A stretch of DNA of 64,000 nt from Oceaniferula flava (GTDB lineage Bacteria; Verrucomicrobiota; Verrucomicrobiia; Verrucomicrobiales; Akkermansiaceae): NCBI RefSeq assembly GCF_016811075.1, contig NZ_JAFBGL010000001.1, forward strand, positions 1-64,000, in the 5' to 3' direction. The notes below the pieces were generated by a model that made no database searches, was not told where the DNA came from, and worked only from the letters and a program-made list of their open reading frames with translations. Shown here piece by piece: positions 1-64,000 of this stretch (the first letter of the stretch is position 1; every line of letters begins with the position of its first letter). A program made the translations under genes and the position numbers.

Positions 1-325
1 ACATGCCATACAGCCTGACATGGTATACAACGCATGCCGGTCTGACACAGCGATGTGTTGGAATGCACCATAACTTGGAAACTCGCGCTGAATTCGGCCA
101 CAAAGGCTAACTGGAAAGTTGAACATAACCGAGCCCCTTTGCCCGTTAATTAACCTTTAACCGAATAGATGGTAGACCGGCAAGGTTGATTGCTCACCGG
201 GTGCGGGATGATCGGACGCTCTCGCTGGCTGTTTCATCAGCGTCTACTTACCAATTTATCCGATCTATCGTGTGTAAAGAGCTTTGCTCTTGAGCAATGG
301 TGAAGTTGGTTTAATCTTGTCGATC
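1..325. other. Intergenic, no gene seen
   Basis: No convincing coding frame, RNA gene or repeat is seen before the first secreted protein. The stretch is AT-richer than most of the window and presumably holds that gene's promoter; I cannot place one with confidence. Confidence 0.4.
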
Positions 326-1042
326 ATGTTCCCTCTTAGAAACCTGTTGATCGTATCTCTGATGTTTATTTCTGTGGTAGTTTCTTATGGTGATGAAAAT
401 GAAGCTATTTGGCAGCCAAAGGTGGGAGATAGTTGGGTTTACCAAGTTACTATTGATGTTCCCAAGGGTTCTAAGCTTCCTGATAATGTTGAAGGCCAGA
501 GGATTGAAGAACTTGAGGATAAGCAACGGGCTTCATTTATCCAAACTACAGTTTATAAAGGAGTGCAGGAAATGTCCGAGGGGGGCGCTGAGGCACATGC
601 ATTTTTTGTTTCTAACGGAAAACAACTTCAGGAAATTCAATTTATGAAAATCACTCCGACGTCCGTGGAAGCTATGGGGCTCAAGCCGGAGGGTAAGGAG
701 CCTCAAGATGTGAAACCATTGAGTAGGGCCATCCCTTTGGTTATGTCGGACTGGAAGGGTGGCGAGGCTTTTCCATTCATGATGGATCATGTGGAAAATG
801 GTGCGAAAATGCGTATGATTCGCAAGTTCAAGGTTTTGGGGTGGGAAACTTTAGAGACCAAAGCTGGCAAGTTTCAAGCTCTTCACGTGCTAGTCACCGG
901 GAAAAATGGACCTATTGAACTTAACCGGAGTTATTGGTTCTCACCAGGCAATGGTTTTATCAAAGAGGTGAAAAAATATTACGCAGGTGAGCAAACAATT
1001 TTCACCCAAACGCGAGTTCTTAAAAAAATGGGGAATAAGTAA
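326..1042 (+). CDS. Secreted protein of unknown function
   Basis: Not recognised as a named family. I start it at the ATG at 326, because translation from there gives a classic signal peptide (MFPLRNLLIVSLMFISVVVS, cleavage near the following YG-D); an upstream in-frame start at 284 would add 14 residues before it. The mature part of about 215 residues is mainly beta-type sequence with a WSYVYQV-like start and a SYWFSPGNGFIKEV stretch, as in periplasmic proteins that form a single beta-sheet domain. No cysteine pair or catalytic motif is visible. The gene is AT-richer than its neighbours, which may mean later acquisition. It converges on the TetR gene with only a few bases between them. Confidence 0.6.
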   Translation: MFPLRNLLIVSLMFISVVVSYGDENEAIWQPKVGDSWVYQVTIDVPKGSKLPDNVEGQRIEELEDKQRASFIQTTVYKGVQEMSEGGAEAHAFFVSNGKQLQEIQFMKITPTSVEAMGLKPEGKEPQDVKPLSRAIPLVMSDWKGGEAFPFMMDHVENGAKMRMIRKFKVLGWETLETKAGKFQALHVLVTGKNGPIELNRSYWFSPGNGFIKEVKKYYAGEQTIFTQTRVLKKMGNK

Positions 1043-1047
1043 GTTCC

Positions 1048-1650
1048 CTACGACTCACAGCCATTGAGAAACAGGTCGACGGTTGACTCCGCGATCTGAA
1101 GAAGCTCTTTTTTTGTCGGTGGTGATTCGATGCCAAAGAATTGCGGCCAAAAGACAAATTCCATGAGCAGTCCGGAGAATTGTCGGCTCAATGTCTGTAT
1201 AGCTATTGTTTTGATAGCTCCAGCTTGGGCTGCATCTGCTAGCCAGAGTTCGAAGCCGTTGGCGTCGCAGCGAATACGCTGAAACGTCTCTGCTGAGAGT
1301 CCTGGGTTTCTCACACGTTCTGGCAAGATCACCTTGCAGAGAGCAATGAATTTTGGGCTCATACTGAGCTCGATTTTCTTTTTGGCAAAATCGAGTAATT
1401 GTTCACGAAGTGTGATCGCTGGATCGAAAGGCTCTGGCACAACGTTCGTGACGGAATCACACAGCTGCTTACTAATTTCCTGAAACAGAGCCTCTTTACT
1501 TTCAAAATGATTATACACCGTCCGTTTAGATACTTTGGCCCTAGAGGCGATGGAATCCATGTTCGAACAATTGTATCCAGATATCTGAAATTCCTTAATG
1601 GCTGCTTGCACAATTGCGGCTCGCTTTTTTTGACTAAGTGTAAGGTTCAT
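1048..1650 (-). CDS. TetR/AcrR-family repressor, probably of the adjacent RND operon
   Basis: The start at 1650 (MNLTLSQKK) places the helix-turn-helix at residues about 12-55, with the TetR-typical core IASRAKVSKRTVYNHFESKE. A longer frame upstream has no domain content and would cover the operator. The remaining 140 residues are the usual alpha-helical ligand-binding and dimerisation part; total length of 200 aa is normal for the family. It is divergent from the efflux operon, and two inverted repeats lie between them. By analogy with AcrR and MexL-type regulators it most likely represses the pump and itself and is released by a pump substrate. That role is inference; the family call is firm. 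Confidence 0.85.
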   Translation of the reverse strand: MNLTLSQKKRAAIVQAAIKEFQISGYNCSNMDSIASRAKVSKRTVYNHFESKEALFQEISKQLCDSVTNVVPEPFDPAITLREQLLDFAKKKIELSMSPKFIALCKVILPERVRNPGLSAETFQRIRCDANGFELWLADAAQAGAIKTIAIQTLSRQFSGLLMEFVFWPQFFGIESPPTKKELLQIAESTVDLFLNGCES

Positions 1651-1690
1651 GGGGTATTTCGGGTAATTTTCGCCAGACGGCTGATAAATA

Positions 1691-1731
1691 AGTAGACTTT
1701 TAAGTTTACTTTGTCGAGAGCTAAAGTAAAC
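1691..1731. promoter_or_regulatory. Overlapping inverted repeats, putative TetR operator
   Basis: GTTTACTTT at 1704-1712 is followed after 10 bp by its perfect complement AAAGTAAAC at 1723-1731. A second, nearly perfect palindrome, AGTAGACTT-TT-AAGTTTACT, covers 1691-1710 and shares the middle half-site. The three half-sites lie between the divergent tetR and efflux genes, where an autoregulatory operator is expected. Confidence 0.65.
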
Positions 1732-1780
1732 CCACCAGTGTAACCCGCCCAGCGGAACAGAAGAAATCAAGCATTTGACC

Positions 1781-3193
1781 ATGACGAACCACTTATCATT
1801 TTTCGGAGCAGGAGCAGTATTGAGTATTACGATAGGGCTAAGCGGGTGCCAGATTCCTAGTTCGGACCTAGCCAAACCAACGGCTCCTACTCCGGCTCAT
1901 TATCAGCATGCTTCAAGTAAGAATGGTAAGCGCCAAGCGAAGAGCGATCAATGGTGGCTGGCATTTGGTGACTCACGTTTAAACTCTCTGATGAGCCAAG
2001 TGCGTGACAGTAACCGAGACTTGCGTGGTGGTATGAAGCGAGTTGAACAAGCTCGAGCCTTGGTAATTTCCACACGCTCAGGTCGTATACCACAAGTTTC
2101 ATCCAGTTCGAGTGCCCTACGGAACGGTATTTCCGGTGAGGTCGTTCGTAGCACAGCAGGAAAGACGGACGGCTATACCCGGAATCTCTATTCACTTCCT
2201 GTATCGGTGGATTGGGAACTCGATTTATTCGGGAGGATTCGCAAAGGTGAGGCCGCAGCTCAGGCCGATGTGCAAGCGGCTGAGGAAGATTACTTGGCTC
2301 TGCGGTTATCGTTGGAAACGCAAGCAGCTACATCCTATTTCACTCTGCGAGCTCTCGACAGTGAGATCGCTATTGTGAGGGAGGGTGTTGTAAGCCGGAA
2401 AGCCTCTTTGAAATTAGCAAACGATCGCCGTGAACTCGGAGTCGTCAGTGAATTGGATGTTGCGCAGGCTCAAGCTTTGTTAGCTAGTAGTGAGGCTGAT
2501 CTTGCAGCGTTACTACGTGAGCGAGCAGCCCAGGAAGCATCACTCGCAGTTTTGGTTGGAAAGCCAGCATCGAACTTTTCGGTTGCAGCCCGGCGTCTTA
2601 CAGGCAGACCTCCATCCATTCCTGCTGGACTTCCTTCTGAGTTAGCTCGTTCCCGACCTGACATCCGTCGTGTTGAAAGACTTTTAGCTGCTGAAAATGC
2701 ACGTGTCGGCGTCGCAGTTGCAGCTTTCTATCCATCCATCAGTCTAAATGGTAACGTTGGGGTGCAGGCATCTGATATTTCCGATATGTTCACGAAAGGG
2801 GCTCGTTACTGGGGGATTGGGCCAAGTGTGTATTTGCCAATCTTCACCGGCGGTCAGAACAAGGCGAACTTGCAGCGCTCCAAGGCGCGCTACGAGGAGG
2901 TGCTTGAGCTCTATCAACAGACTGTGCTTGAAAGTTTGGCCGAAGTTGAAACCGCATTGTCGGCGGTGAAACATTATCGTCGTCAAGTGTCGGCCCAGAG
3001 CCGCGTGGTGACAGCTTCCAATGAGGCAAGGAACATTGCCAAAGCTCAATACGAAGGGGGCACGGTGAACTATCTGAATGTGTTAGATGCCGAACGCACA
3101 GCACTCAATGGTGAACGAGAGCAGGCCCGTCTGAAGGGAGCTGAGTATATCAATGCCGTGCAGCTCATCCGTGCTTTGGGCGGACGTTGGTAG
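1781..3193 (+). CDS. RND efflux outer-membrane factor lipoprotein (OprM/NodT family)
   Basis: Outer-membrane channel of a tripartite efflux pump. The ATG at 1781 gives a lipoprotein signal with lipobox LSGC (Cys about 23); an in-frame TTG six bases upstream is the alternative. The body has the two TolC-type repeats: coiled-coil helices about 60-210 and 270-460, with the family stretches WWLAFGD near the N-terminus, PVSVDWELDLFGRIR, and SRPDIRRVERLLAAENARVGVA before the second repeat. Length of about 470 aa fits NodT/OprM. It leads an operon with the adaptor (32 bp gap) and the pump (36 bp gap). Gene order OMF-MFP-RND differs from the common MFP-RND-OMF. Confidence 0.92.
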   Translation: MTNHLSFFGAGAVLSITIGLSGCQIPSSDLAKPTAPTPAHYQHASSKNGKRQAKSDQWWLAFGDSRLNSLMSQVRDSNRDLRGGMKRVEQARALVISTRSGRIPQVSSSSSALRNGISGEVVRSTAGKTDGYTRNLYSLPVSVDWELDLFGRIRKGEAAAQADVQAAEEDYLALRLSLETQAATSYFTLRALDSEIAIVREGVVSRKASLKLANDRRELGVVSELDVAQAQALLASSEADLAALLRERAAQEASLAVLVGKPASNFSVAARRLTGRPPSIPAGLPSELARSRPDIRRVERLLAAENARVGVAVAAFYPSISLNGNVGVQASDISDMFTKGARYWGIGPSVYLPIFTGGQNKANLQRSKARYEEVLELYQQTVLESLAEVETALSAVKHYRRQVSAQSRVVTASNEARNIAKAQYEGGTVNYLNVLDAERTALNGEREQARLKGAEYINAVQLIRALGGRW

Positions 3194-3225
3194 AAGCTTT
3201 ATAACTTATAAATAGTAATTAGATC

Positions 3226-4380
3226 ATGAAACAATTAATCTGGATGACCTCCGCAGCAGCAATCTCTTTGGTAGCGAGCTGTGATAAGAAAGCAGCCCAA
3301 CAAGGTGCGGCACCACCCAAGGCGTTGGTTGAATTTGTGCACCCTGAAAAAAAGGAAATCATCGATTGGGATGAATACAACGGACGCCTTGAGGCCATGG
3401 AAAGTGTCGAAGTCCGCGCCAGGGTGGGTGGCATGTTAGAGGAGATCCATTTCACGGATGGACAAATGGTCGAAAAAGGAGATCTGCTATTCACCATTGA
3501 TGCCAAGCCTTTTGCCGCAGCTCTAGCAGCAGCCGAAGCTGACCTTGCGCAGGCAGAATCAGCCAGAAATTTGGCTAAAACGAACTTCGAACGTGGCCAG
3601 AAGCTGCTGTCGCGCAACGCGATTTCAAAAGAAGAAGCCGACATCCGCTCCGGCGATTTCACCGTGGCCGAGGCTCGAGTGCAGGCAGCCAAAGCGCGTG
3701 TCGAAACAGCTAAACTCGATACCGATTATACCAAAGTGAGAGCGCCTATCGGTGGTCGTATCTCAGATCACTATGTTTCCACCGGCAACTTGATTAGCGG
3801 TGGTTCTGCTCAGTCGACCTTGCTGACCCGGATTGTTTCGGTGAACCCGATCTATTGTCGGATCGATGCTGATGAAGCCTCCGTGCTGAAATACATGCGT
3901 CTCGATCAAGAAGGTAAACGTAAATCCGCTAGAGATCACAAAGTGCAAGCGCAGCTCGCGATCACTGGCGATCAGGGCTACCCGAGAGAAGGATACGTGG
4001 ACTTCGTTGATAACTCACTGAACCCGGAGACTGCAACACTTCGTGCACGGACTATTTTTGAGAATAAGGACGGTCTACTCGTTCCTGGAATGTTTGCCAA
4101 AGTCAGGCTGCCTGGCAGTGGCAAGTTTATGGCCACCTTGGTGCCTGAGATTGCCATCCAGACGCAACAAGACTTTACCTTCCTGCTGACGGTGGATGGC
4201 AACGAAACGGTCAAGGTGGTGCCAGTCGAATTAGGGCCAACCTATGGAGACATGAGAGCCATCAATGGCGAGCTTCCGGCTGATCTACGCGTCATTGTTT
4301 CAGGCATCACCGGTGCCCGACCGGGAGCTTCGGTGCAGGCAATTCCCTTCGAAGACGATCAAGCTACTGCTGGGAAATAG
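3226..4380 (+). CDS. RND efflux periplasmic adaptor lipoprotein (AcrA/MexA family)
   Basis: Membrane-fusion protein linking the inner-membrane pump to the outer-membrane channel. The N-terminus is a lipoprotein signal with lipobox LVASC (Cys19). A split biotinyl-lipoyl domain is visible as VRARVGGMLEEIHFTDGQMVEKGDLLF (about 66-92) and TKVRAPIGGRIS (about 170-181), separated by an alpha-hairpin rich in Ala and Glu that contacts the channel. The beta-barrel and membrane-proximal domains follow. Length of 384 aa is normal. It is transcribed with the preceding OMF and the following pump. Confidence 0.93.
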   Translation: MKQLIWMTSAAAISLVASCDKKAAQQGAAPPKALVEFVHPEKKEIIDWDEYNGRLEAMESVEVRARVGGMLEEIHFTDGQMVEKGDLLFTIDAKPFAAALAAAEADLAQAESARNLAKTNFERGQKLLSRNAISKEEADIRSGDFTVAEARVQAAKARVETAKLDTDYTKVRAPIGGRISDHYVSTGNLISGGSAQSTLLTRIVSVNPIYCRIDADEASVLKYMRLDQEGKRKSARDHKVQAQLAITGDQGYPREGYVDFVDNSLNPETATLRARTIFENKDGLLVPGMFAKVRLPGSGKFMATLVPEIAIQTQQDFTFLLTVDGNETVKVVPVELGPTYGDMRAINGELPADLRVIVSGITGARPGASVQAIPFEDDQATAGK

Positions 4381-4416
4381 AGTCGAAGAGATTCTAACCT
4401 ATACATATTTACAGTC

Positions 4417-7400
4417 ATGAAACTACCTCAGTTTTTCATCGATCGACCGATTTTTGCTTCGGTGATCTCCATCGTCATCATGCTGGTAGGCGGCATTGCC
4501 TACCTGACCTTACCGGTGGCGCAGTATCCAGAAATTGCTCCACCTACTATTCAGGTGACAGCCAGCTATCCGGGTGCCAGCCCTGATGTTTTGGCCGAGA
4601 CGGTTTCCACTCCGTTAGAGCAGGAAATCAATGGGGTGGAGAAAATGATCTACATGACCTCCCAGAGCACCAGTAATGGAGCGGTGACGATCACCGTGTC
4701 TTTTGAACAAGGCACGGATGTGGATGAAGCTCAGGTGCTGGTGCAGAACCGGGTGTCGCGCGCCTTGCCCAAGCTGCCCGAGTTAGTGCAGCGCACCGGT
4801 GTGGTGACGGAAAAGGCCAGTCCCGATCTTCTGTTAGTAGCGCATTTGATTGCCGATGATGGTGAGTTGAGCCAGCTTTTCGTAGGCAACTATGCCTACC
4901 TGCGAGTCAGAGATGAACTGCTCCGCTTGAACGGGGTGGGCAATGTCACCGTCTTCGGTGCCAGCGAATACAGTATGCGGGTGTGGCTCGATCCACAAAA
5001 ACTAGCAGCCCGGAACCTCACCTCCGGCGATGTTCTTGCGGCTTTGAGCGAGCAGAATGTGCAGGTGGCCGCAGGCACGATCGGTAAGCAGCCGATGGAT
5101 CAATCGATGGCGTTTGAGATGAGTGTGCTGGCCAAGGGCCGACTCAAAGACGCTGAGGAATTTGAACAAATCATTGTGAAAACCGGCGACTCCGGACAGA
5201 TCGTGCACCTCGGTGAAGTGGCTCGCATCGAGCTGGGTTCGCAGGACTACTCCCGTGAAAGTTATCTCGATGGAAAACCGGCAATCGGTATCGGTGTGAC
5301 CCAGAAACCTGGGTCGAATGCGTTAGAAACAGCTCAGGAGGTGGAGGACACCTTGGAGCGTCTGTCTCAAGATTTCCCCGTGGGGCTCAGCCACACCATC
5401 GTTTATAACCCAACCGTTTTCGTCGAGGAATCGATCAACTCCGTTTACCACACCCTGATCGAAGCGGTCTGTCTGGTGGTCATTGTGATTTTGGTATTCC
5501 TGCAGAACTGGCGAGCCTCGTTGATTCCGCTGTTAGCCATTCCGGTTTCCTTGATCGGTGCCCTTGGAGTGATGGCGGCGATGGATTTCTCGCTGAATAA
5601 CCTGACCTTGTTTGGACTCGTGCTGGCGATCGGTATTGTGGTCGATGACGCCATTGTCGTGGTTGAGGGCGTTGAGCGCCATTTGGAAGAAGGCTTGAGC
5701 CCGAAAGATGCCACCAGCTTGGCGATGAAAGAGGTCAGTGGTGCCTTGGTGTCGATGGCGCTGGTCCTCTGTGCCGTGTTTGTTCCCACCGCATTCATCA
5801 CAGGTATTTCCGGACAGTTCTATCAGCAATTTGCCATCACCATCGCGGTGGCCACCGTGATCTCCGCTTTTGTTTCACTGACTCTGAGTCCGGCGATGTG
5901 TGCCATTCTACTGCGTTCGCCAGATGCGAAAAAAGATTGGTTTCAGAAAGGTGCCGATCTGATTTTCGGTTGGTTCTTCCGCCTGTTTAACCGCTTCTTC
6001 AATAAGCTCTCGAATGTTTATGGCGGTATTGTGAAACGAGTGACGCGCTTCGCCGTGTTGATGCTGCTGCTTTACTTCGGCTTGGTAGGTCTCGGTGGTT
6101 TCACCTTCACCAAGGTGCCCAGCGGATTCATTCCCACTCAGGATCAAGGGTATTTAATTTTATCGATCCAGCTGCCACCTGCCGCCTCATTGAGTCGGAC
6201 CCGTGACGTGGTGAAGGAAGCCGGTGAAATCGCTCGTGGCATCGATGGTGTCGGCCACACTGTGGAAATTGCCGGTTTCTCCGGTGCGACCCGCTCGATC
6301 GCGTCCAATGCAGCAGCCATCTTTGTGATCCTTGACCCCTTCGATGAACGCACCGCATCAGGGCGGAACTCGGCCGTGATCTCGGCGGACCTGAAGAAGG
6401 CACTGGCTCCCGTGACGGAGTCGAACAACGTGGTCATCGCGCCGCCACCAGTGCGTGGTATCGGCACCGGCGGAGGATTCAAGCTCATGCTGCAAAGCCA
6501 GGCCAATGGCAGTTATGACGAGCTGGAAAAGGTGACCCAGGAGTTCTTAATGAAGGTCAACAAAGACCCAAGCACGGCCTACGCCTTTACCACCTTCAGT
6601 GCCCAGACGCCGCAGTATTATGCTGACATCGATCGTGATAAGGCGAAGATGATGAATGTTCCGATGTCCAATGTTTTTGAGACCTTGCAAGTGGCCTTGG
6701 GCTCATCCTACGTGAATGATTTTAACCAGTTTGGTCGCTCCTACCGAGTGATCGCACAGGCGGAATCGCAATACCGCGATCAGGAAAGTGACGTCCGCCT
6801 GCTGAGCACACGGAACAGCGATGGCAAGATCGTCCCGCTCGGGTCCTTGGTGAAAATGAACCGGGTGACCGGCCCGGACCGTGTGGTTCGTCACAACCTT
6901 TACCCCACAGCAGAAATCATCGGCATCACCGCGCCCGGCGTGAGCTCCGGCGATAGTTTGGATGCGGTGGAGAAATTGGCTGAACAGCTACCACCCGGAT
7001 ATACTTTTGCCTGGATTGACATCGCCTATCAGGAGCGAGCTGCGGGGAACACAGCCGCGCTGGTATTTGCTTTGGCGGTGGTCTTTGTTTTCCTTCTGTT
7101 AGCGGCCCAGTATGAAAGTTGGGGACTGCCGATGGCGGTGATCCTGATTGTTCCGATGTGTCTGTTCAGTGCCATTGCCGGAGTCATGCTGCGCGAAATG
7201 GATAACAACATCCTGACCCAGATCGGCTTTGTGGTTCTGATTGGCCTCGCTGCCAAGAATGCGATTCTGATTGTCGAGTTTGCCCGCCAGCAGGAGGACG
7301 ATGGGAAAGATCGCTTTGAAGCAGCCATCGAAGCCTGTCGACTCCGTTTGCGCCCGATCCTGATGACCTCCTTCGCCTTTATTCTAGGCGTGGTGCCACT

Positions 7401-7575
7401 GGTTATCTCCACCGGGCCTGGTGCCGAGATGCGTCAGTCGCTGGGAACGGCGGTGTTCGCCGGAATGTTAGGTGTGACCTTCTTCGGCCTGATCTTCACC
7501 CCGGTATTCTATGTGCTGGTTCGCGGTATGTTCCAGAAACGGCGCGATCGCCAAGCCCTGGAGGCCAAAAGTTAA
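4417..7575 (+). CDS. RND multidrug efflux pump, AcrB/MexB (HAE1) family
   Basis: Proton-driven inner-membrane transporter of 1052 aa, close to the length of AcrB. It shows the expected 12 transmembrane helices: one at the N-terminus (FIDRPIFASVISIVIMLVGG), a block around residues 335-560, and a C-terminal block around 870-1035. The proton-relay aspartates are present in GIVVDDAIVVVE (TM4), and the partner lysine in GLAAKNAILIVEFA (TM10). Two large periplasmic porter/docking loops lie between the blocks. Its place in a complete tripartite operon next to a TetR gene suggests inducible export of hydrophobic or amphiphilic toxicants. The substrate cannot be read from sequence. Confidence 0.95.
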   Translation: MKLPQFFIDRPIFASVISIVIMLVGGIAYLTLPVAQYPEIAPPTIQVTASYPGASPDVLAETVSTPLEQEINGVEKMIYMTSQSTSNGAVTITVSFEQGTDVDEAQVLVQNRVSRALPKLPELVQRTGVVTEKASPDLLLVAHLIADDGELSQLFVGNYAYLRVRDELLRLNGVGNVTVFGASEYSMRVWLDPQKLAARNLTSGDVLAALSEQNVQVAAGTIGKQPMDQSMAFEMSVLAKGRLKDAEEFEQIIVKTGDSGQIVHLGEVARIELGSQDYSRESYLDGKPAIGIGVTQKPGSNALETAQEVEDTLERLSQDFPVGLSHTIVYNPTVFVEESINSVYHTLIEAVCLVVIVILVFLQNWRASLIPLLAIPVSLIGALGVMAAMDFSLNNLTLFGLVLAIGIVVDDAIVVVEGVERHLEEGLSPKDATSLAMKEVSGALVSMALVLCAVFVPTAFITGISGQFYQQFAITIAVATVISAFVSLTLSPAMCAILLRSPDAKKDWFQKGADLIFGWFFRLFNRFFNKLSNVYGGIVKRVTRFAVLMLLLYFGLVGLGGFTFTKVPSGFIPTQDQGYLILSIQLPPAASLSRTRDVVKEAGEIARGIDGVGHTVEIAGFSGATRSIASNAAAIFVILDPFDERTASGRNSAVISADLKKALAPVTESNNVVIAPPPVRGIGTGGGFKLMLQSQANGSYDELEKVTQEFLMKVNKDPSTAYAFTTFSAQTPQYYADIDRDKAKMMNVPMSNVFETLQVALGSSYVNDFNQFGRSYRVIAQAESQYRDQESDVRLLSTRNSDGKIVPLGSLVKMNRVTGPDRVVRHNLYPTAEIIGITAPGVSSGDSLDAVEKLAEQLPPGYTFAWIDIAYQERAAGNTAALVFALAVVFVFLLLAAQYESWGLPMAVILIVPMCLFSAIAGVMLREMDNNILTQIGFVVLIGLAAKNAILIVEFARQQEDDGKDRFEAAIEACRLRLRPILMTSFAFILGVVPLVISTGPGAEMRQSLGTAVFAGMLGVTFFGLIFTPVFYVLVRGMFQKRRDRQALEAKS

Positions 7576-7588
7576 TGGATAGGATTTT

Positions 7589-7621
7589 AGTCAGTTGTGA
7601 CAGTATATGTCACAACTGACT
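7589..7621. terminator. 14-bp perfect hairpin after the RND operon
   Basis: AGTCAGTTGTGACA at 7589-7602 pairs perfectly with 7608-7621 across a 5-nt loop. No T-tract follows on either strand, so it may be a terminator of unusual form, an mRNA-stabilising hairpin, or a protein-binding palindrome ahead of glpX. Confidence 0.5.
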
Positions 7622-7657
7622 CTCTCCTAGATTGAGTTCGAGGAGGGCTGTGGGAAG

Positions 7658-8746
7658 ATGTTGGACGTCATGACCAGCTCAGAAAAACCCGCCGATCCAG
7701 AACGCATCATTGAATTTGAATTCCTCCGTGCCACCGAAGCAGCCGCATTGAATGCGATGCGCTGGGCTGGTCGAGGTGAAAAAGAATCCGCCGACGAAGC
7801 CGCCTGTGATGCCATCCGCGGCATTTTCGACCTCATGGATATCCGTGGGGAAGTGGTCATTGGCGAGGGGATCAAAGACGAGGCGCCTGGTCTTTTCAAA
7901 GGTGAAAAGGTGGGCAAGTGGGGGGCTGAGGACTCAGTGTTCGACATCGCGCTCGACCCGGTGGATGGCACCACCAATATTTCCAAAGGCATGCCAAACT
8001 CGATTGCCTGCATCGCTGCAGCCATTCCTGAAGAAGGCAGCGATAGTGCGCTGCAGGACATTCCTGCTTTCTACATGACCAAGCTGGCCTACCCGCAAAA
8101 GGTGCGTTTGGCGTGGATGGCGGATCCTTCACTTCCACTCAGTCTGGATGCTCCCTTTGAAGAGGTGATTAAGCTGACTGCGCGAATTTTGGAGAAGGAT
8201 GTTAGGGATATCGTGGTCATGGTGCTCGATCGTCCACGCAACCAGCCGTGGGTGGATATCACCCGCAAAACCGGAGCCCAGTTACGCATGATTGCCGATG
8301 GTGATATCACCGCGGCGCTGGCTCCAGCATTCGAAGACAGCGGCATCGATCTCTACGTTGGCATTGGCGGATCGCCAGAAGGCGTGCTGAGCGCGGCCGG
8401 ACTACGCTGTCTCGGCGGCGGAATGCAGGCGAAGATCTGGGTGAGCAGTGAGGAGGAACGTGAGAGCCTCATTAAAGAAGGCTGGGGCGATCGCCTGGAT
8501 GAGACTTTCCGCTCCAAGGACCTCGCCCAGGGCTCGAGTATTATTTTCTGTGCCACCGGAATCACCGATAGCCCCTTGCTCAATGGGATCAAGGTGACCG
8601 GTCACCATGTAACAACTCACTCCGTGCTGATGCGTGCGAAAAGCCGCACCGTGCGCTACGTCGAGGCAGTGCATAATCTGGAAGCCAAAACCATCCGGCT
8701 GCGTTCTACCGGTAAGGAGGAGAGCTTGCTCAACCAGATTCGTTAG
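7658..8746 (+). CDS. glpX: Class II fructose-1,6-bisphosphatase
   Basis: Hydrolyses fructose-1,6-bisphosphate to fructose-6-phosphate in gluconeogenesis, using divalent metal. Family signatures are clear: GEVVIGEGIKDEAP (about 65-77), the metal-binding DPVDGTTN (about 100-107), and GGSPEGVLSAAGLRCLGGGMQ near residue 240. The length of 362 aa is slightly above the usual 320-340. A GAGG stretch lies about 15 bases before the ATG at 7658; a second in-frame ATG at 7670 (MTSSEK) is an alternative start. It is a monocistronic gene convergent with the sulfatase gene. Confidence 0.93.
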   Translation: MLDVMTSSEKPADPERIIEFEFLRATEAAALNAMRWAGRGEKESADEAACDAIRGIFDLMDIRGEVVIGEGIKDEAPGLFKGEKVGKWGAEDSVFDIALDPVDGTTNISKGMPNSIACIAAAIPEEGSDSALQDIPAFYMTKLAYPQKVRLAWMADPSLPLSLDAPFEEVIKLTARILEKDVRDIVVMVLDRPRNQPWVDITRKTGAQLRMIADGDITAALAPAFEDSGIDLYVGIGGSPEGVLSAAGLRCLGGGMQAKIWVSSEEERESLIKEGWGDRLDETFRSKDLAQGSSIIFCATGITDSPLLNGIKVTGHHVTTHSVLMRAKSRTVRYVEAVHNLEAKTIRLRSTGKEESLLNQIR

Positions 8747-8758
8747 AGACTTCCTGGT

Positions 8759-8796
8759 CGCTGTGTCCGCCCTACTTCCGCAGGGCTGGCACAGCG
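8759..8796. terminator. Hairpin between convergent genes
   Basis: CGCTGTG at 8759-8765 pairs with CACAGCG at 8790-8796, and GCCCT/AGGGC pair inside. It sits between the convergent glpX and sulfatase genes and could terminate both, though T-runs are weak. Confidence 0.45.
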
Positions 8797-8797
8797 C

Positions 8798-10279
8798 TTA
8801 CTTGATGTTTTCTTTCAAGGCCCCGAAGCTCCAGAAATCTCGAGGGTCATCTTTTTCCGGCTGCTTGAGCATGAACTTTCGGGTGTAGAGCTTGTGGTTG
8901 TATTTGAACCAATGGTTGTCGGACATCCACAGAGGATTCATCTCGAGGGAGGTCTCCCACTCACGCAGGCGATCTCTGAGTTTTTTTGCCATCTCAGGTT
9001 GTTCCCGGTAGAGATTATTCAATTCTGAGGGATCTTCGGCGAGCTGATACAGTTCTGGCTCCGAGTGCGCGGGGATCAGAAGTTTCCAATTGCCGGATCG
9101 CACCGACTTCGCTCTAAGTGTGATTCGCCAGAAAAGGGCTCGGTGAGGGCGTCCTTTGCGTTCACCGCGCAGATACGGTAGGAGGTCTACGCCATCGGTG
9201 ACGTGTCGGCCTTTGTCCCCTTTGGCGGAGCTGCCCAAGGGCTGTGTGCGTGGAACTTCGGCTCCCGCGGCGGCCATGAAGGTGGGGAGGATATCGAGCG
9301 AGATGACAGGCTCGGTGTAGGTTTTTCCCTTAGGGAGATGAGTGGGCCAATGATAGATAGTGGGGACACGAACTCCGCCCTCAAGATTAGACCCTTTTCC
9401 GCCCCGAAGCGGCGCGTTGATGGCGTGGGAGACTTCCACCGACCCTCCGTTATCGGAGAGGAAAACAATCAGGGTGTTTTCCAACTGACCGAGCTCCTTC
9501 AGTTTGGCAATGATGGTTCCGATATTGCGATCCATGTTGTGCTGCATGGCGCAGTAAATCCGCCGGGTTTTATCCTGGATGTGATCGAATTTGGCGAGGT
9601 CTTCATCTTTCGCCTGCATCGGTGAGTGCGGTGTGTTGTAGGAGAGGTAGAGGAACCACGGCTGGTCGTCCTGGCTATGGCGCTCGATGTAATCCTTGGC
9701 CTCGAGGGTGAACCAGTCGGTGAGATACGGCGTCCGGATCTTCGTGACCTTGTTCCCATTGAGTGTCAGTTTATTATTCGTTGGAGTGGGCCAGTAGTGG
9801 TGGTGGCCATCTAACATACCGAAGAAATAGTCGAAGCCCCGCTGGTTCGGATGCATCTCAGGCACTGCCTTGCCGAGATGCCACTTGCCGATGATTCCGG
9901 TGTGGTAGCCTATTTGTTTGAGCCGATCGGAAAGCAGCGGTTGCTTCAGTGAGATACCTTCATACTCGTCGTGGAGCTCTTTGACCGAGCCGAGGTTATG
10001 TTCGAAGCCAATCCGGTTTTGGTAGCGGCCGGTGAGTAAACCAGCTCGGGAGGGAGCGCAGACGGAGGCTGACACATAGCCATCGGTGCAGCGAACACCT
10101 TCCGCGGCCAGGGCATCCAGGTTGGGAGTCGGCACTTGTTTGGAACCATAGCAGGAGAGATCGCCATAGCCCATGTCATCGGCCAGAATAATGAGCAGGT
10201 TGGGCTTGTCGGAGGCTGTCAGAGAGAGTGGAACAAGGCAGCCGACCAGAAGAAGGGAAATGCGGATGAGCGGAAGCAT
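8798..10279 (-). CDS. Secreted S1-family sulfatase (arylsulfatase A-like)
   Basis: Hydrolyses sulfate esters, probably on algal or animal glycans, in the periplasm or outside. A signal peptide (about residues 1-22, ending SLTAS) precedes the sulfatase start PNLLIILADDMGYGDLSCYG with its metal aspartates. The formylglycine signature is SVCAPSRAGLLTGRY, with the cysteine to be converted at about residue 74. The later metal-binding stretch FLSDNGG is also present. Length of 493 aa is typical of the family. Which sulfated sugar it acts on cannot be told. A formylglycine-generating enzyme would be needed and is not in this window. Confidence 0.93.
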   Translation of the reverse strand: MLPLIRISLLLVGCLVPLSLTASDKPNLLIILADDMGYGDLSCYGSKQVPTPNLDALAAEGVRCTDGYVSASVCAPSRAGLLTGRYQNRIGFEHNLGSVKELHDEYEGISLKQPLLSDRLKQIGYHTGIIGKWHLGKAVPEMHPNQRGFDYFFGMLDGHHHYWPTPTNNKLTLNGNKVTKIRTPYLTDWFTLEAKDYIERHSQDDQPWFLYLSYNTPHSPMQAKDEDLAKFDHIQDKTRRIYCAMQHNMDRNIGTIIAKLKELGQLENTLIVFLSDNGGSVEVSHAINAPLRGGKGSNLEGGVRVPTIYHWPTHLPKGKTYTEPVISLDILPTFMAAAGAEVPRTQPLGSSAKGDKGRHVTDGVDLLPYLRGERKGRPHRALFWRITLRAKSVRSGNWKLLIPAHSEPELYQLAEDPSELNNLYREQPEMAKKLRDRLREWETSLEMNPLWMSDNHWFKYNHKLYTRKFMLKQPEKDDPRDFWSFGALKENIK

Positions 10280-10371
10280 GTGAAAAGCATAGCGCCGACG
10301 AAGCGCACGTGGGGAGGATAAAAATGACGGGCTGTGAATGCCGTCTGATCGAGGAGGGGCGTCCGCCTCTC

Positions 10372-10424
10372 AAAAAAAGAGCTGCCTCTACTTTCGGGGG
10401 GGACTCGAAAGCAGATCGCAGCTC
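10372..10424 (-). terminator. Rho-independent terminator of the PEP-CTERM gene
   Basis: On the minus strand GAGCTGC (from 10424) pairs with GCAGCTC (ending 10379), with inner pairing of GCTTTCG and CGAAAG, followed by T7. It lies just after the PEP-CTERM gene's stop. Confidence 0.8.
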
Positions 10425-10436
10425 GTTGAAGGTGGT

Positions 10437-11192
10437 CTAGCTTCTCCGGCGTCTCCATGTCAGACCGAACGCAGCCAAGCCTAGCAGGGTCAGCGAGGAG
10501 GGTTCAGGAACGGCTTCGCCATTGATGGTGAATGTGTCCACATCGACAAAGTAACCGTTCGTGCCATCAAGTTTTGCTGCTGACAGGCTGAACTCATACG
10601 TAGTGTTGGCACTGAGGGTTGTCCCTGTTAGTGACAAGGAGCTGTCTGGCGATCCTCCGGAGGTTGGTCCATTGGTGCTGATGCTGTCGCTGACAGGTGA
10701 TCCGAGGATGGATGATCCACCGGTGGAAATATCGAGTGTGGCGGTGAACAAATTGGCAGCAACCCCGGTGTTACTTTGCAATGTACGGCCACTGTTGGTG
10801 CGGTAGCTGTCGAAACTGAAATCCTCGAGGCTGAGATCGGACGATCCGGTGGTGAGTGACCAAACAATGGTCCATGTGTTGTTCGCTCCGTTGGTTCCGA
10901 CATTGATGTTGGGACTCAATGCCTTCGAGATCGAGTCGGTGGTGCCTCCGTCGGCATTGGTGATGCGGTAATTGGAGGTGCTGGTGAAGAGGTTGTCGCT
11001 GGTAAAGCTCGAGTCAACGATGTTCCAGCTCGACTGAGCAACCATTGAGCCGGTATGTCCGTTGACGCTCGTGCCCGAGGCGTCACTGATGGTGGTAAAA
11101 TCGTTGCTCGCGAGCACAGCGGCGTACGAGGCGGTGACGCCGGCTAACTGCAGGGCGACAGCGGCAAAGGTTCTTTTGTGTGTTGAGTTCAT
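10437..11192 (-). CDS. PEP-CTERM sorting domain protein, exported
   Basis: An extracellular or surface protein of unknown role. The start at 11192 (MNSTHKRTFAAVAL) gives a signal peptide of about 25 residues; an upstream in-frame start would add seven. The mature part is Ser/Thr/Gly-rich beta-sandwich sequence with very few charged residues. The last 25 residues form the canonical PEP-CTERM tail: VPEPSSLTLLGLAAFG, hydrophobic stretch, then RRRRS, recognised by an exosortase system. Many such proteins occur in verrucomicrobial genomes and are linked to exopolysaccharide or biofilm; that link is general knowledge. No exosortase gene is in this window. Confidence 0.85.
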   Translation of the reverse strand: MNSTHKRTFAAVALQLAGVTASYAAVLASNDFTTISDASGTSVNGHTGSMVAQSSWNIVDSSFTSDNLFTSTSNYRITNADGGTTDSISKALSPNINVGTNGANNTWTIVWSLTTGSSDLSLEDFSFDSYRTNSGRTLQSNTGVAANLFTATLDISTGGSSILGSPVSDSISTNGPTSGGSPDSSLSLTGTTLSANTTYEFSLSAAKLDGTNGYFVDVDTFTINGEAVPEPSSLTLLGLAAFGLTWRRRRS

Positions 11193-11263
11193 GGAACCAT
11201 AATCAATCACCAAAGTGGCGTTGCGCGCGAGAGTGGGATTTCGTTATGGGGTGTGTATTTTCC

Positions 11264-12106
11264 TTACCACACCCACGATTGGTCATACCAGAAGCGACGA
11301 AGTTCCTCGAGGCTGCCATTGAAACCATTGCGTTCGATCGGGCGGTCGAGGTTGCCGAAATAGCGTGGCGTCTGCCATGATCCACCACGGTAGTTGTAGG
11401 GTTGGGATTTGCCATTTTTCCACCACACACCGCCGTATTGCCACATGCACCAGGTGTTCCAGATGCCGCTACTGTTAGCCAGCTGCTGCGGCGTTTTTAG
11501 CTTGGGGTGACTGCGGGAATAGAGCGCCAGCCAGTAGGGACACTGACGGAGAATCGCTTTTTGTCGGCCTGTGGCATTCTGCAGTGTGTTGCGGATGGCG
11601 TCTCCATTTTCCAGGTAGACCACCGGGTATTTGCCGGTCAGTTGTTGGATCCGGGTGACAAAGCTGACAATTTGTTCGGCCTGGCAGTTGGTATCGATGT
11701 CGGCGACCATGAGAATACGGTCGGCCCGAATGCCGCGGGTGGCTTTGATTTCTCGCAGGCGATTGACAAAGCGCTCCGCATGATAGTTCGGCGAAGAACC
11801 CGGGAGCAGGTAATAGTAGGATCCTAACAATAGACCTTGGCGATCTGCTCCGGCGAGGAAATCCGCACATTTGGTATCGAGCACCGGCCCCTTGGCGCAG
11901 CGGGCAATAAGGCCGTGGGCACCATTGGCTCTCAGTGCTGATTGATTCGCAGGCGAATAGGAGCGCCCCGGACGCTGTTTTTCTTTGGGGTCATAATGCG
12001 AGACATTGATGACCTTGGGGGACTCTTGGTAGGAAACCTTGCCATACTGAGAGCATGATGCAGTCAGCAGCAGAGTAGCGAGTAAGAGGAGGTGCGTGGG
12101 TTTCAT
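11264..12106 (-). CDS. Lipoprotein with GH25-like (lysozyme-type) domain
   Basis: Lipoprotein signal with lipobox LTASC (Cys about 18). Residues about 33-230 resemble glycoside hydrolase family 25: KVINVSHYDP matches the first strand with its Asp, LLGSYYYLLPG the third, LMVADIDTN the catalytic strand, KYPVVYLENGDA and the final WCMWQYGG the rest of the barrel. In typical GH25 enzymes the catalytic strand ends Asp-x-Glu; here it reads DID, so the acid is Asp rather than Glu. It may therefore be an atypical muramidase or a non-catalytic relative. It is followed by the PEP-CTERM gene on the same strand (71 bp). Confidence 0.7.
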   Translation of the reverse strand: MKPTHLLLLATLLLTASCSQYGKVSYQESPKVINVSHYDPKEKQRPGRSYSPANQSALRANGAHGLIARCAKGPVLDTKCADFLAGADRQGLLLGSYYYLLPGSSPNYHAERFVNRLREIKATRGIRADRILMVADIDTNCQAEQIVSFVTRIQQLTGKYPVVYLENGDAIRNTLQNATGRQKAILRQCPYWLALYSRSHPKLKTPQQLANSSGIWNTWCMWQYGGVWWKNGKSQPYNYRGGSWQTPRYFGNLDRPIERNGFNGSLEELRRFWYDQSWVW

Positions 12107-12126
12107 GAGAACTGAAACCTAAAGGA

Positions 12127-12152
12127 TTTCCCCCTCCGATGAGAAGGGGGAA
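12127..12152. terminator. Hairpin after the second sulfatase
   Basis: ATTTCCCCCT pairs with AAGGGGGAAT across a short loop, between the sulfatase stop and the GH25-like gene start. Short T-runs flank it on both strands; it probably ends the sulfatase transcript. Confidence 0.5.
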
Positions 12153-12179
12153 TTTGAAACAAGTGCGTTTGATCCGGAA

Positions 12180-13916
12180 TTACTCGGCGGCATTCTTGGG
12201 GATCACGCCTTTGGCCATGCGGTCGCCTAGCTTGAAGTAGCCCATGAGCTCGCCGCTTTCCTTAGTGATTGCCCAGACGGATCCGGGGCGGCCTTTGATT
12301 TCCACTTCGCTCTCAGCCTTCACCAGAGCTTTTTCAGTGAGTTCCATCTCGGCACTGACTTCGTGAATCTTGGCGTTCACTGGCGATTGGTTGACGAAGA
12401 CCAAGCGGACGTTGCTGCCGTCGGCATTGGGCTTGAGGATCTTTGTTGGATCGGATGTTTTTTTCCACCTCATCGAGGGTAGATCTTTGACCTTCACCTT
12501 GGGCTTCGGAGCGAAGGTTTTTGGCACAAATGCCTTCAGCTGCTCGAGCTTCGCCTGGTGTTCCGGGTGCTTGGCCAGGTTGGTCCACTCGTGTGGATCT
12601 TGGTCGATGTTGTAGAGCTCTTCGCCGCCGTCACGGTAGCTGATGTAGCGCCATCCTTTGCCACTGACCCCCAAGCTGGCTGCGTCTTCGAGGAAGGTGG
12701 GGACCGGGTCGCTGCTGGTGTTGGCATCGAGAAGTTGGGGCACGATGCTGGGGGCGTCACAGGCATCGGGCGTGGGTAGGCCACAGAGCTCGGTGAGGGT
12801 GGGGTAGAGACTGAGCAGGCTGACCGGCTGTTCACAGACGGTTCCGGGGGTGGTGCCTTTGGGCAGTTTGGACGATAGCTTTTCCGGAACCTTTACCATC
12901 AGGGGAACGCGGGTGCAGGCGCGCCACGCGGTGTATTTCTGCCAGTGCTGTTTTTCTCCGAGGTGCCAGCCGTGGTCCGACCACAGCACGACGATGGTGT
13001 TGTTTTTGTTCGGTCCTTCTTCCAGGGCATCGAGCACACGGCCTAACATAGTGTCGGCAAAGTAAATCGATGCCAGGTAACCTTGCACCGCTTGCTTCCA
13101 TTGTTTTTCCTTTTGAATGTGGTCGAAGTAACGGTTGTGTGCGAAGCGTTTTCCCAAAGCAGGCACATCATCGAGGTCGTCTTTGCGGTAGCCGGGGGGG
13201 AGCTGGATGGAATCTAACGGGAACTTTTCAAAATACTTCGCCGGAACAAACCATGGCTCGTGAGGGCGATAGATGCCACAGGCGAGGAAGAACGGTTTGT
13301 CATGTTCTTTCTTGAGATAGTTGCCCACAAATTCGGTCACGCTGTAGTCGCCGCCGAAATCCTTGTCGGAGGTTTCCAGCGGGCCCCAGTCGGTTTCCAC
13401 ATACTGCCATGGACCTCCGACCGGCAGGGAAACCGGGCGTTTTTCCGGGTAGAGTGTTTTTGGCAAGGGCATTTCCGTTTCCTTCGGAGGGAAGTAATCA
13501 TTCCACGAGCGGGCATCGGTGACGTAGTGCAGCATTTTACCTGATCCGGTCGACCAATACCCGTGGTCGGTAAAGTGCTTGGGGATGAGGGTGGCATCAG
13601 GAAGCACATCGCGCATCACCTGCGCATTGCTGTAAATTCCGGAGCGGTGTGGGGACTGGCCGGTGAAGATGGCGCTGCGTGAAGCATTGCATGCGGGGGC
13701 GACGCAGTGGGCATTGGTGAAAAGCACGCCGCTGGCAGCGAGGCGGTCCATGTTCGGAGTGATCGTCTGGGGGTGGCCACCCAAGCAGCCAATCCAATCG
13801 TTCAAGTCATCAAGCGCAATGAACAGGACATTCGGCTTGGTTTCCTCGGCCTGGGCACCGAGCACACCGCTGGCCGCCAACATCAGGATCAATAGCTTCC
13901 GAAATTTTATTTTCAT
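12180..13916 (-). CDS. Secreted sulfatase, iduronate-2-sulfatase-like
   Basis: A second S1 sulfatase, distinct from the first. The start at 13916 (MKIKFRKLL) gives a clean signal peptide ending AQA; an upstream in-frame start would put 18 residues before it. Metal-site stretch VLFIALDDLNDWIGCLGG and the formylglycine signature CNASRSAIFTG (Cys about 76) are in place. The spacing and the stretches GSGKMLHY, RPHEPW and LWSDHGWHLGEK are those of the iduronate-2-sulfatase/choline-sulfatase-like subgroup. Length is 578 aa, with about 80 C-terminal residues beyond the sulfatase fold. Together with the other sulfatase it suggests use of a sulfated polysaccharide, but no glycoside hydrolases or transporters for one are adjacent. 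Confidence 0.9.
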   Translation of the reverse strand: MKIKFRKLLILMLAASGVLGAQAEETKPNVLFIALDDLNDWIGCLGGHPQTITPNMDRLAASGVLFTNAHCVAPACNASRSAIFTGQSPHRSGIYSNAQVMRDVLPDATLIPKHFTDHGYWSTGSGKMLHYVTDARSWNDYFPPKETEMPLPKTLYPEKRPVSLPVGGPWQYVETDWGPLETSDKDFGGDYSVTEFVGNYLKKEHDKPFFLACGIYRPHEPWFVPAKYFEKFPLDSIQLPPGYRKDDLDDVPALGKRFAHNRYFDHIQKEKQWKQAVQGYLASIYFADTMLGRVLDALEEGPNKNNTIVVLWSDHGWHLGEKQHWQKYTAWRACTRVPLMVKVPEKLSSKLPKGTTPGTVCEQPVSLLSLYPTLTELCGLPTPDACDAPSIVPQLLDANTSSDPVPTFLEDAASLGVSGKGWRYISYRDGGEELYNIDQDPHEWTNLAKHPEHQAKLEQLKAFVPKTFAPKPKVKVKDLPSMRWKKTSDPTKILKPNADGSNVRLVFVNQSPVNAKIHEVSAEMELTEKALVKAESEVEIKGRPGSVWAITKESGELMGYFKLGDRMAKGVIPKNAAE

Positions 13917-14027
13917 AGCTGCAGAGAACCGAAAATAGGGAACCGGAGAAAGCCAATTCTCGTCGGACAAGGGGTCAAAAAACCATCAGGACGAGCTGTT
14001 GCCGCTGCGTATTGAGCGGTGGGTGAC

Positions 14028-15311
14028 TTAGCTTTGATGGGGCTCGGTGTCACCTTCGGGCGGCGTGGACCGCGAGGCAAGTTCCAGTGCCAGCGCCCCC
14101 AACGCCAGCAGCCCTGCGATGCAAGCCAGCACCCATTTCGGTTCGAACCCGGTTCCCCAGAGCGCGACCAGCAGCCAGGGAGACAGAGCTTTCGAGAACA
14201 CACTCGGCATGGCTAAGACTCCATTGAGTTCGGCATATCGGTGGGTGCCAAACAGCTCCGCCGGAGCGGTGCCTTTGACGATGGTCATCACTCCGTTGCC
14301 CAGGCCAAACAGTGCGGCAAACAAGCAGAGCACCGGGAGGCTGGGAGGCAGGGTGATCAGAATGGTGAGCGAGAGCAGCAGCAGCGTCATCGCCGCGCGA
14401 CCAATCTGCAGGGATGAAAAATGGTGACCTTTTGCCGCGAGTAAAAGTCGACCGAGCACCTGCATCGGCCCAATGATCACAATGGCTTTCAAGATCATCG
14501 CGGGGGCGACCTCCATGGCCGTGAGCAGGGGGATGATCAGAAAGGTCAGGCCGGAAAAGGCACCCGTGTAGGCGGTGAACCAGAGAGCGAGGTTGAGGAA
14601 GCGACGATCGGAGATTTCGCTGCGCAGGGTGCTCCACCGCAGCCGTAATTGCTCAGTCACAGGGGCTGGTCGGGGAGCTCTGGGAATAGCAAGTCGCTTC
14701 GGGATGCTGAGCCAGTGCAGGGGCGCGCCGACAATGATCAGCAGGGCTCCGCAGGCCTGCAAGGCTCCGCGCCAGCCCAAGTGCGACTCTGCCAAATAGA
14801 CCAGCGGAATGAATGCGGTGCTGGCCAATCCGGCGAGCAGGGTGACCAACGTGATGCCCTGGCGGTAGTGCGAGCGGAATGTCTGCGTGATGACTGCAAA
14901 GGCAGGATCGTAAAGCAAGCATCCCATCGCGATGCCCAAACCCACCCAGCTGATGAGATAGGGAAGCGGACTGTGAACCGCCGACATCATCAGCAGCGAT
15001 AAGCCTCCTAACAGCGACCCTGCTGCCATCACCGCGCGCCCGCCCCGGTTTTGAATCCACGCCCCAACAGGCAGCGCGCTCAGCCCCCAGACGAGTAGTC
15101 CGAGGGAGAGGCCCGCGTTGAGAAATGATCGCGACCAAGTGGTCTCGGTAGCGATCGATTCCAGCATCACAGTGAAGGTGTAATAAAGCACACCCCACGA
15201 GAGCAGCTGCCCAACCGCCAGGCACCACGCCAGCCCCCAAGGTTTGGGATCGGCGTTGTCAGAGGTCCACGGGGCGGTGGGGCTGACCTGTTGAGCCTCG
15301 GCCGGTTTCAT
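14028..15311 (-). CDS. Major facilitator superfamily transporter
   Basis: Inner-membrane secondary transporter of 427 aa with 12 predicted helices, e.g. WGLAWCLAVGQLLSWGVLYYTF (first) and the C-terminal WVLACIAGLLALGALALELA. The loop between helices 2 and 3 has a degenerate MFS motif (GAWIQNRGGR). Its start codon overlaps the stop of the flavoprotein gene by an ATGA, so the two are translationally coupled. Placement after an ECF sigma factor and a Cys-tailed flavoprotein suggests export of the compound the system handles, possibly a metal or metalloid species. Substrate is inference only. Confidence 0.85.
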   Translation of the reverse strand: MKPAEAQQVSPTAPWTSDNADPKPWGLAWCLAVGQLLSWGVLYYTFTVMLESIATETTWSRSFLNAGLSLGLLVWGLSALPVGAWIQNRGGRAVMAAGSLLGGLSLLMMSAVHSPLPYLISWVGLGIAMGCLLYDPAFAVITQTFRSHYRQGITLVTLLAGLASTAFIPLVYLAESHLGWRGALQACGALLIIVGAPLHWLSIPKRLAIPRAPRPAPVTEQLRLRWSTLRSEISDRRFLNLALWFTAYTGAFSGLTFLIIPLLTAMEVAPAMILKAIVIIGPMQVLGRLLLAAKGHHFSSLQIGRAAMTLLLLSLTILITLPPSLPVLCLFAALFGLGNGVMTIVKGTAPAELFGTHRYAELNGVLAMPSVFSKALSPWLLVALWGTGFEPKWVLACIAGLLALGALALELASRSTPPEGDTEPHQS

Positions 15312-16669
15312 CGGCAGCAGGCGGAGGTCTCACCTTCGTCAGCGGCCGGCTCGGCGGAGCAGCAGGAGGTGGGGGCTGGCTCGGCGCTACAGCTGGGCGC
15401 AGCGTCCTGGCTGCAGACTCCGGTTTCTGGTAGTTCGAGCTCCACGTTCGCGGCGGCTTCGTGGTCGCCAGCAATCTCAGCCACCACGGAGCGCACTTGC
15501 TCATGGCCGGTGGCCAGGAGGAAAGTGGGTGCCCGACCGTAACTTTTCATGCCCACGATATAGAAACCGGATTCAGGATGGGTGAGTTCGCGTGCGCCGT
15601 GTGGTGGCACGCTGCCGCAGCTGTGTTCGTTGGGATCAATCAGGGGGGCGAGTGCACGCACGGATTCGAGCGCGGGATCGATCTCGACGCGGATCTCGCG
15701 CAGCATTGCGAGGTTGGGACGGAAGCCGGTTTTGACAATGGCGCGATCCACGGTGAACGATCGCTCACCGTCCGGTCCGCTGCCGGAAACTTGGATTTGC
15801 TGATCGCCCTGAGCCGCCAGCTGCTGAATCTCGAAGGGGGTGATTAATTCGACGTCGCCACGGTCCACGGCAGCCTTCGCCCGGAGACCCATCTCGCCAC
15901 GCGCCGGTAGGGCGTCGTTCGCTCCTCCGCCGAAGACCTGATCGAGGCAGGCTTTGCGCATCACCCAGATGATTTGGGTCGCGGGAGCTTCTTTCTTCAC
16001 TTCTAACAAGTCAAGCACGCCGGTGAACGACGAGTGGCCACTGCCAACAACGAGCACGCTGCGGTTTTGATATTTTTCTCTGGCGCAGCCACGGATGTCC
16101 GGGATGCCGTAATCGATGAGGTCACGCACCTGCTCTTCACCAATCGGGTGCAGTCCGTTCGAGCCCATTGGATTCGGTTGGTTCCAGGTGCCGCTGGCAT
16201 CGATCACCGACTTGAATGCTCGTTCTTCCAGCTCACCGTTCTGCTCAATCCGGAGTGTGAAGGCTCGGTCGGCGCGGCCACGGGTGCGCACCTTGTCGAG
16301 ACCGCGGCGTGAAATTGCCAGAACCTTGCTGTCAAAGCGAAGGCACTTGGCCATGGCGGGGACTTGCGCCAGTGGCGTTAGGTAGTCCGCGATCAGTTCT
16401 CCGCCAGTGGGGAGGTGTTCAGGATCGGGCTCTGACCAATCGCTCTGCTGCAGCAAGCGTCGAGCGGCGGAGTCGATGTTGAATTTCCAAGGCGAAAACA
16501 TCCGCACATGGGCCCACTGGCTCACCGAGTGGGCAATGGATGCCCCCGCTTCAAAAACAACGACGGATTCTCCACGTTCTAACAAATGAGCGGCGGCGGC
16601 TAAGCCGATGGGGCCGGCTCCGATGACGGCGACCGGCAAGGGTTCTGATAGTTCTGTGTTATTGTTCAT
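15308..16669 (-). CDS. FAD/NAD(P)-dependent oxidoreductase with Cys-rich C-terminal tail
   Basis: Flavoprotein of the two-dinucleotide-binding type (CzcO/FMO-like). FAD site: AVIGAGPIGLAAAAHLLERG at about residues 14-33. NAD(P) site: VLVVGSGHSSFTGVLDLL near residue 205. Further conserved stretches are DASGTWNQPNP and the late KTGFRPNL. The last 40 residues carry eight cysteines, including CCSAEP and a terminal ACCR, separated by Ala/Glu/Ser-rich linkers, which is not part of the catalytic fold. Such a tail could bind a soft metal or metalloid or hand off a thiol-bound substrate. It lies between the sigma factor (91 bp upstream) and the MFS gene (4 bp overlap). Confidence 0.8.
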   Translation of the reverse strand: MNNNTELSEPLPVAVIGAGPIGLAAAAHLLERGESVVVFEAGASIAHSVSQWAHVRMFSPWKFNIDSAARRLLQQSDWSEPDPEHLPTGGELIADYLTPLAQVPAMAKCLRFDSKVLAISRRGLDKVRTRGRADRAFTLRIEQNGELEERAFKSVIDASGTWNQPNPMGSNGLHPIGEEQVRDLIDYGIPDIRGCAREKYQNRSVLVVGSGHSSFTGVLDLLEVKKEAPATQIIWVMRKACLDQVFGGGANDALPARGEMGLRAKAAVDRGDVELITPFEIQQLAAQGDQQIQVSGSGPDGERSFTVDRAIVKTGFRPNLAMLREIRVEIDPALESVRALAPLIDPNEHSCGSVPPHGARELTHPESGFYIVGMKSYGRAPTFLLATGHEQVRSVVAEIAGDHEAAANVELELPETGVCSQDAAPSCSAEPAPTSCCSAEPAADEGETSACCR

Positions 16670-16760
16670 GCCTTAAAGAGACGTGAATTTCCAAAAAAGG
16701 ACGCAGAAAAAAATCGAGAAGTCCTCAAGCGGCAGCTCCACCGAGCGTGAAACAAGCCTG

Positions 16761-17366
16761 TTAGGCGCAATAGCCGGGGCGAGGCTCCACCTCCACTACG
16801 CCGCCATAGCGATCGGTCTCTAGCAGACAGCAGCGCTCGACTGCATCCCGCACCGCCGCCCGCGCCCGCTGCACCCGCGACTTGGCTCCCGACACCGAGA
16901 TGCCGGCATTCTTGGCGAGCTCCACCTGGGAGTGACCTTGGCAGTCGGTAAAGCACAGCGCATCGCGGTAGATCGGCGGTAAGCCCTCGACCACCTCGCG
17001 TAGAAATGCGCTCAGGATCTCGGGGAAATAATTTTTGCCATCGGCGTGAACCAGAGAGGCCAAGGAGTCGTCCGCCGCGCCGTCATCCAGAAAGGTTGCG
17101 GATTTCTGAGCCCCCCGAAAGTAATCGGCGATGGTATTGCGGGCGATCTGATAGAGCCAGGGGCGTCGACGTTGCGGGTCCTTCAGGTGATTGATTTTCT
17201 CGAAGGCCTTGAGGAGGATTTCCTGGGTCAAATCCTCCGCCACATGGGGGTCGCGCACCCGACTTAGCACAAAGCGCAGCAGGGATGAACGGACTTCGTC
17301 ACTGGCCCAGAGCTCATCCTTCGGCGATGAGCTGGGTGAGGATGGCGTAGGGCTCGCAGGCATCAT
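16761..17366 (-). CDS. ECF sigma factor, SigZ-like, with C-terminal cysteines
   Basis: Sigma-70 family extracytoplasmic-function factor. Region 2 is about residues 25-90 (FVLSRVRDPHVAEDLTQEIL, then RPWLYQIARNTIADYFR) and region 4 about 120-178 (LREVVEGLPPIYRDALCF, then VELAKNAGISVSGAKSRVQRAR). Beyond region 4 comes a short tail with adjacent cysteines 179-180 (ERCCLLETDRYGG) and a further Cys at 200. I recall such a CC-x-E-x-DR-x-G tail from SigZ-type factors. Cysteines also occur at 138 and 142. No anti-sigma gene is adjacent, so the tail itself may sense redox or metal. The start could be either of two consecutive ATGs at 17366. Confidence 0.8.
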   Translation of the reverse strand: MMPASPTPSSPSSSPKDELWASDEVRSSLLRFVLSRVRDPHVAEDLTQEILLKAFEKINHLKDPQRRRPWLYQIARNTIADYFRGAQKSATFLDDGAADDSLASLVHADGKNYFPEILSAFLREVVEGLPPIYRDALCFTDCQGHSQVELAKNAGISVSGAKSRVQRARAAVRDAVERCCLLETDRYGGVVEVEPRPGYCA

Positions 17367-17380
17367 GACCTCGCCAATTT

Positions 17381-17395
17381 ATGACGATGCGTCAT
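17381..17395. promoter_or_regulatory. Palindrome upstream of the ECF sigma gene
   Basis: ATGACG-ATG-CGTCAT is a perfect 6-bp inverted repeat 15 bp before the sigma factor start, where a regulator or the sigma promoter could act. Seen by eye only. Confidence 0.3.
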
Positions 17396-17454
17396 CCTGT
17401 CCAGCGAAACTGAGTGTCTAACGCCCCCCTGATGATGGGGTGGTTGGATTTTTG

Positions 17455-18822
17455 TTAGCGGCCTTTTTGATTCGATTGCTGAAACTGGCCTCGCCAATAA
17501 TCCAGCCGTTCCTTGATGCGTTTCTCGAGACCGTTCTCCGTCGGTGTGTAGTAAGTTTTCCCCTCGGGCAGGTAGGCCTGGGGCACGTAGTTGCCTTCGT
17601 AGTCGTGCGAGTAATGGTATTGGAGCGATTCCTCACTGGCACCGGACCCTTGGGCGAGTTTCTTGCGGGTTCCTGTTCGCAGGTGTTCCGGCACAGCGAG
17701 GGTGCGGCCCTCTTTGACATCCTCCATGGCGGCACCGAGCGCGGCGTAGGCACTGTTAGACTTCGGCGCGGTGGCGAGGTGCACGGTGGCGTGGGCCAGC
17801 GGAATGCGTCCTTCCGGCATGCCGATGAACTCGAAGGCCTGCTGTGCGGCGATGGCAACCTGAATGGCCGAGGAGTCGGCCAGGCCAATATCTTCGCTGG
17901 CAGAGATCACCAGACGTCTGGCGATGAAGCGCGGGTCTTCCCCGGCGGTCAGCATCTTCGCCAGCCAGTAAAGCGCGGCGTCCGGGTCAGAACCACGGAT
18001 GGATTTGATAAAGGCGGAGATGGTGTCGTAGTGCGCATCGCCGTCGGCATCATAGACAATCGCCTTTTGCTGGATCGATTCCTCAGCGACTTCGAGCGTA
18101 ATGCGGACCTGGCCGCCATCGCTTTCGGGGGTGGTGAGCGCGGCCAGTTCCAGGGCGGTAAGCGCACGCCGGGCGTCGCCGTCTGACTTTTCAGCCAAAT
18201 GAGCCAAGGCCTTGTCATCGACGCGGATGTCCATGGTCCCCAGCCCCCGCTCTTTATCCTGCAAGGCGCGCTGCATGAGCCCCACGAGGTCGTTGTTAGG
18301 GACGGGTTCCAGCTGAAAAATCTGGGAACGTGAGACGAGGGGGGAGTTGACGTAAAAATACGGATTGTGGGTGGTGGCTCCGATAAATCGCACGGTGCCA
18401 CGCTCAACGTGAGGCAGCAGCACGTCTTGTTGCGCTTTGTTGAAGCGATGAATCTCGTCGATAAACAGGATGGTGGTCTGGTCGCGCAGTTGCCGCCATT
18501 TCTGAGCCTGGGCAATTTTTTCCCGGATCTCTCCGACGTTGGACTCGACCCCGTTCAGCATCTCAAAGCGATTGTCGGTGCTGTTGGCGATCACTGTGGC
18601 GAGGGTTGTTTTGCCGGTGCCTGGAGGGCCGTAGAAGATTAAGGACGAAAATCGGTCGGCCTCGATGGCGCGGCGCAGCAAATTCCCTTCGGCGAGGATG
18701 TGTTTCTGACCAGCGACTTCGTCGAGCGTGCGCGGACGCATGCGTGCGGCGAGTGGGGCGTCGGTTCTGGTCTTGGCAGGACCAGTGGCTTCGGGCATTG
18801 GCTCTGGGAAAAGGGAATCCAT
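17455..18822 (-). CDS. rarA: Replication-associated recombination ATPase RarA
   Basis: AAA+ ATPase of the RarA/MgsA/WRNIP1 family, which acts at stalled replication forks. The start at 18822 (MDSLFPEP) is just after the stop of the upstream ABC gene; a longer frame would overlap that gene. Domains: RarA entry RPRTLDEVAGQKHIL, Walker [12 protein letters not shown] (about 62-72), Walker B ILFIDEIHRFNKAQQD, sensor stretch FIGATTHNPYF, then the lid and C-terminal tetramerisation domain (SIRGSDPDAALYWLAKML, EDIGLAD, RIPLAHATVHLATAPKSN). Length 455 aa is normal. Confidence 0.93.
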   Translation of the reverse strand: MDSLFPEPMPEATGPAKTRTDAPLAARMRPRTLDEVAGQKHILAEGNLLRRAIEADRFSSLIFYGPPGTGKTTLATVIANSTDNRFEMLNGVESNVGEIREKIAQAQKWRQLRDQTTILFIDEIHRFNKAQQDVLLPHVERGTVRFIGATTHNPYFYVNSPLVSRSQIFQLEPVPNNDLVGLMQRALQDKERGLGTMDIRVDDKALAHLAEKSDGDARRALTALELAALTTPESDGGQVRITLEVAEESIQQKAIVYDADGDAHYDTISAFIKSIRGSDPDAALYWLAKMLTAGEDPRFIARRLVISASEDIGLADSSAIQVAIAAQQAFEFIGMPEGRIPLAHATVHLATAPKSNSAYAALGAAMEDVKEGRTLAVPEHLRTGTRKKLAQGSGASEESLQYHYSHDYEGNYVPQAYLPEGKTYYTPTENGLEKRIKERLDYWRGQFQQSNQKGR

Positions 18823-18827
18823 GTGAG

Positions 18828-21800
18828 TTATCGGGTGCGGTGGTTCCGGAGGTGCAGGAACAAGGTGGTGAGTGATAGGCAGAACACAATGCAGGCGCAG
18901 ATCACGATGCGACAGGCTTGCGTGCTTCGGGTGGTAAATCCAAACCAATATTTCCACTCGGCCAAGAAGATACTGCGTTTCGTCGCTTGGCGGTAATCCA
19001 CCCGATCAATCTCCGACTTGCTGACTAACAGGTCTGTGCGAGTGTTGACGAAGAAGTCGCGGACCGGTCGGGTCTCGATGCTTTCGTCGTCCGGATAAGG
19101 AGGTATTTCCAGCAGCTCGTCCATGGTTTTACGTCGACCGGCGTGGGCGAGTTTCCATGCGAGACTTTTGGCCTCGGTGGCATCCGTGGCCTCGGCGGCC
19201 ATGAGTCTGCGGAGGGATTCTTTGAGAATGTCGAGTCGCTCGCTCTGCTCCGCGGTCAGCTTCTGGCTGAGATCTCCGGCCAGACGTTTTTCGCCGACAG
19301 CTTTCAAGGGATCGATCGCCGCTTGCACCTTGCGGCGTTTGTTTTCGAAGGGGTTTTCCGTGGCCTGGCTGACGGTCATGCCCTCGTAGGCATAGCGCAG
19401 CGGCATGAAGCGTGCTGGAAAGGGTTCGGCTCCTGCAGCCCGACCTTTATCGGCCCCTTGGAAAAGACCTCGGTTCATTTCGTCAAAGGAAACCAGCGCG
19501 CCTGCGAGTAGTAGTTGGGGAACTAACAGCAGGGGGACGGCGCTCAGGGCGGCACGTTCGGTGGTGACCAAGGAGGATACCACAAGCGCCATCGCCGTGC
19601 CGCACAATGCGGTCAATGTCATCCACATCCAGTGGGTGGTGAACATGCCGTAGATATCTAACATTTCATGCCCGATCCACGTGTAAATCGCGCACTGCAG
19701 CGCAGCCACAATCGCCAAAGCAAGGAATTTGGCACCGACGTAAAGCACCGTGCCCGTGCGGCAGTTCCGCTCCCGCCGGAGCACGGGGAAATCTCGCAGG
19801 ATCTCGGTGGCGCTGTTGGTCAGGCCGAGGAACATGCCGATGGTGACGGTGAGGAAAATGTAGACTGGCAGATGCAGTCCGCTGTGGAAGGAGTAGGCCC
19901 CTTCCGGTGATGCCCTGAGGGTCACCCCGATGAGGAGAGCGAGCAATGGAGCTTCTAACAAGATACTGTAAAGAGTGCCGCGATTGCGGAACTTCGAGAT
20001 CATCGTGCGGTGGAAATGGGTGCGGAACAGGCGTTCCCATTCGAAAATACGCTGTCGGCTCGAGCGCGTGGGCACTGCCATGTGGTCCTCGCTCAGAGGC
20101 ACGCTGCCCATTTGGCTTTGGCTGGGAATATCGCCACGTGCCACTTCATTGACCAGCTGGCTGCCTTCGAAACGTTCCTGCCAGAATGTTGGTGGGAAAC
20201 GGCGGACGCCCCCTCCTTCACGACCCGCATGTCCGTAGAGTGGCGTTTCCAGAATATCGAAGACGAAGTCCGCGCCGCCCACTTTCTCCGCCTTGAGAGT
20301 TTTGGCGGTGAGGATGTGCAGCTCCTTGCTGGACTCGCGGAAGTAGTGAGCCATACCCTGAGGGGTGCCGAAAAAGGCAACGCGACCGCCTTTGTCGAGC
20401 AGCAGCACCTTGTCGAAAAGCCTCAGCACCCGCGCACCGGGGCGGTGCAAGGAGGCGATCACAATGTTGTCGCGCGAAAGAGTGTGCAAGGTTTCCGCGA
20501 CGTGTTCGGAATCCTTGGACGAGAGGCCGGAGATGGGTTCGTCAAAGAGGAAGATCTCAGCCGGACTGCTGAGGTCCAGGCCGAGGTTGAGACGACCCCG
20601 TTCGCCGCCACTGATAGTTTTGTCGCCGGGCGACCCCACTTTCCTGCGTGCCAGTGGCTGCAGTGCCAGTTCGGCGAGAATGGAGTCCACCCGCTTGGCA
20701 TGCTCGGCGTGACCAAGGTGCGGACGACGAATCATCGAGGCGTGATTGAGGTGCTCGCGAACCGTGAGTTGGGGATTCAGAGCCTCCTCCTGAGGCATGC
20801 TGGCGATGAATGGGGCGAGCCGTTTGCGGTGCTCGTAGAGCGACACCCCGTTGAGCCGGATGTGGCCGCGGTTGGGCTTGAGGTGACCGGCCAAGGCGGC
20901 CAAGAGCGTGCTCTTGCCACTGCCGCTGGGCCCCATGATACAGAGCATTTCACCCCGCTTGACCGAGAACTCGACATTATCGAGCACTGTGACAGGGCCG
21001 TATTGATGGTTGAGGCTCTCCACGCTGAGGTCGCGGATCACGGTGCGCTCCTCGTCGAGCAGGCTTTCGCTGAAGCGACAGCGCACCGCCTGGTTCGGGC
21101 TGAGGCGGATGAGCGATCCGTCCACCAGCCGGGCCTCTGATCTGATGGGCTGTCCGTTGACCATGACCACGCGTTCGGCATCGATGATCTTCAGATGTCC
21201 TTCGGCGGTGTTCGGGTTGAACTTAATCTTCAGCACCATGCGGCGTGCCAGGCCGGGGGAGAGGAGGACATCGCCGCGCTTGATGGCGGAGGGGTCATTG
21301 GAGACGAGACATTCCTGCCTTCCGGCTTCCATCCGAAAGCGGTTGCCAGTTTCCATCGCTTGTTTGCGCAGAGATTCCAGGCTGGCCTCTGTGCCGTTGT
21401 CCAGGAGGATGTGATCCTGAATCGAGAGGAGATAGGTTTTCCCGGGGATCATCGCCTCGCCGGAGCTCAGACGCATGTCGGTCTCCACCAGCGCCTCCAC
21501 TTTGACATTCAGGCCGAAATCGAGTCTCACCGTGCTCTGCCTCGAGCGGATCCGCTCCGCCGTTAGTTGGTCGTCGGTCTCGTTAATATAAAGGGTGCGA
21601 CGTTGGCCAGTGCGGGCGGCATTGAGGAAAAAGGAAATGTCTTCGGCGACGATGGTCCACTCGGGGAGGCCGATGCTCTGGTGCGGGCGCAGTCGCATGC
21701 ACTGGCCGCTGGCGAGTGAGCTGCCACTGATCCACAGCGGTTCTTGCCCGGTGTTGCGGATCAGGATGAGGTCCTTGGAGCGATAGGCGCAGAATGAGAA

Positions 21801-22358
21801 ATCGCGCTGGTCGGCTGGCAGGCTGACATCTTTTTCCTCATCCGAACCGAAGCTGACTTTATCAAAGGGTAAGGGGGTGACCGGTGGCTTGCCTGCCATC
21901 TCGTCCATGATCGCGGTGCCTATCTCCGCGGCATTCAGGTTGGTCATGACCTGGCTGAAGGCTTTTTTTCCACGGAACTCCGACCCGGAGGCAACGACCA
22001 GGAGGTGCAACTGCAGTCCGAGCGAGACGCGGTCGTCGGTATCCAGCTCGTTGCGCAGGGACTTGGCGACTTTTTCGATCGGTTCCGGGGATGCTAGCGC
22101 CCGGTGCAGGCGGCGTGCCAGCCAGGCGTGGTCGGCCTCAGGAAAGGCATGGCGCAAAAGATCCAGAGCCACCTCGGCCTCGGCGCGGTCGACCCGATCG
22201 TCCAGGGCGGCAAAGGAGGCAAAAACATCCACCAGACCGCCGGTATGACGCATTCCACCGGGGGCGGTGGGGGAGAATTTACGCAGGAATGGAATGTTTT
22301 CCATCCAGCTGATCATTCGGTGTTTTTTGCGCGGAGCATGGTCGTCTGGTTCTGCCAC
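18828..22358 (-). CDS. ABCG-type transporter fused to TerB-like and FHA-like N-terminal domains
   Basis: A 1176-aa multidomain membrane protein. Residues about 38-155 are all-helical and look like a TerB domain (VDVFASFAALDDRVDRAEAEVALDLLRHAF). About 185-440 contains beta-rich parts, the last (about 380-432, NGQPIRSEARLVDGSLIRLSP) resembling an FHA domain. The ABC ATPase follows: Walker A IMGPSGSGKST at about 475-485, signature ISGGERGRLNLGL, Walker B EIFLFDEPISGLSSKD, switch His in ASLHRPG. After about residue 790 an ABC-2/ABCG permease with six or so helices ends the protein, with a long soluble insert. The order ATPase then permease is that of eukaryotic ABCG and mycobacterial Rv1747, which also carries FHA domains. 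Substrate unknown. Confidence 0.8.
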   Translation of the reverse strand: MAEPDDHAPRKKHRMISWMENIPFLRKFSPTAPGGMRHTGGLVDVFASFAALDDRVDRAEAEVALDLLRHAFPEADHAWLARRLHRALASPEPIEKVAKSLRNELDTDDRVSLGLQLHLLVVASGSEFRGKKAFSQVMTNLNAAEIGTAIMDEMAGKPPVTPLPFDKVSFGSDEEKDVSLPADQRDFSFCAYRSKDLILIRNTGQEPLWISGSSLASGQCMRLRPHQSIGLPEWTIVAEDISFFLNAARTGQRRTLYINETDDQLTAERIRSRQSTVRLDFGLNVKVEALVETDMRLSSGEAMIPGKTYLLSIQDHILLDNGTEASLESLRKQAMETGNRFRMEAGRQECLVSNDPSAIKRGDVLLSPGLARRMVLKIKFNPNTAEGHLKIIDAERVVMVNGQPIRSEARLVDGSLIRLSPNQAVRCRFSESLLDEERTVIRDLSVESLNHQYGPVTVLDNVEFSVKRGEMLCIMGPSGSGKSTLLAALAGHLKPNRGHIRLNGVSLYEHRKRLAPFIASMPQEEALNPQLTVREHLNHASMIRRPHLGHAEHAKRVDSILAELALQPLARRKVGSPGDKTISGGERGRLNLGLDLSSPAEIFLFDEPISGLSSKDSEHVAETLHTLSRDNIVIASLHRPGARVLRLFDKVLLLDKGGRVAFFGTPQGMAHYFRESSKELHILTAKTLKAEKVGGADFVFDILETPLYGHAGREGGGVRRFPPTFWQERFEGSQLVNEVARGDIPSQSQMGSVPLSEDHMAVPTRSSRQRIFEWERLFRTHFHRTMISKFRNRGTLYSILLEAPLLALLIGVTLRASPEGAYSFHSGLHLPVYIFLTVTIGMFLGLTNSATEILRDFPVLRRERNCRTGTVLYVGAKFLALAIVAALQCAIYTWIGHEMLDIYGMFTTHWMWMTLTALCGTAMALVVSSLVTTERAALSAVPLLLVPQLLLAGALVSFDEMNRGLFQGADKGRAAGAEPFPARFMPLRYAYEGMTVSQATENPFENKRRKVQAAIDPLKAVGEKRLAGDLSQKLTAEQSERLDILKESLRRLMAAEATDATEAKSLAWKLAHAGRRKTMDELLEIPPYPDDESIETRPVRDFFVNTRTDLLVSKSEIDRVDYRQATKRSIFLAEWKYWFGFTTRSTQACRIVICACIVFCLSLTTLFLHLRNHRTR

Positions 22359-22628
22359 GGGGCTATGTTGGGCTGGAAATCGGCATAGCGCAAGCGTGCT
22401 GCGTGAGAGATGGGGAATCGGTGTGGCTCTGGTGGCCGGCGGAGGTGGGTAGAAAAAAGCATTTCCTTTTTCTAATCCTGCGCTAGTTTCACCCGCGCCC
22501 CGGATGCATCCGCACCTAGGGAACAGGGCATTGAAGGTTGAAAAAGTGACGCCGGTGCCTACCCCACACCGCCCCCTTAAGACCCTTTCAACGACTCGCG
22601 CAGAGCCCTATTTACTACTTATTTTTCT

Positions 22629-25022
22629 ATGTCTAATCAACAACCACCGGAACCTCCACCTACGCCACGCGGCGCAAAGAAATCAGACAAGGGCCAGCCC
22701 AATGGCGGCGGCACCAACTGGCGCGTAATCATTCTCATGGCCATCGCACTGGGCATCCTGGTGCTGGCTTGGCAGTCGAGCGGTTTTGGGAAGCCCAAGC
22801 GTCTCTCCTACACCGAGTTCCTCGATTACCTCGATGCCGGTAAGGTGGTTTCCAGCCAGAACCTTCCCAAGCGTGGCGAAGGGTTTCCCGATCAACGATT
22901 TAAACTGAAGAAATCCGGTGAGTCCTCCGTGGTCTTCACCGTTTCCGGTTTCTACTACAAAGACAACCCATGGAATGGCGACAAGGAAAGCGCGGATCAG
23001 GAAGCCTTCCTGATCCCTATCAATACCCAGCTGCACAAGGAACAACTGGATGCCATTCAGGCCCGCCAGTCGATCCCTCTGCGGATTGTCAAAGAACTCC
23101 CCGATGAAAACGATGGCAAACAGCTGACCCTTAACGATCTGCGCAGAATGTTGGCGCGTGACGCGGTGATCATGGACGATCCCAAGAATGCCTTCGAAAT
23201 CGTTTCCCTCGAGGGATCCAACGATAAATACATCGTCGGTAAGCGCTACGTCTTCCCCGAGGTGAACAAAGCCACCGACGAGCAGGGGCTGGCTCCTTTT
23301 GAAATCGATATCAACACCCAGGAACTCGCTGGCTACGATGCCGCCGTGATCAAGAATTTGGCGGCCTTCCAGCCCGACTCTGGCATGATGCGCTTCCTGT
23401 TGGTGCAGATGCTGCCGATTATGCTCATCATCCTGGTGATCTTCTTCCTCTTCCGCCATCAAATGAAGTCGGCCGGTCGTGGCGCGATGAGTTTTGGCAA
23501 GAGCAAGGCCCGCCTGCTGACCATGGACAAAAACCGCGTCACCTTCAAAGACGTGGCCGGTATCCAGGAGGCCAAGGAAGAGCTGTTTGAAGTGGTCGAC
23601 TACCTGCGTGACCCCAAGAAGTTCCAGAAACTTGGCGGTAACCTGCCCAAAGGTCTGCTCATGGTAGGCCCTCCCGGCACGGGTAAAACCCTTCTCGCCC
23701 GAGCCATCGCTGGTGAGGCCGATGTGCCGTTCTTCTCGATCTCCGGTTCCGACTTCGTGGAAATGTTTGTCGGTGTCGGTGCCAGCCGGGTGCGCGACAT
23801 GTTCGAGCAAGGAAAGAAAAATTCCCCCTGCCTGATCTTCATTGATGAGATCGATGCCGTCGGTCGCCACCGTGGTCACGGCATGGGTGGAGGCCACGAT
23901 GAACGCGAGCAGACGCTGAATGCCCTGCTGGTGGAAATGGATGGTTTCGATACCCGCACCGGCGTGATCATCATCGCCGCGACGAACCGCCCCGACGTTC
24001 TCGACCCCGCACTGCTGCGTCCCGGCCGATTCGATCGCCAGGTCAGCGTCGGACTGCCCGATGTCAACGGTCGTGAGGAAATCCTCAAGGTGCACGTCAA
24101 GCGGATCAAAATGGAGCCCGATACCGATCTCAACATCATCGCTCGTGGCACCCCCGGATTCTCCGGAGCCGAGCTGGCCAACTTGATCAACGAAGCAGCC
24201 CTACTTGCCGCGCGCAAAGGACTGGATTCCGTCACCATCGCCGAGATGGAGGAAGCTCGTGATAAAGTCCGCTGGGGCCGTGAACGCCGCAGCCTCGCCC
24301 TCAGCGAGAAAGAGAAGGAGAACACCGCCTACCACGAGGCAGGCCACGCCATTCTCAACGTGCTGTTGGAACACACCGACCCGCTTCACAAGGTCACCAT
24401 CATCCCGCGTGGCCCGTCCTTGGGATCCACCATGTTCTTGCCGGAGGAGGATAAATTCACCTACCGTCAGAAGGAGTTGGTCGATCAGTTAGTCGTCGCC
24501 ATGGGCGGTCGTGTTGCCGAGGAGATCACTTTTGGAAATGTCACCAACGGAGCCGTCGGCGATATCCGCATGGCCACCAACATTGCTCGCAAAATGGTCT
24601 GCGAGTGGGGCATGAGTGCCGATCTCGGCATGGTCGAATATGGCGAGGAACGCGGTGAGGTCTTTGTGGCTCGCGATGTAGGATCGTCCCGCGGTTACTC
24701 CGAAGTTACTGCTCGCAAGATTGACGAGGAAATTAAAACCCTCATCGATGACGCCTACGCTAAAGCCAAGGCCATGCTCATTGAGCACAACGAGGCTCTT
24801 GTGAAGCTTTCCAAGGCTTTGCTCGAATACGAAACTTTGGATGCCCAGCAAGTTGAGGAAATCATCGAGCACGGCGAGATGAAAAACCCACCAACACCTC
24901 CCAGTAATACCACGATCCCCGGTAATCAGACCGACAGTGGTGTTGCCAAGAAGCCCATCGCCGATGCTCCATCCAGTGATGACGATCCCTTGGCCGGCGA
25001 AGCCGTAGGCGCTCCCGCCTAA
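22629..25022 (+). CDS. ftsH: ATP-dependent zinc metalloprotease FtsH
   Basis: Membrane-anchored AAA+ protease for quality control of membrane and regulatory proteins. TM1 is residues about 31-48 and TM2 about 258-275, with a periplasmic domain between. The AAA module has Walker A GPPGTGKT (347-354), Walker [13 protein letters not shown] and the second region of homology [20 protein letters not shown]. The zinc site HEAGH lies near residue 565 and is followed by [12 protein letters not shown]. The periplasmic region is about 210 aa, longer than in E. coli, and the C-terminal tail is Pro/Ser/Asp-rich. It stands alone between a 270-bp upstream region and a strong terminator. Confidence 0.96.
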
Positions 25023-25072
25023 GCAAACCGATATGCTGTAGTCGAACGGCTGCAGCTGACCTCTTCAACACA

Positions 25073-25123
25073 ACGCTAAGCTTTCAGGCTCCGATCCGGG
25101 GCCAAGGCTTAGCGTTTTTTTTG
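25073..25123 (+). terminator. Rho-independent terminator of ftsH
   Basis: AACGCTAAGC at 25073-25082 pairs with GCTTAGCGTT at 25108-25117, followed by an uninterrupted T-run. Confidence 0.9.
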
Positions 25124-25274
25124 CCCTGATCCGATTCACCGCCCAACTCCTGGGCGAGCTCCACCTGTTCTACTGGGCTCTATTTTCTAACTTCCTGTCC
25201 ACGGCTGAGCCTCGCTGTGGGGCAGGCGGTGTATTGACCTTGAACATTCCCAGCCTCTTGGTGTCTTATAAGGC

Positions 25275-26645
25275 ATGAATCAGCCTCCTGATATGCCCGT
25301 GCAGCGCGCGATCTCCCCCGGTCACCTCCGACCCAGCCGCGTTATGCGCCGCTGGTGGATCTTGGCACTGCTCTGCCTCTTGGTCATCATCGGATCAGCT
25401 TATATGCTCACTTCGTGGTTTGGCATGCGCGGACCGCTCTACGAATCAAGAGCCTTGATCGAAGTTAAGGAAAGCCCCGCGGTGAGCATGACATCCAAGG
25501 CATCGGGCACGGTCAGTTCCCCATCGGCCAGTCACCCAAACACCTTTCTGAACACCCAAATCGAGATTGCTCGTGCCGAGGCCACGCTCAAGCGCGCGCT
25601 GAAGGAATCGGACCTGATCAATCGGCTCGGCGGCAATCAAACTGCCGCGCTTGAGCGCGTGCAGCGGTCGCTCCAGGTGAAGACTCTACGCGGAACGGAT
25701 CTGATCGAGATTTCCTACCGCGATGAAGACCCGGTGATTGCGAAGGATGCTGTTACCGCCGTCTATCAAACCTACGTGGCTCGCCGCACCGAGCTGGAGG
25801 TCCAGCAGAACAAGGAGCAGCTTGAGGCGCTGCAGCAGGAGCTGGAACAGAGTCGTAAACGTTTGGCTGAGAAACGCGCCGACCTGATTCAAGTGGCGCA
25901 AAAAATGGGCATCATCTGGAAGGAGGAAAACGGAGCTCACACAAGCAAGCTTGCCGATCAGGCGCAATCGGCAACCCTCGTGGAAAAGCAACTCTATGAG
26001 GCGAGGCAGGAAAAAGAACAGCTCGTCTTTGAAATCTATAAACTTCTCCTGCTCGAGGATAATGAAACCATGTTGCTGCTACACTATGAGGAATCGCCAA
26101 ATGCAGCGGCAAAAAAACACTACGAGAGATACATGCGAGCCTACATGGAACTCCAGGATCTGAAAAATGCCGGACTGGGCGAGGGCCACCCAGAGCTGCG
26201 TGTGAAAGAAAAGCAGCTGGCGGAGCTGAAAGCTACGATGAAAAACCGAGCCCTGAGCGTGAAAGAAACCCTCAAAATAAAGCTCAAGTTGGTGGAAGAG
26301 CGTGTGGCTGGCTTAGAGGAAAGAGTTCGACTCCGTCAGCAACAAGGCAGCCACATCACCCGTTCTTCGGAAGACTTCAACCAGGCACGTAAGGATTATC
26401 AAGCAGCCAAGCAGAGCTCCGAGGAGACCGAGCAACAGATCCAAATTGAACACCTCACAGCGAACTCTGCCTCGCATCCTGCAATCGTCCACGAACAGCC
26501 ATCACTCGCCTCCCATCCCAGCACCAAAGGCCGAGCATTCTACACCACCCTGTTCACCGCCATATCGATTCCTCTCGCCACGATCGTCGCCCTGACCCTC
26601 TGCTACCTCGCAGAATTTATCTTCCCCAAGCGGGTGGATGTATAG
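25275..26645 (+). CDS. Wzz/GumC-like polysaccharide chain-length determinant
   Basis: Inner-membrane polysaccharide co-polymerase-like protein. TM1 is about residues 26-48 (RWWILALLCLLVIIGSAYML) and TM2 about 420-446 just before the C-terminal EFIFPKRVDV. Between them is a long periplasmic region: a Wzz-type beta-alpha start (RGPLYESRALIEVKE, NTFLNTQIEIARAEATLKRAL) and an extended coiled coil from about 165 to 395 rich in Glu, Gln and Lys. There is no C-terminal tyrosine kinase domain, so it is the PCP-2b-like form without kinase. The next gene overlaps it by 8 bp and encodes a shorter paralogue. No glycosyltransferase or Wzx/Wzy gene is adjacent. Confidence 0.8.
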   Translation: MNQPPDMPVQRAISPGHLRPSRVMRRWWILALLCLLVIIGSAYMLTSWFGMRGPLYESRALIEVKESPAVSMTSKASGTVSSPSASHPNTFLNTQIEIARAEATLKRALKESDLINRLGGNQTAALERVQRSLQVKTLRGTDLIEISYRDEDPVIAKDAVTAVYQTYVARRTELEVQQNKEQLEALQQELEQSRKRLAEKRADLIQVAQKMGIIWKEENGAHTSKLADQAQSATLVEKQLYEARQEKEQLVFEIYKLLLLEDNETMLLLHYEESPNAAAKKHYERYMRAYMELQDLKNAGLGEGHPELRVKEKQLAELKATMKNRALSVKETLKIKLKLVEERVAGLEERVRLRQQQGSHITRSSEDFNQARKDYQAAKQSSEETEQQIQIEHLTANSASHPAIVHEQPSLASHPSTKGRAFYTTLFTAISIPLATIVALTLCYLAEFIFPKRVDV

Positions 26646-27531
26646 AGAGATGTCGCGTTTCTTGAGCATGCTGACCCGTTGGTGGTGGTTGGAGATCATC
26701 CTACTGATCCTTCTCAGCGGACTGCTGGCCCACTTGTCCACATCGAGGGGCTGGCTTGAGATGAAGTATACATCCTCGGTGGTGGTAGAAACTTTACCAA
26801 TCCACGAGATCGACCCGATAGTTTCTCATAAAGTTTCATCGAACAGGGAGTTTCAAACCCGGGCATTCATGTCCCCAGCTTTCGAAAACCGTGTGGTTAC
26901 ACCATCGTTGATTGATCTGATGTTAGATAATCAAAGTATCCGAGCCGAACTTGGAGGTGATCGGCGGACGGCAATTCAAAAGTTGTCGGAGGTCTTGGCT
27001 ACAGAGACAGACAGCGAGACTGGATACGTGAGAATAACAGCAACAACGCACGATGCGGCTTTTTCCAAAGCAATTCTCCTATACGTGATCGACGAGTATC
27101 GGTTGCGAAGAAAGCAACTTGCTAGCGCGCATAGGCAAGAGCAACTGAAGGCGATTCAGATTGAATTTCAAAATAAAAGCGATCGTGTGCGTGAGATATC
27201 TCGGCGACTTCGCCAACTGCAAGATCAAACTCACAGAGAGCCAAGCTCTCTGACTCTTGAGAAACCCTCATCGTCCGATGACATCGCATTGGCTAAAAAA
27301 GAGTATCAGAGGGCTCAAGCGATACGCGCTGAGCTACGCAACAAGTATAATAAGGAATTGGCGAAGACGTATTCTTCGAATCACCTTGTCGTGCATCAGG
27401 GGCCTGATGCGAGCTCTCGTCTTGGAGGCGAGAGCTGGCTTTGCGCGTTGGTAATAATGATCCTGCCGCTGAGCACGATCCTCTTTGTCTGTTTTGCAGA
27501 ATTCATCTTCCCCAAGCGGGTGGTGGCCTGA
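26638..27531 (+). CDS. Second Wzz-like chain-length protein
   Basis: Paralogue of the preceding gene, 297 aa. TM1 RWWWLEIILLILLSGLLAHL (about 15-34) and TM2 near residues 268-290, followed by C-terminal EFIFPKRVVA, almost identical to the end of its neighbour. The periplasmic region has a Wzz-like start (YTSSVVVETLPIHEID) and a shorter coiled coil (about 150-255). Overlapping reading frames (8 bp) indicate co-translation and perhaps hetero-oligomers. Base composition falls markedly towards AT in its middle. An internal ATG at 26650 is an alternative start. Confidence 0.75.
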   Translation: MYREMSRFLSMLTRWWWLEIILLILLSGLLAHLSTSRGWLEMKYTSSVVVETLPIHEIDPIVSHKVSSNREFQTRAFMSPAFENRVVTPSLIDLMLDNQSIRAELGGDRRTAIQKLSEVLATETDSETGYVRITATTHDAAFSKAILLYVIDEYRLRRKQLASAHRQEQLKAIQIEFQNKSDRVREISRRLRQLQDQTHREPSSLTLEKPSSSDDIALAKKEYQRAQAIRAELRNKYNKELAKTYSSNHLVVHQGPDASSRLGGESWLCALVIMILPLSTILFVCFAEFIFPKRVVA

Positions 27532-27590
27532 ATTTCGATTTTGAGGGAAGGTTTGGTCGCTGAGGCAAGATGGGTTGCTCAAGCTTAGCC

Positions 27591-27805
27591 AGCCCCGGCC
27601 GGGGCGATATAGGCTAGCCCCGTGGTGAAACCCGGGGATCAGCCCATGCAAGGCGTCAAATCCCAGCGGGATGACAGAAGGGTGGCATCCCGCAAAGCTC
27701 AAACCTTCTGCTGCACCTCCGGCGCTCGATAAAAGTAGTCCCCAAATCCGGTGGTTTCGCAGAGCTTCACCACCGGCTAGTCTCTGCCGCTCTTACCTGA
27801 GCTAA
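27591..27805 (+). repeat. Dispersed inverted-repeat element, copy 1
   Basis: Same layout and same order of conserved blocks as the element at 55784-56000: a left end AGCCCCGGCCGGGGCGATA, then CTAGCCCCG-loop-CGGGGATCA, ATCCCAGCGGGATGA, CCTTCTG, and a right end CACCACCGGCTAGT. The right end is a degenerate inverted repeat of the left. No reading frame is conserved. It resembles a non-autonomous REP/MITE-type element; this copy is more diverged than copy 2. Confidence 0.7.
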
Positions 27806-27830
27806 TGTAAGAGGTAAAACCCGCGTTGCC

Positions 27831-27865
27831 GGTGGTCGGTGGTCGGTGGTCGGTGGTCGGTGGTC
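27831..27865 (+). repeat. Heptamer tandem repeat, 5 x GGTGGTC
   Basis: Five perfect copies of a 7-bp unit immediately after the dispersed element. No spacers, so it is not a CRISPR array. Confidence 0.9.
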
Positions 27866-27872
27866 AGGGGGC

Positions 27873-27921
27873 AGTAGCCAGTAGCCAGTAGCCAGTAGCC
27901 AGTAGCCAGTAGCCAGTAGCC
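27873..27921 (+). repeat. Heptamer tandem repeat, 7 x AGTAGCC
   Basis: Seven perfect copies of a second 7-bp unit, eight bases after the first array and ending at the 3' end of the DUF3307 gene. Copy number is likely variable between strains. Confidence 0.9.
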
Positions 27922-27923
27922 AA

Positions 27924-28340
27924 TCAACCAATCCAATAAACACCCAAATAAATCATCATCGCGTATATGAGTTTGCAGACGTAGTGTAGGATTTGATCAG
28001 CATTGAATCCGATCCAGCGTTCGCATTTGAGGTAGTCGATGATCCAGTGCAGCACCAGTTCGATGACTCCTAACACTGCCGAGCCGGTAATCAGCCAGAC
28101 TGCGCCGGCGTGGATGAGAGCGTGGCCAGTGAGGGCGTGGATCCAGACACCGGACGGGGTGTCGTTTCCAAAGTATTTGCTCAGGTCGGCGTGGCGGTTT
28201 TTGGCATCGGCGATGAACGGGCCTTGCAGGGGGAAGTCCGCGAGCACGTGACCGATCGCTAAAGCCATGAAAAGAAAAAACAAACCAGAGACACTGTGAG
28301 GGGAGCCAATCAGCGAGGCTACGATGAAAAGGTCAGGCAC
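27924..28340 (-). CDS. DUF3307-type membrane protein
   Basis: Small inner-membrane protein of unknown function. The family-like core is FLFMALAIGHVLADFPLQGPFIADAKNRH, with the conserved Gly/His-x-Leu-Ala-Asp-Phe at a helix end, then WIHALTGHALIHAGAVWLITG, and the C-terminal LHWIIDYLKCERW with further helices. The start is uncertain: I use a GTG at 28340 because the ATG at 28268 would remove part of the first helix and a longer ATG-start form overlaps the upstream gene by 38 bp. It follows the cyclic-nucleotide-binding gene on the same strand. Confidence 0.65.
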   Translation of the reverse strand: MPDLFIVASLIGSPHSVSGLFFLFMALAIGHVLADFPLQGPFIADAKNRHADLSKYFGNDTPSGVWIHALTGHALIHAGAVWLITGSAVLGVIELVLHWIIDYLKCERWIGFNADQILHYVCKLIYAMMIYLGVYWIG

Positions 28341-28401
28341 GAAAAAGAAGAGAAGGTGAAAGGTGGGGGAAGTAAGGTGGTGGGGGGGATTACGGATAGA
28401 G

Positions 28402-28884
28402 CTATTCCCAGAAGCTGCGATAAGCAGCCTCGGCTTCAATCGCGGCGAGCTTTTCGTTCATGTGGCGAATACGCCGACTCATCTCGGCCACCATCGCGGT
28501 GAGGAGCTGGTTGCCAGCGTCCGGGTATTCATGCATGAAAGCCTCGACATCGTCACGCGTTGCTTTCCAGACCTGGCTGAAGGTCTTGGCTGTGACGGAG
28601 GCACTGGCGGTGCCGGGATCGAACATATTGATTTCCCCGAGGCTTTCACCGGGTTCCACGCGTGCCATTAGAGTTCGCTTTTCCCCGTCATCAGTATGCA
28701 CATGCAGAATACCGGAGATGACCAAATAAAGGGCGTCTTGTTCCTGACCTTCCTCGATCAGTAACTGATCCTCCTGCACGGGGAGGAATTCGCCGTAGCT
28801 GCTCAGCAAAAGACGGTCGTCTTCCTCGAGGTTGGCAACGAGGCCCATGGCGGGGATCTGGGGGGAATTAAATTCAGTGCTCAT
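28402..28884 (-). CDS. Cyclic-nucleotide-binding (Crp-like) domain protein without HTH
   Basis: A 160-aa protein consisting of one cNMP-binding beta-roll, about residues 18-130 (LPVQEDQLLIEEGQEQDALYLVISGILHV, then VEPGESLGEINMF), followed by a helix (EYPDAGNQLLTAMVAEMSRRIRHMNEKLAAIEAEA). There is no DNA-binding domain, so it is not a Crp/Fnr transcription factor; such proteins act as stand-alone sensors or by contact with partners. The PGESLGEINMF cassette departs from the Arg-containing phosphate-binding cassette of cAMP receptors, so its ligand may differ or be absent. Divergent from lexA. Confidence 0.8.
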   Translation of the reverse strand: MSTEFNSPQIPAMGLVANLEEDDRLLLSSYGEFLPVQEDQLLIEEGQEQDALYLVISGILHVHTDDGEKRTLMARVEPGESLGEINMFDPGTASASVTAKTFSQVWKATRDDVEAFMHEYPDAGNQLLTAMVAEMSRRIRHMNEKLAAIEAEAAYRSFWE

Positions 28885-29078
28885 GATGGTATATGGTTAG
28901 TGACGATTGAAGTCGTTCCATATTCACTTGGGCGGGCAGGGGAGGGAAAGCATAAAGTCACCTCATTCGTCAGCTTGCCCGAGCGATGAGATGTATCGCT
29001 CAAGGGGCACGACCATCACACGGTGGAAAAAACACCACCTCGCCAATTTCCGCTTGTTCAGTCATTTGAACGTGTTAT

Positions 29079-29092
29079 TGTTCCAGAGAACA
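29079..29092. promoter_or_regulatory. LexA (SOS) box upstream of lexA
   Basis: TGTTC-CAGA-GAACA is a perfect 5-4-5 palindrome 75 bp before the lexA start. It equals the TGTTC-N4-GAACA motif I recall as described for Verrucomicrobia, and its place implies autoregulation. Further GTTC/GAAC half-sites lie nearby (about 29055-29072 and 29095-29099). Confidence 0.8.
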
Positions 29093-29167
29093 GTGTTCAT
29101 GTGCCGTCAGTTCAAAGGTTGCCACACGGTGGCCGTATTCCCTTTTAACCACTCATCCATTTTAGTC

Positions 29168-29785
29168 ATGTCCGAAGTCAAATTAACCAAACGCCAGCAA
29201 GAGGTTCTCGATTTCCTCAAGGAAACTCACCGCAAGGAGGGCTTTATGCCTTCGACGCGCGATATCCAACACCACTTTAACTTTGCCAGCCAAACGGCCG
29301 CCATGTCCCACCTTCGTGCTCTCGAACGCAAGGGGGTGATTGTGCGCAAGGCGAACAAGGCCTGCGGCATCGGTTTCCCGGAGGAAATGGAACGTGAAGA
29401 AATTGTCGACATCCCCCTCTACGGCAGTATCGCCGCAGGGATGGCGCAGGATGTGGAGTCTGAAAAAGAAGGCTGTATCTCGATCGATATCGCCTCCCTC
29501 GGCATGCGCGCCAACGCCCGCACCTTTGCCCTCAAAGTCCGTGGTGACTCGATGATTGATGCCCACATTTGTGACGGTGACACTGTGGTGTTAGAATTTC
29601 GTGAACCACGCAAGGGAGATGTCGTGGCGGCCCTCATCGATGGAGAAACGACCCTCAAGCGTTACGTCGTGGAAAATGGCAAACCCTTCCTGCACGCCGA
29701 AAACGAAGATTACCCCGATCTCATTCCCGCCCGCGAATTGATTATCCAAGGCGTGATGGTGGCCCTGTTAAGAAAGGCTGCGTAA
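29168..29785 (+). CDS. lexA: SOS-response repressor LexA
   Basis: The start at 29168 (MSEVKLTKRQQEVLDFL) gives the standard 205-aa LexA; a longer frame upstream would run through the SOS box. The N-terminal winged helix spans residues about 1-65 (GFMPSTRDIQHHFNFASQTAAMSHLRALERKG). The autocleavage site is Ala90-Gly91 in SIAAGMAQ. The S24 protease dyad is Ser128 (GDSMID) and Lys164 (TTLKRY). It represses DNA-damage genes until RecA filaments stimulate self-cleavage. Gene is alone, divergent from the cyclic-nucleotide-binding gene. Confidence 0.95.
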   Translation: MSEVKLTKRQQEVLDFLKETHRKEGFMPSTRDIQHHFNFASQTAAMSHLRALERKGVIVRKANKACGIGFPEEMEREEIVDIPLYGSIAAGMAQDVESEKEGCISIDIASLGMRANARTFALKVRGDSMIDAHICDGDTVVLEFREPRKGDVVAALIDGETTLKRYVVENGKPFLHAENEDYPDLIPARELIIQGVMVALLRKAA

Positions 29786-29885
29786 AACAACGCATCTTCG
29801 GGCATACTCACTCTGGGCACAGCATTTCTGGCTATACCAATTCAGGAACTGGTCACTAGGGACATACTCCTCTTCCTCGACGGAC

Positions 29886-30626
29886 TTACTCCTCTTCCTC
29901 GATGACCATGGCTTTGGGCGGTGGTCCCAGGCGGGGTTGGGTAGTTTCGTTTGTTTCGGCTGGTGGCGCGGGGATTGCCTTGGGCGCAGGGTCTGCGACG
30001 GTGATCGCTGTGTCCGATCCTTGGGGCGTCTTTGCCTGGGGTGAACGGGCTGTGTTTCCGTTTGCTCGGGTGTTCGAGTCTTGTTCTCCAGAGTTTTGTT
30101 CTCCGGAACCGTCTGTCGTTGCCTGCCCCCCATCTTCGGTATCTGAGGCTGAGCTGTCGCCTCCTCCGGTGAAGCTTGGTTCGAACTTATTGTAGGCATA
30201 GATGCCGCCGCCGATTAGGGCTGCGGTGATCAGGAAAACGGTGGCTGCCTGGAATACAGAGGCTCCATTACCGGATGCCTTATCGTCTTTTCTGGATGAA
30301 GTGTAGCTTCGGCTAGGGTCGCCTTCGTTAGCGCCAATGTGCTCGTTGTGTGATTTGAGATACTCGTGGTCGTTGACGTTGGAGAGCACGTCACCAGTCT
30401 CGAAAGCTTCCACCCACTCGTGAGCATCCACCCCGAGGTATTCGCTGTATTGCGCCAAAAAGCTTCGCGCATAGGTGGGGCTGGGGAAGATGGAGTAATT
30501 GCTCTCCTCGAGAGCGGTCAGGGTGGCGAGTGGAATACGTGTGGCGTGGGCAACATCCTTGATATCGACGCCCTTTTTTTCGCGGGCTTCGCGTAGTTGG
30601 TCACCGATGTCAGTCCATTCGCTCAT
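29886..30626 (-). CDS. RodZ-like HTH membrane protein
   Basis: Bitopic protein with an N-terminal HTH of the RodZ type, about residues 8-75 (GDQLREAREKKGVDIKDVAHATRIPLATLTALEESNY, then FPSPTYARSFLAQYSEYLGVD), a TM helix near 127-148 (ATVFLITAALIGGGIYAY) and a low-complexity periplasmic tail rich in Gly, Ser, Thr, Asn and Pro. RodZ links MreB to the elongasome in rods; no beta-sheet C-terminal RodZ domain is visible, so this may be a shortened form. A 16-bp sequence encoding the acidic end is repeated directly across the stop codon (29865-29880 and 29887-29902). Confidence 0.75.
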   Translation of the reverse strand: MSEWTDIGDQLREAREKKGVDIKDVAHATRIPLATLTALEESNYSIFPSPTYARSFLAQYSEYLGVDAHEWVEAFETGDVLSNVNDHEYLKSHNEHIGANEGDPSRSYTSSRKDDKASGNGASVFQAATVFLITAALIGGGIYAYNKFEPSFTGGGDSSASDTEDGGQATTDGSGEQNSGEQDSNTRANGNTARSPQAKTPQGSDTAITVADPAPKAIPAPPAETNETTQPRLGPPPKAMVIEEEE

Positions 30627-30740
30627 GAGTAGGATTTTTGTAGGGAGGAGGTAAGATCTCCGCTGCGGGCGGAAGATAATCTTAAACGGTCGTTACCTCA
30701 AGCATGGATACGTGGAGGCGTAGCCGATTCTTTGGGCAAA

Positions 30741-31529
30741 CTAATGCTCGCTCAGTTGCTTAAGACAGCGCGATACGGCAAAGAAACCGACAGTGGCTGT
30801 CATGTGGGTGCTGCTACCGAATCCGGACACGCAGTTGATCCGGCTGCTCTCACCCGGCTCGTGTTTAGGGCGCTGCACGGAAACCTCTCCGTCGCACTGC
30901 GGGTAGACCGGTCGCTCCGACGAGAAGATACAGTCGATCCCAAAAAGTTTCAGCTTCCGCTTAGTTACCGGATTTGGGCCGGCGGGGAATCCATATTTTT
31001 TACGGAGGTTGATGCGCACATGATTCATCAGAGGATCGTTGTGACAACGGGCGATGTCGTCGATTTTAATCAACGACGGATCGCGTAAACCTCCGGCACC
31101 ACCACAGCTGATCACCGGAATGCCTCGTTTGTGACAGCCATCTAACAATAGGGCCTTGGATTGCACCTGATCGATGGCATCGATGACAAAGTCATAGCCC
31201 TGATCGAGGATTTCATCGGCATTGCGATGACTGAAAAAGGTTTCCAAACAGACCACTTCGCAGTCGGGATGAATGGCGTTGATGCGGCTCGCCATGGCGG
31301 CTGTTTTTTGTCGGCCAATCTCTCCGTCCATTGCGTGCAGTTGTCGGTTGATATTGGTTACGCAGATCTCATCCAGATCAATCATGGTGATCCTGCCAAT
31401 ACCGGACCGGGCGAGAGCTTCTACGGCCCAGGAACCGACGCCTCCGATGCCAACAATGCACACGTGTGCCTGCGCGAATTTCTCCATCGCAGACTTTCCA
31501 TAAAGTCGTTCAATACCTCCGAAGCGCAT
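30741..31529 (-). CDS. tcdA: tRNA threonylcarbamoyladenosine dehydratase (E1-like)
   Basis: Cyclises t6A37 to ct6A in ANN-decoding tRNAs using ATP. It has the E1/ThiF adenylation fold: nucleotide motif VCIVGIGGVGSWAVEALARSGIG (about 23-45), MIDLDEICVTNINRQ, the DAIDQVQSKALLLDGCHKRGI stretch with its Cys, and ISCGGAGGLRDPSLIKIDDIA, all typical of TcdA (CsdL/YgdL). Length 262 aa is usual. It is followed 20 bp upstream on the same strand by the NUDIX gene direction, i.e. the two may share a transcript. Confidence 0.9.
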   Translation of the reverse strand: MRFGGIERLYGKSAMEKFAQAHVCIVGIGGVGSWAVEALARSGIGRITMIDLDEICVTNINRQLHAMDGEIGRQKTAAMASRINAIHPDCEVVCLETFFSHRNADEILDQGYDFVIDAIDQVQSKALLLDGCHKRGIPVISCGGAGGLRDPSLIKIDDIARCHNDPLMNHVRINLRKKYGFPAGPNPVTKRKLKLFGIDCIFSSERPVYPQCDGEVSVQRPKHEPGESSRINCVSGFGSSTHMTATVGFFAVSRCLKQLSEH

Positions 31530-31548
31530 GAAAATAGGGGGGAAGTGA

Positions 31549-32088
31549 TTAAGCCTCGCTGGTGGTCAGCCCGGATTGCTGGGCAAGGAACATGCAGGCG
31601 TGGATTTTAAAATCGATCAACTTGCCCGCACTCTCCTGCTGTTTCAGCCAGTCCGTCAGTTCGGCGATGGCAATGTGGTGCACGGTGATGTCCTCAGACT
31701 CGGTGCCTCCGCCGGCGCTCTCTCTGTGGAGATCCGTGGCGGCGAAAAAGTGGGTGGTTTCCGAGGTCATACCCGCCGAGGTGGGGCTGCTGAGTAGGTG
31801 GGTGATGACGCCGGCACGGTAACCGGTTTCTTCCAATAACTCCCTGCCTGCACAGTCGGCCAAGGACTCGCCCTGGAACTCCTCCTCGTCACCCACCAAG
31901 CCGGCAGGGATCTCAATCATACGTGCCTGCACGGGCACCCGGTATTGCTCGATGAGCACCAGTTGGCCGTCAGCGGTGATCGGAAGGATACCGACGACGC
32001 CGGTGGCATTGGGTCGGTCAGAAAACTCCCAGCCGTCTCGAGAGTAGAGACCGAGGTAATTTCCTTCTGCGATGGTGGTGGCTTGCAT
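31549..32088 (-). CDS. NUDIX hydrolase, ADP-ribose pyrophosphatase-like
   Basis: The start at 32088 (MQATTIAEG) fits the domain; a longer frame would overlap gpsA. The Nudix box is complete: a Gly followed by GESLADCAGRELLEETGY, with the REx2EE glutamates. The protein has the ADPRase-like lead-in VLIEQYRVPVQARMIEIPAGLVGDEEE and downstream SSPTSAGMTSETTHFFAATDL. It probably hydrolyses ADP-ribose or a similar nucleotide sugar; exact substrate not readable. Same strand and close to gpsA (16 bp) and tcdA (19 bp), so likely one operon plsY-gpsA-nudix-tcdA. Confidence 0.88.
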   Translation of the reverse strand: MQATTIAEGNYLGLYSRDGWEFSDRPNATGVVGILPITADGQLVLIEQYRVPVQARMIEIPAGLVGDEEEFQGESLADCAGRELLEETGYRAGVITHLLSSPTSAGMTSETTHFFAATDLHRESAGGGTESEDITVHHIAIAELTDWLKQQESAGKLIDFKIHACMFLAQQSGLTTSEA

Positions 32089-32104
32089 GGTTGCGATGTT
32101 TTTT

Positions 32105-33103
32105 CTAATCCGCCTCTGGGCGGGTGTCGCGCGTGAGCAGCTCTTCGAGTGCCTCGGAGGCTGGTTTGTTCTCGTAAAGAATCTGGTAGACCGCATCGGT
32201 CAGCGGGGTGCGGATGTCGGCCTTGAGGCCGGCTTCGTGAATTGATTTGGTGTTTGGCACCCCTTCGGCGACCATGCCGAGATTGGCGACGATGTCCTCG
32301 AGCTTGCCTCCCTTGCCCAGTGCCTTGCCCACGCGGTTGTTGCGCGAGTGGGGTGAGTAGCAGGTGGCCATCAAGTCGCCCACGCCGGAGAGACCGATGA
32401 AGGTTTCCATCTTGCCGCCGAGACGGGTGCCGAGTCGGGTCATTTCCGCCAGCCCTCGGGTGACCAAAGCGGCGATGGCGTTATCGCCCAGCCCCAGACC
32501 GTCGGCGATGCCGGCGGCGATGCCAAAGACATTTTTCATCGCGGCGCCCAGCTCGATGCCGGCGACGTCATCGCTGGTGTAACAGCGGAATGCGTTGGTG
32601 GTGAAGATTTTCTGCAGCTGCTCGGCCAGGGCGTGGTCGTCCGCCCCGATCACCGCGCAGGTGGCGAGGCTCTTACAGACTTCCTCGGCATGATTCGGAC
32701 CGGAGAGCACCGCTAGCGGGTTCTCCGGAAGGTGGGCGTGGATCAGCTGGCTCATGCGCTCGCCAGTGTGGGCGGCGATGCCCTTGGAGCAGGAAACGAG
32801 GATAGTCTCCTTCGGCAGATTGATTTCAGCGAGTTGTTTGGCCGTGGCCTCGGTGGCGGAGGTGGGCACCACGAAGAGCACCAGCGGATATGTTGCCGCT
32901 GCGGCAATATCCGTGCATGCCGTGATGTTCTCCGGCAGGGTGAGTTCTGGGAGGTAGTGGTGATTGGTGTGATGCTGGTTGATTTCATCGGCCGTCTTGG
33001 CGTTGCGGCCGATGAGGCAAACTTCATCGAGCGACTGCGCCAGCAAGGTTGCCAGGGCAGTTCCCCACGATCCAGTTCCGAGAATTGCTGCGCGATTGAT
33101 CAT
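32105..33103 (-). CDS. gpsA: Glycerol-3-phosphate dehydrogenase [NAD(P)+]
   Basis: Makes sn-glycerol-3-phosphate from dihydroxyacetone phosphate for phospholipid synthesis. The N-terminal Rossmann motif is AILGTGSWGTALATLLAQ (about 7-24). Signature stretches are VSCSKGIAA, LSGPNHAEEV, the catalytic-lysine region ELGAAMKNVFGIAAGIADGLGLGDNAIAALVTRGLAEM, and TCYSPHSRNNRVG. Length 332 aa is typical. Its start overlaps the stop of plsY by 4 bp, coupling two consecutive steps of the glycerolipid pathway. Confidence 0.95.
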   Translation of the reverse strand: MINRAAILGTGSWGTALATLLAQSLDEVCLIGRNAKTADEINQHHTNHHYLPELTLPENITACTDIAAAATYPLVLFVVPTSATEATAKQLAEINLPKETILVSCSKGIAAHTGERMSQLIHAHLPENPLAVLSGPNHAEEVCKSLATCAVIGADDHALAEQLQKIFTTNAFRCYTSDDVAGIELGAAMKNVFGIAAGIADGLGLGDNAIAALVTRGLAEMTRLGTRLGGKMETFIGLSGVGDLMATCYSPHSRNNRVGKALGKGGKLEDIVANLGMVAEGVPNTKSIHEAGLKADIRTPLTDAVYQILYENKPASEALEELLTRDTRPEAD

Positions 33104-33795
33104 TTCTTTTTCTTCTTGGAGAATTTGTTTTCGGTGCCGTTTTTCAAAGCGACGATGTTAGAGCGGTGTCGCCATACCGCCATGAGAGCCACGACGATGG
33201 AGAAGACGAAAAGTGGTTTGTTCCAAGTTCCATCGGCCAACTTACCGTGGAATGCGGAGCCTCCGATGGTTAAGATAGGGAGGCAGAGTGCTGCACCGAT
33301 GCTAGCGACGGAGACGTATTTGGTGGTGAAGAAAAGAATCAGCCAGATCAGCACCAGGATCACGACGGCGGCAGGCATGAGCGCAATCAGCACGCCGCCG
33401 GATGTGGCGATGCCTTTGCCTCCTTTGAAGCCGATCCATGGCGAGTAGTTGTGCCCGATGATGGCGGCGAGGCCGGTGAGGATTTGCAAAATCTGGGCGT
33501 TCAAGATCGGGAGCTCCACTGCGTAGGGCTTCAGCGCATCAATGGCCATGGGATTAGAGCTGCCTGCGTAGCGAATCAAGCTGATGCCGATCAGCGTGGG
33601 AATCAGGCCTTTGAGGAGATCGAGGATTAGGCAACCGATGCCGTATGGCTTACCCACAACACGCAGCACATTGGTGGCTCCAATATTACCGGAACCATGT
33701 TCGCGAATATTGACTCCTTTTGCTTTGGCAATGAGAAGTCCGAATGGGATGGAGCCTGCGAGGAAGGCGAGAACGGGAGGGATCCAGAGTGGCAT
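33100..33795 (-). CDS. plsY: Acyl-phosphate:glycerol-3-phosphate acyltransferase PlsY
   Basis: First acylation of glycerol-3-phosphate in phospholipid synthesis, in the inner membrane. Start at 33795 (MPLWIPPVLAF); a longer frame has no PlsY homology. Motifs: GSIPFGLLIAKAKGVNIREHGSGNIGATNVLRVVGK, the glycine-rich IGHNYSPWIGFKGGKGIATSGGVL, and a lysine-rich C-terminal KFSKKKKK. Five or so TM helices. 231 aa. Directly upstream of and overlapping gpsA, the enzyme making its substrate. Confidence 0.93.
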   Translation of the reverse strand: MPLWIPPVLAFLAGSIPFGLLIAKAKGVNIREHGSGNIGATNVLRVVGKPYGIGCLILDLLKGLIPTLIGISLIRYAGSSNPMAIDALKPYAVELPILNAQILQILTGLAAIIGHNYSPWIGFKGGKGIATSGGVLIALMPAAVVILVLIWLILFFTTKYVSVASIGAALCLPILTIGGSAFHGKLADGTWNKPLFVFSIVVALMAVWRHRSNIVALKNGTENKFSKKKKK

Positions 33796-33906
33796 AATGG
33801 TGGCGTTGCAGAAGGTGCTTGGTGGCTGAATGATAGGGGGAGAATTGGAAAATCCAACTGCTTTTTGTGGCCTGGACCATTTGAGCGGATGGGCTGTGTT
33901 CTCTGC

Positions 33907-33942
33907 AAAAAAAATCCCCGGCCGCAGTGAGCGGACGGGGAT
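33907..33942 (-). terminator. Rho-independent terminator of the DUF2383 transcript
   Basis: On the minus strand ATCCCCG pairs with CGGGGAT, with further pairing of CCGC and GCGG inside, followed by T8. It ends the YciF-DUF2383 transcript before plsY. Confidence 0.85.
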
Positions 33943-33984
33943 GTGTGAGGTCGGGCAACGACCTCTTTGGGCTACGTGTGGCAA

Positions 33985-34431
33985 TTAGCTCAGACTATCG
34001 ATCGTCTGAACGTGGGCTTTTACCCGTGGCAGCAGTCGGGTCTGGATCAACGTGCGGCATGCAGGAAGTGTTGAATCGTTATCGATTGCCTCGAAATATT
34101 CGTTCTCGCCGTGTTTTTCGCCCTGTTTGAGAGCCGCCATCGCGGATTCCTCGCCGAAGAGGTTGGCTGTGTCTTGGACCGCGGTAGCAAACGTTCCCCA
34201 GCTGCCGGAATCTGTGTCTGGGATGCCGCACATGGCCTTGATGTTCTCCTGCAGATCGCGGACTGAAGCTTGGTGCTCCTCTTTGATTCGGCACAGGGTG
34301 GCTGTTTCCTTTTCTGATGGGTATTTGGCAATCGCCTTCTCATAGGTTTCCACGGCAGAAAGTTCGCCGCGTAGCAGGCTGTTGCAGGTGTTGATGCATT
34401 CGGTATTGATGTCTTGTGTTTTTGTACTCAT
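33985..34431 (-). CDS. DUF2383 four-helix-bundle protein
   Basis: A 148-aa ferritin-like helical protein of the DUF2383/PA2169 type: CINTCNSLLRGELSAVETYEKAIAKY, IKEEHQASVRDLQENI, WGTFATAVQDTANLFGEESAMAALKQGEKHGENEYFEA. Glu and His residues sit in helical positions as in diiron four-helix bundles, but metal binding is not shown. No export signal. It follows the YciF gene (56 bp) on the same strand. A GG-N11-GC sequence in the gap resembles a sigma-54 promoter but with spacing one base too long, so co-transcription from the YciF promoter is likelier. Confidence 0.75.
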   Translation of the reverse strand: MSTKTQDINTECINTCNSLLRGELSAVETYEKAIAKYPSEKETATLCRIKEEHQASVRDLQENIKAMCGIPDTDSGSWGTFATAVQDTANLFGEESAMAALKQGEKHGENEYFEAIDNDSTLPACRTLIQTRLLPRVKAHVQTIDSLS

Positions 34432-34487
34432 AGTTTTTGTTAGTTTTGAGGTTGATGTGTTGCTGTTAAAATTGCCATTGGCACGTG

Positions 34488-34982
34488 TTAGGCGACGGCC
34501 ATGCTGGAGAGGATTTCCTGTTTGGCGATGTGGGTAAGGTCACGGTCCGCCTTGCCTTCATCTTCGAGCGTCTTGCGCAGAATCTCGACAATGCTGTCCT
34601 TGCCCAAGGCGGTGGCGAGGAATAAGGCGTTGCCGTAACCAGCCATCTCGTAGTGTTCGACGCGTTGGGCGGCGCAAATCAGGCCAGCGTCTTTGACGTT
34701 TTCATCACCATCCAGAGCGATCATATCCTCGCCTTCTTCAATTAGGCCCTCCGCGCCTGAGCAATGTTCTCCGCCAGGTTCGAAATCGAGCTGGTTAAAC
34801 ACTTCCTCAATGCGGGAGATATGTTTCTTGGTCTCCTCACGATGATTATCAAATGCACGCTTGAGCTGAGGGTTATTCGCTGCCTCAGACAACTTCGGCA
34901 GTGCTTTCAAAATTTGCTTTTCAGCGCTGTAAAGGTCCTTGAGTTCGTGGACGAGTAGTTTTTCATAGGAGTCTAATTTCAT
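34488..34982 (-). CDS. YciE/YciF ferritin-like protein (DUF892)
   Basis: Stress-induced four-helix-bundle protein. The sequence LLVHELKDLYSAEKQILKALPKL begins the domain and AAQRVEHYEMAGYGNALFLATALG is the second metal-ligand helix pair; Glu/His ligands of the YciF fold are present. I start it at ATG 34982 (MKLDSYEKLL): a sigma-54 promoter at 35013-35028 would start transcription near 35002, which excludes the two upstream ATGs at 35006 and 35003. No Shine-Dalgarno is evident. Known relatives are induced by stress and bile or osmotic shock in enterobacteria. Confidence 0.88.
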   Translation of the reverse strand: MKLDSYEKLLVHELKDLYSAEKQILKALPKLSEAANNPQLKRAFDNHREETKKHISRIEEVFNQLDFEPGGEHCSGAEGLIEEGEDMIALDGDENVKDAGLICAAQRVEHYEMAGYGNALFLATALGKDSIVEILRKTLEDEGKADRDLTHIAKQEILSSMAVA

Positions 34983-35012
34983 AATGTGTTTGTTGTAGTT
35001 CATCATCTTTAT

Positions 35013-35028
35013 TGCGATCAGTATGCCA
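35013..35028 (-). promoter_or_regulatory. Sigma-54 promoter of the YciF gene
   Basis: On the minus strand TGGCATACTGATCGCA: GG and GC are separated by exactly 10 nt as in TGGCACG-N4-TTGCW. Predicted transcript start near 35002. Confidence 0.65.
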
Positions 35029-35116
35029 GATGAAAAGAAGAGGGCTCAGCCTCGCTAACATGGGGAATAGAGCATTTTGTCTGACGATTTGGGCCTGCGT
35101 GCAGAGCCTCTAAATC

Positions 35117-35160
35117 ATACAATCTGCAATGTTTTCAGATGGGTGGAATGCAATCTGCAT
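35117..35160. promoter_or_regulatory. Tandem enhancer-like sites in the divergent YciF/receiver region
   Basis: ATGCA-ATC-TGCAT at 35148-35160 is a perfect palindrome; ATACA-ATC-TGCAA at 35117-35129 is a near copy. Their centres are 31 bp apart, about three helical turns, as for paired NtrC-type activator sites. They lie about 90-130 bp from the YciF promoter and 160-200 bp from the receiver-gene promoter. The remaining bases between 35029 and 35319 hold nothing else I recognise. Confidence 0.55.
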
Positions 35161-35319
35161 CACTGTGGTGAGGGATGGTCTTTGATGATAAAGGTCGCGT
35201 CACCGTGGATGATCTCCCTTGAGGTAGGGCAGTAATGCCTTATGAAATCAGGACTTTTTGCGGCATCCCAGTGATTCTATTTTACTCTTGAGTCATGAAA
35301 TGGGTAGCGGTTATACTTT

Positions 35320-35335
35320 GGCACGCTTTGCGCTA
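35320..35335 (+). promoter_or_regulatory. Sigma-54 promoter of the receiver gene
   Basis: TGGCACGCTTTGCGCT: perfect -24 half (TGGCACG) and GC at the right distance. Predicted start near 35346. Confidence 0.7.
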
Positions 35336-35372
35336 GCTATAAATGTTACCGTAACCACAGGTGCTTTATATG

Positions 35373-35984
35373 ATGGCTGACCCCATAGACATGACTCACA
35401 GGATCCTCGTCGTAGATGACGAGCCCTCGCTGCGTGTCGGTTTGGAAATGGCATTGATGGGAGCTAACCGTGAAATTGCCAGCTGTGGTGATGGTTACGA
35501 AGCCTTGGCTGCGTTGCAGCATGAAAAGTTTGATCTCATTGTGTTGGACCTCAATATGCCTGGTCTAACGGGTTTGGACGTGCTGAACCAGATGCGTGAT
35601 CGAGGGGATATGACCCGAGTGGTCGTGTGCAGCGCCCATGTCACCGAGCGGGCAATTCTTTCCGCTGTGCGCAATGGTGTTGTCGACTTTATCGCCAAAC
35701 CTCTTTCTTTGCAGGAACTGCGGAAATTTGTCAGTGATGTACTGGAAGCGCACAACGACAATCCAAGCACAGTCGAGCAAGCCTTTGTGCATGCCCGGCG
35801 TTTGGAGTTCGGAGTGGCGGCTGAGTTACTGGAAGAAAGTATCCAGATGCATGTTGATGAGCCCTGCTTGGAAAATTGGTTCCGCGTGTTCAGCATTCTG
35901 GACTCAACGCCAGTTCGAGAGAAACATGGAATAGCTCTGGACGATGCCCGAGTGCTGGCTGATTCCGCTGTGATGCGGAGTTAG
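35373..35984 (+). CDS. Response regulator, receiver domain with unknown C-terminal extension
   Basis: REC domain over the first 120 residues: RILVVDDEPSLRVGLEMAL, phospho-acceptor Asp in LIVLDLNMPGLTG, Ser/Thr position in VVVCSAH, and Lys in FIAKPLSLQEL. The following 75 residues (TVEQAFVHARRLEFGVAAELLEESIQMH) are helical and not a known output domain, nor DNA-binding. It could be a phosphate sink or signal via protein contacts. ATG 35373 is 27 nt after the predicted sigma-54 start; ATGs at 35370 and 35391 are alternatives. It probably belongs to the phosphorelay of the nearby hybrid kinase. Confidence 0.82.
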   Translation: MADPIDMTHRILVVDDEPSLRVGLEMALMGANREIASCGDGYEALAALQHEKFDLIVLDLNMPGLTGLDVLNQMRDRGDMTRVVVCSAHVTERAILSAVRNGVVDFIAKPLSLQELRKFVSDVLEAHNDNPSTVEQAFVHARRLEFGVAAELLEESIQMHVDEPCLENWFRVFSILDSTPVREKHGIALDDARVLADSAVMRS

Positions 35985-36145
35985 ATAAGCATGACAGCAC
36001 AGTGATCAGTGTGTGTTTTGCACGGTCATGAGTGGTAATGTGCATGCTTAGTCGGTGTTTGCTAACAGTTTTCTGTTATATGTTAGTGTTCGCTGTCCCT
36101 TGTTCCGTCGGGATTTGGGGCGTTTTCGGTTCTGTTTTCCTGGGT

Positions 36146-36161
36146 TGGGCTACTGATTGCT
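36146..36161 (+). promoter_or_regulatory. Sigma-54 promoter of the small lipoprotein/DUF1328 genes
   Basis: TGGGCTACTGATTGCT: GG-N10-GC spacing exact, -12 half TTGCT perfect. Start predicted near 36172, only about 5 nt before the ATG. Upstream, GTGTG-TTT-TGCAC (36011-36023) resembles the enhancer half-sites. Confidence 0.6.
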
Positions 36162-36176
36162 TAAAGTAGAGATGTT

Positions 36177-36425
36177 ATGAAAACAACCAAAGTAAAAGAG
36201 CTCGCCAACCAATTATCACATCAGACCACGGACGCGGTGTCCGAATCATTGGGTGTCATCCGGAAGAAGCCGGTATCACGGACATTGTTAGGTGCCATCT
36301 GCGTTTGTGCTGGAGCTTTGTTCCTGGCCAGTTGTGAAAAAGAAGGTCCTGCCGAACGTGCCGGAGAGAAAATGGATAATGCCGTCGAAGAAGCCGGTGA
36401 CAAAGTTGAAGAAGCTACCGACTAG
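36177..36425 (+). CDS. Small lipoprotein-like protein of unknown function
   Basis: 82 aa. A long cationic N-region precedes a hydrophobic stretch and lipobox FLASC (Cys about 53), VSRTLLGAICVCAGALFLASCEKEG. The mature part is a short charged helix, AERAGEKMDNAVEEAGDKVEEATD, with a heptad-like pattern resembling hydrophilins or small stress lipoproteins. The N-region of about 35 residues is unusually long for a signal peptide, so it may instead be a cytoplasmic tail with one TM. Followed by the DUF1328 gene after 55 bp; the two share the sigma-54 promoter. Confidence 0.6.
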   Translation: MKTTKVKELANQLSHQTTDAVSESLGVIRKKPVSRTLLGAICVCAGALFLASCEKEGPAERAGEKMDNAVEEAGDKVEEATD

Positions 36426-36480
36426 TCTGAATCTGGCTATCAAATCTCATATTACCACAAACAACTAACCCTATAATATT

Positions 36481-36642
36481 ATGTTACACTGGACACTCGT
36501 ATTCCTCGTAGTCGCTATCATTGCCGCCGTATTAGGCTTCACTGGCATCGCGGGAGCTGCGGCAGGAGTTGCTAAAATTCTCTTTGTCGTGTTCCTCGTC
36601 GTGTGGATCCTATCGCTTATCTTCGGTAGAAAAAGCGTCTGA
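36481..36642 (+). CDS. DUF1328 small membrane protein (YtjA-like)
   Basis: 53-aa hydrophobic protein too short for most gene finders: [20 protein letters not shown], then [28 protein letters not shown] and a basic end GRKSV. This is the two-helix pattern of the DUF1328/YtjA family, known from stress-regulated loci in many bacteria; its function is unknown. It is the last gene before a strong terminator. Confidence 0.85.
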
Positions 36643-36692
36643 TAAGAATCACATTGGATGACCTTGCTCGTTTAGCAATCGATCATCAATAC

Positions 36693-36725
36693 AGGACTCC
36701 TCCACTTCAGGGGGAGTCCTTTTTT
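36693..36725 (+). terminator. Rho-independent terminator after DUF1328
   Basis: AGGACTCC at 36693-36700 pairs with GGAGTCCT at 36713-36720, followed by T-run. It also lies close to the end of the convergent kinase gene. Confidence 0.9.
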
Positions 36726-36747
36726 ATCGATGATAGCTCACAGCGAT

Positions 36748-38670
36748 TTAGCCAGAGCGACGGCTATCCGCCTGATGTCGGGCCTTGACGATGCTACGCC
36801 TCAATTCTTCTGGAACTGGAGGTTTGCTGAGGTGTTCATCGAAGCCCGCAGCGGCGCTTTTTTCACGATACTCTTTCTGTGTATGCCCAGACAGTGCCAC
36901 TAGGTAGGGGATGCTGGCAGACTCTCGTTCCGCCAACAACTGCTCGGCGAATTCCCATCCATTTTTGTCTCCCTCGAGGGTGAGATCGCAGAAAATAATA
37001 TCCGGGTGTCCTTGTTCCAAGGCTTTGAAGGCTGAACCAGCACAGTGCGCTACGGTGACCTCGTGGCCTTCCAATTCGAAGAACAGAGCTAGCGACGTGG
37101 CAACGCTTTCGTCGTCATCAATGAGCAATATATGAGCGGTGCGGGTGGTCGAGGTGCTAGTCGTATCGTTGCTGCCACTGGTGCGCACCGGTTTGTCGAT
37201 GGCGGGGAATGCCATCGTAACCGAGGTTCCTTTTCCTGCGCCTTCACTCTTGGCTTGGATGTGGCCGTCATGCAGTTCGACGATCTTGTGAACCACCGCC
37301 AGTCCGAGCCCAAGGCCTTCTTTACTCCGGTGACCAGCATCGTTGCTTTGCTCAAAGGGCTTGAACAAGGATTCAATTTCATCGGGTTTCATTCCGATGC
37401 CATTGTCCTGGACGGTGATCTCGACCGATTGATGGTCGGCAGATTCAGCTACCGAAACTTGAACTTTACCTCCCGGATCGGTGAATTTGAGGGAGTTGCT
37501 GATCAGGTTGTTGATGCACTGGGAAATACGGACAGGATCGGCGTCGATCCATAACGCATCCGTGGGGGCCTGAAAATTCAACGTGAGATCTTCCTCGCGG
37601 GCGCGGATCGAGTATCCATCCACCGCGTTTTCCACTAATTGGCTGATATCGCATGGTCGTTTCTCGACGCGCAATTTCCCCGATGTCAATCGCGAGGCGT
37701 CCAATGTATCCTCGATCAGGCCACTGAGTTGCTTGATTTGCTCGCCAAGTTGTTTCAATGACTTCTGGCGTTGGGTCTCATCGACATTCGGGTGATTGAG
37801 CACCTCATAGTGAGTGGAAATCGCGGCGAGCGGGTTCCGTAATTCGTGGCCCAGAACGGCGATGAACATGTCCTTGCTCTCGGTGGCTTGTTTGTATGAA
37901 AGCTCAATCCGCTTCTGATCCTCAACATCAGTGGTGGTGCCATACCATTTTGAGATATTGCCGTCCTGGTCGCGAACTGGAACAGCTCTGGCCGTGTGGT
38001 AGCGGTATTCTCCGGCGGTGTTCTTGAGGCGGTAGGTGTGATCGTAAATCTCACCATTGGCCACGGATGCCTGCCATGCTTCCTCGGTGGATGCTCGGTC
38101 GTCGGGGTGGATGAAATCGTTGATCTGGGTGTAATTTTCAGAATCGGCACTAAGCCCTGTTAGGTCTGACCATTGTGGGCTGATGTAGTCGATGTTTCCT
38201 TCGGGGTCAGAAGTCCAGACAACCTGTGGTAGAGTTTCTGCCAAGTGGCGGAATGCTAACTCGTGAGGTGTGTGGAGGCCTTCCTCGGTGACCTGGTTTT
38301 GGTGGAGAAAAATGGCAGCGCCCACTTCAGTGACAGCATTGTCTGCGCCCGTGACAGGGAATAGGCAGATTGACGAGTTCTGTTTTCCCAGACCATTTTG
38401 GGTAGTGATATGGAGCTCGAATAATGGGCTTGGCTCACCTTCGGTGAACACCTGCTGGATCTTTTTTTCCAAAACAGGTCCGGCACTCGGGTAGAGATCT
38501 GAAATATGTCTCCCCAGATGTTCATCAGCCGGGAGGTTGTTGATGTGGGCCAAGTAGTCGTTGATCCGGATACATCCTCCAGCCGGATCAAAAAATGCCA
38601 AGCCGATGGGAGCAAACGAAAGCAAAGAATCCAACGCAAGTGCGTTACTTTGTTCTGTGGGAGTTGACAT
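36748..38670 (-). CDS. Hybrid sensor histidine kinase with two PAS domains and C-terminal receiver
   Basis: 640 aa, no TM helices, so a cytoplasmic sensor. PAS-1 is about residues 12-120 (LLSFAPIGLAFFDPAGGCIRIND) and PAS-2 about 140-262 with PAC (HTYRLKNTAGEYRYHTARAVPVRDQDGNISKWYGTTTD). The H-box is FIAVLGHELRNPLAAIS (about 275-291). The HATPase has the N-box INNLISNSLKF, G1 VQDNGIGMKPDE and G2 KEGLGLGLAVVHKI. The receiver (about 513-630) has LIDDDES, Asp in IIFCDLTLEG, and LSKPP. It likely feeds phosphate to the NtrC-type regulator downstream, perhaps via the stand-alone DHp protein; that wiring is inference. Confidence 0.92.
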   Translation of the reverse strand: MSTPTEQSNALALDSLLSFAPIGLAFFDPAGGCIRINDYLAHINNLPADEHLGRHISDLYPSAGPVLEKKIQQVFTEGEPSPLFELHITTQNGLGKQNSSICLFPVTGADNAVTEVGAAIFLHQNQVTEEGLHTPHELAFRHLAETLPQVVWTSDPEGNIDYISPQWSDLTGLSADSENYTQINDFIHPDDRASTEEAWQASVANGEIYDHTYRLKNTAGEYRYHTARAVPVRDQDGNISKWYGTTTDVEDQKRIELSYKQATESKDMFIAVLGHELRNPLAAISTHYEVLNHPNVDETQRQKSLKQLGEQIKQLSGLIEDTLDASRLTSGKLRVEKRPCDISQLVENAVDGYSIRAREEDLTLNFQAPTDALWIDADPVRISQCINNLISNSLKFTDPGGKVQVSVAESADHQSVEITVQDNGIGMKPDEIESLFKPFEQSNDAGHRSKEGLGLGLAVVHKIVELHDGHIQAKSEGAGKGTSVTMAFPAIDKPVRTSGSNDTTSTSTTRTAHILLIDDDESVATSLALFFELEGHEVTVAHCAGSAFKALEQGHPDIIFCDLTLEGDKNGWEFAEQLLAERESASIPYLVALSGHTQKEYREKSAAAGFDEHLSKPPVPEELRRSIVKARHQADSRRSG

Positions 38671-38776
38671 GCGTTATTGTTAGGCCTCAAACGTTATATG
38701 GCCGAAAACAATATCATCTGGAAATCAGCTGCTGTGCAATGTCAGAATGTAAAATTATCAGCAACTTAGAAGGGCG

Positions 38777-39007
38777 CTAGTCTTGGTCCTGGTCCTCAGG
38801 GGTGCTGGAAAAATGGGTGTTGATCGCTTCAAGCAGGCGTTCGGTATCTGTGATGATGCTTTGCATCATGCGTTCTTGCTGTTCATTGAGAGGGCCTACA
38901 CCCTGCTCCATGAGCAGGTGGGACATCATGCGTATTCCTGTGAGAGGGCTTTTTAGATCGTGACTTACGGAAGACAGAGAGGCATTGGCTTTTTTCGGGT
39001 CGGGCAT
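38777..39007 (-). CDS. Stand-alone histidine kinase DHp domain protein
   Basis: 76 aa containing only a HisKA-type dimerisation domain: H-box SLSSVSHDLKSPLTGIRMMSHLL with phospho-acceptor His about 16, then the second helix NEQQERMMQSIITDTERLLEAINTHF. No ATPase domain is present in any frame next to it, so it cannot phosphorylate itself. It could serve as a histidine phosphotransfer protein, accept phosphate from the hybrid kinase, or modulate it by hetero-dimerisation. It lies between the hybrid kinase and the sigma-54 activator, 33 bp after the latter, so probably co-transcribed with it. Confidence 0.7.
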   Translation of the reverse strand: MPDPKKANASLSSVSHDLKSPLTGIRMMSHLLMEQGVGPLNEQQERMMQSIITDTERLLEAINTHFSSTPEDQDQD

Positions 39008-39039
39008 GGCTTGTGTGTGTTCAGGGGGGGGGAAGGGGA

Positions 39040-40419
39040 TTAATCGAGGTTATCGTAGCGTTTGCGCTTTCGATAGAGAGTGGTTTTGTCAATTCCCAGG
39101 ATTTCTGCGGCTTTTTGTAAGCTGTTGGTGCGCTCGATCACGCGCTTGATGTGCTCGGCCTCCAGCTCTTCGAGAGTCAGGTCACTGCCAAGGATAGCAT
39201 CGTGTTTTGGGCTGGTCAAAGAGGCGTCTGCCGGGGATGGGAGGTCGGCAGGTTCGATCAACTTGTCCGCACAGAGAATGACAGCGCGTTCCACCGAGTT
39301 CCTGAGCTCGCGGAGGTTTCCTGGCCATGGATGGGCCTTCAGTGCCTCCAGCCCTTTTTTGGAAAAGCCGGAGAGTGGGCGGCCGATCTGTTTGGCAAAG
39401 TAATCGACGTAGCTGTTGGCGAAGCATTCCAAGTCCTTCAAACGCGAACGGAGAGGTGGCATTTCCACGGAAATGACATTCAGGCGATAGAAGAGGTCCT
39501 CGCGGAATTCACCATCCTCGACACTCTGCATGAGGTTCTTATTGGTGGCGGCGATGACGCGGACGTTGGCCGAGCGGGTTTTGTTTTCGCCCAGTCGCTC
39601 GTATTCCCTCTCCTGCAGGAGGCGTAGCAGCTTCGGCTGGATTTCCATCGGGAGCTCACCGATTTCATCGAGGAAAAGAGTGCCGCCATTGGCTGCATGC
39701 ACCTTTCCCCAAGCATCTTTCACCGCACCAGTGAAGGCCCCTTTGACGTGACCGAAGAGTTCGCTTTCCAGCAATTCTTTCGAGAGGCTGGGGCAGCTGA
39801 CCGTGACAAAGGGCTTATCCGCGACGGAGCTGCGATCGTGCACGGCGCGGGCCACCACGCTCTTGCCGGTGCCGCTCTCACCGAGGATTAGAATGGATGC
39901 CGATGTGGGGGCTGCGCGGAACAGGGTGCTCAGCTCCTTCTGCATGATTGGATCTTCCGACTCGAAACGCGGCTCCGGTGAGTTCGCGATGACTTGCGTT
40001 TTGAGATCGTTCACCTTGGTTTCCAGAGTGACGATCTCTTTCTGGGTGTTGATCTGTTTCCTGACCTTGGCGAGAATGGCGCGAATCTGATCGGGAGTGA
40101 ACGGTTTTTCCAGATAATCGAAGGCGCCTAACTGGGTGGCCTTGATCGCGGTATCGACGGATGCATACGCTGTGAAAATCACCACCGGAAGACGGGGGTG
40201 ACTTTTTTGAAGAGATTCTAACAAAGTTAGCCCATCCTCATCGCCAAGGCGCAAATCGAGAAAGACGAGATCGTATTCCACTTCCTTGAGCCGCATTTCG
40301 GCGGATTTGATATTGGCGGCAGGCTCGGCGTAGTGGCCTTCAACTTCCAAGGCGGTGATGGTGGCGTCTCTGATAGATTGTTCATCATCGACGACCAGAA
40401 TATCCAAAGTTTCTTTCAT
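39040..40419 (-). CDS. NtrC-family sigma-54-dependent response regulator
   Basis: Transcription activator of 459 aa; start at 40419 ([15 protein letters not shown]). Domains: receiver 1-120 with Asp in [15 protein letters not shown]; sigma-54 AAA+ about 155-385 with Walker [18 protein letters not shown], the sigma-54 contact loop GAFTGA and [23 protein letters not shown]; Fis-type HTH at the C-terminus ([33 protein letters not shown]). The last helix, [11 protein letters not shown], is a recognition helix. I infer it binds the ATGCA-N3-TGCAT palindromes and drives the sigma-54 promoters around it. Confidence 0.94.
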
Positions 40420-40508
40420 AAAGTGTGAGTGAAGTGCTGTTTGCAACCTACAGAGTTCAGCATGAGGGTGGGCAGAGGTGGGTGTCAACTAAGCAAAGGG
40501 GATGTGTG

Positions 40509-41027
40509 TTAACGCTCTGTCAGTGCGTTGCTGAGGTGGAGATCGGTCGTAATGCGATTCACACCAGGAACTTGACGGGCAACCTTACGGATGCGCTTTT
40601 CCTGCGACGGATGAATGATCAGACCTGAGATGTGATGGTGAGATCCTTTGGTGGTGACTTGCAGGTTCAGATAATCCAGTTGTGTATCCAGCCTAAGCGT
40701 GGCGGCGAGGTTTTGTCTCACGGCAGCTTCTTTTCGACGTTCTGAGCCGATGATGAAAAGGGTATCCACGAGATAGACGACACCGCGAACCTTGGTCACT
40801 TTGTGTATGACTTGCTGGTGTTGATTCAAAGAGTCGACGTGACCGCGAACGGCCACCAGGCCATCACGCACCTGCACGTTGAGCTGGGAGGTGCGGAGCT
40901 CCGGAATGGAACCGAAGGAGTGCTGGATATCTCGGTAAATCGCCCGATCGGAACGTGGCGTATCAGCGAAGCTTGAGCAGGCAGAGAAGACCAAAATGGC
41001 GCAAATTCCAAGAGCGGGGGAGAACAT
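40509..41027 (-). CDS. BON-domain lipoprotein
   Basis: Exported protein with two BON domains (osmotically inducible, OsmY-type): about residues 27-90 of the shown form (IYRDIQHSFGSIPELRTSQLNVQVRDGLVAVRGHVDSLNQHQQVIHKVTKVRGV) and 105-170 (NLAATLRLDTQLDYLNLQVTTKGSHHHISGLI). Signal with lipobox VFSAC. A sigma-54 promoter at 41055-41070 predicts transcription start near 41044, so the start is ATG 41042 (leaderless) or, as used here, ATG 41027 (MFSPALGICAIL); an upstream ATG at 41066 is excluded. BON proteins support envelope integrity under osmotic stress. Confidence 0.8.
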   Translation of the reverse strand: MFSPALGICAILVFSACSSFADTPRSDRAIYRDIQHSFGSIPELRTSQLNVQVRDGLVAVRGHVDSLNQHQQVIHKVTKVRGVVYLVDTLFIIGSERRKEAAVRQNLAATLRLDTQLDYLNLQVTTKGSHHHISGLIIHPSQEKRIRKVARQVPGVNRITTDLHLSNALTER

Positions 41028-41054
41028 TGGTGGTGCGTTCATGGAACAAACTAT

Positions 41055-41070
41055 CGCAATTAACATACCA
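41055..41070 (-). promoter_or_regulatory. Sigma-54 promoter of the BON gene
   Basis: On the minus strand TGGTATGTTAATTGCG: GG-N10-GC with perfect TTGC at -12. Start near 41044. Confidence 0.55.
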
Positions 41071-41237
41071 AGCCGACGTCTCCTCCCTGTGCTTAGCGGA
41101 GGGATATGGAAAGGGGGAGTTTTTGATGTTCGTAAGCGTCATGTTTTCAACAGGTTATGAGGTCGGTTGGTTGGGCCTGATGAAATGCGGTCACTGCGAA
41201 TACAAATTGCGGTCAACGGTTTCGCCTCGTGAGAATC

Positions 41238-41281
41238 GTGCATTATGCAATGTGGTGAGGTCTGTTGGGAGCGCTTTGCAC
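41238..41281. promoter_or_regulatory. Enhancer-like site pair upstream of the BON gene
   Basis: GTGCA-TTA-TGCAA at 41238-41250 matches the ATGCA-N3-TGCAT palindrome well; 31 bp away, 41269-41281 (GAGCG-CTT-TGCAC) keeps one half-site. Distance to the sigma-54 promoter is about 170-210 bp. Nothing else is seen in the rest of 41071-41310. Confidence 0.4.
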
Positions 41282-41307
41282 GATTAGCGTAACGTTTCTA
41301 CACGGCA

Positions 41308-41338
41308 AAACCCGACGGCTCGAAAATGAGCGGTCGGG
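41308..41338 (-). terminator. Terminator of the OB-like protein gene
   Basis: On the minus strand CCCGACCGCTC pairs with GAGCCGTCGGG, followed by TTTT, about 45 bp after the stop at 41380. Confidence 0.8.
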
Positions 41339-41379
41339 TGGGAATGAGGCTGATGCCTGATTCGCTTGCGTGTGTATTA

Positions 41380-42009
41380 CTATTTCTCGTGTTCAATCAC
41401 CGTTGAGGCATTGAGCACATTGGTGCTCGCATAGTCGGTGTGGACATGGGCGGTGGTGGTGACCCAATCGTTGATTTCCAGCTGGATGTCACCATCATCG
41501 TCAAACGCGTTCTCGGAGAGTTCGGAGGTGTTGACAGTGATAACTTGGTAGCCGTTATCCATCGTCATTGTGTCGCCATCGATGCTAGTGACTTTACCGT
41601 AAAACGAGAAGGTAGGTATTTTCTCAACAACATCGATTCTGACGGGTTTACGGACATCCTCATCATCGCTGGCGCTGGCGTAGAAGGTAAGGTTCTCACC
41701 TTTGACAAAAACGGAACTGGCTTCGATCGTGCGAGGCTCGTCTTCATCCGCATCGATTCTTCCGGTCACGACGACTTTGTCGTCTACTAGAATATCGCTG
41801 CCCTCGGCATACCAATCGTAATCGTCCATTTCTACGGTGATGGCGCCTTTGCCGTAATCGAGGATGAAGGCGCTAGGCGATGTTTTGGTGACTTTACCTG
41901 TCACCGTGATCCAAGCCCCGTCTGGGTGGGTGTAAGGGGTTGCCGAAAGTGGCAGGGTGAACAATGAACCCGTAACAGCTGTTATAAGTAGTAGGTTGTT
42001 TGTTTTCAT
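41380..42009 (-). CDS. Exported protein with two OB-like repeats
   Basis: 209 aa with a signal peptide ending PLSATPY. Two repeats of the same design follow: ITVTGKVTKTSPSAFILDYGKGAITVEMDDYDW...VVVTGRID (about 33-88) and FSFYGKVTSIDGDTMTMDNGYQVITVNTSELSE...VTTTAHV (about 135-195). The GKV-T...ITV pattern is that of bacterial OB-fold (BOF/YgiW) or DUF5666-type domains that tolerate periplasmic stress. Very acidic (many Asp/Glu). A near-perfect sigma-54 promoter lies 15-30 bp upstream, predicting a 4-nt leader. Confidence 0.65.
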   Translation of the reverse strand: MKTNNLLLITAVTGSLFTLPLSATPYTHPDGAWITVTGKVTKTSPSAFILDYGKGAITVEMDDYDWYAEGSDILVDDKVVVTGRIDADEDEPRTIEASSVFVKGENLTFYASASDDEDVRKPVRIDVVEKIPTFSFYGKVTSIDGDTMTMDNGYQVITVNTSELSENAFDDDGDIQLEINDWVTTTAHVHTDYASTNVLNASTVIEHEK

Positions 42010-42023
42010 AGCATCTTCGTATT

Positions 42024-42039
42024 TGCAGTGAGCATGCCA
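42024..42039 (-). promoter_or_regulatory. Sigma-54 promoter of the OB-like protein gene
   Basis: On the minus strand TGGCATGCTCACTGCA: TGGCA at -24, TGCA at -12, correct spacing. Candidate activator sites GTGCG-CTC-TGCAT (42139-42151) and ATGCA-ATC-CATTT (42168-42180) lie 100-155 bp upstream. Confidence 0.7.
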
Positions 42040-42198
42040 GCCTGTTGGTTGGGTGGGAAATGGTCTGTAAACCTAGATTTTAAAGGGGTTGTGGACGCCT
42101 GGTGTGTTTTCAGCGATTGAGGGTTTGTGGTGCCTGTGGTGCGCTCTGCATCGTCATGCTGGGCATCATGCAATCCATTTTTGTTAGTAGCTGCGCAT

Positions 42199-42229
42199 AA
42201 AAAAAGGGCCCGGCGAACTGCCAGGCCCT
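42199..42229 (-). terminator. Rho-independent terminator of the glycine-zipper gene
   Basis: On the minus strand AGGGCC and GGGCCCT pair around a TGGC/GCC-extended loop and are followed by T7. Confidence 0.85.
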
Positions 42230-42255
42230 CATGGGGTGGGTGAGCGTGTGAGCGA

Positions 42256-42516
42256 TTAGCGGTAGTAGCGTTTGTCTTTCTCGTTACCGACGGCGTATCC
42301 GGCTCCACCGCCGACTGCGGCTCCGAGGGCTGCGCCGGTTCCGGTGTTGCCTGAATCTTTACCGATGGCCGCGCCTGCGGCAGCTCCGAGCAGGGCGCCG
42401 GTGGCGGCATCGTTTTTAGCGTGGCTATCGTAATTCGAACAGCTGGCGAAGGACAGGGCAGCAGCACTGAAGAGGGCTCCTGCTGCGATGCGTGTTTTAG
42501 GTGTCTTTGTTTTCAT
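42256..42516 (-). CDS. Glycine-zipper lipoprotein
   Basis: 86 aa. Signal with lipobox SFASC (Cys about 26). The mature part contains a glycine-zipper of the YMGG/OsmB type: AATGALLGAAAGAAIGKDSG and GTGAALGAAVGGGAGYAVG, then a charged end EKDKRYYR. Such proteins sit in the outer membrane and are osmotic or envelope stress-induced in other bacteria. A sigma-54 promoter lies at 42580-42595 and a tandem enhancer pair further upstream. Confidence 0.85.
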   Translation of the reverse strand: MKTKTPKTRIAAGALFSAAALSFASCSNYDSHAKNDAATGALLGAAAGAAIGKDSGNTGTGAALGAAVGGGAGYAVGNEKDKRYYR

Positions 42517-42579
42517 AATGATGCTTGTGGTTGGGGCAGTGGCCCGGATGGCTAGACTGCCAATTCACTATGCTTACCT

Positions 42580-42595
42580 AGCGATGATCGTGCCG
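42580..42595 (-). promoter_or_regulatory. Sigma-54 promoter of the glycine-zipper gene
   Basis: On the minus strand CGGCACGATCATCGCT: GGCACG at -24 and GCT at -12 with correct spacing. Start near 42569, leader about 53 nt. Confidence 0.6.
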
Positions 42596-42660
42596 ATCCT
42601 CTATGTGGCAGATCTTAAGAAGGTTATGTATTCTCGCATTGTCTGAGATTTCAAAAACCC

Positions 42661-42704
42661 ATGCAGCTTGCATGATGGGAACCACCAAGCCGTGCAATCT
42701 GCCA
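42661..42704. promoter_or_regulatory. Tandem enhancer-like sites upstream of the glycine-zipper gene
   Basis: ATGCA-GCT-TGCAT (42661-42673) is a perfect palindrome; GTGCA-ATC-TGCCA (42692-42704) is a near copy. Centres are exactly 31 bp apart, the same spacing as at 35117-35160. They lie 70-125 bp upstream of the sigma-54 promoter. Confidence 0.55.
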
Positions 42705-42786
42705 TGGTGGGGGCGGCCGAGGGCTAACTGGAGCCTGGGGTCTAAAATGCAATCAGCCGGAACCACATGATCATGGTTCCGGCTGA

Positions 42787-42874
42787 TGGCAGAGGGGGTG
42801 GGATTCGAACCCACGGTGACTTGCGCCACGCCGGTTTTCAAGACCGGTGCATTCGACCACTCTGCCACCCCTCC
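42787..42874 (-). tRNA. tRNA-Ser (anticodon TGA)
   Basis: 88-nt minus-strand gene with a complete cloverleaf: acceptor GGAGGGG/CCCCTCT, anticodon loop CTTGAAA (UGA), a long variable arm typical of serine tRNAs, T-loop TTCGAAT and encoded CCA. Decodes UCA and UCG/UCU by wobble. Confidence 0.97.
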
Positions 42875-43027
42875 GTGGTGCAATCAGATTGCGGTCGCGG
42901 GGAACCTTCCTCAATCGGCGCAATTTGGCAAGAAGAGAATCGTCTGTTTTTTCGTCCCATGGTGGAGGGATTCACGGATGATGTGGGCTTGCTTGAAGAG
43001 TCGGCATGGCCTACGTAGGTCGGCGCT

Positions 43028-43954
43028 ATGAGTAACGTTGTAATTTTATTTTCCGGTCAGGGAGCGCAAAAAGTCGGTATGGGTAAGGATCTTGTGGATG
43101 CTTATCCGGCGGCCAAGGCGCTGTTTGCCAAAGCAGACGAGGCGCTGGGCTATTCGCTCAGCGACATTATGTTTAATGGTCCCGACGATCAGTTGACCCG
43201 CACGGCTTACTGCCAGCCCGCCCTCTATCTCCACGGACTTGCCTGTCTGGAGGTGTTGAAAGAAAAGGTTCCGTCACTCAAGCCAGTGGCTGCCGCCGGC
43301 CTCTCACTCGGTGAGTTTACCGCACATGCAGCGGCTGGCACCTTTGACTTCGCCACCGGGCTGAACCTGGTCGCTCAGCGAGGCGCCTTCATGGAAGAAG
43401 CCTGTGAAGCCACCGATGGCGCCATGGCTGCCATGATTGGGGGGGACGAAGCTGCCGTGGAAAAGCTGGCGGCCGACTGCGATGTCGACGTGGCCAATTT
43501 CAATGCCATCGGCCAGATCGTTCTCTCCGGTAGCGAAGAGGGCATCGATAAAGCGGTCGCCGGAGCCAAGGCCGCCGGGATCCGGATGGGCAAAAAGCTC
43601 AAGGTCGCCGGTGCGTATCACTCCCGTCTGATGCAGAGCGCGCAGGACCAATTGGCAGGTGTGCTGGCCGAAACCGAGATTTCCGAACCATCGATCCCGG
43701 TGATTTGCAATTTTGGCGCCCGCGAAGTGCAGGGAAGCGACGATATTAAGTCGATGTTAGAGCAGCAAGTGACCGGATCCGTGCGTTGGACGTCCTCCAT
43801 GCAGCAACTGATTGCTGACGGACACACAAAATTCATCGAGCTCGGACCAGGCAAGGTTCTGGCCGGCCTGATGGGCCGAATCGATAAGAATGTGGAAGTT
43901 ATGTCGGTTGAAGATGTCGACAGCCTGGAGGCCGCGGTGGCTGCTCTGAAATAA
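43028..43954 (+). CDS. fabD: Malonyl-CoA:ACP transacylase
   Basis: Loads malonyl groups on acyl carrier protein for fatty acid synthesis. Start motif VILFSGQGAQKVGMGKDL, nucleophile Ser93 in GLSLGEF (GHSLGE-type elbow), and the catalytic His in AGAYHSRLMQ near residue 198. C-terminal ELGPGKVLAGLMGRI is typical. 308 aa. No other fab genes adjoin; it stands between two tRNA genes. Confidence 0.95.
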   Translation: MSNVVILFSGQGAQKVGMGKDLVDAYPAAKALFAKADEALGYSLSDIMFNGPDDQLTRTAYCQPALYLHGLACLEVLKEKVPSLKPVAAAGLSLGEFTAHAAAGTFDFATGLNLVAQRGAFMEEACEATDGAMAAMIGGDEAAVEKLAADCDVDVANFNAIGQIVLSGSEEGIDKAVAGAKAAGIRMGKKLKVAGAYHSRLMQSAQDQLAGVLAETEISEPSIPVICNFGAREVQGSDDIKSMLEQQVTGSVRWTSSMQQLIADGHTKFIELGPGKVLAGLMGRIDKNVEVMSVEDVDSLEAAVAALK

Positions 43955-44047
43955 AAATGCATTTTGAGCAAAAAAGATATTGCCATTTAGCGGACTTCTT
44001 CCTAGGTTCCGCCCGCCCAAGCAAAGCGAGGGTCCCAAGCAAAGCAA

Positions 44048-44124
44048 GGGGTGGTAGCTCAGTTGGTTAGAGCACCGGCCTGTCACGCCGGGGGTCGCGG
44101 GTTCGAGTCCCGTCCATCCCGCCA
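44048..44124 (+). tRNA. tRNA-Asp (anticodon GTC)
   Basis: 77 nt with full cloverleaf: acceptor GGGGTGG/CCATCCC (one G-T wobble), D-loop AGTTGGTTAGA, anticodon loop CTGTCAC (GUC), T-loop TTCGAGT, encoded CCA. Just upstream (44017-44047) a 17-bp sequence CAAGCAAAGC-AGGG is directly repeated, one copy running into the tRNA start. Confidence 0.98.
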
Positions 44125-44141
44125 TTGCTTCTTGGAAAAAC

Positions 44142-44173
44142 AGCCTCACACTTCACAGTGTGGGGCTTTTTTT
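44142..44173 (+). terminator. Rho-independent terminator of tRNA-Asp
   Basis: AGCCTCACAC (44142-44151) pairs with GTGTGGGGCT (44158-44167), followed by T-run. Confidence 0.92.
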
Positions 44174-44316
44174 ATGTCGATGGATGAGAGGGCTGCTGAC
44201 CTCATGAGGGGACATTTATTCGGAAGTATGATTTTATTTCATTGAGATGATGTGTATTGCTTGTCCTTGGTGGTAGCTGTTGGCTTGGCGCTTGCTTGGC
44301 CTTGCTTTCAGCTACG

Positions 44317-45573
44317 ATGAACATGCGATACCACACCCCCCTGCTTGCCGCCCTCCTATCCTCCAGCCTCAGCCATGCCGGTGAACCCAGTCTCCCTGCC
44401 GAGACGGTGGCCCACCCAGATGCCTTCGAACTGATCACCCCGACTCTGGATCTCCGCACGCGTTTTGAGGCACGCGAGCAGGATGGATACGATGCCTCGA
44501 CCGCCTGGACCACACGGGCACGCCTCGGGCTGAAAACGGCCGAATTTTCCGGCTTCTCCGCCTTTGTTGAAGGTGAGGCGAACCTGGTGCTGGGCAGCGA
44601 CTACCGGAGCAACCCGACCGGAGACAGCTCCACCTACCCTTACGTCGATGGCAACACGGTGATCAGCGATCCCCGGTCGTTTGAGTTGAACCGGGCGTGG
44701 GTCCAGTATCAGCAGGGCGATTGGGCCGCCAAAGTAGGCCGGCAGCGCATGATCCGGAACAATGCCGCCTTCATTGGCAATGTCGGCTGGCGCCAGAATG
44801 AGCAAACATTCGACGCCATCCAGCTGAGTTACACCGAAGAGGCATTCTCGATTTCATACGCTTATTCTGACCGCGTGCAGCGTATTTTCGGCGACGAGGC
44901 CAATGATGGGTTGCCCGGGCCACCTCTGCACGATTTTGAAGGGGAGTTCCACTTGCTGGATGCCACATATCAAATCGCCGATGCCACGCTCGGTGGCTAC
45001 GTGTATCTGATCGATGTGGAGAACAACAGCAACGTGGGAGAGAGCAATACCTTCGGAGCCTTCTACAAGAGCGCCTGCTTCCATGCCGAATGGGCGTATC
45101 AAGAGGGCGAGAGCGCTCTGTTCGCCGGGGGCGATTACGATGCCTTTTACGGTCATCTCATTTTCAGCCATCAAATCGACAAAGCCACCTTCAGTGCCGG
45201 CGTGGAATACATGGAGGAGGGGTTCAAAACGCCCTTCGCCACGGTGCACGCCTTCAATGGCTTCGCTGATGCCTTTATTTTGAATCGGATTGGCCTGACC
45301 AACTCAGGCGGTGCTTACGAGGGCATCACCGATTTTTATGTCGGCTACACCCAGGGGGGCTTGCCATGGAACATGACCTTCAAAGGTTTCCTGCACTACT
45401 TCATGGATGACAGCATGGACGGCAGCTACGGCTGGGAAGTGGACGCCGTGTTGATCAAACCTTTCAACAAGCAGCTCAAGGGGATCCTCAAGGCGGCTTA
45501 TTTCGACGCCGATGACGATGGTCCCTTCAGCGATATCGAGCAAGTCAGTGTGGAGCTGAACTACAGCTTCTGA
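44317..45573 (+). CDS. Outer-membrane porin, alginate-export-like beta-barrel
   Basis: 418 aa from ATG 44317 (ATG 44323 also possible; a TTG at 44257 would add 20 residues ahead of the signal). Signal peptide ending LSHAGEPS. The rest is beta-barrel sequence: alternating aromatic/polar strands such as LDLRTRFEAREQDG, FSAFVEGEANLVLG, NRAWVQYQQGDWAAKVGRQRM, ending with a C-terminal aromatic, VSVELNYSF, as required for BAM-mediated insertion. The LRTRFE-VGRQ pattern is that of the alginate_exp/OprE-like porin family; the substrate is not known. Confidence 0.8.
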   Translation: MNMRYHTPLLAALLSSSLSHAGEPSLPAETVAHPDAFELITPTLDLRTRFEAREQDGYDASTAWTTRARLGLKTAEFSGFSAFVEGEANLVLGSDYRSNPTGDSSTYPYVDGNTVISDPRSFELNRAWVQYQQGDWAAKVGRQRMIRNNAAFIGNVGWRQNEQTFDAIQLSYTEEAFSISYAYSDRVQRIFGDEANDGLPGPPLHDFEGEFHLLDATYQIADATLGGYVYLIDVENNSNVGESNTFGAFYKSACFHAEWAYQEGESALFAGGDYDAFYGHLIFSHQIDKATFSAGVEYMEEGFKTPFATVHAFNGFADAFILNRIGLTNSGGAYEGITDFYVGYTQGGLPWNMTFKGFLHYFMDDSMDGSYGWEVDAVLIKPFNKQLKGILKAAYFDADDDGPFSDIEQVSVELNYSF

Positions 45574-45665
45574 GCGGCTGCTCCGTCACTTTTGGTTGTA
45601 TAAGTAATGGAAAGAGCCACCTCGTCCGGCTGTGCGCGTTCGCAGTGGGGCGGGGTGTTTTTTTC

Positions 45666-46010
45666 CTAAGGCGCAGGCTGCATCAGCACAAAGGGAGAGA
45701 CCACTAGCGCGGTGAACGATTGCGGGTTTTTCTCCCACCAATCTTTGTGCGGGGCCGAGGGTTTGACGAGATCGCCGGACTTCAGCCAGCCTTCGATCTT
45801 CGGCTTGTCGTCTTCTGTCAGGGCCATGCCCACCTCGGTGATGCTGAGGCTGGGGTCGACGTAGAGCAGGGCGCCGGATTCGTAGTGCGGCTCGAGGTAG
45901 GGCCAATCGACCACGCCGGTGTATTTCTTCAGTTTCTCCTCGGTGTTCTGCGTGTCTTCACCGAGAATGCCGTATTTCATCGGTTCGGGAGATTGATCGG
46001 GTGTGTTCAT
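45666..46010 (-). CDS. DUF2288-type cytoplasmic protein
   Basis: 114 aa. The stretch WPYLEPHYESGALLYVDPSLSITEVGMALTEDDKPKIEGWLKSGDLVKP matches the DUF2288 pattern (a Trp, a G-x-L-x-x-VDPSL, E-x-A-x-A-x-DD and W-L-x-x-G-x-L). No signal or TM, and the acidic/basic balance suggests a soluble protein. The family has no known role. About 20 C-terminal residues (PHKDWWEKNPQSFTALVVSPFVLMQPAP) lie beyond the domain. Confidence 0.7.
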   Translation of the reverse strand: MNTPDQSPEPMKYGILGEDTQNTEEKLKKYTGVVDWPYLEPHYESGALLYVDPSLSITEVGMALTEDDKPKIEGWLKSGDLVKPSAPHKDWWEKNPQSFTALVVSPFVLMQPAP

Positions 46011-46098
46011 GGTGGCCAGTGGTTGCGCTGTGCTTCTGTGGCTAAACTGCTACAATATCAAAGGCAAGGTCAATGCCTCACTCGGGTAACATGCGGGC

Positions 46099-48132
46099 AT
46101 GAAGCCCATAGAGGATGCCAAGAAGCCGCGCCGGATGCGGATTGAAATTGTCACAGATACGTTTCGGCCCGATGTCAACGGCGTGGCCATGACCCTCGGT
46201 CAGCTGGTCGATGGACTGCGTCAAAGCGGTCACCTAGTTTATGTCATCCATACCGGCGACAAGGGCGGCAAGGGGGAGAGCTCGGTGAAGTCCGTGTCGC
46301 TGCCCGGTTATTCCGAAGTGCGCGTGGGGTTACCCGGCAAACTGAAGCTCAGCAAACGCTGGCATCGTAAGCGCCCGGATGTGGTCTATGTGGCTACGGA
46401 AAGCCCACTTGGGATGTCGGCCATCAAGGTGGCTCGAAAGATGGAAATCCCGGTGGCTGCTGGCTTCCACACCAACTTCCATCACTACATGAAGCAGTAT
46501 AAACTCGGCAAAATGCAGGACACCGCTCTGCGATACCTCCGCCGTGTGCACGGACTGGCCCACTGCACCATTGCTCCCTCGCCTGACGTGCGCGACATGC
46601 TCATGCGCGATGGGTTTCAGAATGTGAAATTGTTAGGCCGAGGGGTCGATACCAAGATGTTCACTCCGCAGAAACGCTGCGCGAAATTGCGCCAGGAGTG
46701 GGGAGCACGTGGTGGCACTCCGGTGGTGATGGTTGTGGGTCGGGTCGCTCCGGAGAAGAACATGGAGCTGGCATTCGAAGCCTTCGAAAAGATGCAGACT
46801 TCCGTGCCGGACATGCGCTGCGTGGTGGTGGGCGATGGGCCGTCGCGAGAGATGTTAGAGCAAAAACACCGACAAGTCCACTTCGCCGGGGTGCAGCGTG
46901 GCGAGGATCTGGCGAAGCATTACGCCTCGGCCGATATCCTGCTTTTCCCCAGTGAGACCGAGACCTTTGGCAATGTTTTGTTAGAAGGGATGGCCAGTGG
47001 CATGGTCACCGTGGCCTATGATTACGCCGCAGCCCGACTGCATGTAACACACGGTGAAAACGGCTTGGTCGCCCCCAAGGGAGACGCGGATCTGTTTCTG
47101 AAGCTGGCCTTCAAGGCGGCGAATGTGGATGATCTCGAACCGATGCGTGCCAACGCCCGCATCAAGGCGATGGAGCTCGGTTGGCAGTCGATCACCCAGA
47201 CTTTTGAAGGCTACTTGACCGATATCGTCCACGATACCGGCAATGTCATTCGCGGTCGGCGCAAGCGGCAGAAGTTGAAAGTCCGCACCTTGTTCTTATC
47301 GGACATCCACCTCGGCACCGAGGCGAGCAAAGCGCGTGAAGTGGTGGATGTGCTGAAGCATACCCAGTGCGAGCGCATTGTGCTCAATGGTGATATCATC
47401 GATGGTTGGGCACTGAAACGTGGCGGCAAGTGGCGTAGCATTCACACCCGGGTGGTAAGAACCTTGCTGAAGAAGTTAGAGAAGGAAAAGGTGGAGATCG
47501 TTTACCTCCGCGGCAACCACGATGACTTCATGACCACCTTCCTTCCCATCGCTTTGGGGAAACTGAAATGCGTCGCCGAATACATTCACGAAACACCGAA
47601 AGGCGACCGCTACCTCGTGCTCCATGGCGATGGTTTTGACAGCGTTTCCACCGGGCACAAGTGGATCGCGGTGTTAGGGTCGATCGGCTACGATGCCCTG
47701 CTCAATGTCAACCGCGTCTACAACCAATACCGCAAGTGGCGCGGCAAGGAATACTACTCGGTGAGCAAAGCGATCAAGGCCCGGGTGAAATCAGCCGTCA
47801 ACTTTGTTGGCAAGTATCAGGAGAAGCTCGTCGAGCTGGCGGAGAAGCGTAAATGCCAGGGGATCATCTGCGGCCACATCCACACCCCCGCCAATGAGAT
47901 GATCGAGGGCGTGCACTACCTCAACAGCGGCGACTGGGTGGAAACGCTGAGCTGCTTGGTGGAAGACCACGAAGGAAACTTTGAAGTTCTCTACTACGAT
48001 CAATTCCTCGAGCGCACCCTGCCGAAGGAGCACTCGGAAGTCGGTAGCTTCGAACTTCCTTCTCGCGAATCAGGTGCCCAACTCATCGCCAGCCGAACCG
48101 ACTCTCAGAGCCGCTCAGCTGTCGGAGGCTAG
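46099..48132 (+). CDS. Fusion of GT4 glycosyltransferase and LpxH-like metallophosphoesterase
   Basis: 677 aa in one uninterrupted frame. Residues about 13-385 are a GT-B glycosyltransferase of family 4: RIEIVTDTFRPDVNGVAMTL, ESPLGMSAIKVARKMEIPVAAGFHTNFHHY, VVMVVGRVAPEKNMELAFEAF, and the E-x7-E nucleotide site FPSETETFGNVLLEGMASG. Residues about 392-640 are a calcineurin-type phosphoesterase with RTLFLSDIHLGTEASK, VLNGDIIDGW, YLRGNHDDF, VLHGDGFD and GHIHTPA, closest to UDP-2,3-diacylglucosamine hydrolases. The GT part resembles enzymes that make glycolipids such as sulfoquinovosyl or mannosyl diacylglycerol. A fused enzyme might make and trim a membrane glycolipid. The first 12 residues may be untranslated if ATG 46135 is used. 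Confidence 0.88.
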   Translation: MKPIEDAKKPRRMRIEIVTDTFRPDVNGVAMTLGQLVDGLRQSGHLVYVIHTGDKGGKGESSVKSVSLPGYSEVRVGLPGKLKLSKRWHRKRPDVVYVATESPLGMSAIKVARKMEIPVAAGFHTNFHHYMKQYKLGKMQDTALRYLRRVHGLAHCTIAPSPDVRDMLMRDGFQNVKLLGRGVDTKMFTPQKRCAKLRQEWGARGGTPVVMVVGRVAPEKNMELAFEAFEKMQTSVPDMRCVVVGDGPSREMLEQKHRQVHFAGVQRGEDLAKHYASADILLFPSETETFGNVLLEGMASGMVTVAYDYAAARLHVTHGENGLVAPKGDADLFLKLAFKAANVDDLEPMRANARIKAMELGWQSITQTFEGYLTDIVHDTGNVIRGRRKRQKLKVRTLFLSDIHLGTEASKAREVVDVLKHTQCERIVLNGDIIDGWALKRGGKWRSIHTRVVRTLLKKLEKEKVEIVYLRGNHDDFMTTFLPIALGKLKCVAEYIHETPKGDRYLVLHGDGFDSVSTGHKWIAVLGSIGYDALLNVNRVYNQYRKWRGKEYYSVSKAIKARVKSAVNFVGKYQEKLVELAEKRKCQGIICGHIHTPANEMIEGVHYLNSGDWVETLSCLVEDHEGNFEVLYYDQFLERTLPKEHSEVGSFELPSRESGAQLIASRTDSQSRSAVGG

Positions 48133-48356
48133 GATGGTGCGTTACAGAAAGGCCAGCCTCCATAATCAGTGGCGTTCCATCACTGCCGTCACTATATTCC
48201 TAAGCTGGGTGCGTCATGCCCAGTCGAAGCGAGCGGATTGGTTATTTTGAACAGATATTTCTATGATATGTCTGTTTATGTATGTTCGGCAGGCGCACCA
48301 AGAGAGACGACACTCATTCTTGTTCGAGTGATTGTAGCGCCGGACGGTTCCATCTG
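48133..48356. other. Intergenic, nothing recognised
   Basis: 224 bp upstream of the Wzz-like gene without conserved features I can name. Confidence 0.3.
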
Positions 48357-49120
48357 ATGCAAGTGACGCGTTGGTGGTGGGTGTTGGGGCTGTTTACAGT
48401 CTTGTCCTTCTTCATTTTTTTGTGGTAAATGATGCAAGGATGCAACTTCGTGAGGAGGCGGATGTGCGCCTCTCTCAGCAACATGTTGCTCAGCTAGAGA
48501 CGGAAATCATAATCAGCAAGAGGCACGTAAAGAAACTCGTGAACCGGCTGAGAGAGCTAGGCAGAAAGAAGTTATTGTATGAACTGCTCTCAGACCAGCC
48601 GTCTGGAACCAATCTGAGCGCCGATCAGTTGTACTCTTTAGGCATGGTGGATGCCAATGAAGAGCGGCAGCATCTGCTTTCTCTGCGGACTAAGTTAGAC
48701 AAAATCACGCTGGAGGAATTGGAAGAATTCGCGTTGGCTTGGCACGACAGCGGGTTGCGTAAAGCTCTGAAAAGGCTCAATGAAACTAAGGGGGAAATCA
48801 AGGCTCTGAAGGATTCTGGACTTCCTGATGATCACCCCAACGTCGTGAGAATGCTCGCGACAATCAACGGGTTGCAAGAGGTGATTACCAAATACACTAA
48901 GAGTATTCAGGCATCAGTTACGGCTAAGATTGAACGACATGATGAACGGGTTCACCAGTCACAAGAACAATGGAAACAGATGGGGAATCCTAAAAATCTG
49001 GCTGAGACTTTGAGTTCCATGAGTGAAGTCCGTCAAGAACTCGAACAAGCTCGCAGGCGCGTGGATCACTACGAAGGAGAGCTGGAAAATGCACGCAGAC
49101 ATTTAGGCAACTCGCAGTAA
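48357..49120 (+). pseudogene. Wzz-like protein, reading frame broken at a T7 run
   Basis: ATG 48357 begins MQVTRWWWVLGLFTVLSFFIF, a TM segment of the same style as the two Wzz-like proteins at 25.3-27.5 kb (RWWW start), but this frame stops at 48426. The remaining frame, open to 49120, holds a long coiled coil (EEADVRLSQQHVAQLETEII... to RRHLGNSQ). A minus-one shift on the T7 run at 48415-48421 joins them seamlessly: ...SFFIFFVVNDARMQLREEADV. So there is one lost or gained T, either a real mutation, phase variation, programmed slippage, or a read error. No second TM is visible at the C-terminus, unlike the other two. Confidence 0.65.
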
Positions 49121-49284
49121 GCTCTATTATCCCTTGGGGCTTTAAGGGGGGATCAAACTGAGGGGGCAGCGCCGCTTTTGACATGCATCTAACGTGGTGG
49201 CTGCCAAGTTGCATGGCAGCCATCGCATTGATGTATAGCGCCGAAGTGGTGAGGCCACGACGACGCTTATCTTGAAAACCGGAC

Positions 49285-50985
49285 TTAACCCATGCGGTCC
49301 AGGCCGATGCGGAAGCGTTGGTTTCTCAGTTTCGAGTTACTGAGTTTGTCCACCAGCTGATCGGCACAGTCTTTGTTGACGTCCACGAGGCTGTGGCGTT
49401 CGAAGAGCTGGATGCGGCCGACGGAGGCATCTGGGATGCCGCCTTCGCCGTAGAACATGCCGAGAATGTCTGCCGGGCGGACACTGGCGGCTTTTCCAAG
49501 GCTGATGAAGATGGTGACCATGTTCGGGTCGCGTGGTTGGTCTTTGCCGCCTTTGCGATCGCGCTTGTTGAAGCGCTCGCCGCGTTCTCCTCGCTCGCCT
49601 CTCTCGGGGCGGTCTCTGCGGTCCTTGCGATCTTTTTTCTGTTTGCCCGGTTTGTAGTCGGGGCTGTCTTCGGCAATGGACTCGCCTTCGCGACCGAGTG
49701 ACTCACGGAGCAGTTCGAACACGCCGGCGGCGATGTCAGTGGCGGTGTGGCCTTGGTCTAACAAGCGATCGATATAGTGGCGATAGCTGCGGTTGACTTC
49801 TTTCTCGAGTCGGGTCTGAACCAGTTCGAAAAGTTGATCAGCGCGCACACCTTCCACTTGTTCCTGCGTTGGGATTTTCTCCCGCTTGATGTGTTGCTTG
49901 GTGTAGCGCTCGATGCTTTGCAGGCGGTAGATATCACGACCAAAGACAAAGCTAACAGCACGACCTTCGCGACCTGCACGACCAGTCCGGCCAATGCGGT
50001 GCACGTAGTCCTCCGGATCCTGGGGGATGTCGTAGTTAAAGACCGCTTCCACGTCGTCGATATCGAGTCCGCGAGCGGCCACATCGGTGGCGATGAGAAG
50101 GTCAAACTTGCCTTCGCGGAAACGCTTGGTGGTGCGTTCGCGTGCTTGTTGACCGATGTCGCCGTGCAGCTTGTCAGCCGTGTATCCACGAGCTGTCAGA
50201 GCCTCGGTGCATTCGTCGACACTGCGTTTGGTGTTGCAGAAAATGACCGCTAACCTTGGGGTGTCGAGATCCAGCAGGCGGGTCAGCACTTCCACTTTCG
50301 AGCGGTTGCGGACTTCGTAGTAGCACTGGCTGACGGTGGAGACAGTTTTGGTCTGGCCTTTGATGGAGACTTCCTGGGGTTCATTGCCGAAGCGTTGAAT
50401 CAGCTTTTCCACCTGCTTGTTCATAGTGGCGGAGAAGAAGAGCGTTTGGTGATCGTCCTGCATTGCACCTAACAAGTCCTCCATGTCCTCACGGAATCCC
50501 ATGTCGAGCATGCGGTCGGCTTCATCGAGGATGGCCAGTTTGATGGTCGAGGGCTTCAGCGTCTTGCGGCGAAGGTGATCGAGCAGACGGCCGGGAGTGC
50601 CCACGATGATGTGAGCACCTTTGCGCAGCTGCATGATTTGGCGGTCGATCGGTGTGCCACCGTAAACAGGCACGGCACGGAGACCTTTCATTTTGCCGCC
50701 GAGGCGATGCACTTCCTCGCAGACCTGCATGCAGAGCTCGCGAGTGGGGGAGAGGATGAGAACTTGGGCAACGTCCTGATCGAGGTCGATCATTTGCAGG
50801 GCCGGCAGCGTGAAGGCGGCTGTTTTTCCGGATCCGGTGGCGGACAGGCCAACGATGTCTTTCCCTTGGAGAATGTGGGGAATAGCTTGGGCCTGAATGG
50901 GCGAGGGGCTTTCGTAGCCGAGGCCGTCGATAGCTTTGAGAATGTCGTCGGACAAGCCGAGATCGGCGAATGTAGTATCAGTCAT
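49285..50985 (-). CDS. deaD: DEAD-box RNA helicase, DeaD/CsdA-like
   Basis: 566 aa from ATG 50985 ([11 protein letters not shown]), the Q-motif start. Helicase motifs in order: [10 protein letters not shown] (I), PTREL (Ia), TPGRL (Ib), DEAD within [15 protein letters not shown] (II), SAT (III), [11 protein letters not shown] (V), [10 protein letters not shown] (VI). After a helical spacer and an Arg/Gly/Asp/Lys-rich linker (about 450-490) comes a DbpA-type RNA-binding domain, [47 protein letters not shown]. That architecture is CsdA/DeaD or DbpA: ribosome assembly and cold adaptation. The symbol is by architecture; DbpA or RhlE-like naming is possible. Confidence 0.9.
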
Positions 50986-51271
50986 GGTATAAATGTGTTG
51001 GTTGAAAAATGAGCTTCCGACCAATCAACATCATGCCGGGCTGCTCCGAATGCCGGCAACATCTGCACGGCGGTGGACGGCGAGCCTTAGTGCTGACCTG
51101 AGTTATAAGCAACTTAAAAAACAAGCCGTGCGCCCAAGTGGGCACCTTTAGCTGTCGGGGAGGCAGGTGTTTGCACGTTTTGTGCCTATTCTTGGGTCGC
51201 AGGTGGCGAACTTGCCTCAGCGGTGGTTCCCGCGTGACAGGATTCGGCCATTTCCTTAGTAGTGTGGAATC

Positions 51272-52252
51272 ATGAACTGCCATCCATTGAAACTGATCCT
51301 CACCGCCATCGCGCTGTCTTGCTTGCCGGCGGTCGCCGAGGAAATGCCCGCGACCACCACCCTCAAGGGTAAGGTGAAACTGCCGACCGATGTGTCTGCT
51401 GGGATCAACATGGATGGGCTGGCATTGACCAAGGCTGTGGCCGTGCTGAAAGGAGCCTACCGCCATCCGCGACCACCCTATCCAGCCAATTGGGGCGAGA
51501 TGAAACCTGAGCAACGTCGCAAATGGCAGCAGGAGTTTTCCAACTCGGAGGCTTATGACGAGTATCAGAAAACGGTGAAGGCGGCGGTGGCGAAACGTTT
51601 TTCCGTCAAAACCAAGGTGGCCGCCGATGGTTCATTTTCCTTCGATAACATCAAACCCGCATGGTATGAGCTCAGTGTCAGCATCATGCATGACAAATCG
51701 CAAGGCGAGCCCAACTACGAGCACGCCCGCGCCCACGCGATGCATCAGTTTTTCATCAAGAAAACCGACCAAGATCACGTCATGAACCCGATGACCCTCA
51801 AGGTGAAGAATGTGATCTTGGCTGGCGATATGGCACCGGACTTTACCATCAACCGTTATGATGGCGGCGAGTTCAAGCTCTCCGATCTCCGTGGCAAATA
51901 CCTGCTGATGGACTTCTGGGCCACCTGGTGCGTTCCCTGCATCGCTGAGATCCCCAACCTGGAAGCCGCGCATGAAAAATATGCCGGGTCCAAGTTCCAA
52001 GTCATGGGTCTGAGTGTGGATCAGAAAATCGATGCCCCTGCGAATTTCCTCAAGAAAAAGCCCTCGGAATACCTGCAGGGCTACGTGGGCAGCGACGAGC
52101 GTTACGCGATCATCCGCGAAGCCTACGGCATCACCAACATTCCCTCCATTTGGCTGATCGGACCTAACGGAAGAATCATCGCCCGTGACCTGCGTGGCAA
52201 AGGACTGCAAAAGGCGGTGAGCACGGTGCTGAGCCAAAGTTCTGCGGAATAA
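51272..52252 (+). CDS. Secreted thioredoxin-like (TlpA-type) protein
   Basis: 326 aa with signal peptide ending AVAEEM. Residues about 28-180 hold a beta-rich domain with a charged helical insert, DGSFSFDNIKPAWYELSV being reminiscent of a carboxypeptidase-regulatory-like strand pair. The thioredoxin domain is about 184-326 with catalytic WCVPC (Cys220, Cys223) in LLMDFWATWCVPCIAEIPNLE and cis-Pro at TNIPSIW. It likely reduces disulfides in the periplasm. Related two-part proteins are common in Bacteroidota and Verrucomicrobiota. Confidence 0.85.
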   Translation: MNCHPLKLILTAIALSCLPAVAEEMPATTTLKGKVKLPTDVSAGINMDGLALTKAVAVLKGAYRHPRPPYPANWGEMKPEQRRKWQQEFSNSEAYDEYQKTVKAAVAKRFSVKTKVAADGSFSFDNIKPAWYELSVSIMHDKSQGEPNYEHARAHAMHQFFIKKTDQDHVMNPMTLKVKNVILAGDMAPDFTINRYDGGEFKLSDLRGKYLLMDFWATWCVPCIAEIPNLEAAHEKYAGSKFQVMGLSVDQKIDAPANFLKKKPSEYLQGYVGSDERYAIIREAYGITNIPSIWLIGPNGRIIARDLRGKGLQKAVSTVLSQSSAE

Positions 52253-52448
52253 GGCCCGATTCGTCGACCGAGTGGAGCTGGAGACAATAAAAATAGCCGA
52301 ATGCTCGGCGGAAAGCGGCTTTGGTGGTCGGCGTCCGCTGGCGAAATCGACGGTTTCGTGACAAGAATAGGTTCACGCAGGTATTGACGTGTAGGAATGC
52401 GAGGGCATAATCCAGCTCCCGCGGCGAATTGTGCTGCGGTCAACCTAA

Positions 52449-53465
<1,017 letters not shown>

Positions 53466-53482
53466 GTGATCGAATTCTATCA

Positions 53483-53518
53483 AAGGCGGGGGGAGGTAAA
53501 ACTTTCTCCGCCTTTTTT
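53483..53518 (+). terminator. Terminator or attenuator between gap and pgk
   Basis: AAGGCGG (53483-53489) pairs with CCGCCTT (53508-53514), followed by a T-run. With pgk starting 30 bp later, this may terminate partially. Confidence 0.75.
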
Positions 53519-53547
53519 CCTATCTACAACCTTACTCAACTAATACT

Positions 53548-54747
53548 ATGGCTAAACTCAGTATCCGCGATCTCGATGTCAGCGGCAAATCCGTTCTGAC
53601 ACGTTGTGACTTCAACGTCCCCCTCAACGACAACGGTGAAATCACCGATGACACCCGCATTGTCGCCGCACTGCCAACGATCAAGCACCTGCTTGATGGC
53701 GGAGCCAAACTCACTCTCTGCTCCCACATGGGACGGCCCAAAGGTGAGCCTGATCCAAAGTATTCACTGCGCCCGGTCGCCCTGCGTTTGGCCGAGCTTT
53801 TAGGTAAGGAAGTTGCCTTTGCAGAAAGCTGCGTCGGCAATGAAACCGAAGCCGCCCGCGCCGCACTGGCCCCAGGCGAAGTGCTTCTGCTGGAGAACAC
53901 CCGCTTCCATGCCGAGGAAAAAGCCAACGATTCCGTGTTCGCCCGCATTCTTGCCGGTGGCGCCGATATCTTTGTCAACGATGCCTTCGGCACCGCACAC
54001 CGTGCGCACGCATCCACCGAAGGAGTGACGCACCACATTTCCCAAAGCGCCATGGGTTTCCTCATCGAGCGCGAGCTTGAGTTCCTCGAAGGCAAGCTGG
54101 AATCCCCCGAGAAACCTTTCGTCGCCATCATGGGAGGAGCCAAGGTTTCCGATAAGATCCAAGTGATCAAAGCCATGATGGGCAAGGCCGATACCTTCAT
54201 CATCGGCGGTGCCATGGCCTACACCTTCCGTAAAGCTCAGGGATACAAGATTGGCAAGTCGCTGGTCGAAAACGATTGCCTCGAGCTGGCTCTTGAAATC
54301 CTTGAAGACGCCAAGTCCAAAGGCATTCACTTCCACCTTCCTGCCGATACCCGCATCACCCAGGAGTTCTCTCCGGATGCTGAAACCAAAGTCACCGCCG
54401 CCTACGAAGACGGTGGCGAGATCCCAGACGACTGGGAAGGCATCGATATCGGCGATCAGGCGATCAAGGACTTCTCCGAAGTCGTCGCCGGAGCCAAGAC
54501 CGTTCTCTGGAACGGACCGATGGGCGTTTTTGAAATGGACAATTTCGCCGCTGGCACCAAAGCTCTCACCAAGGCTGTCGCAGAATCATCCGCTCTCACC
54601 ATCGTGGGAGGAGGGGACTCCGTCACTGCCGTGAACAAATTCGGAAACCCGGATGACTTCGACTTCATTTCCACCGGCGGTGGCGCCTCCCTCGAGCTTC
54701 TCGAAGGCAAGCAACTCCCCGGCGTGGCAGCCCTCACCGAGGCCTAA
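53548..54747 (+). CDS. pgk: Phosphoglycerate kinase
   Basis: Transfers phosphate from 1,3-bisphosphoglycerate to ADP. Signature stretches TRCDFNVPLNDNG, SHMGRPKGEPDPKYSL, ENTRFHAEEKAND, VNDAFGTAHRAHAST, FVAIMGGAKVSDKI and ATP-site WNGPMGVFEMDNFAAGT with GGGDSVTAV. 399 aa, full length. Followed by tpiA after 39 bp. Confidence 0.97.
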   Translation: MAKLSIRDLDVSGKSVLTRCDFNVPLNDNGEITDDTRIVAALPTIKHLLDGGAKLTLCSHMGRPKGEPDPKYSLRPVALRLAELLGKEVAFAESCVGNETEAARAALAPGEVLLLENTRFHAEEKANDSVFARILAGGADIFVNDAFGTAHRAHASTEGVTHHISQSAMGFLIERELEFLEGKLESPEKPFVAIMGGAKVSDKIQVIKAMMGKADTFIIGGAMAYTFRKAQGYKIGKSLVENDCLELALEILEDAKSKGIHFHLPADTRITQEFSPDAETKVTAAYEDGGEIPDDWEGIDIGDQAIKDFSEVVAGAKTVLWNGPMGVFEMDNFAAGTKALTKAVAESSALTIVGGGDSVTAVNKFGNPDDFDFISTGGGASLELLEGKQLPGVAALTEA

Positions 54748-54786
54748 TCCCAGCCCCTGACCTTCTAACCAATACCCACTGAAACA

Positions 54787-55569
<783 letters not shown>

Positions 55570-55596
55570 CCGATCAGTCAACAAACATTCATTTCA

Positions 55597-55628
55597 GGGC
55601 ACGGTGCAAGCGCATCGTGCCCTTTTTT
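55597..55628 (+). terminator. Rho-independent terminator of tpiA
   Basis: GGGCACG (55597-55603) pairs with CGTGCCC (55616-55622), followed by T6. Confidence 0.93.
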
Positions 55629-55749
55629 ATGCCCCCTAGCGGGGCCGTCACTAGCTTGTGACCGAAGATATCTGAGGAAATAGTACGTCCGTAGCTAGTG
55701 GATAGACGTTAGCCCACCAGGCTGATTTATTGATAGGTCGAGCACGTAG

Positions 55750-55764
55750 GTTGTCAGTTGTCAG
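55750..55764 (+). repeat. Short heptamer repeat, 2 x GTTGTCA-like
   Basis: GTTGTCA-GTTGTCA precedes the second dispersed element, as 7-bp arrays follow the first element at 27.8 kb. Confidence 0.6.
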
Positions 55765-55783
55765 GCACAAGGCAATACTCGGT

Positions 55784-56000
55784 AGCTCCGGCAGGAGCGA
55801 TAGAAACTAGCCCCGGGTGCAACCCGGGGATCAATGCGGCAGGGTATCTAATCCCAGTGGGATGATAGAAGGGGGATGCGCTCTAGCCGCCTTCACCTTC
55901 TGTCGCTCCTCCAGAGCTTGATATCTCTCATCAGCAGTGATCCGGTGGTTCCGCGTTGCTTCACCACCGGCTAGTTTCTATCGCTTCTTCCGGAGTTGGA
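55784..56000 (+). repeat. Dispersed inverted-repeat element, copy 2
   Basis: About 217 bp. The left end AGCTCCGGCAGGAGCGATAG, continuing to AAACTAGCC at 55812, recurs inverted at the right end (about 55970-56000, GGCTAGTTTCTATCGC then TTCTTCCGGAGTT), giving terminal inverted repeats of about 29 bp. A third, internal inverted module is at about 55892-55919. Between them are CCCCGGGTGCAACCCGGGG and ATCCCAGTGGGAT, short perfect hairpins. Copy 1 is at 27591. No coding frame; resembles a REP/MITE-like mobile element. The rest of 55629-56107 shows nothing else. Confidence 0.75.
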
Positions 56001-56107
56001 TGCAAGGTGCGGATGCCTGCGACTTCCAATGGAGCACGATGTCTCGCATTGATTGGCGGAGTGGAAAGTAAAAAGGTGATCCGTGAGGACTCTTGAATAC
56101 CTCGCTA

Positions 56108-57346
56108 CTAACGAGCTGCCACCGCCATGCCGGCCAGATGGCCGCTGGTCCAGGCGTTTTGGAAATTGAACCCGCCGGTGATGCCGTCGATATCGAGCAC
56201 TTCGCCGGCGAAATAGAGGCCGGGCTGGATCTTGCTCTCCATGGTTTTCAAATTCACCTCGTGCAGCTTGACTCCGCCGCAGGTGACAAATTCATCCTTG
56301 TTGATGCTTTTTCCCGACACCGCAAAACTGCCGGCGCTGAGCTCGGTGACGAGCTTGCGGGTTTGATCTTTGTTGAGCTGCGACCACAGCGTCTCCGCCG
56401 AAATTCCTGCCGCCTGGCAGAGCTGATTCCACAGACGTTTGGGGATCGGCTCGAAGGGGCAGTGGCCGGGGACGCGTCGTTTTCCCCAGGTTTGACGTTT
56501 GTCTGTTAGGGCCGCTTCGATCTCTGCCTGGGAAAGCTCCGGCAGCCAGTTGATCTTGATTTGAAAACGGTAATCGCGCTCGCTTAGATCGCGCGCACCC
56601 CAGGCGGAAAGTTTGAGAATTCCCGGTCCGCTGAGTCCGTGGTGGGTAATGAGCAGGGGGCCGGTGGCTTTGAGTTTCATGCCGTCGACGGAGACTTCCG
56701 TCTGGGCCACGGAGACGCCCGGCAGCTCACGGATGCGCGGGTCTTCGATGTTGAAGGCAAAAAGTGAGGGCACGTTCGGCACCAGCTGGTGGCCGAGTGA
56801 TTGCGCCAGCTTGGCCCCGGCAGCGAGTCGGGTTCCACCGGTGGCGAGCAGCACGGAGCGGCTGCTGAGTGATTCGTTTTGGTTCGTTGTCAGGGTGAAT
56901 CCGCCATCCTCCTCGGGCGTGATGGAATCGACCCCGGTCGACGTCCGAATTTCCACGCCGGCGTCACGGGCCGCCTGGGTGAGGCAGTCGATCACCGTTT
57001 GTGAGCTATCGGTGATCGGAAACATCCGCCCGTCAGCCTCTGTTTTCAGAGTCACGCCGCGACTTTCAAACCACTGCACGGTATCGGCAGCACCCCAGCG
57101 ATGGAAGGGGCCGATGAGAGATTTGTGGCCGCGTGGGTAGTGTTCGGTGAGTGGCTTCGGCTCGAAACAGGCGTGAGTGACATTGCAGCGCCCCCCACCG
57201 GAGATCTTCACTTTGCCGAGCAGCTTCGGCGTTTTTTCGAGAATCAGAACCTTACCGCCGCCCGCTTCCGCGCAGGTGATAGCGGCAAAAAATCCTGCTG
57301 CTCCGCCGCCGACCACAATCAGGTCCCAGTGCTTGGATGCTGTCAT
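56108..57346 (-). CDS. FAD-dependent oxidoreductase, YhiN/HI0933 (BaiN-like) family
   Basis: 412 aa flavoprotein. FAD start motif DLIVVGGGAAGFFAAITCAEAGGG, then the family-specific LLGKVKISGGGRCNVTHACFEP with its GGRCN, and a late FAD-ribityl stretch GLYFAGEVLDIDGITGGFNFQNAWTSGHLAG. Family members include BaiN, proposed to reduce bile-acid intermediates, but most are uncharacterised and so is the substrate here. Followed on the same strand by two small unknown genes upstream. Confidence 0.88.
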   Translation of the reverse strand: MTASKHWDLIVVGGGAAGFFAAITCAEAGGGKVLILEKTPKLLGKVKISGGGRCNVTHACFEPKPLTEHYPRGHKSLIGPFHRWGAADTVQWFESRGVTLKTEADGRMFPITDSSQTVIDCLTQAARDAGVEIRTSTGVDSITPEEDGGFTLTTNQNESLSSRSVLLATGGTRLAAGAKLAQSLGHQLVPNVPSLFAFNIEDPRIRELPGVSVAQTEVSVDGMKLKATGPLLITHHGLSGPGILKLSAWGARDLSERDYRFQIKINWLPELSQAEIEAALTDKRQTWGKRRVPGHCPFEPIPKRLWNQLCQAAGISAETLWSQLNKDQTRKLVTELSAGSFAVSGKSINKDEFVTCGGVKLHEVNLKTMESKIQPGLYFAGEVLDIDGITGGFNFQNAWTSGHLAGMAVAAR

Positions 57347-57373
57347 CGGAGCGAGGTGCTTGTGCTTTTCCGA

Positions 57374-57766
57374 CTAAGCTTCATCCAACTCAAACTCGGC
57401 CCACTCGATGGAGTCGTTGAGGGATTTCACTGCGTCGTCGATTAGGATGTCGAGATCGGGTGCCTTGCCTTGAGTGTTGAAAGCCAGCAGTGCGCCGCCG
57501 TGTTCGATCAGTGGAGGATCGGCCTGGGCACCGGATAGGCGCAGGTAGAACCAATCGAGAATGCCTTCGCCAGTCTCTGGAAGCCACTGAGCAATCAGCT
57601 CGATGGTCACGATCGGATCCTCGTCGCCAAGCTCGCGCTGATTCTCGAGATCCTCCTCATCGCAGTCGATCCCTGCGAGGGTCTCCAGTTGTGTGTTCTC
57701 TTGCTGACTCCCGAGCGAGTTTTCGATTTTCTCAAAAACGGCATCTTTGGTTGGAATGATTCTCAT
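57374..57766 (-). CDS. Conserved-looking acidic protein of unknown function
   Basis: 130 aa, soluble, no signal. Acidic first half (GIDCDEEDLENQRELGDEDP) and a well-packed second half (TIELIAQWLPETGEGILDWFYLRLSG, then DLDILIDDAVKSLNDSIEWAEFELDEA). Not recognised as a family. It ends 28 bp before the YhiN-type gene starts on the same strand and may be co-transcribed with it. Codon use matches the neighbourhood, so it is likely a real gene. Confidence 0.6.
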   Translation of the reverse strand: MRIIPTKDAVFEKIENSLGSQQENTQLETLAGIDCDEEDLENQRELGDEDPIVTIELIAQWLPETGEGILDWFYLRLSGAQADPPLIEHGGALLAFNTQGKAPDLDILIDDAVKSLNDSIEWAEFELDEA

Positions 57767-57976
57767 GGCGGGGGAAGCTTGATGAACAGGGGACTTTTGG
57801 CAAGGAATTTAGGGTGTCTGCGCCGCTGGACAGAATTGACTGAATTTTTCAGAATTTGCTTGGGTTGAGTTGTTGGGTTTTGAGCTTCGGTTCGAAGTTC
57901 AGGATGAATCCACATCCTTAGGTGTCATCAAGCCCAGAATCATTCTGCAAAATTCTGTTCATTCTGTCTAAAAAAA

Positions 57977-58276
57977 CTAGTCCAACCTGAACTCGCCTTC
58001 TTCATCGGAGCCCATCCAGCCGAGTTTGCCGAAGGCGGCTAGGATCTTCTGGTTGATTTCGATGTCGTCGTCCTCGGAGTATTCCACGGTGGCGGAGCTG
58101 GTGAGACCGCGCATGGATTCGATACTGATCACCGTTTGTTTGCCGGGGAAGGAAATCCAGTCGCCCCAGCTTTTTTTCTCGTGCTTCGGTTCCAGCTTTT
58201 TGCCTCGTAAGGCGACCATGACCTCGCTGATGCTTGAGGGCGGTTCCATGTCGGGTGTGTGCACGCGTGTTTCCAT
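57977..58276 (-). CDS. Small soluble protein of unknown function
   Basis: About 99 aa from ATG 58276 (METRVHT); ATGs at 58285 and 58312 would lengthen it. Content: EPPSSISEVMVALRGKKLEPKHEKKSWGDWISFPGKQTVISIESMRGLTSSATVEYSEDDD, then INQKILAAFGKLGWMGSDEEGEFRLD. It reads like a compact alpha/beta domain of unknown role; not assigned to a family. The 200 bp between it and the preceding gene contain repeated ATTCTG words but no feature I can name. Confidence 0.55.
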   Translation of the reverse strand: METRVHTPDMEPPSSISEVMVALRGKKLEPKHEKKSWGDWISFPGKQTVISIESMRGLTSSATVEYSEDDDIEINQKILAAFGKLGWMGSDEEGEFRLD

Positions 58277-58545
58277 GGCAGTCATTATAGCTGATCGTCT
58301 GCAGCAGTCCAAAGGTATTGTAAATCGTGGTCTAAAAATTGGCTGTTCCTCTGCGAGGAAGGTAACATATCAACTCTGTCGCTGCGCGCTCACTCGGCAC
58401 TATTACTAAATGGGGTTTTTAAAAAAACATTTTCCCTTTGTGTTTTTGTGTGTTTTGTTATACTGTTAGATGTTAGGAGGTTTCCTCATTAAGGCATCGT
58501 AACTCCATTTGATTAGATTCGAACCAACACATTCCCTCCCCAGCT

Positions 58546-59394
58546 ATGAAACTTCCCGTATTCTTTCTCCTCGCTGTCATCGGCTGTATTTTGACTTGTT
58601 CAGCGCAAGAACAGTGAGAAACAAACATTATAGGAGGCCTGTTTACTGGTGAAACTTCTTCCGATGCCACGGAGAAGCCCTCCATAAAGCGTGATTACGT
58701 GGTCAAACAGACATTCCAACAGAGCGTAGGGGGCCGGAATGTAACGATTCAGGAAATAGAAGCCCCAGAGCTTCCTCTGGTAGTTCCCGAAAAAGAAGAT
58801 GAGCAGCTATTGGCACCTGAAGATAATCCCTGTCTTAAAAATACTCCAGTAGTTCAGCCTATGCGCGTTATTGCGGTTTCTTCAACCATTTATGGAACTG
58901 GAGCGAACAAAGTCACACGAATCACTCTTCACTACCAAGGAGATAGCTATCATGCATGGTCGAATATTGATTTTCGGCACATGCAGGGGTTCTCAGCTTA
59001 CAAAGCCAATGGTCGCGAATATTTCATACTCCTTGGAGCCGGTTTAGCCCGTGATGACCAAGGCAAGATCATGAGTATCAATGCTGCTTATGCTGAGGGC
59101 TGTCCAAGCCAGCTCACTACTTTAGGTAAAGAAGTCGCATTCATCTATGTGCCCGACTCAGAACCACAGAGTAATGTCAAGCTCAATCAAGCAAGGGAAA
59201 TCCTGGAGGATATGCACACTCTCTATGGCAAAGAAAAAGTGAAGTTAGCCGCGGCATATGAGTCGCGCGTTCAATTGGCTGTTATGAATGCCGCACGGGC
59301 CGAAGAAATACGCAATACTCCACCAGGGGACGCCACTATTCGTTTCTGGAAGCGTGACATGGTTAAAGAGCAACAAGAAAGGGGAGCAGAGTAG
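58546..59394 (+). pseudogene. Exported protein interrupted by an in-frame TGA
   Basis: ATG 58546 begins MKLPVFFLLAVIGCILTCSAQEQ, a clean signal peptide, followed at 58615 by TGA. The same frame then stays open for 259 more codons: ETNIIGGLFTGETSSDATEKPSIKRDYVVKQTFQQSVGGRNVTIQEIEAPELPLVVP ... HYQGDSYHAWSNIDFRHMQGFSAYKANGREYFILLGAGLARDD ... ATIRFWKRDM. So a 280-aa protein lost its start side to one stop; CGA or TGG at that place would restore it. I recall similar proteins beside large secreted proteins in Verrucomicrobiota. Its TAG stop overlaps the next gene's GTG start (TAGTG), a coupled pair. AT-rich. Confidence 0.75.
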
Positions 59395-62239
59395 TGAAGT
59401 TGGCTATTCTTAGTTTGATTTGCTGTTCAGGTTTTGCAGGCGCACAGCTTCCATTTCATGCCTCTCCACAAGTGACGGAGACTGGCATTGATACCTGGAA
59501 CTTCGATTGGGATGGACAAAGTGGAATTACCTACTTCATTCAGTATTCCTTCGATCTCCAATCATGGAGCTACATGCCTGTGATCGAAAGTGGAGCCAAT
59601 GTCCCTATCGGTTACGGTTTCCAGTCAGATGATGAGAAGCTGTTCATGCGCCTGCATTACACGGATGCTCCTACTAGTAGCCCCCACAGCGATGATTTCG
59701 ATAGTGACGGTATCAGTAATTGGGATGAAGTGCGAGTAGGCGGTACAGGAACAAGCCCACTAATCGCGGATACAAATGGTGACGGGATACGTGATGATGG
59801 TCTGGTGTATGCGGCGCAGAATGATCCTGATGGAGCGGGGTTGGCAGCTGCTTTTGATGTTGATTTGACAGGCAGGTGGGATTTTGAACAGCTCAATGGC
59901 AACACCTATACAAATTCGGCAGATACGAATTATCACGCTACTATTGGGGGATCTGTTCCAGTAGATAATGAAGGCAGTATTTCCAAGGCCGCACAATATG
60001 ATGCCGATGGTGATTGGCTGAAAATTGATCCGCGTATATTTAGCCAAAGCACTCAAAATAGTATTTCGATGTGGTTCTGTTTGGAAAATGATTTTGTGCA
60101 GAACAAAGTAACGAGCATAGCTTCAGCGCGGCGCACAGCTTTCTGGTCATACAACACAGTCAATAGCACAACACCTCAATTGGTGTTATCAGCATTCAAA
60201 GCTGTAAATAACCTAGATCAGCAGAAGATCATCTTAACTACCTACAACAACGGAATTCAATCGGATTTGATCGTTGCTCTAGTTCCTCAGGATAAATTCA
60301 TTGATGATGCCAAATGGCATCAGCTTACTTTTGTCTAGAATGGAGCGCTTGCAAGCATATGGTTAGATGGGCTAAAGTTAGGTGAACTTAGCATCGGTAA
60401 TAAGTTCGTGAATGCTACTTCAGCAGGATGGTTTACGGTTGGTAGAGTTTTTCCCACTGCTGCAAATGCTATTACAGATACCAATTTCCGAGGGAAAATA
60501 GATCGTCTGAGAACTTATGGAAAAGCTCTGAGCGCTGCGCAAATTGACGCTCTGAATAAACAGGATGCGGATGGCGATGGTCTTTACGATTGTTTTGAGG
60601 CCGATTACCGTTTGCCTAGAGCTATTTATTTTGACGCTGCCGATTCTGATGACGATAACGACGAGCTTACTAATTTGACTGAGCAACAGATCGATACAAA
60701 TCCAGTAAATTTTGATACTGATGGAGATTTACTGCCAGATGGCTTTGAAAATAAATACGGACTTGATCCGAAATCTGATGCTACTCCTAATGGGAAATTG
60801 GATGACCCTGACGGTGATGGGCTACTCAATATTGACGAGATGATTTTCCAAACTGACCCTACTAAAGTTGATAGTGATAGTGATGGGAAAAGCGACAAGG
60901 TGGAAGCTGACCAAGGAAGTTACGCCAATGATGATTCTGATAACGGGGATGCTCCTGATCCGGCAGAAATCATGCAGATGAGAGTAGCAGTTGGAGATCC
61001 CAGCGATAGCCATTCTGAACGATACTCGCTGAGAATAAGTGACATGAAGACGTATGACATCATCATAGATCATCAGGCTCGAGATTTTGGTGTAGTTTCT
61101 GAGAAAGTTTACAAACAGTTCCGGAAAGGGAGGTCTTATTCGATAGAGCTGCGGTGGTTGGATACAAATTTACCAGATGACCAACTTCCTGATTTTGATT
61201 ATTTTTCAGAAGTGGCCTTTGTGAATGCGATAGATGGGCAGAATTATCTTTTGTTCGATGCTGTTGACTTTTTTACAGGAAATAAAGCTACACCTGCGAA
61301 TGGGTAGAAGGTTTTGGAAAGCTCTCGAAACGCTCAAAATGAACCAGTTGGGACTGGTGATGGCGGCGCGTCAGATTTCTTAGCTACTATAGCTGGGTAT
61401 CGTGCTTTTCTTTTTAACACTGATGTGGTCGTGCAAAACCAGATTGAGTCAGAGGCTCCTGCTGATGGCACTGTAATTCTCAAAACAGACAAAATACGCT
61501 ATCAGTTAAGCCAGCATATTGTATGGGCTACACCTCTGCTGAAGGATTGTATTGCTTGGCACCGACGTCAATTAAAGTGGGATGGGACTTATGAAAATTG
61601 GGCTGCTGTACCAAACGCCACTGGACATTTTTATATAGAGAAACCTAGCAAAGCAGGGATTTTTGAGGTGAAAGCTGTCATCGACGGCCAAGACTACATT
61701 TTTAAACGCAAGGCAGATGATCCACATTCAGGTAAAAAGAAGGGTGACAATGACTGTTATGGTGTAGCTGATGAAGCTTGGCAAGTGTCTATTCGAGATA
61801 AGGCTAGGGCAGATCTTGGTAGTGTTGCATATGCAGTAGCAGCGTATAAAAGTATTGCCTTTCGATGGGGGAATAACAAATGCAATTTATTTGTTCGTGA
61901 TCATGCAACTCAAGCTGGAGCTACAGTGGAAAACGTAAATGGGGGGACATTCCCCCCATACTACCCTCCAACGGCAAATCAGTGGGCAAACTTTGAAGTT
62001 AAAGTTATCCCCAACTGGACTTTATTACCAAGAGAAACATATCCCCAACCAGGATATATTGTGAGTAGATACAATACTGTATCGAGTGGTCATTGTGGAA
62101 TTCTTGATTACGATGGCGCTTGGGTTAGCGCTGGAGAAAAAATGTGAATCGCGTTGCTGATATGCGAGCAGAAGGCTATAATGACGATGATCCAGAAACT
62201 CCACAAGGGCCCGCCAGAGTTAACAAATACACACCATAA
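59394..62239 (+). pseudogene. Large secreted protein (LamG, Ca-binding repeats, NlpC/CHAP-like C-terminus), broken by two stops and a frameshift
   Basis: One frame from GTG 59394 runs to 62147 except for TAG at 60336 and TAG at 61305. Order: signal peptide (KLAILSLICCSGFAGAQ), TSP3/EF-hand-like DSDGISNWDEVR, a LamG-type domain about 160-380 (interrupted right at KWHQLTFV-stop-NGALASIWLDG), a run of TSP3-like repeats (DADGDGLYDCFE, DTDGDLLPDGFENKYGLDP, DPDGDGLLNIDE, DSDSDGKSDK), and a C-terminal domain with NKCNLFVRDHATQAGA and SGHCGILDYDGAW, the Cys and His of NlpC/P60- or CHAP-like amidases. At A6 (62137-62142) one missing A moves the frame; restoring it continues NVNRVADMRAEGYNDDDPE to a stop at 62237, 1 bp before the next gene. 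About 949 aa if repaired. Confidence 0.75.
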
Positions 62240-62240
62240 A

Positions 62241-62849
62241 ATGAATTTCCCAAAAATACTGCCAATCATTTGTTTGTTGATCTTCAGCAAAACAAGCCTT
62301 GCTCAGGGCTCATATGATATAGCTCCTCTAAACAATTTAGTAGATGCTCTTCTTCTGAAAAAAATCGATGAAGCTGCAATAGATGCACCATCATTAAATC
62401 AGTTGTTTAATGATGACGCTGATTTTGTTGCAATCCAAACAAAATGTAAAACGGATTGGAGCGATATTATGGATAACTTGTCTTCAATTAATGGAGGAGA
62501 TAAAGGAAGAGATTTAGTTCTTCGCACTATGCAAGCAATGACTGCGAATGATTATATGTCATTACTAGAAAAAACAGCTACTCTTTATGTAGCTAATACT
62601 ATCAATGACGACGTAATGAAGGTAATAGTTCTTCCAACTGGAAGAATGCGAGCTTTTGTAACTGACAATTATCAAAATACACGAATGTCTACTGCTTTGA
62701 ATACTTTGAAAACGAAAAGTAACGATGCAAACTTTAAAGCGGCTATGACTCAAATTTTAAGTGGAGACGCTAAAACAGCTATGGATGCTTTCAGAGCTGC
62801 ATATACAGAAACTTCACTAGGTAATGTGCCCACGATACTTATTCCATGA
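62241..62849 (+). CDS. Small exported protein downstream of the amidase-like gene
   Basis: 202 aa from ATG 62241 (MNFPKILPIICLLIFSKTSLAQG, signal peptide); an upstream in-frame start would overlap the preceding gene's end. Helical mature part: YDIAPLNNLVDALLLKKIDEAAIDAP, VLRTMQAMTANDYMSLLEKTATLYVANTI, TALNTLKTKSNDANFKAAMTQILSGDAKTAMDAFRAAY. Not recognised. Directly behind a secreted amidase-like protein and exported to the periplasm, it could be its cognate immunity protein or a chaperone; that is inference from position. The next gene overlaps by ATGA. Intact. Confidence 0.6.
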   Translation: MNFPKILPIICLLIFSKTSLAQGSYDIAPLNNLVDALLLKKIDEAAIDAPSLNQLFNDDADFVAIQTKCKTDWSDIMDNLSSINGGDKGRDLVLRTMQAMTANDYMSLLEKTATLYVANTINDDVMKVIVLPTGRMRAFVTDNYQNTRMSTALNTLKTKSNDANFKAAMTQILSGDAKTAMDAFRAAYTETSLGNVPTILIP

Positions 62850-63304
62850 GCAAACGGAAATATACTATACTATTCATTTTCCTTGCAGCTATACTAGTGT
62901 TTATTTCCCTGCTTAGGTTGTGTTTAGAGCACTATCGACCCATAACAAAAACAGATAAATGGGAAGCGACAATAACTGTCGACGAGAATGTAAAAAGTAT
63001 AGATGTATATAAAATGGCTGGCTTCGAAAATCGTCTACTAGTGCGATTACCTGATGAGCTGAGGCAAAGATATGAGTGGTTTGGTATCTACAAATATGGG
63101 GTGACCGAATACAAGTATTATGTTAGCAGATTGTCTGGTGTTAGAACATTTCCTTATCGCCATTACAATCACGATAAGGCCTTTGGTGTTGCTTTAGACG
63201 ACCCTAAAACTGAAGATAGTTGGGTTATAGAACAGACAAAAGATACAGTAGATTTTCATAATGCTGACTTTAAGATTTCACTAAGAAAGAGGTCTAGTCA
63301 GTAA
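62846..63304 (+). CDS. Small membrane-anchored protein of unknown function
   Basis: 152 aa with one N-terminal TM (YTILFIFLAAILVFISLLRLCLEHY, about 5-29) and a periplasmic or cytoplasmic domain of beta type: KWEATITVDENVKSIDVYKMAGFENRLLVRLPDELRQRYEWFGIYKYGVTEYKYYVSRLSG, FGVALDDPKTEDSWVIEQTKDTVDFHNADFKISLRKR. Not recognised. ATGA overlap with the preceding gene shows co-translation. AT-rich like the rest of the locus. Confidence 0.6.
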   Translation: MSKRKYTILFIFLAAILVFISLLRLCLEHYRPITKTDKWEATITVDENVKSIDVYKMAGFENRLLVRLPDELRQRYEWFGIYKYGVTEYKYYVSRLSGVRTFPYRHYNHDKAFGVALDDPKTEDSWVIEQTKDTVDFHNADFKISLRKRSSQ

Positions 63305-63609
63305 AATTAGGTTGTGTCCCGAATCTTATCGCAAAGATAACGTCCCGGAAGTTTCGCAAAATCTGGAGAGGAGGCTTTGAAAAAAGAGTGTCCCTTGCTG
63401 GGCTTCCCCAGAAATTTCGACCAAGGAGTGTCCTAAATTTTGTTAGTTCATTTATGCGGCTGCTTCAAGAAGCAACTGCTGGTTCAGGTGTTCAATTGGT
63501 GAGAGGTTACCCAGCGAGGGGGGGGATGTCCCACAGGTCGTTAAAACTCTTGGAGGGAAGAGAAATAGAATGGATGAGATCAACAAACAGTCGCGTCGTT
63601 GACGCGTTC
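63305..63609. other. Degenerate stretch, no intact gene
   Basis: Holds a probable transposase relic (see separate entry) and several GTGTCC words (63316, 63391, 63429), which may be old insertion-sequence ends. No intact coding region is visible on either strand. Confidence 0.4.
63425..63560 (-). mobile_element. Possible IS3-family transposase C-terminal relic
   Basis: On the minus strand, ending at a TAA near 63453, a short frame reads SLGNLSPIEHLNQQLLLEAAA, like the ends of IS3-group OrfB transposases (LGYLSPxEF). A G8 run just upstream disrupts continuity. Beyond the stop, AAATTTAGGACACTC (about 63424-63438) looks like an IS terminal sequence. Confidence 0.35.
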
Positions 63610-64000
63610 TTACTGCTCTGTCGCAGCGCGAATCGCCTCAAGTTCCTCCCAGCGAGTGTATAAGTGCTGCACTTTCTCTTTGGCCTGCTTCAGCTCGGCT
63701 TCGAGTTGCTGCCAGTTGTCGCCGTGTTTTTCGTAGAAGTCGGGCGCTTCGAAGGCGGCGGTGAGTTCGGATGCTTTTTCCTCGGCGGCGAGAATGTCGT
63801 CCTCGATGGTTTCCAGCTCCTTGGCCTCGGCCCACTTCAGTTTGCGCGGACGTTCTTTGCGAGCTTTGGGTTTTTCCTTTTTGCCGATGTTCTTGTAACT
63901 CGCTGCCGTGGCTTCGCGGGCGGCTTTCTTTTCCAGGTAGTAATCGTAGTTGCCCACTTGGTAATCGACCACACCGTCGCCCTCGAAGGCGAGGATGTCC
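63610..64000 (-). CDS. ABC-F ATPase, C-terminal end (partial)
   Basis: Runs off the window. The visible 130 codons begin inside DILAFEGDGVVDYQVGNYDYYLEKK, the post-second-ABC-domain end of ABC-F proteins, followed by a Lys/Ala-rich linker and a coiled-coil domain (AEAKELETIEDDILAAEEKASELTAAF, then QQLEAELKQAKEKVQHLYTRWEELEAIRAATE) as in Uup. Family role: ribosome-associated translation factor. The catalytic modules lie outside the window. Confidence 0.85.
   Translation of the reverse strand, partial: DILAFEGDGVVDYQVGNYDYYLEKKAAREATAASYKNIGKKEKPKARKERPRKLKWAEAKELETIEDDILAAEEKASELTAAFEAPDFYEKHGDNWQQLEAELKQAKEKVQHLYTRWEELEAIRAATEQ

Follow-up and report, generated by a model that had tools for sequence, protein, structure and literature searches.

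We propose that three adjacent genes of Oceaniferula flava probably form an arsenic-detoxification system under a SigZ-type ECF sigma factor, in which a trivalent arsenical would be sensed by the sigma factor's own Cys tail. The genes lie in a 64,000-nucleotide stretch of DNA (positions 1 to 64,000 of contig NZ_JAFBGL010000001.1; hereafter the window) and encode the sigma factor, a flavoprotein and an MFS exporter. On comparative grounds the link between sigma factor, promoter-like element and arsenic is strong: sequence comparison gave the gene order, the conserved Cys tails, a new promoter-like element, TGCGTCC-N15-CGTCT, ahead of the flavoprotein gene, and the tie of this element to SigZ-type sigmas and arsenic families.

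The first-pass annotation had described the trio as a single unit, naming no strand. All three genes are confirmed as open reading frames, and all are on the minus strand (see table). The flavoprotein stop overlaps the MFS start in an ATGA, which makes the translational coupling suggested earlier likely. Upstream of the sigma gene is a RarA/MgsA-type ATPase gene (Pfam MgsA_C), and downstream is the flavoprotein gene, across a 91-bp gap that holds the conserved element. Rather than one three-gene unit, the evidence points to a regulator gene and a distinct, sigma-dependent flavoprotein-MFS transcript. The element in the gap did not figure in the first-pass annotation.

Coordinates of the genes, Cys tails and element halves in the window
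Feature	Position	Strand	Remarks
SigZ-like ECF sigma factor gene	16761..17366	-	201 aa; Pfam Sigma70_r2 + Sigma70_r4_2 (sigma-2, sigma-4 regions)
FAD/NAD(P)-dependent oxidoreductase (flavoprotein) gene	15308..16669	-	453 aa; Pfam Pyr_redox_3; family occurs in ars operons
ArsK-like MFS exporter gene	14028..15311	-	427 aa; Pfam MFS_1
Sigma Cys tail, C179-C180 ... C200	16764..16832	-	Alignment of 27 sigmas and AlphaFold2 model
Flavoprotein tail, from C419, six Cys	15311..15415	-	Residues 422-450 predicted disordered
-35-like half, TGCGTCC	16699..16705	-	Sequence comparison
-10-like half, CGTCT	16679..16683	-	15 nt past first half; end 9 nt before flavoprotein ATG

We searched for the element in the genome and at related loci. 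The exact form has one copy in the 3.95-Mb genome, at the flavoprotein-MFS operon. Copies with zero or one mismatch numbered 12, versus 22 for a reversed control, so the one-mismatch copies in this genome are noise. Among flavoprotein loci, the exact N15 element occurred in 5 of 5 with a sigma gene and in 0 of 75 without one (888,602 bases). Across 41 sigma loci it was found within 2 kb in exact form at 22 and with at most one mismatch at 30, while first-order Markov resampling gave chance means of 0.075 and 1.0 loci, respectively. Other spacers (range 10 to 21) gave at most two loci each. In Verrucomicrobiota, a Calditrichia MAG, Actinomycetota and Bacillota, the element accompanies SigZ-type sigma genes, and the genes directly after it encode the flavoprotein, ArsM, ArsI, DUF6428 or DUF2703 proteins. 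The first gene past it was ArsM at nine loci, the flavoprotein at seven, and ArsI and DUF6428 at one each; a DUF2703-type gene came first at most Bacillota loci. With up to one mismatch allowed, the element was absent near the SigZ relatives of Priestia, two Vibrio, Photobacterium, Hymenobacter and Arenibacter (six of the seven plasmid loci scanned), and was not found at L145, L153, L154 and L155 among the 41 sigma loci. No copy lies 5' of the sigma gene itself at the O. flava locus, and a MAFFT alignment of sigma upstream regions gave one block, common to L001 and L021 only. L001 is the locus of the cultured type strain Roseibacillus persicicus KCTC 12988, whose gene order matches that of O. 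flava.

The two halves of the element resemble each other (GCGTC...CGTC) in the style of a direct repeat, as might be expected if it were an operator or an activating site bound by some other regulator, such as an ArsR-like protein, with the sigma gene a mere passenger. We regard this as very improbable, given the complete absence of the element from sigma-less flavoprotein loci, where ArsR often adjoins (an ArsR/SmtB regulator directly upstream in 32 of 71 ORFs scanned), its presence beside SigZ-type sigmas in four phyla with differing target genes, and a spacer fixed at 15.

The thiol-rich tails had earlier been taken to suggest handling of a soft metal, metalloid or thiol-bound compound. 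The neighbour families and the element-linked gene families support a soft metalloid and narrow it to arsenic. In 13 Verrucomicrobiota genomes, an ars-panel gene lay within about 1.5 kb of 13/13 SigZ-type loci versus 0/30 other ECF loci (one-sided Fisher 3e-11), the panel having been partly assembled from SigZ loci after those had been seen. Matches to the element with two mismatches also occurred at 9 of these 30 control loci. The co-occurrence with arsenic genes that had been proposed as a check was found at related loci, and a neighbour survey placed relatives of the flavoprotein in ars operons. A copper or mercury operon was considered and rejected, the named neighbour clusters being arsenic families, with the exception of one MerR-type regulator cluster (7/80 loci) and one ABC ATPase cluster.

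At the O. flava operon itself, the only adjacent arsenic-type gene is that of the ArsK-like MFS. The stretch read around the operon holds no further arsenic gene; an ArsR-type regulator (HTH_20/HTH_5) and Acr3 are encoded on another contig. This arrangement, and the fact that the ArsI/CadI family is also named for cadmium, would fit a unit for another soft metal or a thiol-bound organic compound, its arsenic-type neighbours elsewhere reflecting shared chemistry only. Against that improbable reading, the ArsM, Acr3, ArsC, ArsI and ArsJ families recur at related loci.

The sigma factor has the layout of the SigZ family (TIGR02959 / PRK09637), with sigma-2 and sigma-4 regions and a CC pair near its end, and the SigZ profile aligns into the tail (sigma residues 24-200 versus profile 9-178 of 181). 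Its scores fall below both curated cutoffs, with 150.3 bits against NF007215 (cutoff 212) and 148.1 bits against TIGR02959 (cutoff 168.65). For B. subtilis SigZ, which is outside the loci compared, an arsenic operon context and the element are not known, and PMC7522486 gives its function as 'Not yet determined'. A literature search short of full texts returned no earlier proposal linking SigZ or an ECF sigma to arsenic; the terms arsen, SigZ, metalloid and cysteine are absent from PMC8103513.

The CC...C tail reported after region 4 is indeed there, as CC-x19-C (C179, C180, C200), and the only other cysteines, C138 and C142, are both within region 4. An alignment of 27 SigZ-type sigmas shows the tail to be conserved in orthologues, as the first-pass idea of a sensor tail would have it, with C180 invariant and C179 conserved to 90% or more. 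The sigmas of L002 and L096 lack the distal Cys, and that of L103 lacks one Cys of the CC pair. In the AlphaFold2 model (mean pLDDT 85.2; 85, 84 and 60 for blocks across 171-201), the tail is predicted to comprise the end of helix 158-179 and then a short beta hairpin (180-184 / 190-195). A fold search returned general ECF matches only and none for the tail. As noted previously, there is no anti-sigma gene among the immediate neighbours of the sigma gene.

Direct sensing by the tail is plausible because an adjacent anti-sigma gene is lacking, the cysteines are conserved, and the Cys-tailed, metal-sensing ECF factor CorE offers a precedent (PMC8999054). CorE and CorE2 of Myxococcus xanthus (ECF44/ECF238) are proposed direct metal sensors with a Cys-rich C-terminal extension. 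Our sigma resembles CorE in that it is an ECF sigma whose C-terminus carries a short Cys region, here of three Cys only, and that its gene has no adjacent anti-sigma gene. It differs in that the linker between sigma-2 and sigma-4 contains no Cys, so that a CXC motif is absent, and in that the genes nearby are of the arsenic type and not for Cu, Cd or Zn. PMC8999054 also names ECF287 and ECF288 as groups with Cys-rich extensions, and describes zinc- and thiol-based switches for ECF/anti-sigma pairs. Together with the commonness of anti-sigma partners among ECF factors, such switches leave some room for a less probable reading, in which the sigma drives the arsenic operon via the element but the sensor is either an anti-sigma encoded elsewhere or a redox/zinc switch, the tail being a zinc or disulfide site. 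The lack of an anti-sigma gene beside the sigma here, the retention of the tail Cys across phyla while the neighbourhood changes, and element-linked targets that are arsenic rather than oxidative-stress genes argue against this reading.

The flavoprotein tail holds only six cysteines (C419, 427, 436, 437, 451, 452), not the eight first counted. A tail with 2 to 11 cysteines was present in 80/80 relatives fetched, so the earlier expectation of a conserved tail holds, and C351 and C419 are invariant among 28 flavoproteins aligned. The protein shares the NAD(P)H-FAD fold of the flavin monooxygenase ArsO and the bacillithiol disulfide reductase YpdA/Bdr, and differs from both in its extra Cys tail and in scores under their cutoffs (32.2 bits, cutoff 425, for ArsO NF040505; 40.4 bits, cutoff 339.9, for YpdA/Bdr TIGR04018). 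The solved structure nearest to its model is YpdA/Bdr 7a76 (TM 0.64 by query), and a PDB sequence search gave 0 matches at 1e-3. For the MFS protein, the arsenite/methylarsenite exporter family ArsK (NF033733) is the best family match, at 166.7 bits below its cutoff of 400. By description alone, the pair recalls ArsV-ArsW of Paracoccus sp. SY, a methylarsenite-oxidising flavin enzyme coupled to an exporter (Chen et al. 2021, as cited in PMC10080717).

From these data we infer how the sigma would recognise the element and sense through its tail, and which ligand, enzyme reaction and exported form are involved. Made without an adjacent anti-sigma gene, the sigma would be inactive until a trivalent arsenical is present. 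As(III) or methylarsenite would bind the Cys cluster of C179-C180 and C200, and the arsenical-bound sigma would direct RNA polymerase to the element, so that transcription of the flavoprotein-MFS pair would begin almost without a leader. With NAD(P)H, FAD and its own Cys, the flavoprotein may oxidise a trivalent (organo)arsenical that reacts with thiols, yielding a pentavalent form of lower toxicity, which the MFS would export.

Arsenic control is usually described as repression by ArsR. ArsR/SmtB proteins, the usual regulators beside sigma-less flavoprotein genes, sense trivalent arsenic through Cys and are HTH repressors, not sigma factors. A SigZ-type switch with a start signal shared among arsenic genes points to a second, activating route besides the ArsR repressor. 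We see about an even chance that SigZ-type ECF sigmas of several phyla are one-component activating sensors of trivalent arsenicals that replace ArsR, their holoenzyme firing TGCGTCC-N15-CGTCT promoters that serve arsenic enzymes with Cys tails (flavoprotein, ArsM, ArsI, DUF2703, DUF6428 and very small Cys peptides). An activating sigma, if true, would be a different logic from ArsR repression and could serve as an arsenic biosensor with a low background. With a specific promoter, a set of genes and a candidate ligand to work from, the role of SigZ-type sigmas becomes testable. Through the element, two uncharacterised families, DUF2703 and DUF6428, are likewise tied to arsenic; in Rhodococcus aetherivorans BCP1, As(V) induces a DUF2703-arsO operon (PMC6514093).

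The tie of the unit to arsenic, and that of its sigma factor to a promoter-like element (TGCGTCC-N15-CGTCT, with -35-like and -10-like halves), rest on several comparative tests of sequence; direct sensing by the sigma factor, and the substrate, we infer. What appears to be new is the logic of CorE, a Cys-tailed metal-sensing ECF factor, within a SigZ-like factor and turned to arsenic.

The window sigma factor carries Sigma70_r2 and r4_2 domains and ends in CC-x19-C, its top NCBIfam matches being NF007215 (150.3 bits, cutoff 212) and TIGR02959 SigZ (148.1, cutoff 168.65). The flavoprotein matches Pyr_redox_3 and, weakly, ArsO (32.2, cutoff 425) and YpdA (40.4, cutoff 339.9), and the MFS protein scores 166.7 against ArsK NF033733 (cutoff 400). 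Since all three fall below curated cutoffs, we call them '-like' rather than members. Inspection of the neighbours bears out the first-pass annotation that no anti-sigma partner adjoins the sigma gene; the eight cysteines it gave the flavoprotein tail are in fact six. A RarA/MgsA-type ATPase lies upstream of the unit and a sulfatase downstream. An inverted repeat, ATGACG-CAT-CGTCAT, stands immediately 5' of the sigma start codon (17367-17400) and was not observed in the upstream regions of the related loci L001, L002 and L021.

Features of the window and of related loci
Feature	Location	Strand	Remark
PEP-CTERM protein	window 10437-11213	minus	
Glycosyl hydrolase family 25 protein	window 11264-12106	minus	
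Sulfatase	window 12180-13970	minus	
MFS gene	window 15311-14028	minus	overlaps flavoprotein gene by ATGA
Flavoprotein gene	window 16669-15308	minus	453 aa
Sigma-flavoprotein gap	window	minus	91 bp
SigZ-like ECF sigma gene	window 17366-16761	minus	
ABC transporter	window 18828-22358	minus	1176 aa; ATPase and membrane parts in a single chain
DUF6428 protein	L095 (Verrucomicrobiota genome) 7736-8191	minus	near arsenic genes
SigZ-type sigma, CC pair alone	L096 7011-8082	minus	adjoins ArsI-type gene
SigZ-like ORF	L153 6259-6978	minus	ends NSGCCNNSGCC
Tiny Cys-rich ORF	L171 (Rhodococcus opacus pROB01) 6676-6852	minus	58 aa
DUF6428 protein	L172 (Hymenobacter plasmid) 11473-11931	minus	near arsenic genes
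Tiny Cys-rich ORF	L176 (Nonomuraea) about 5712-5816	plus	34 aa
ArsR-type HTH gene and Acr3	L210 (own genome, separate contig) 5710-7443	plus	

The first-pass annotation had suggested searching for the same three-gene order, and sigma-flavoprotein-MFS was recovered in L001 (Roseibacillus persicicus), L021 (Verrucomicrobiota JB023) and L002 (a Verrucomicrobiales MAG). Alignment of their sigma-flavoprotein gaps with that of the window revealed TGCGTCC, then CGTCT, conserved within an otherwise diverged gap, and the pair at spacer 15 recurs at SigZ-type loci from other lineages. The element is present at 5/5 flavoprotein loci with a sigma gene versus 0/75 without, one of the latter having the pair at spacer 17. 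We surveyed 41 sigma loci: the window, 5 flavoprotein loci, 10 from Verrucomicrobiota, 20 from Bacillota and 2 further from Actinomycetota, together with 3 weak matches to TIGR02959 that lack the CC..D..G tail. They are partly non-independent, including close relatives (L146 and L148; L142, L144 and L151). Within 2 kb, 22 have an exact copy and 30 a copy with at most one mismatch, versus 0.075 and 1.0 loci in resampled sequence; 36 have one with at most two, a level we treat as noise because the weak match L159 has such a copy. Any other spacer from 10 to 21 was found at no more than 2 of the 41. An exact copy at L008 beyond the 2-kb limit and a copy at spacer 16 at L103 were thus scored as misses. 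The own genome (3.95 Mb) contains a single exact copy, in the window's gap; with up to one mismatch allowed, it contains 12, versus 22 for a reversed control. In the window the flavoprotein ATG lies 9 nt past the element, which predicts an mRNA with almost no leader.

SigZ-type matches were found in 13 of 288 Verrucomicrobiota genomes searched, and the other ECF loci retrieved from these 13 served as control. An ars-panel gene accompanied 13/13 SigZ loci versus 0/30 other-ECF loci (Fisher 3e-11), with a panel partly derived from previously seen SigZ loci (ArsM, ArsI, flavoprotein, DUF2703). On the same 13 and 30 loci, the exact element gave 8 versus 0, the one-mismatch element 11 versus 1 and the CC..E.D..G tail 12 versus 0.

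The gene after the element is the flavoprotein in the window, L001, L002, L008, L021, L073 and L156; ArsM, above the NF008823 cutoff, in L094, L097-L103 and L140; DUF6428 in L095; and ArsI/CadI, above cutoff, in L096, where the element has two mismatches. In most Bacillota loci it is of the DUF2703 type, seven proteins having been tested with Pfam and others with tblastn. Of 20 Bacillota loci, 18 have DUF2703 or ArsM no more than 1.5 kb from the sigma gene (exceptions L145 and L154), the DUF2703 probes being drawn from two of these 20 and the L153 match possibly being the sigma ORF's own tail. Cys-rich ends recur on the DUF2703 proteins directly 3' of the element in Bacillota L135-L152.

Judged by its gene neighbourhoods, the window flavoprotein's family is an ars-operon family. 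We took the best 80 of 142 relatives from a scan of genome contigs and clustered 721 greedily chosen neighbouring ORFs, testing a single representative per cluster. Clusters matched ArsC (mixed; 47/80 loci), ArsK (34/80; representative 216.9 bits, below cutoff), Acr3 (21/80, above cutoff), ArsJ (13/80, above cutoff) and ArsO (11/80, below cutoff). All 80 relatives have a Cys-containing tail, with 2 to 11 cysteines. The 75 loci without a sigma gene yielded 84 candidate ORFs immediately 5' of the flavoprotein gene; the 71 scanned, from 63 loci and some in overlapping frames, included matches to ArsR/SmtB (32), ArsC (7) and PadR (6) models. A sigma gene accompanies the flavoprotein in 5 of these best 80: L001, L002, L021, L008 (Calditrichia MAG; flavoprotein, MFS, sigma) and L073 (Rhodococcus xishaensis; sigma, flavoprotein, MFS divergent). 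In addition, L156, a genome from the Rhodococcus phylum, has a sigma gene divergent from the flavoprotein. Within Verrucomicrobiota the flavoprotein occurs in 3/276 genomes, each time beside a sigma gene.

The flavoprotein model (pLDDT 87.5, pTM 0.86) is structurally nearest YpdA/Bdr 7a76, followed by N- and flavin-monooxygenases, and all 28 sequences compared keep C419 and, within the HSCG motif, C351. Candidate analogues of the flavoprotein and MFS pair are ArsV/ArsW, as described in papers that cite the original work (PMC10080717, PMC11719878, PMC9144182); by this analogy, the flavoprotein would oxidise a trivalent organoarsenical and the MFS protein would export the product. ArsM, ArsI and an ArsV-type oxidase are all part of organoarsenical chemistry. 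The ArsR-type regulator beside the own genome's Acr3 has a Cys tail ending CCSGEPCLDTPCDC, and a search of this genome did not find ArsM. Given this separate Acr3 and the lack of an ArsM match, the sigma-driven pair may serve a role other than plain As(III) efflux, possibly against methylarsenite acquired from neighbours.

Three thiols fit As(III), and two fit methylarsenite. In the sigma model (pLDDT 85.2, pTM 0.47), a helix runs up to residue 179 and a predicted hairpin (180-184/190-195) would return C200 toward C179-C180. At least three cysteines from CC (or RC) onward are found in 24/27 aligned sigmas; another, of the RC form, has four altogether, and two, L002 and L096, have the CC pair alone. 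The L096 sigma is possibly a two-thiol methylarsenite sensor. The L153 ORF end resembles a DUF2703 protein tail rather than the usual SigZ tail, and may reflect a fusion or frameshift. CorE and CorE2, as portrayed in PMC8999054, provide precedent for a Cys extension acting as metal sensor; CorE has a linker CXC motif, whereas the window sigma does not.

The SigZ query matched 1484 plasmid records, from which eight stretches were examined. The element at up to one mismatch was absent near SigZ relatives on 6/7 records scanned (Priestia, Vibrio cortegadensis, Vibrio sp. THAF191d, Photobacterium, Hymenobacter and Arenibacter), all six keeping the CC; on the Hymenobacter plasmid, ArsC, Acr3, DUF6428 and ArsR lie 2-6 kb from the SigZ relative. 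SigZ of B. subtilis and of Bacteroides ihuae were matches in the control set, and the element survey covers neither locus. On two plasmid records, L171 and L176, exact copies of the element stand directly 5' of tiny Cys-rich ORFs, possible candidates for arsenic-binding peptides.
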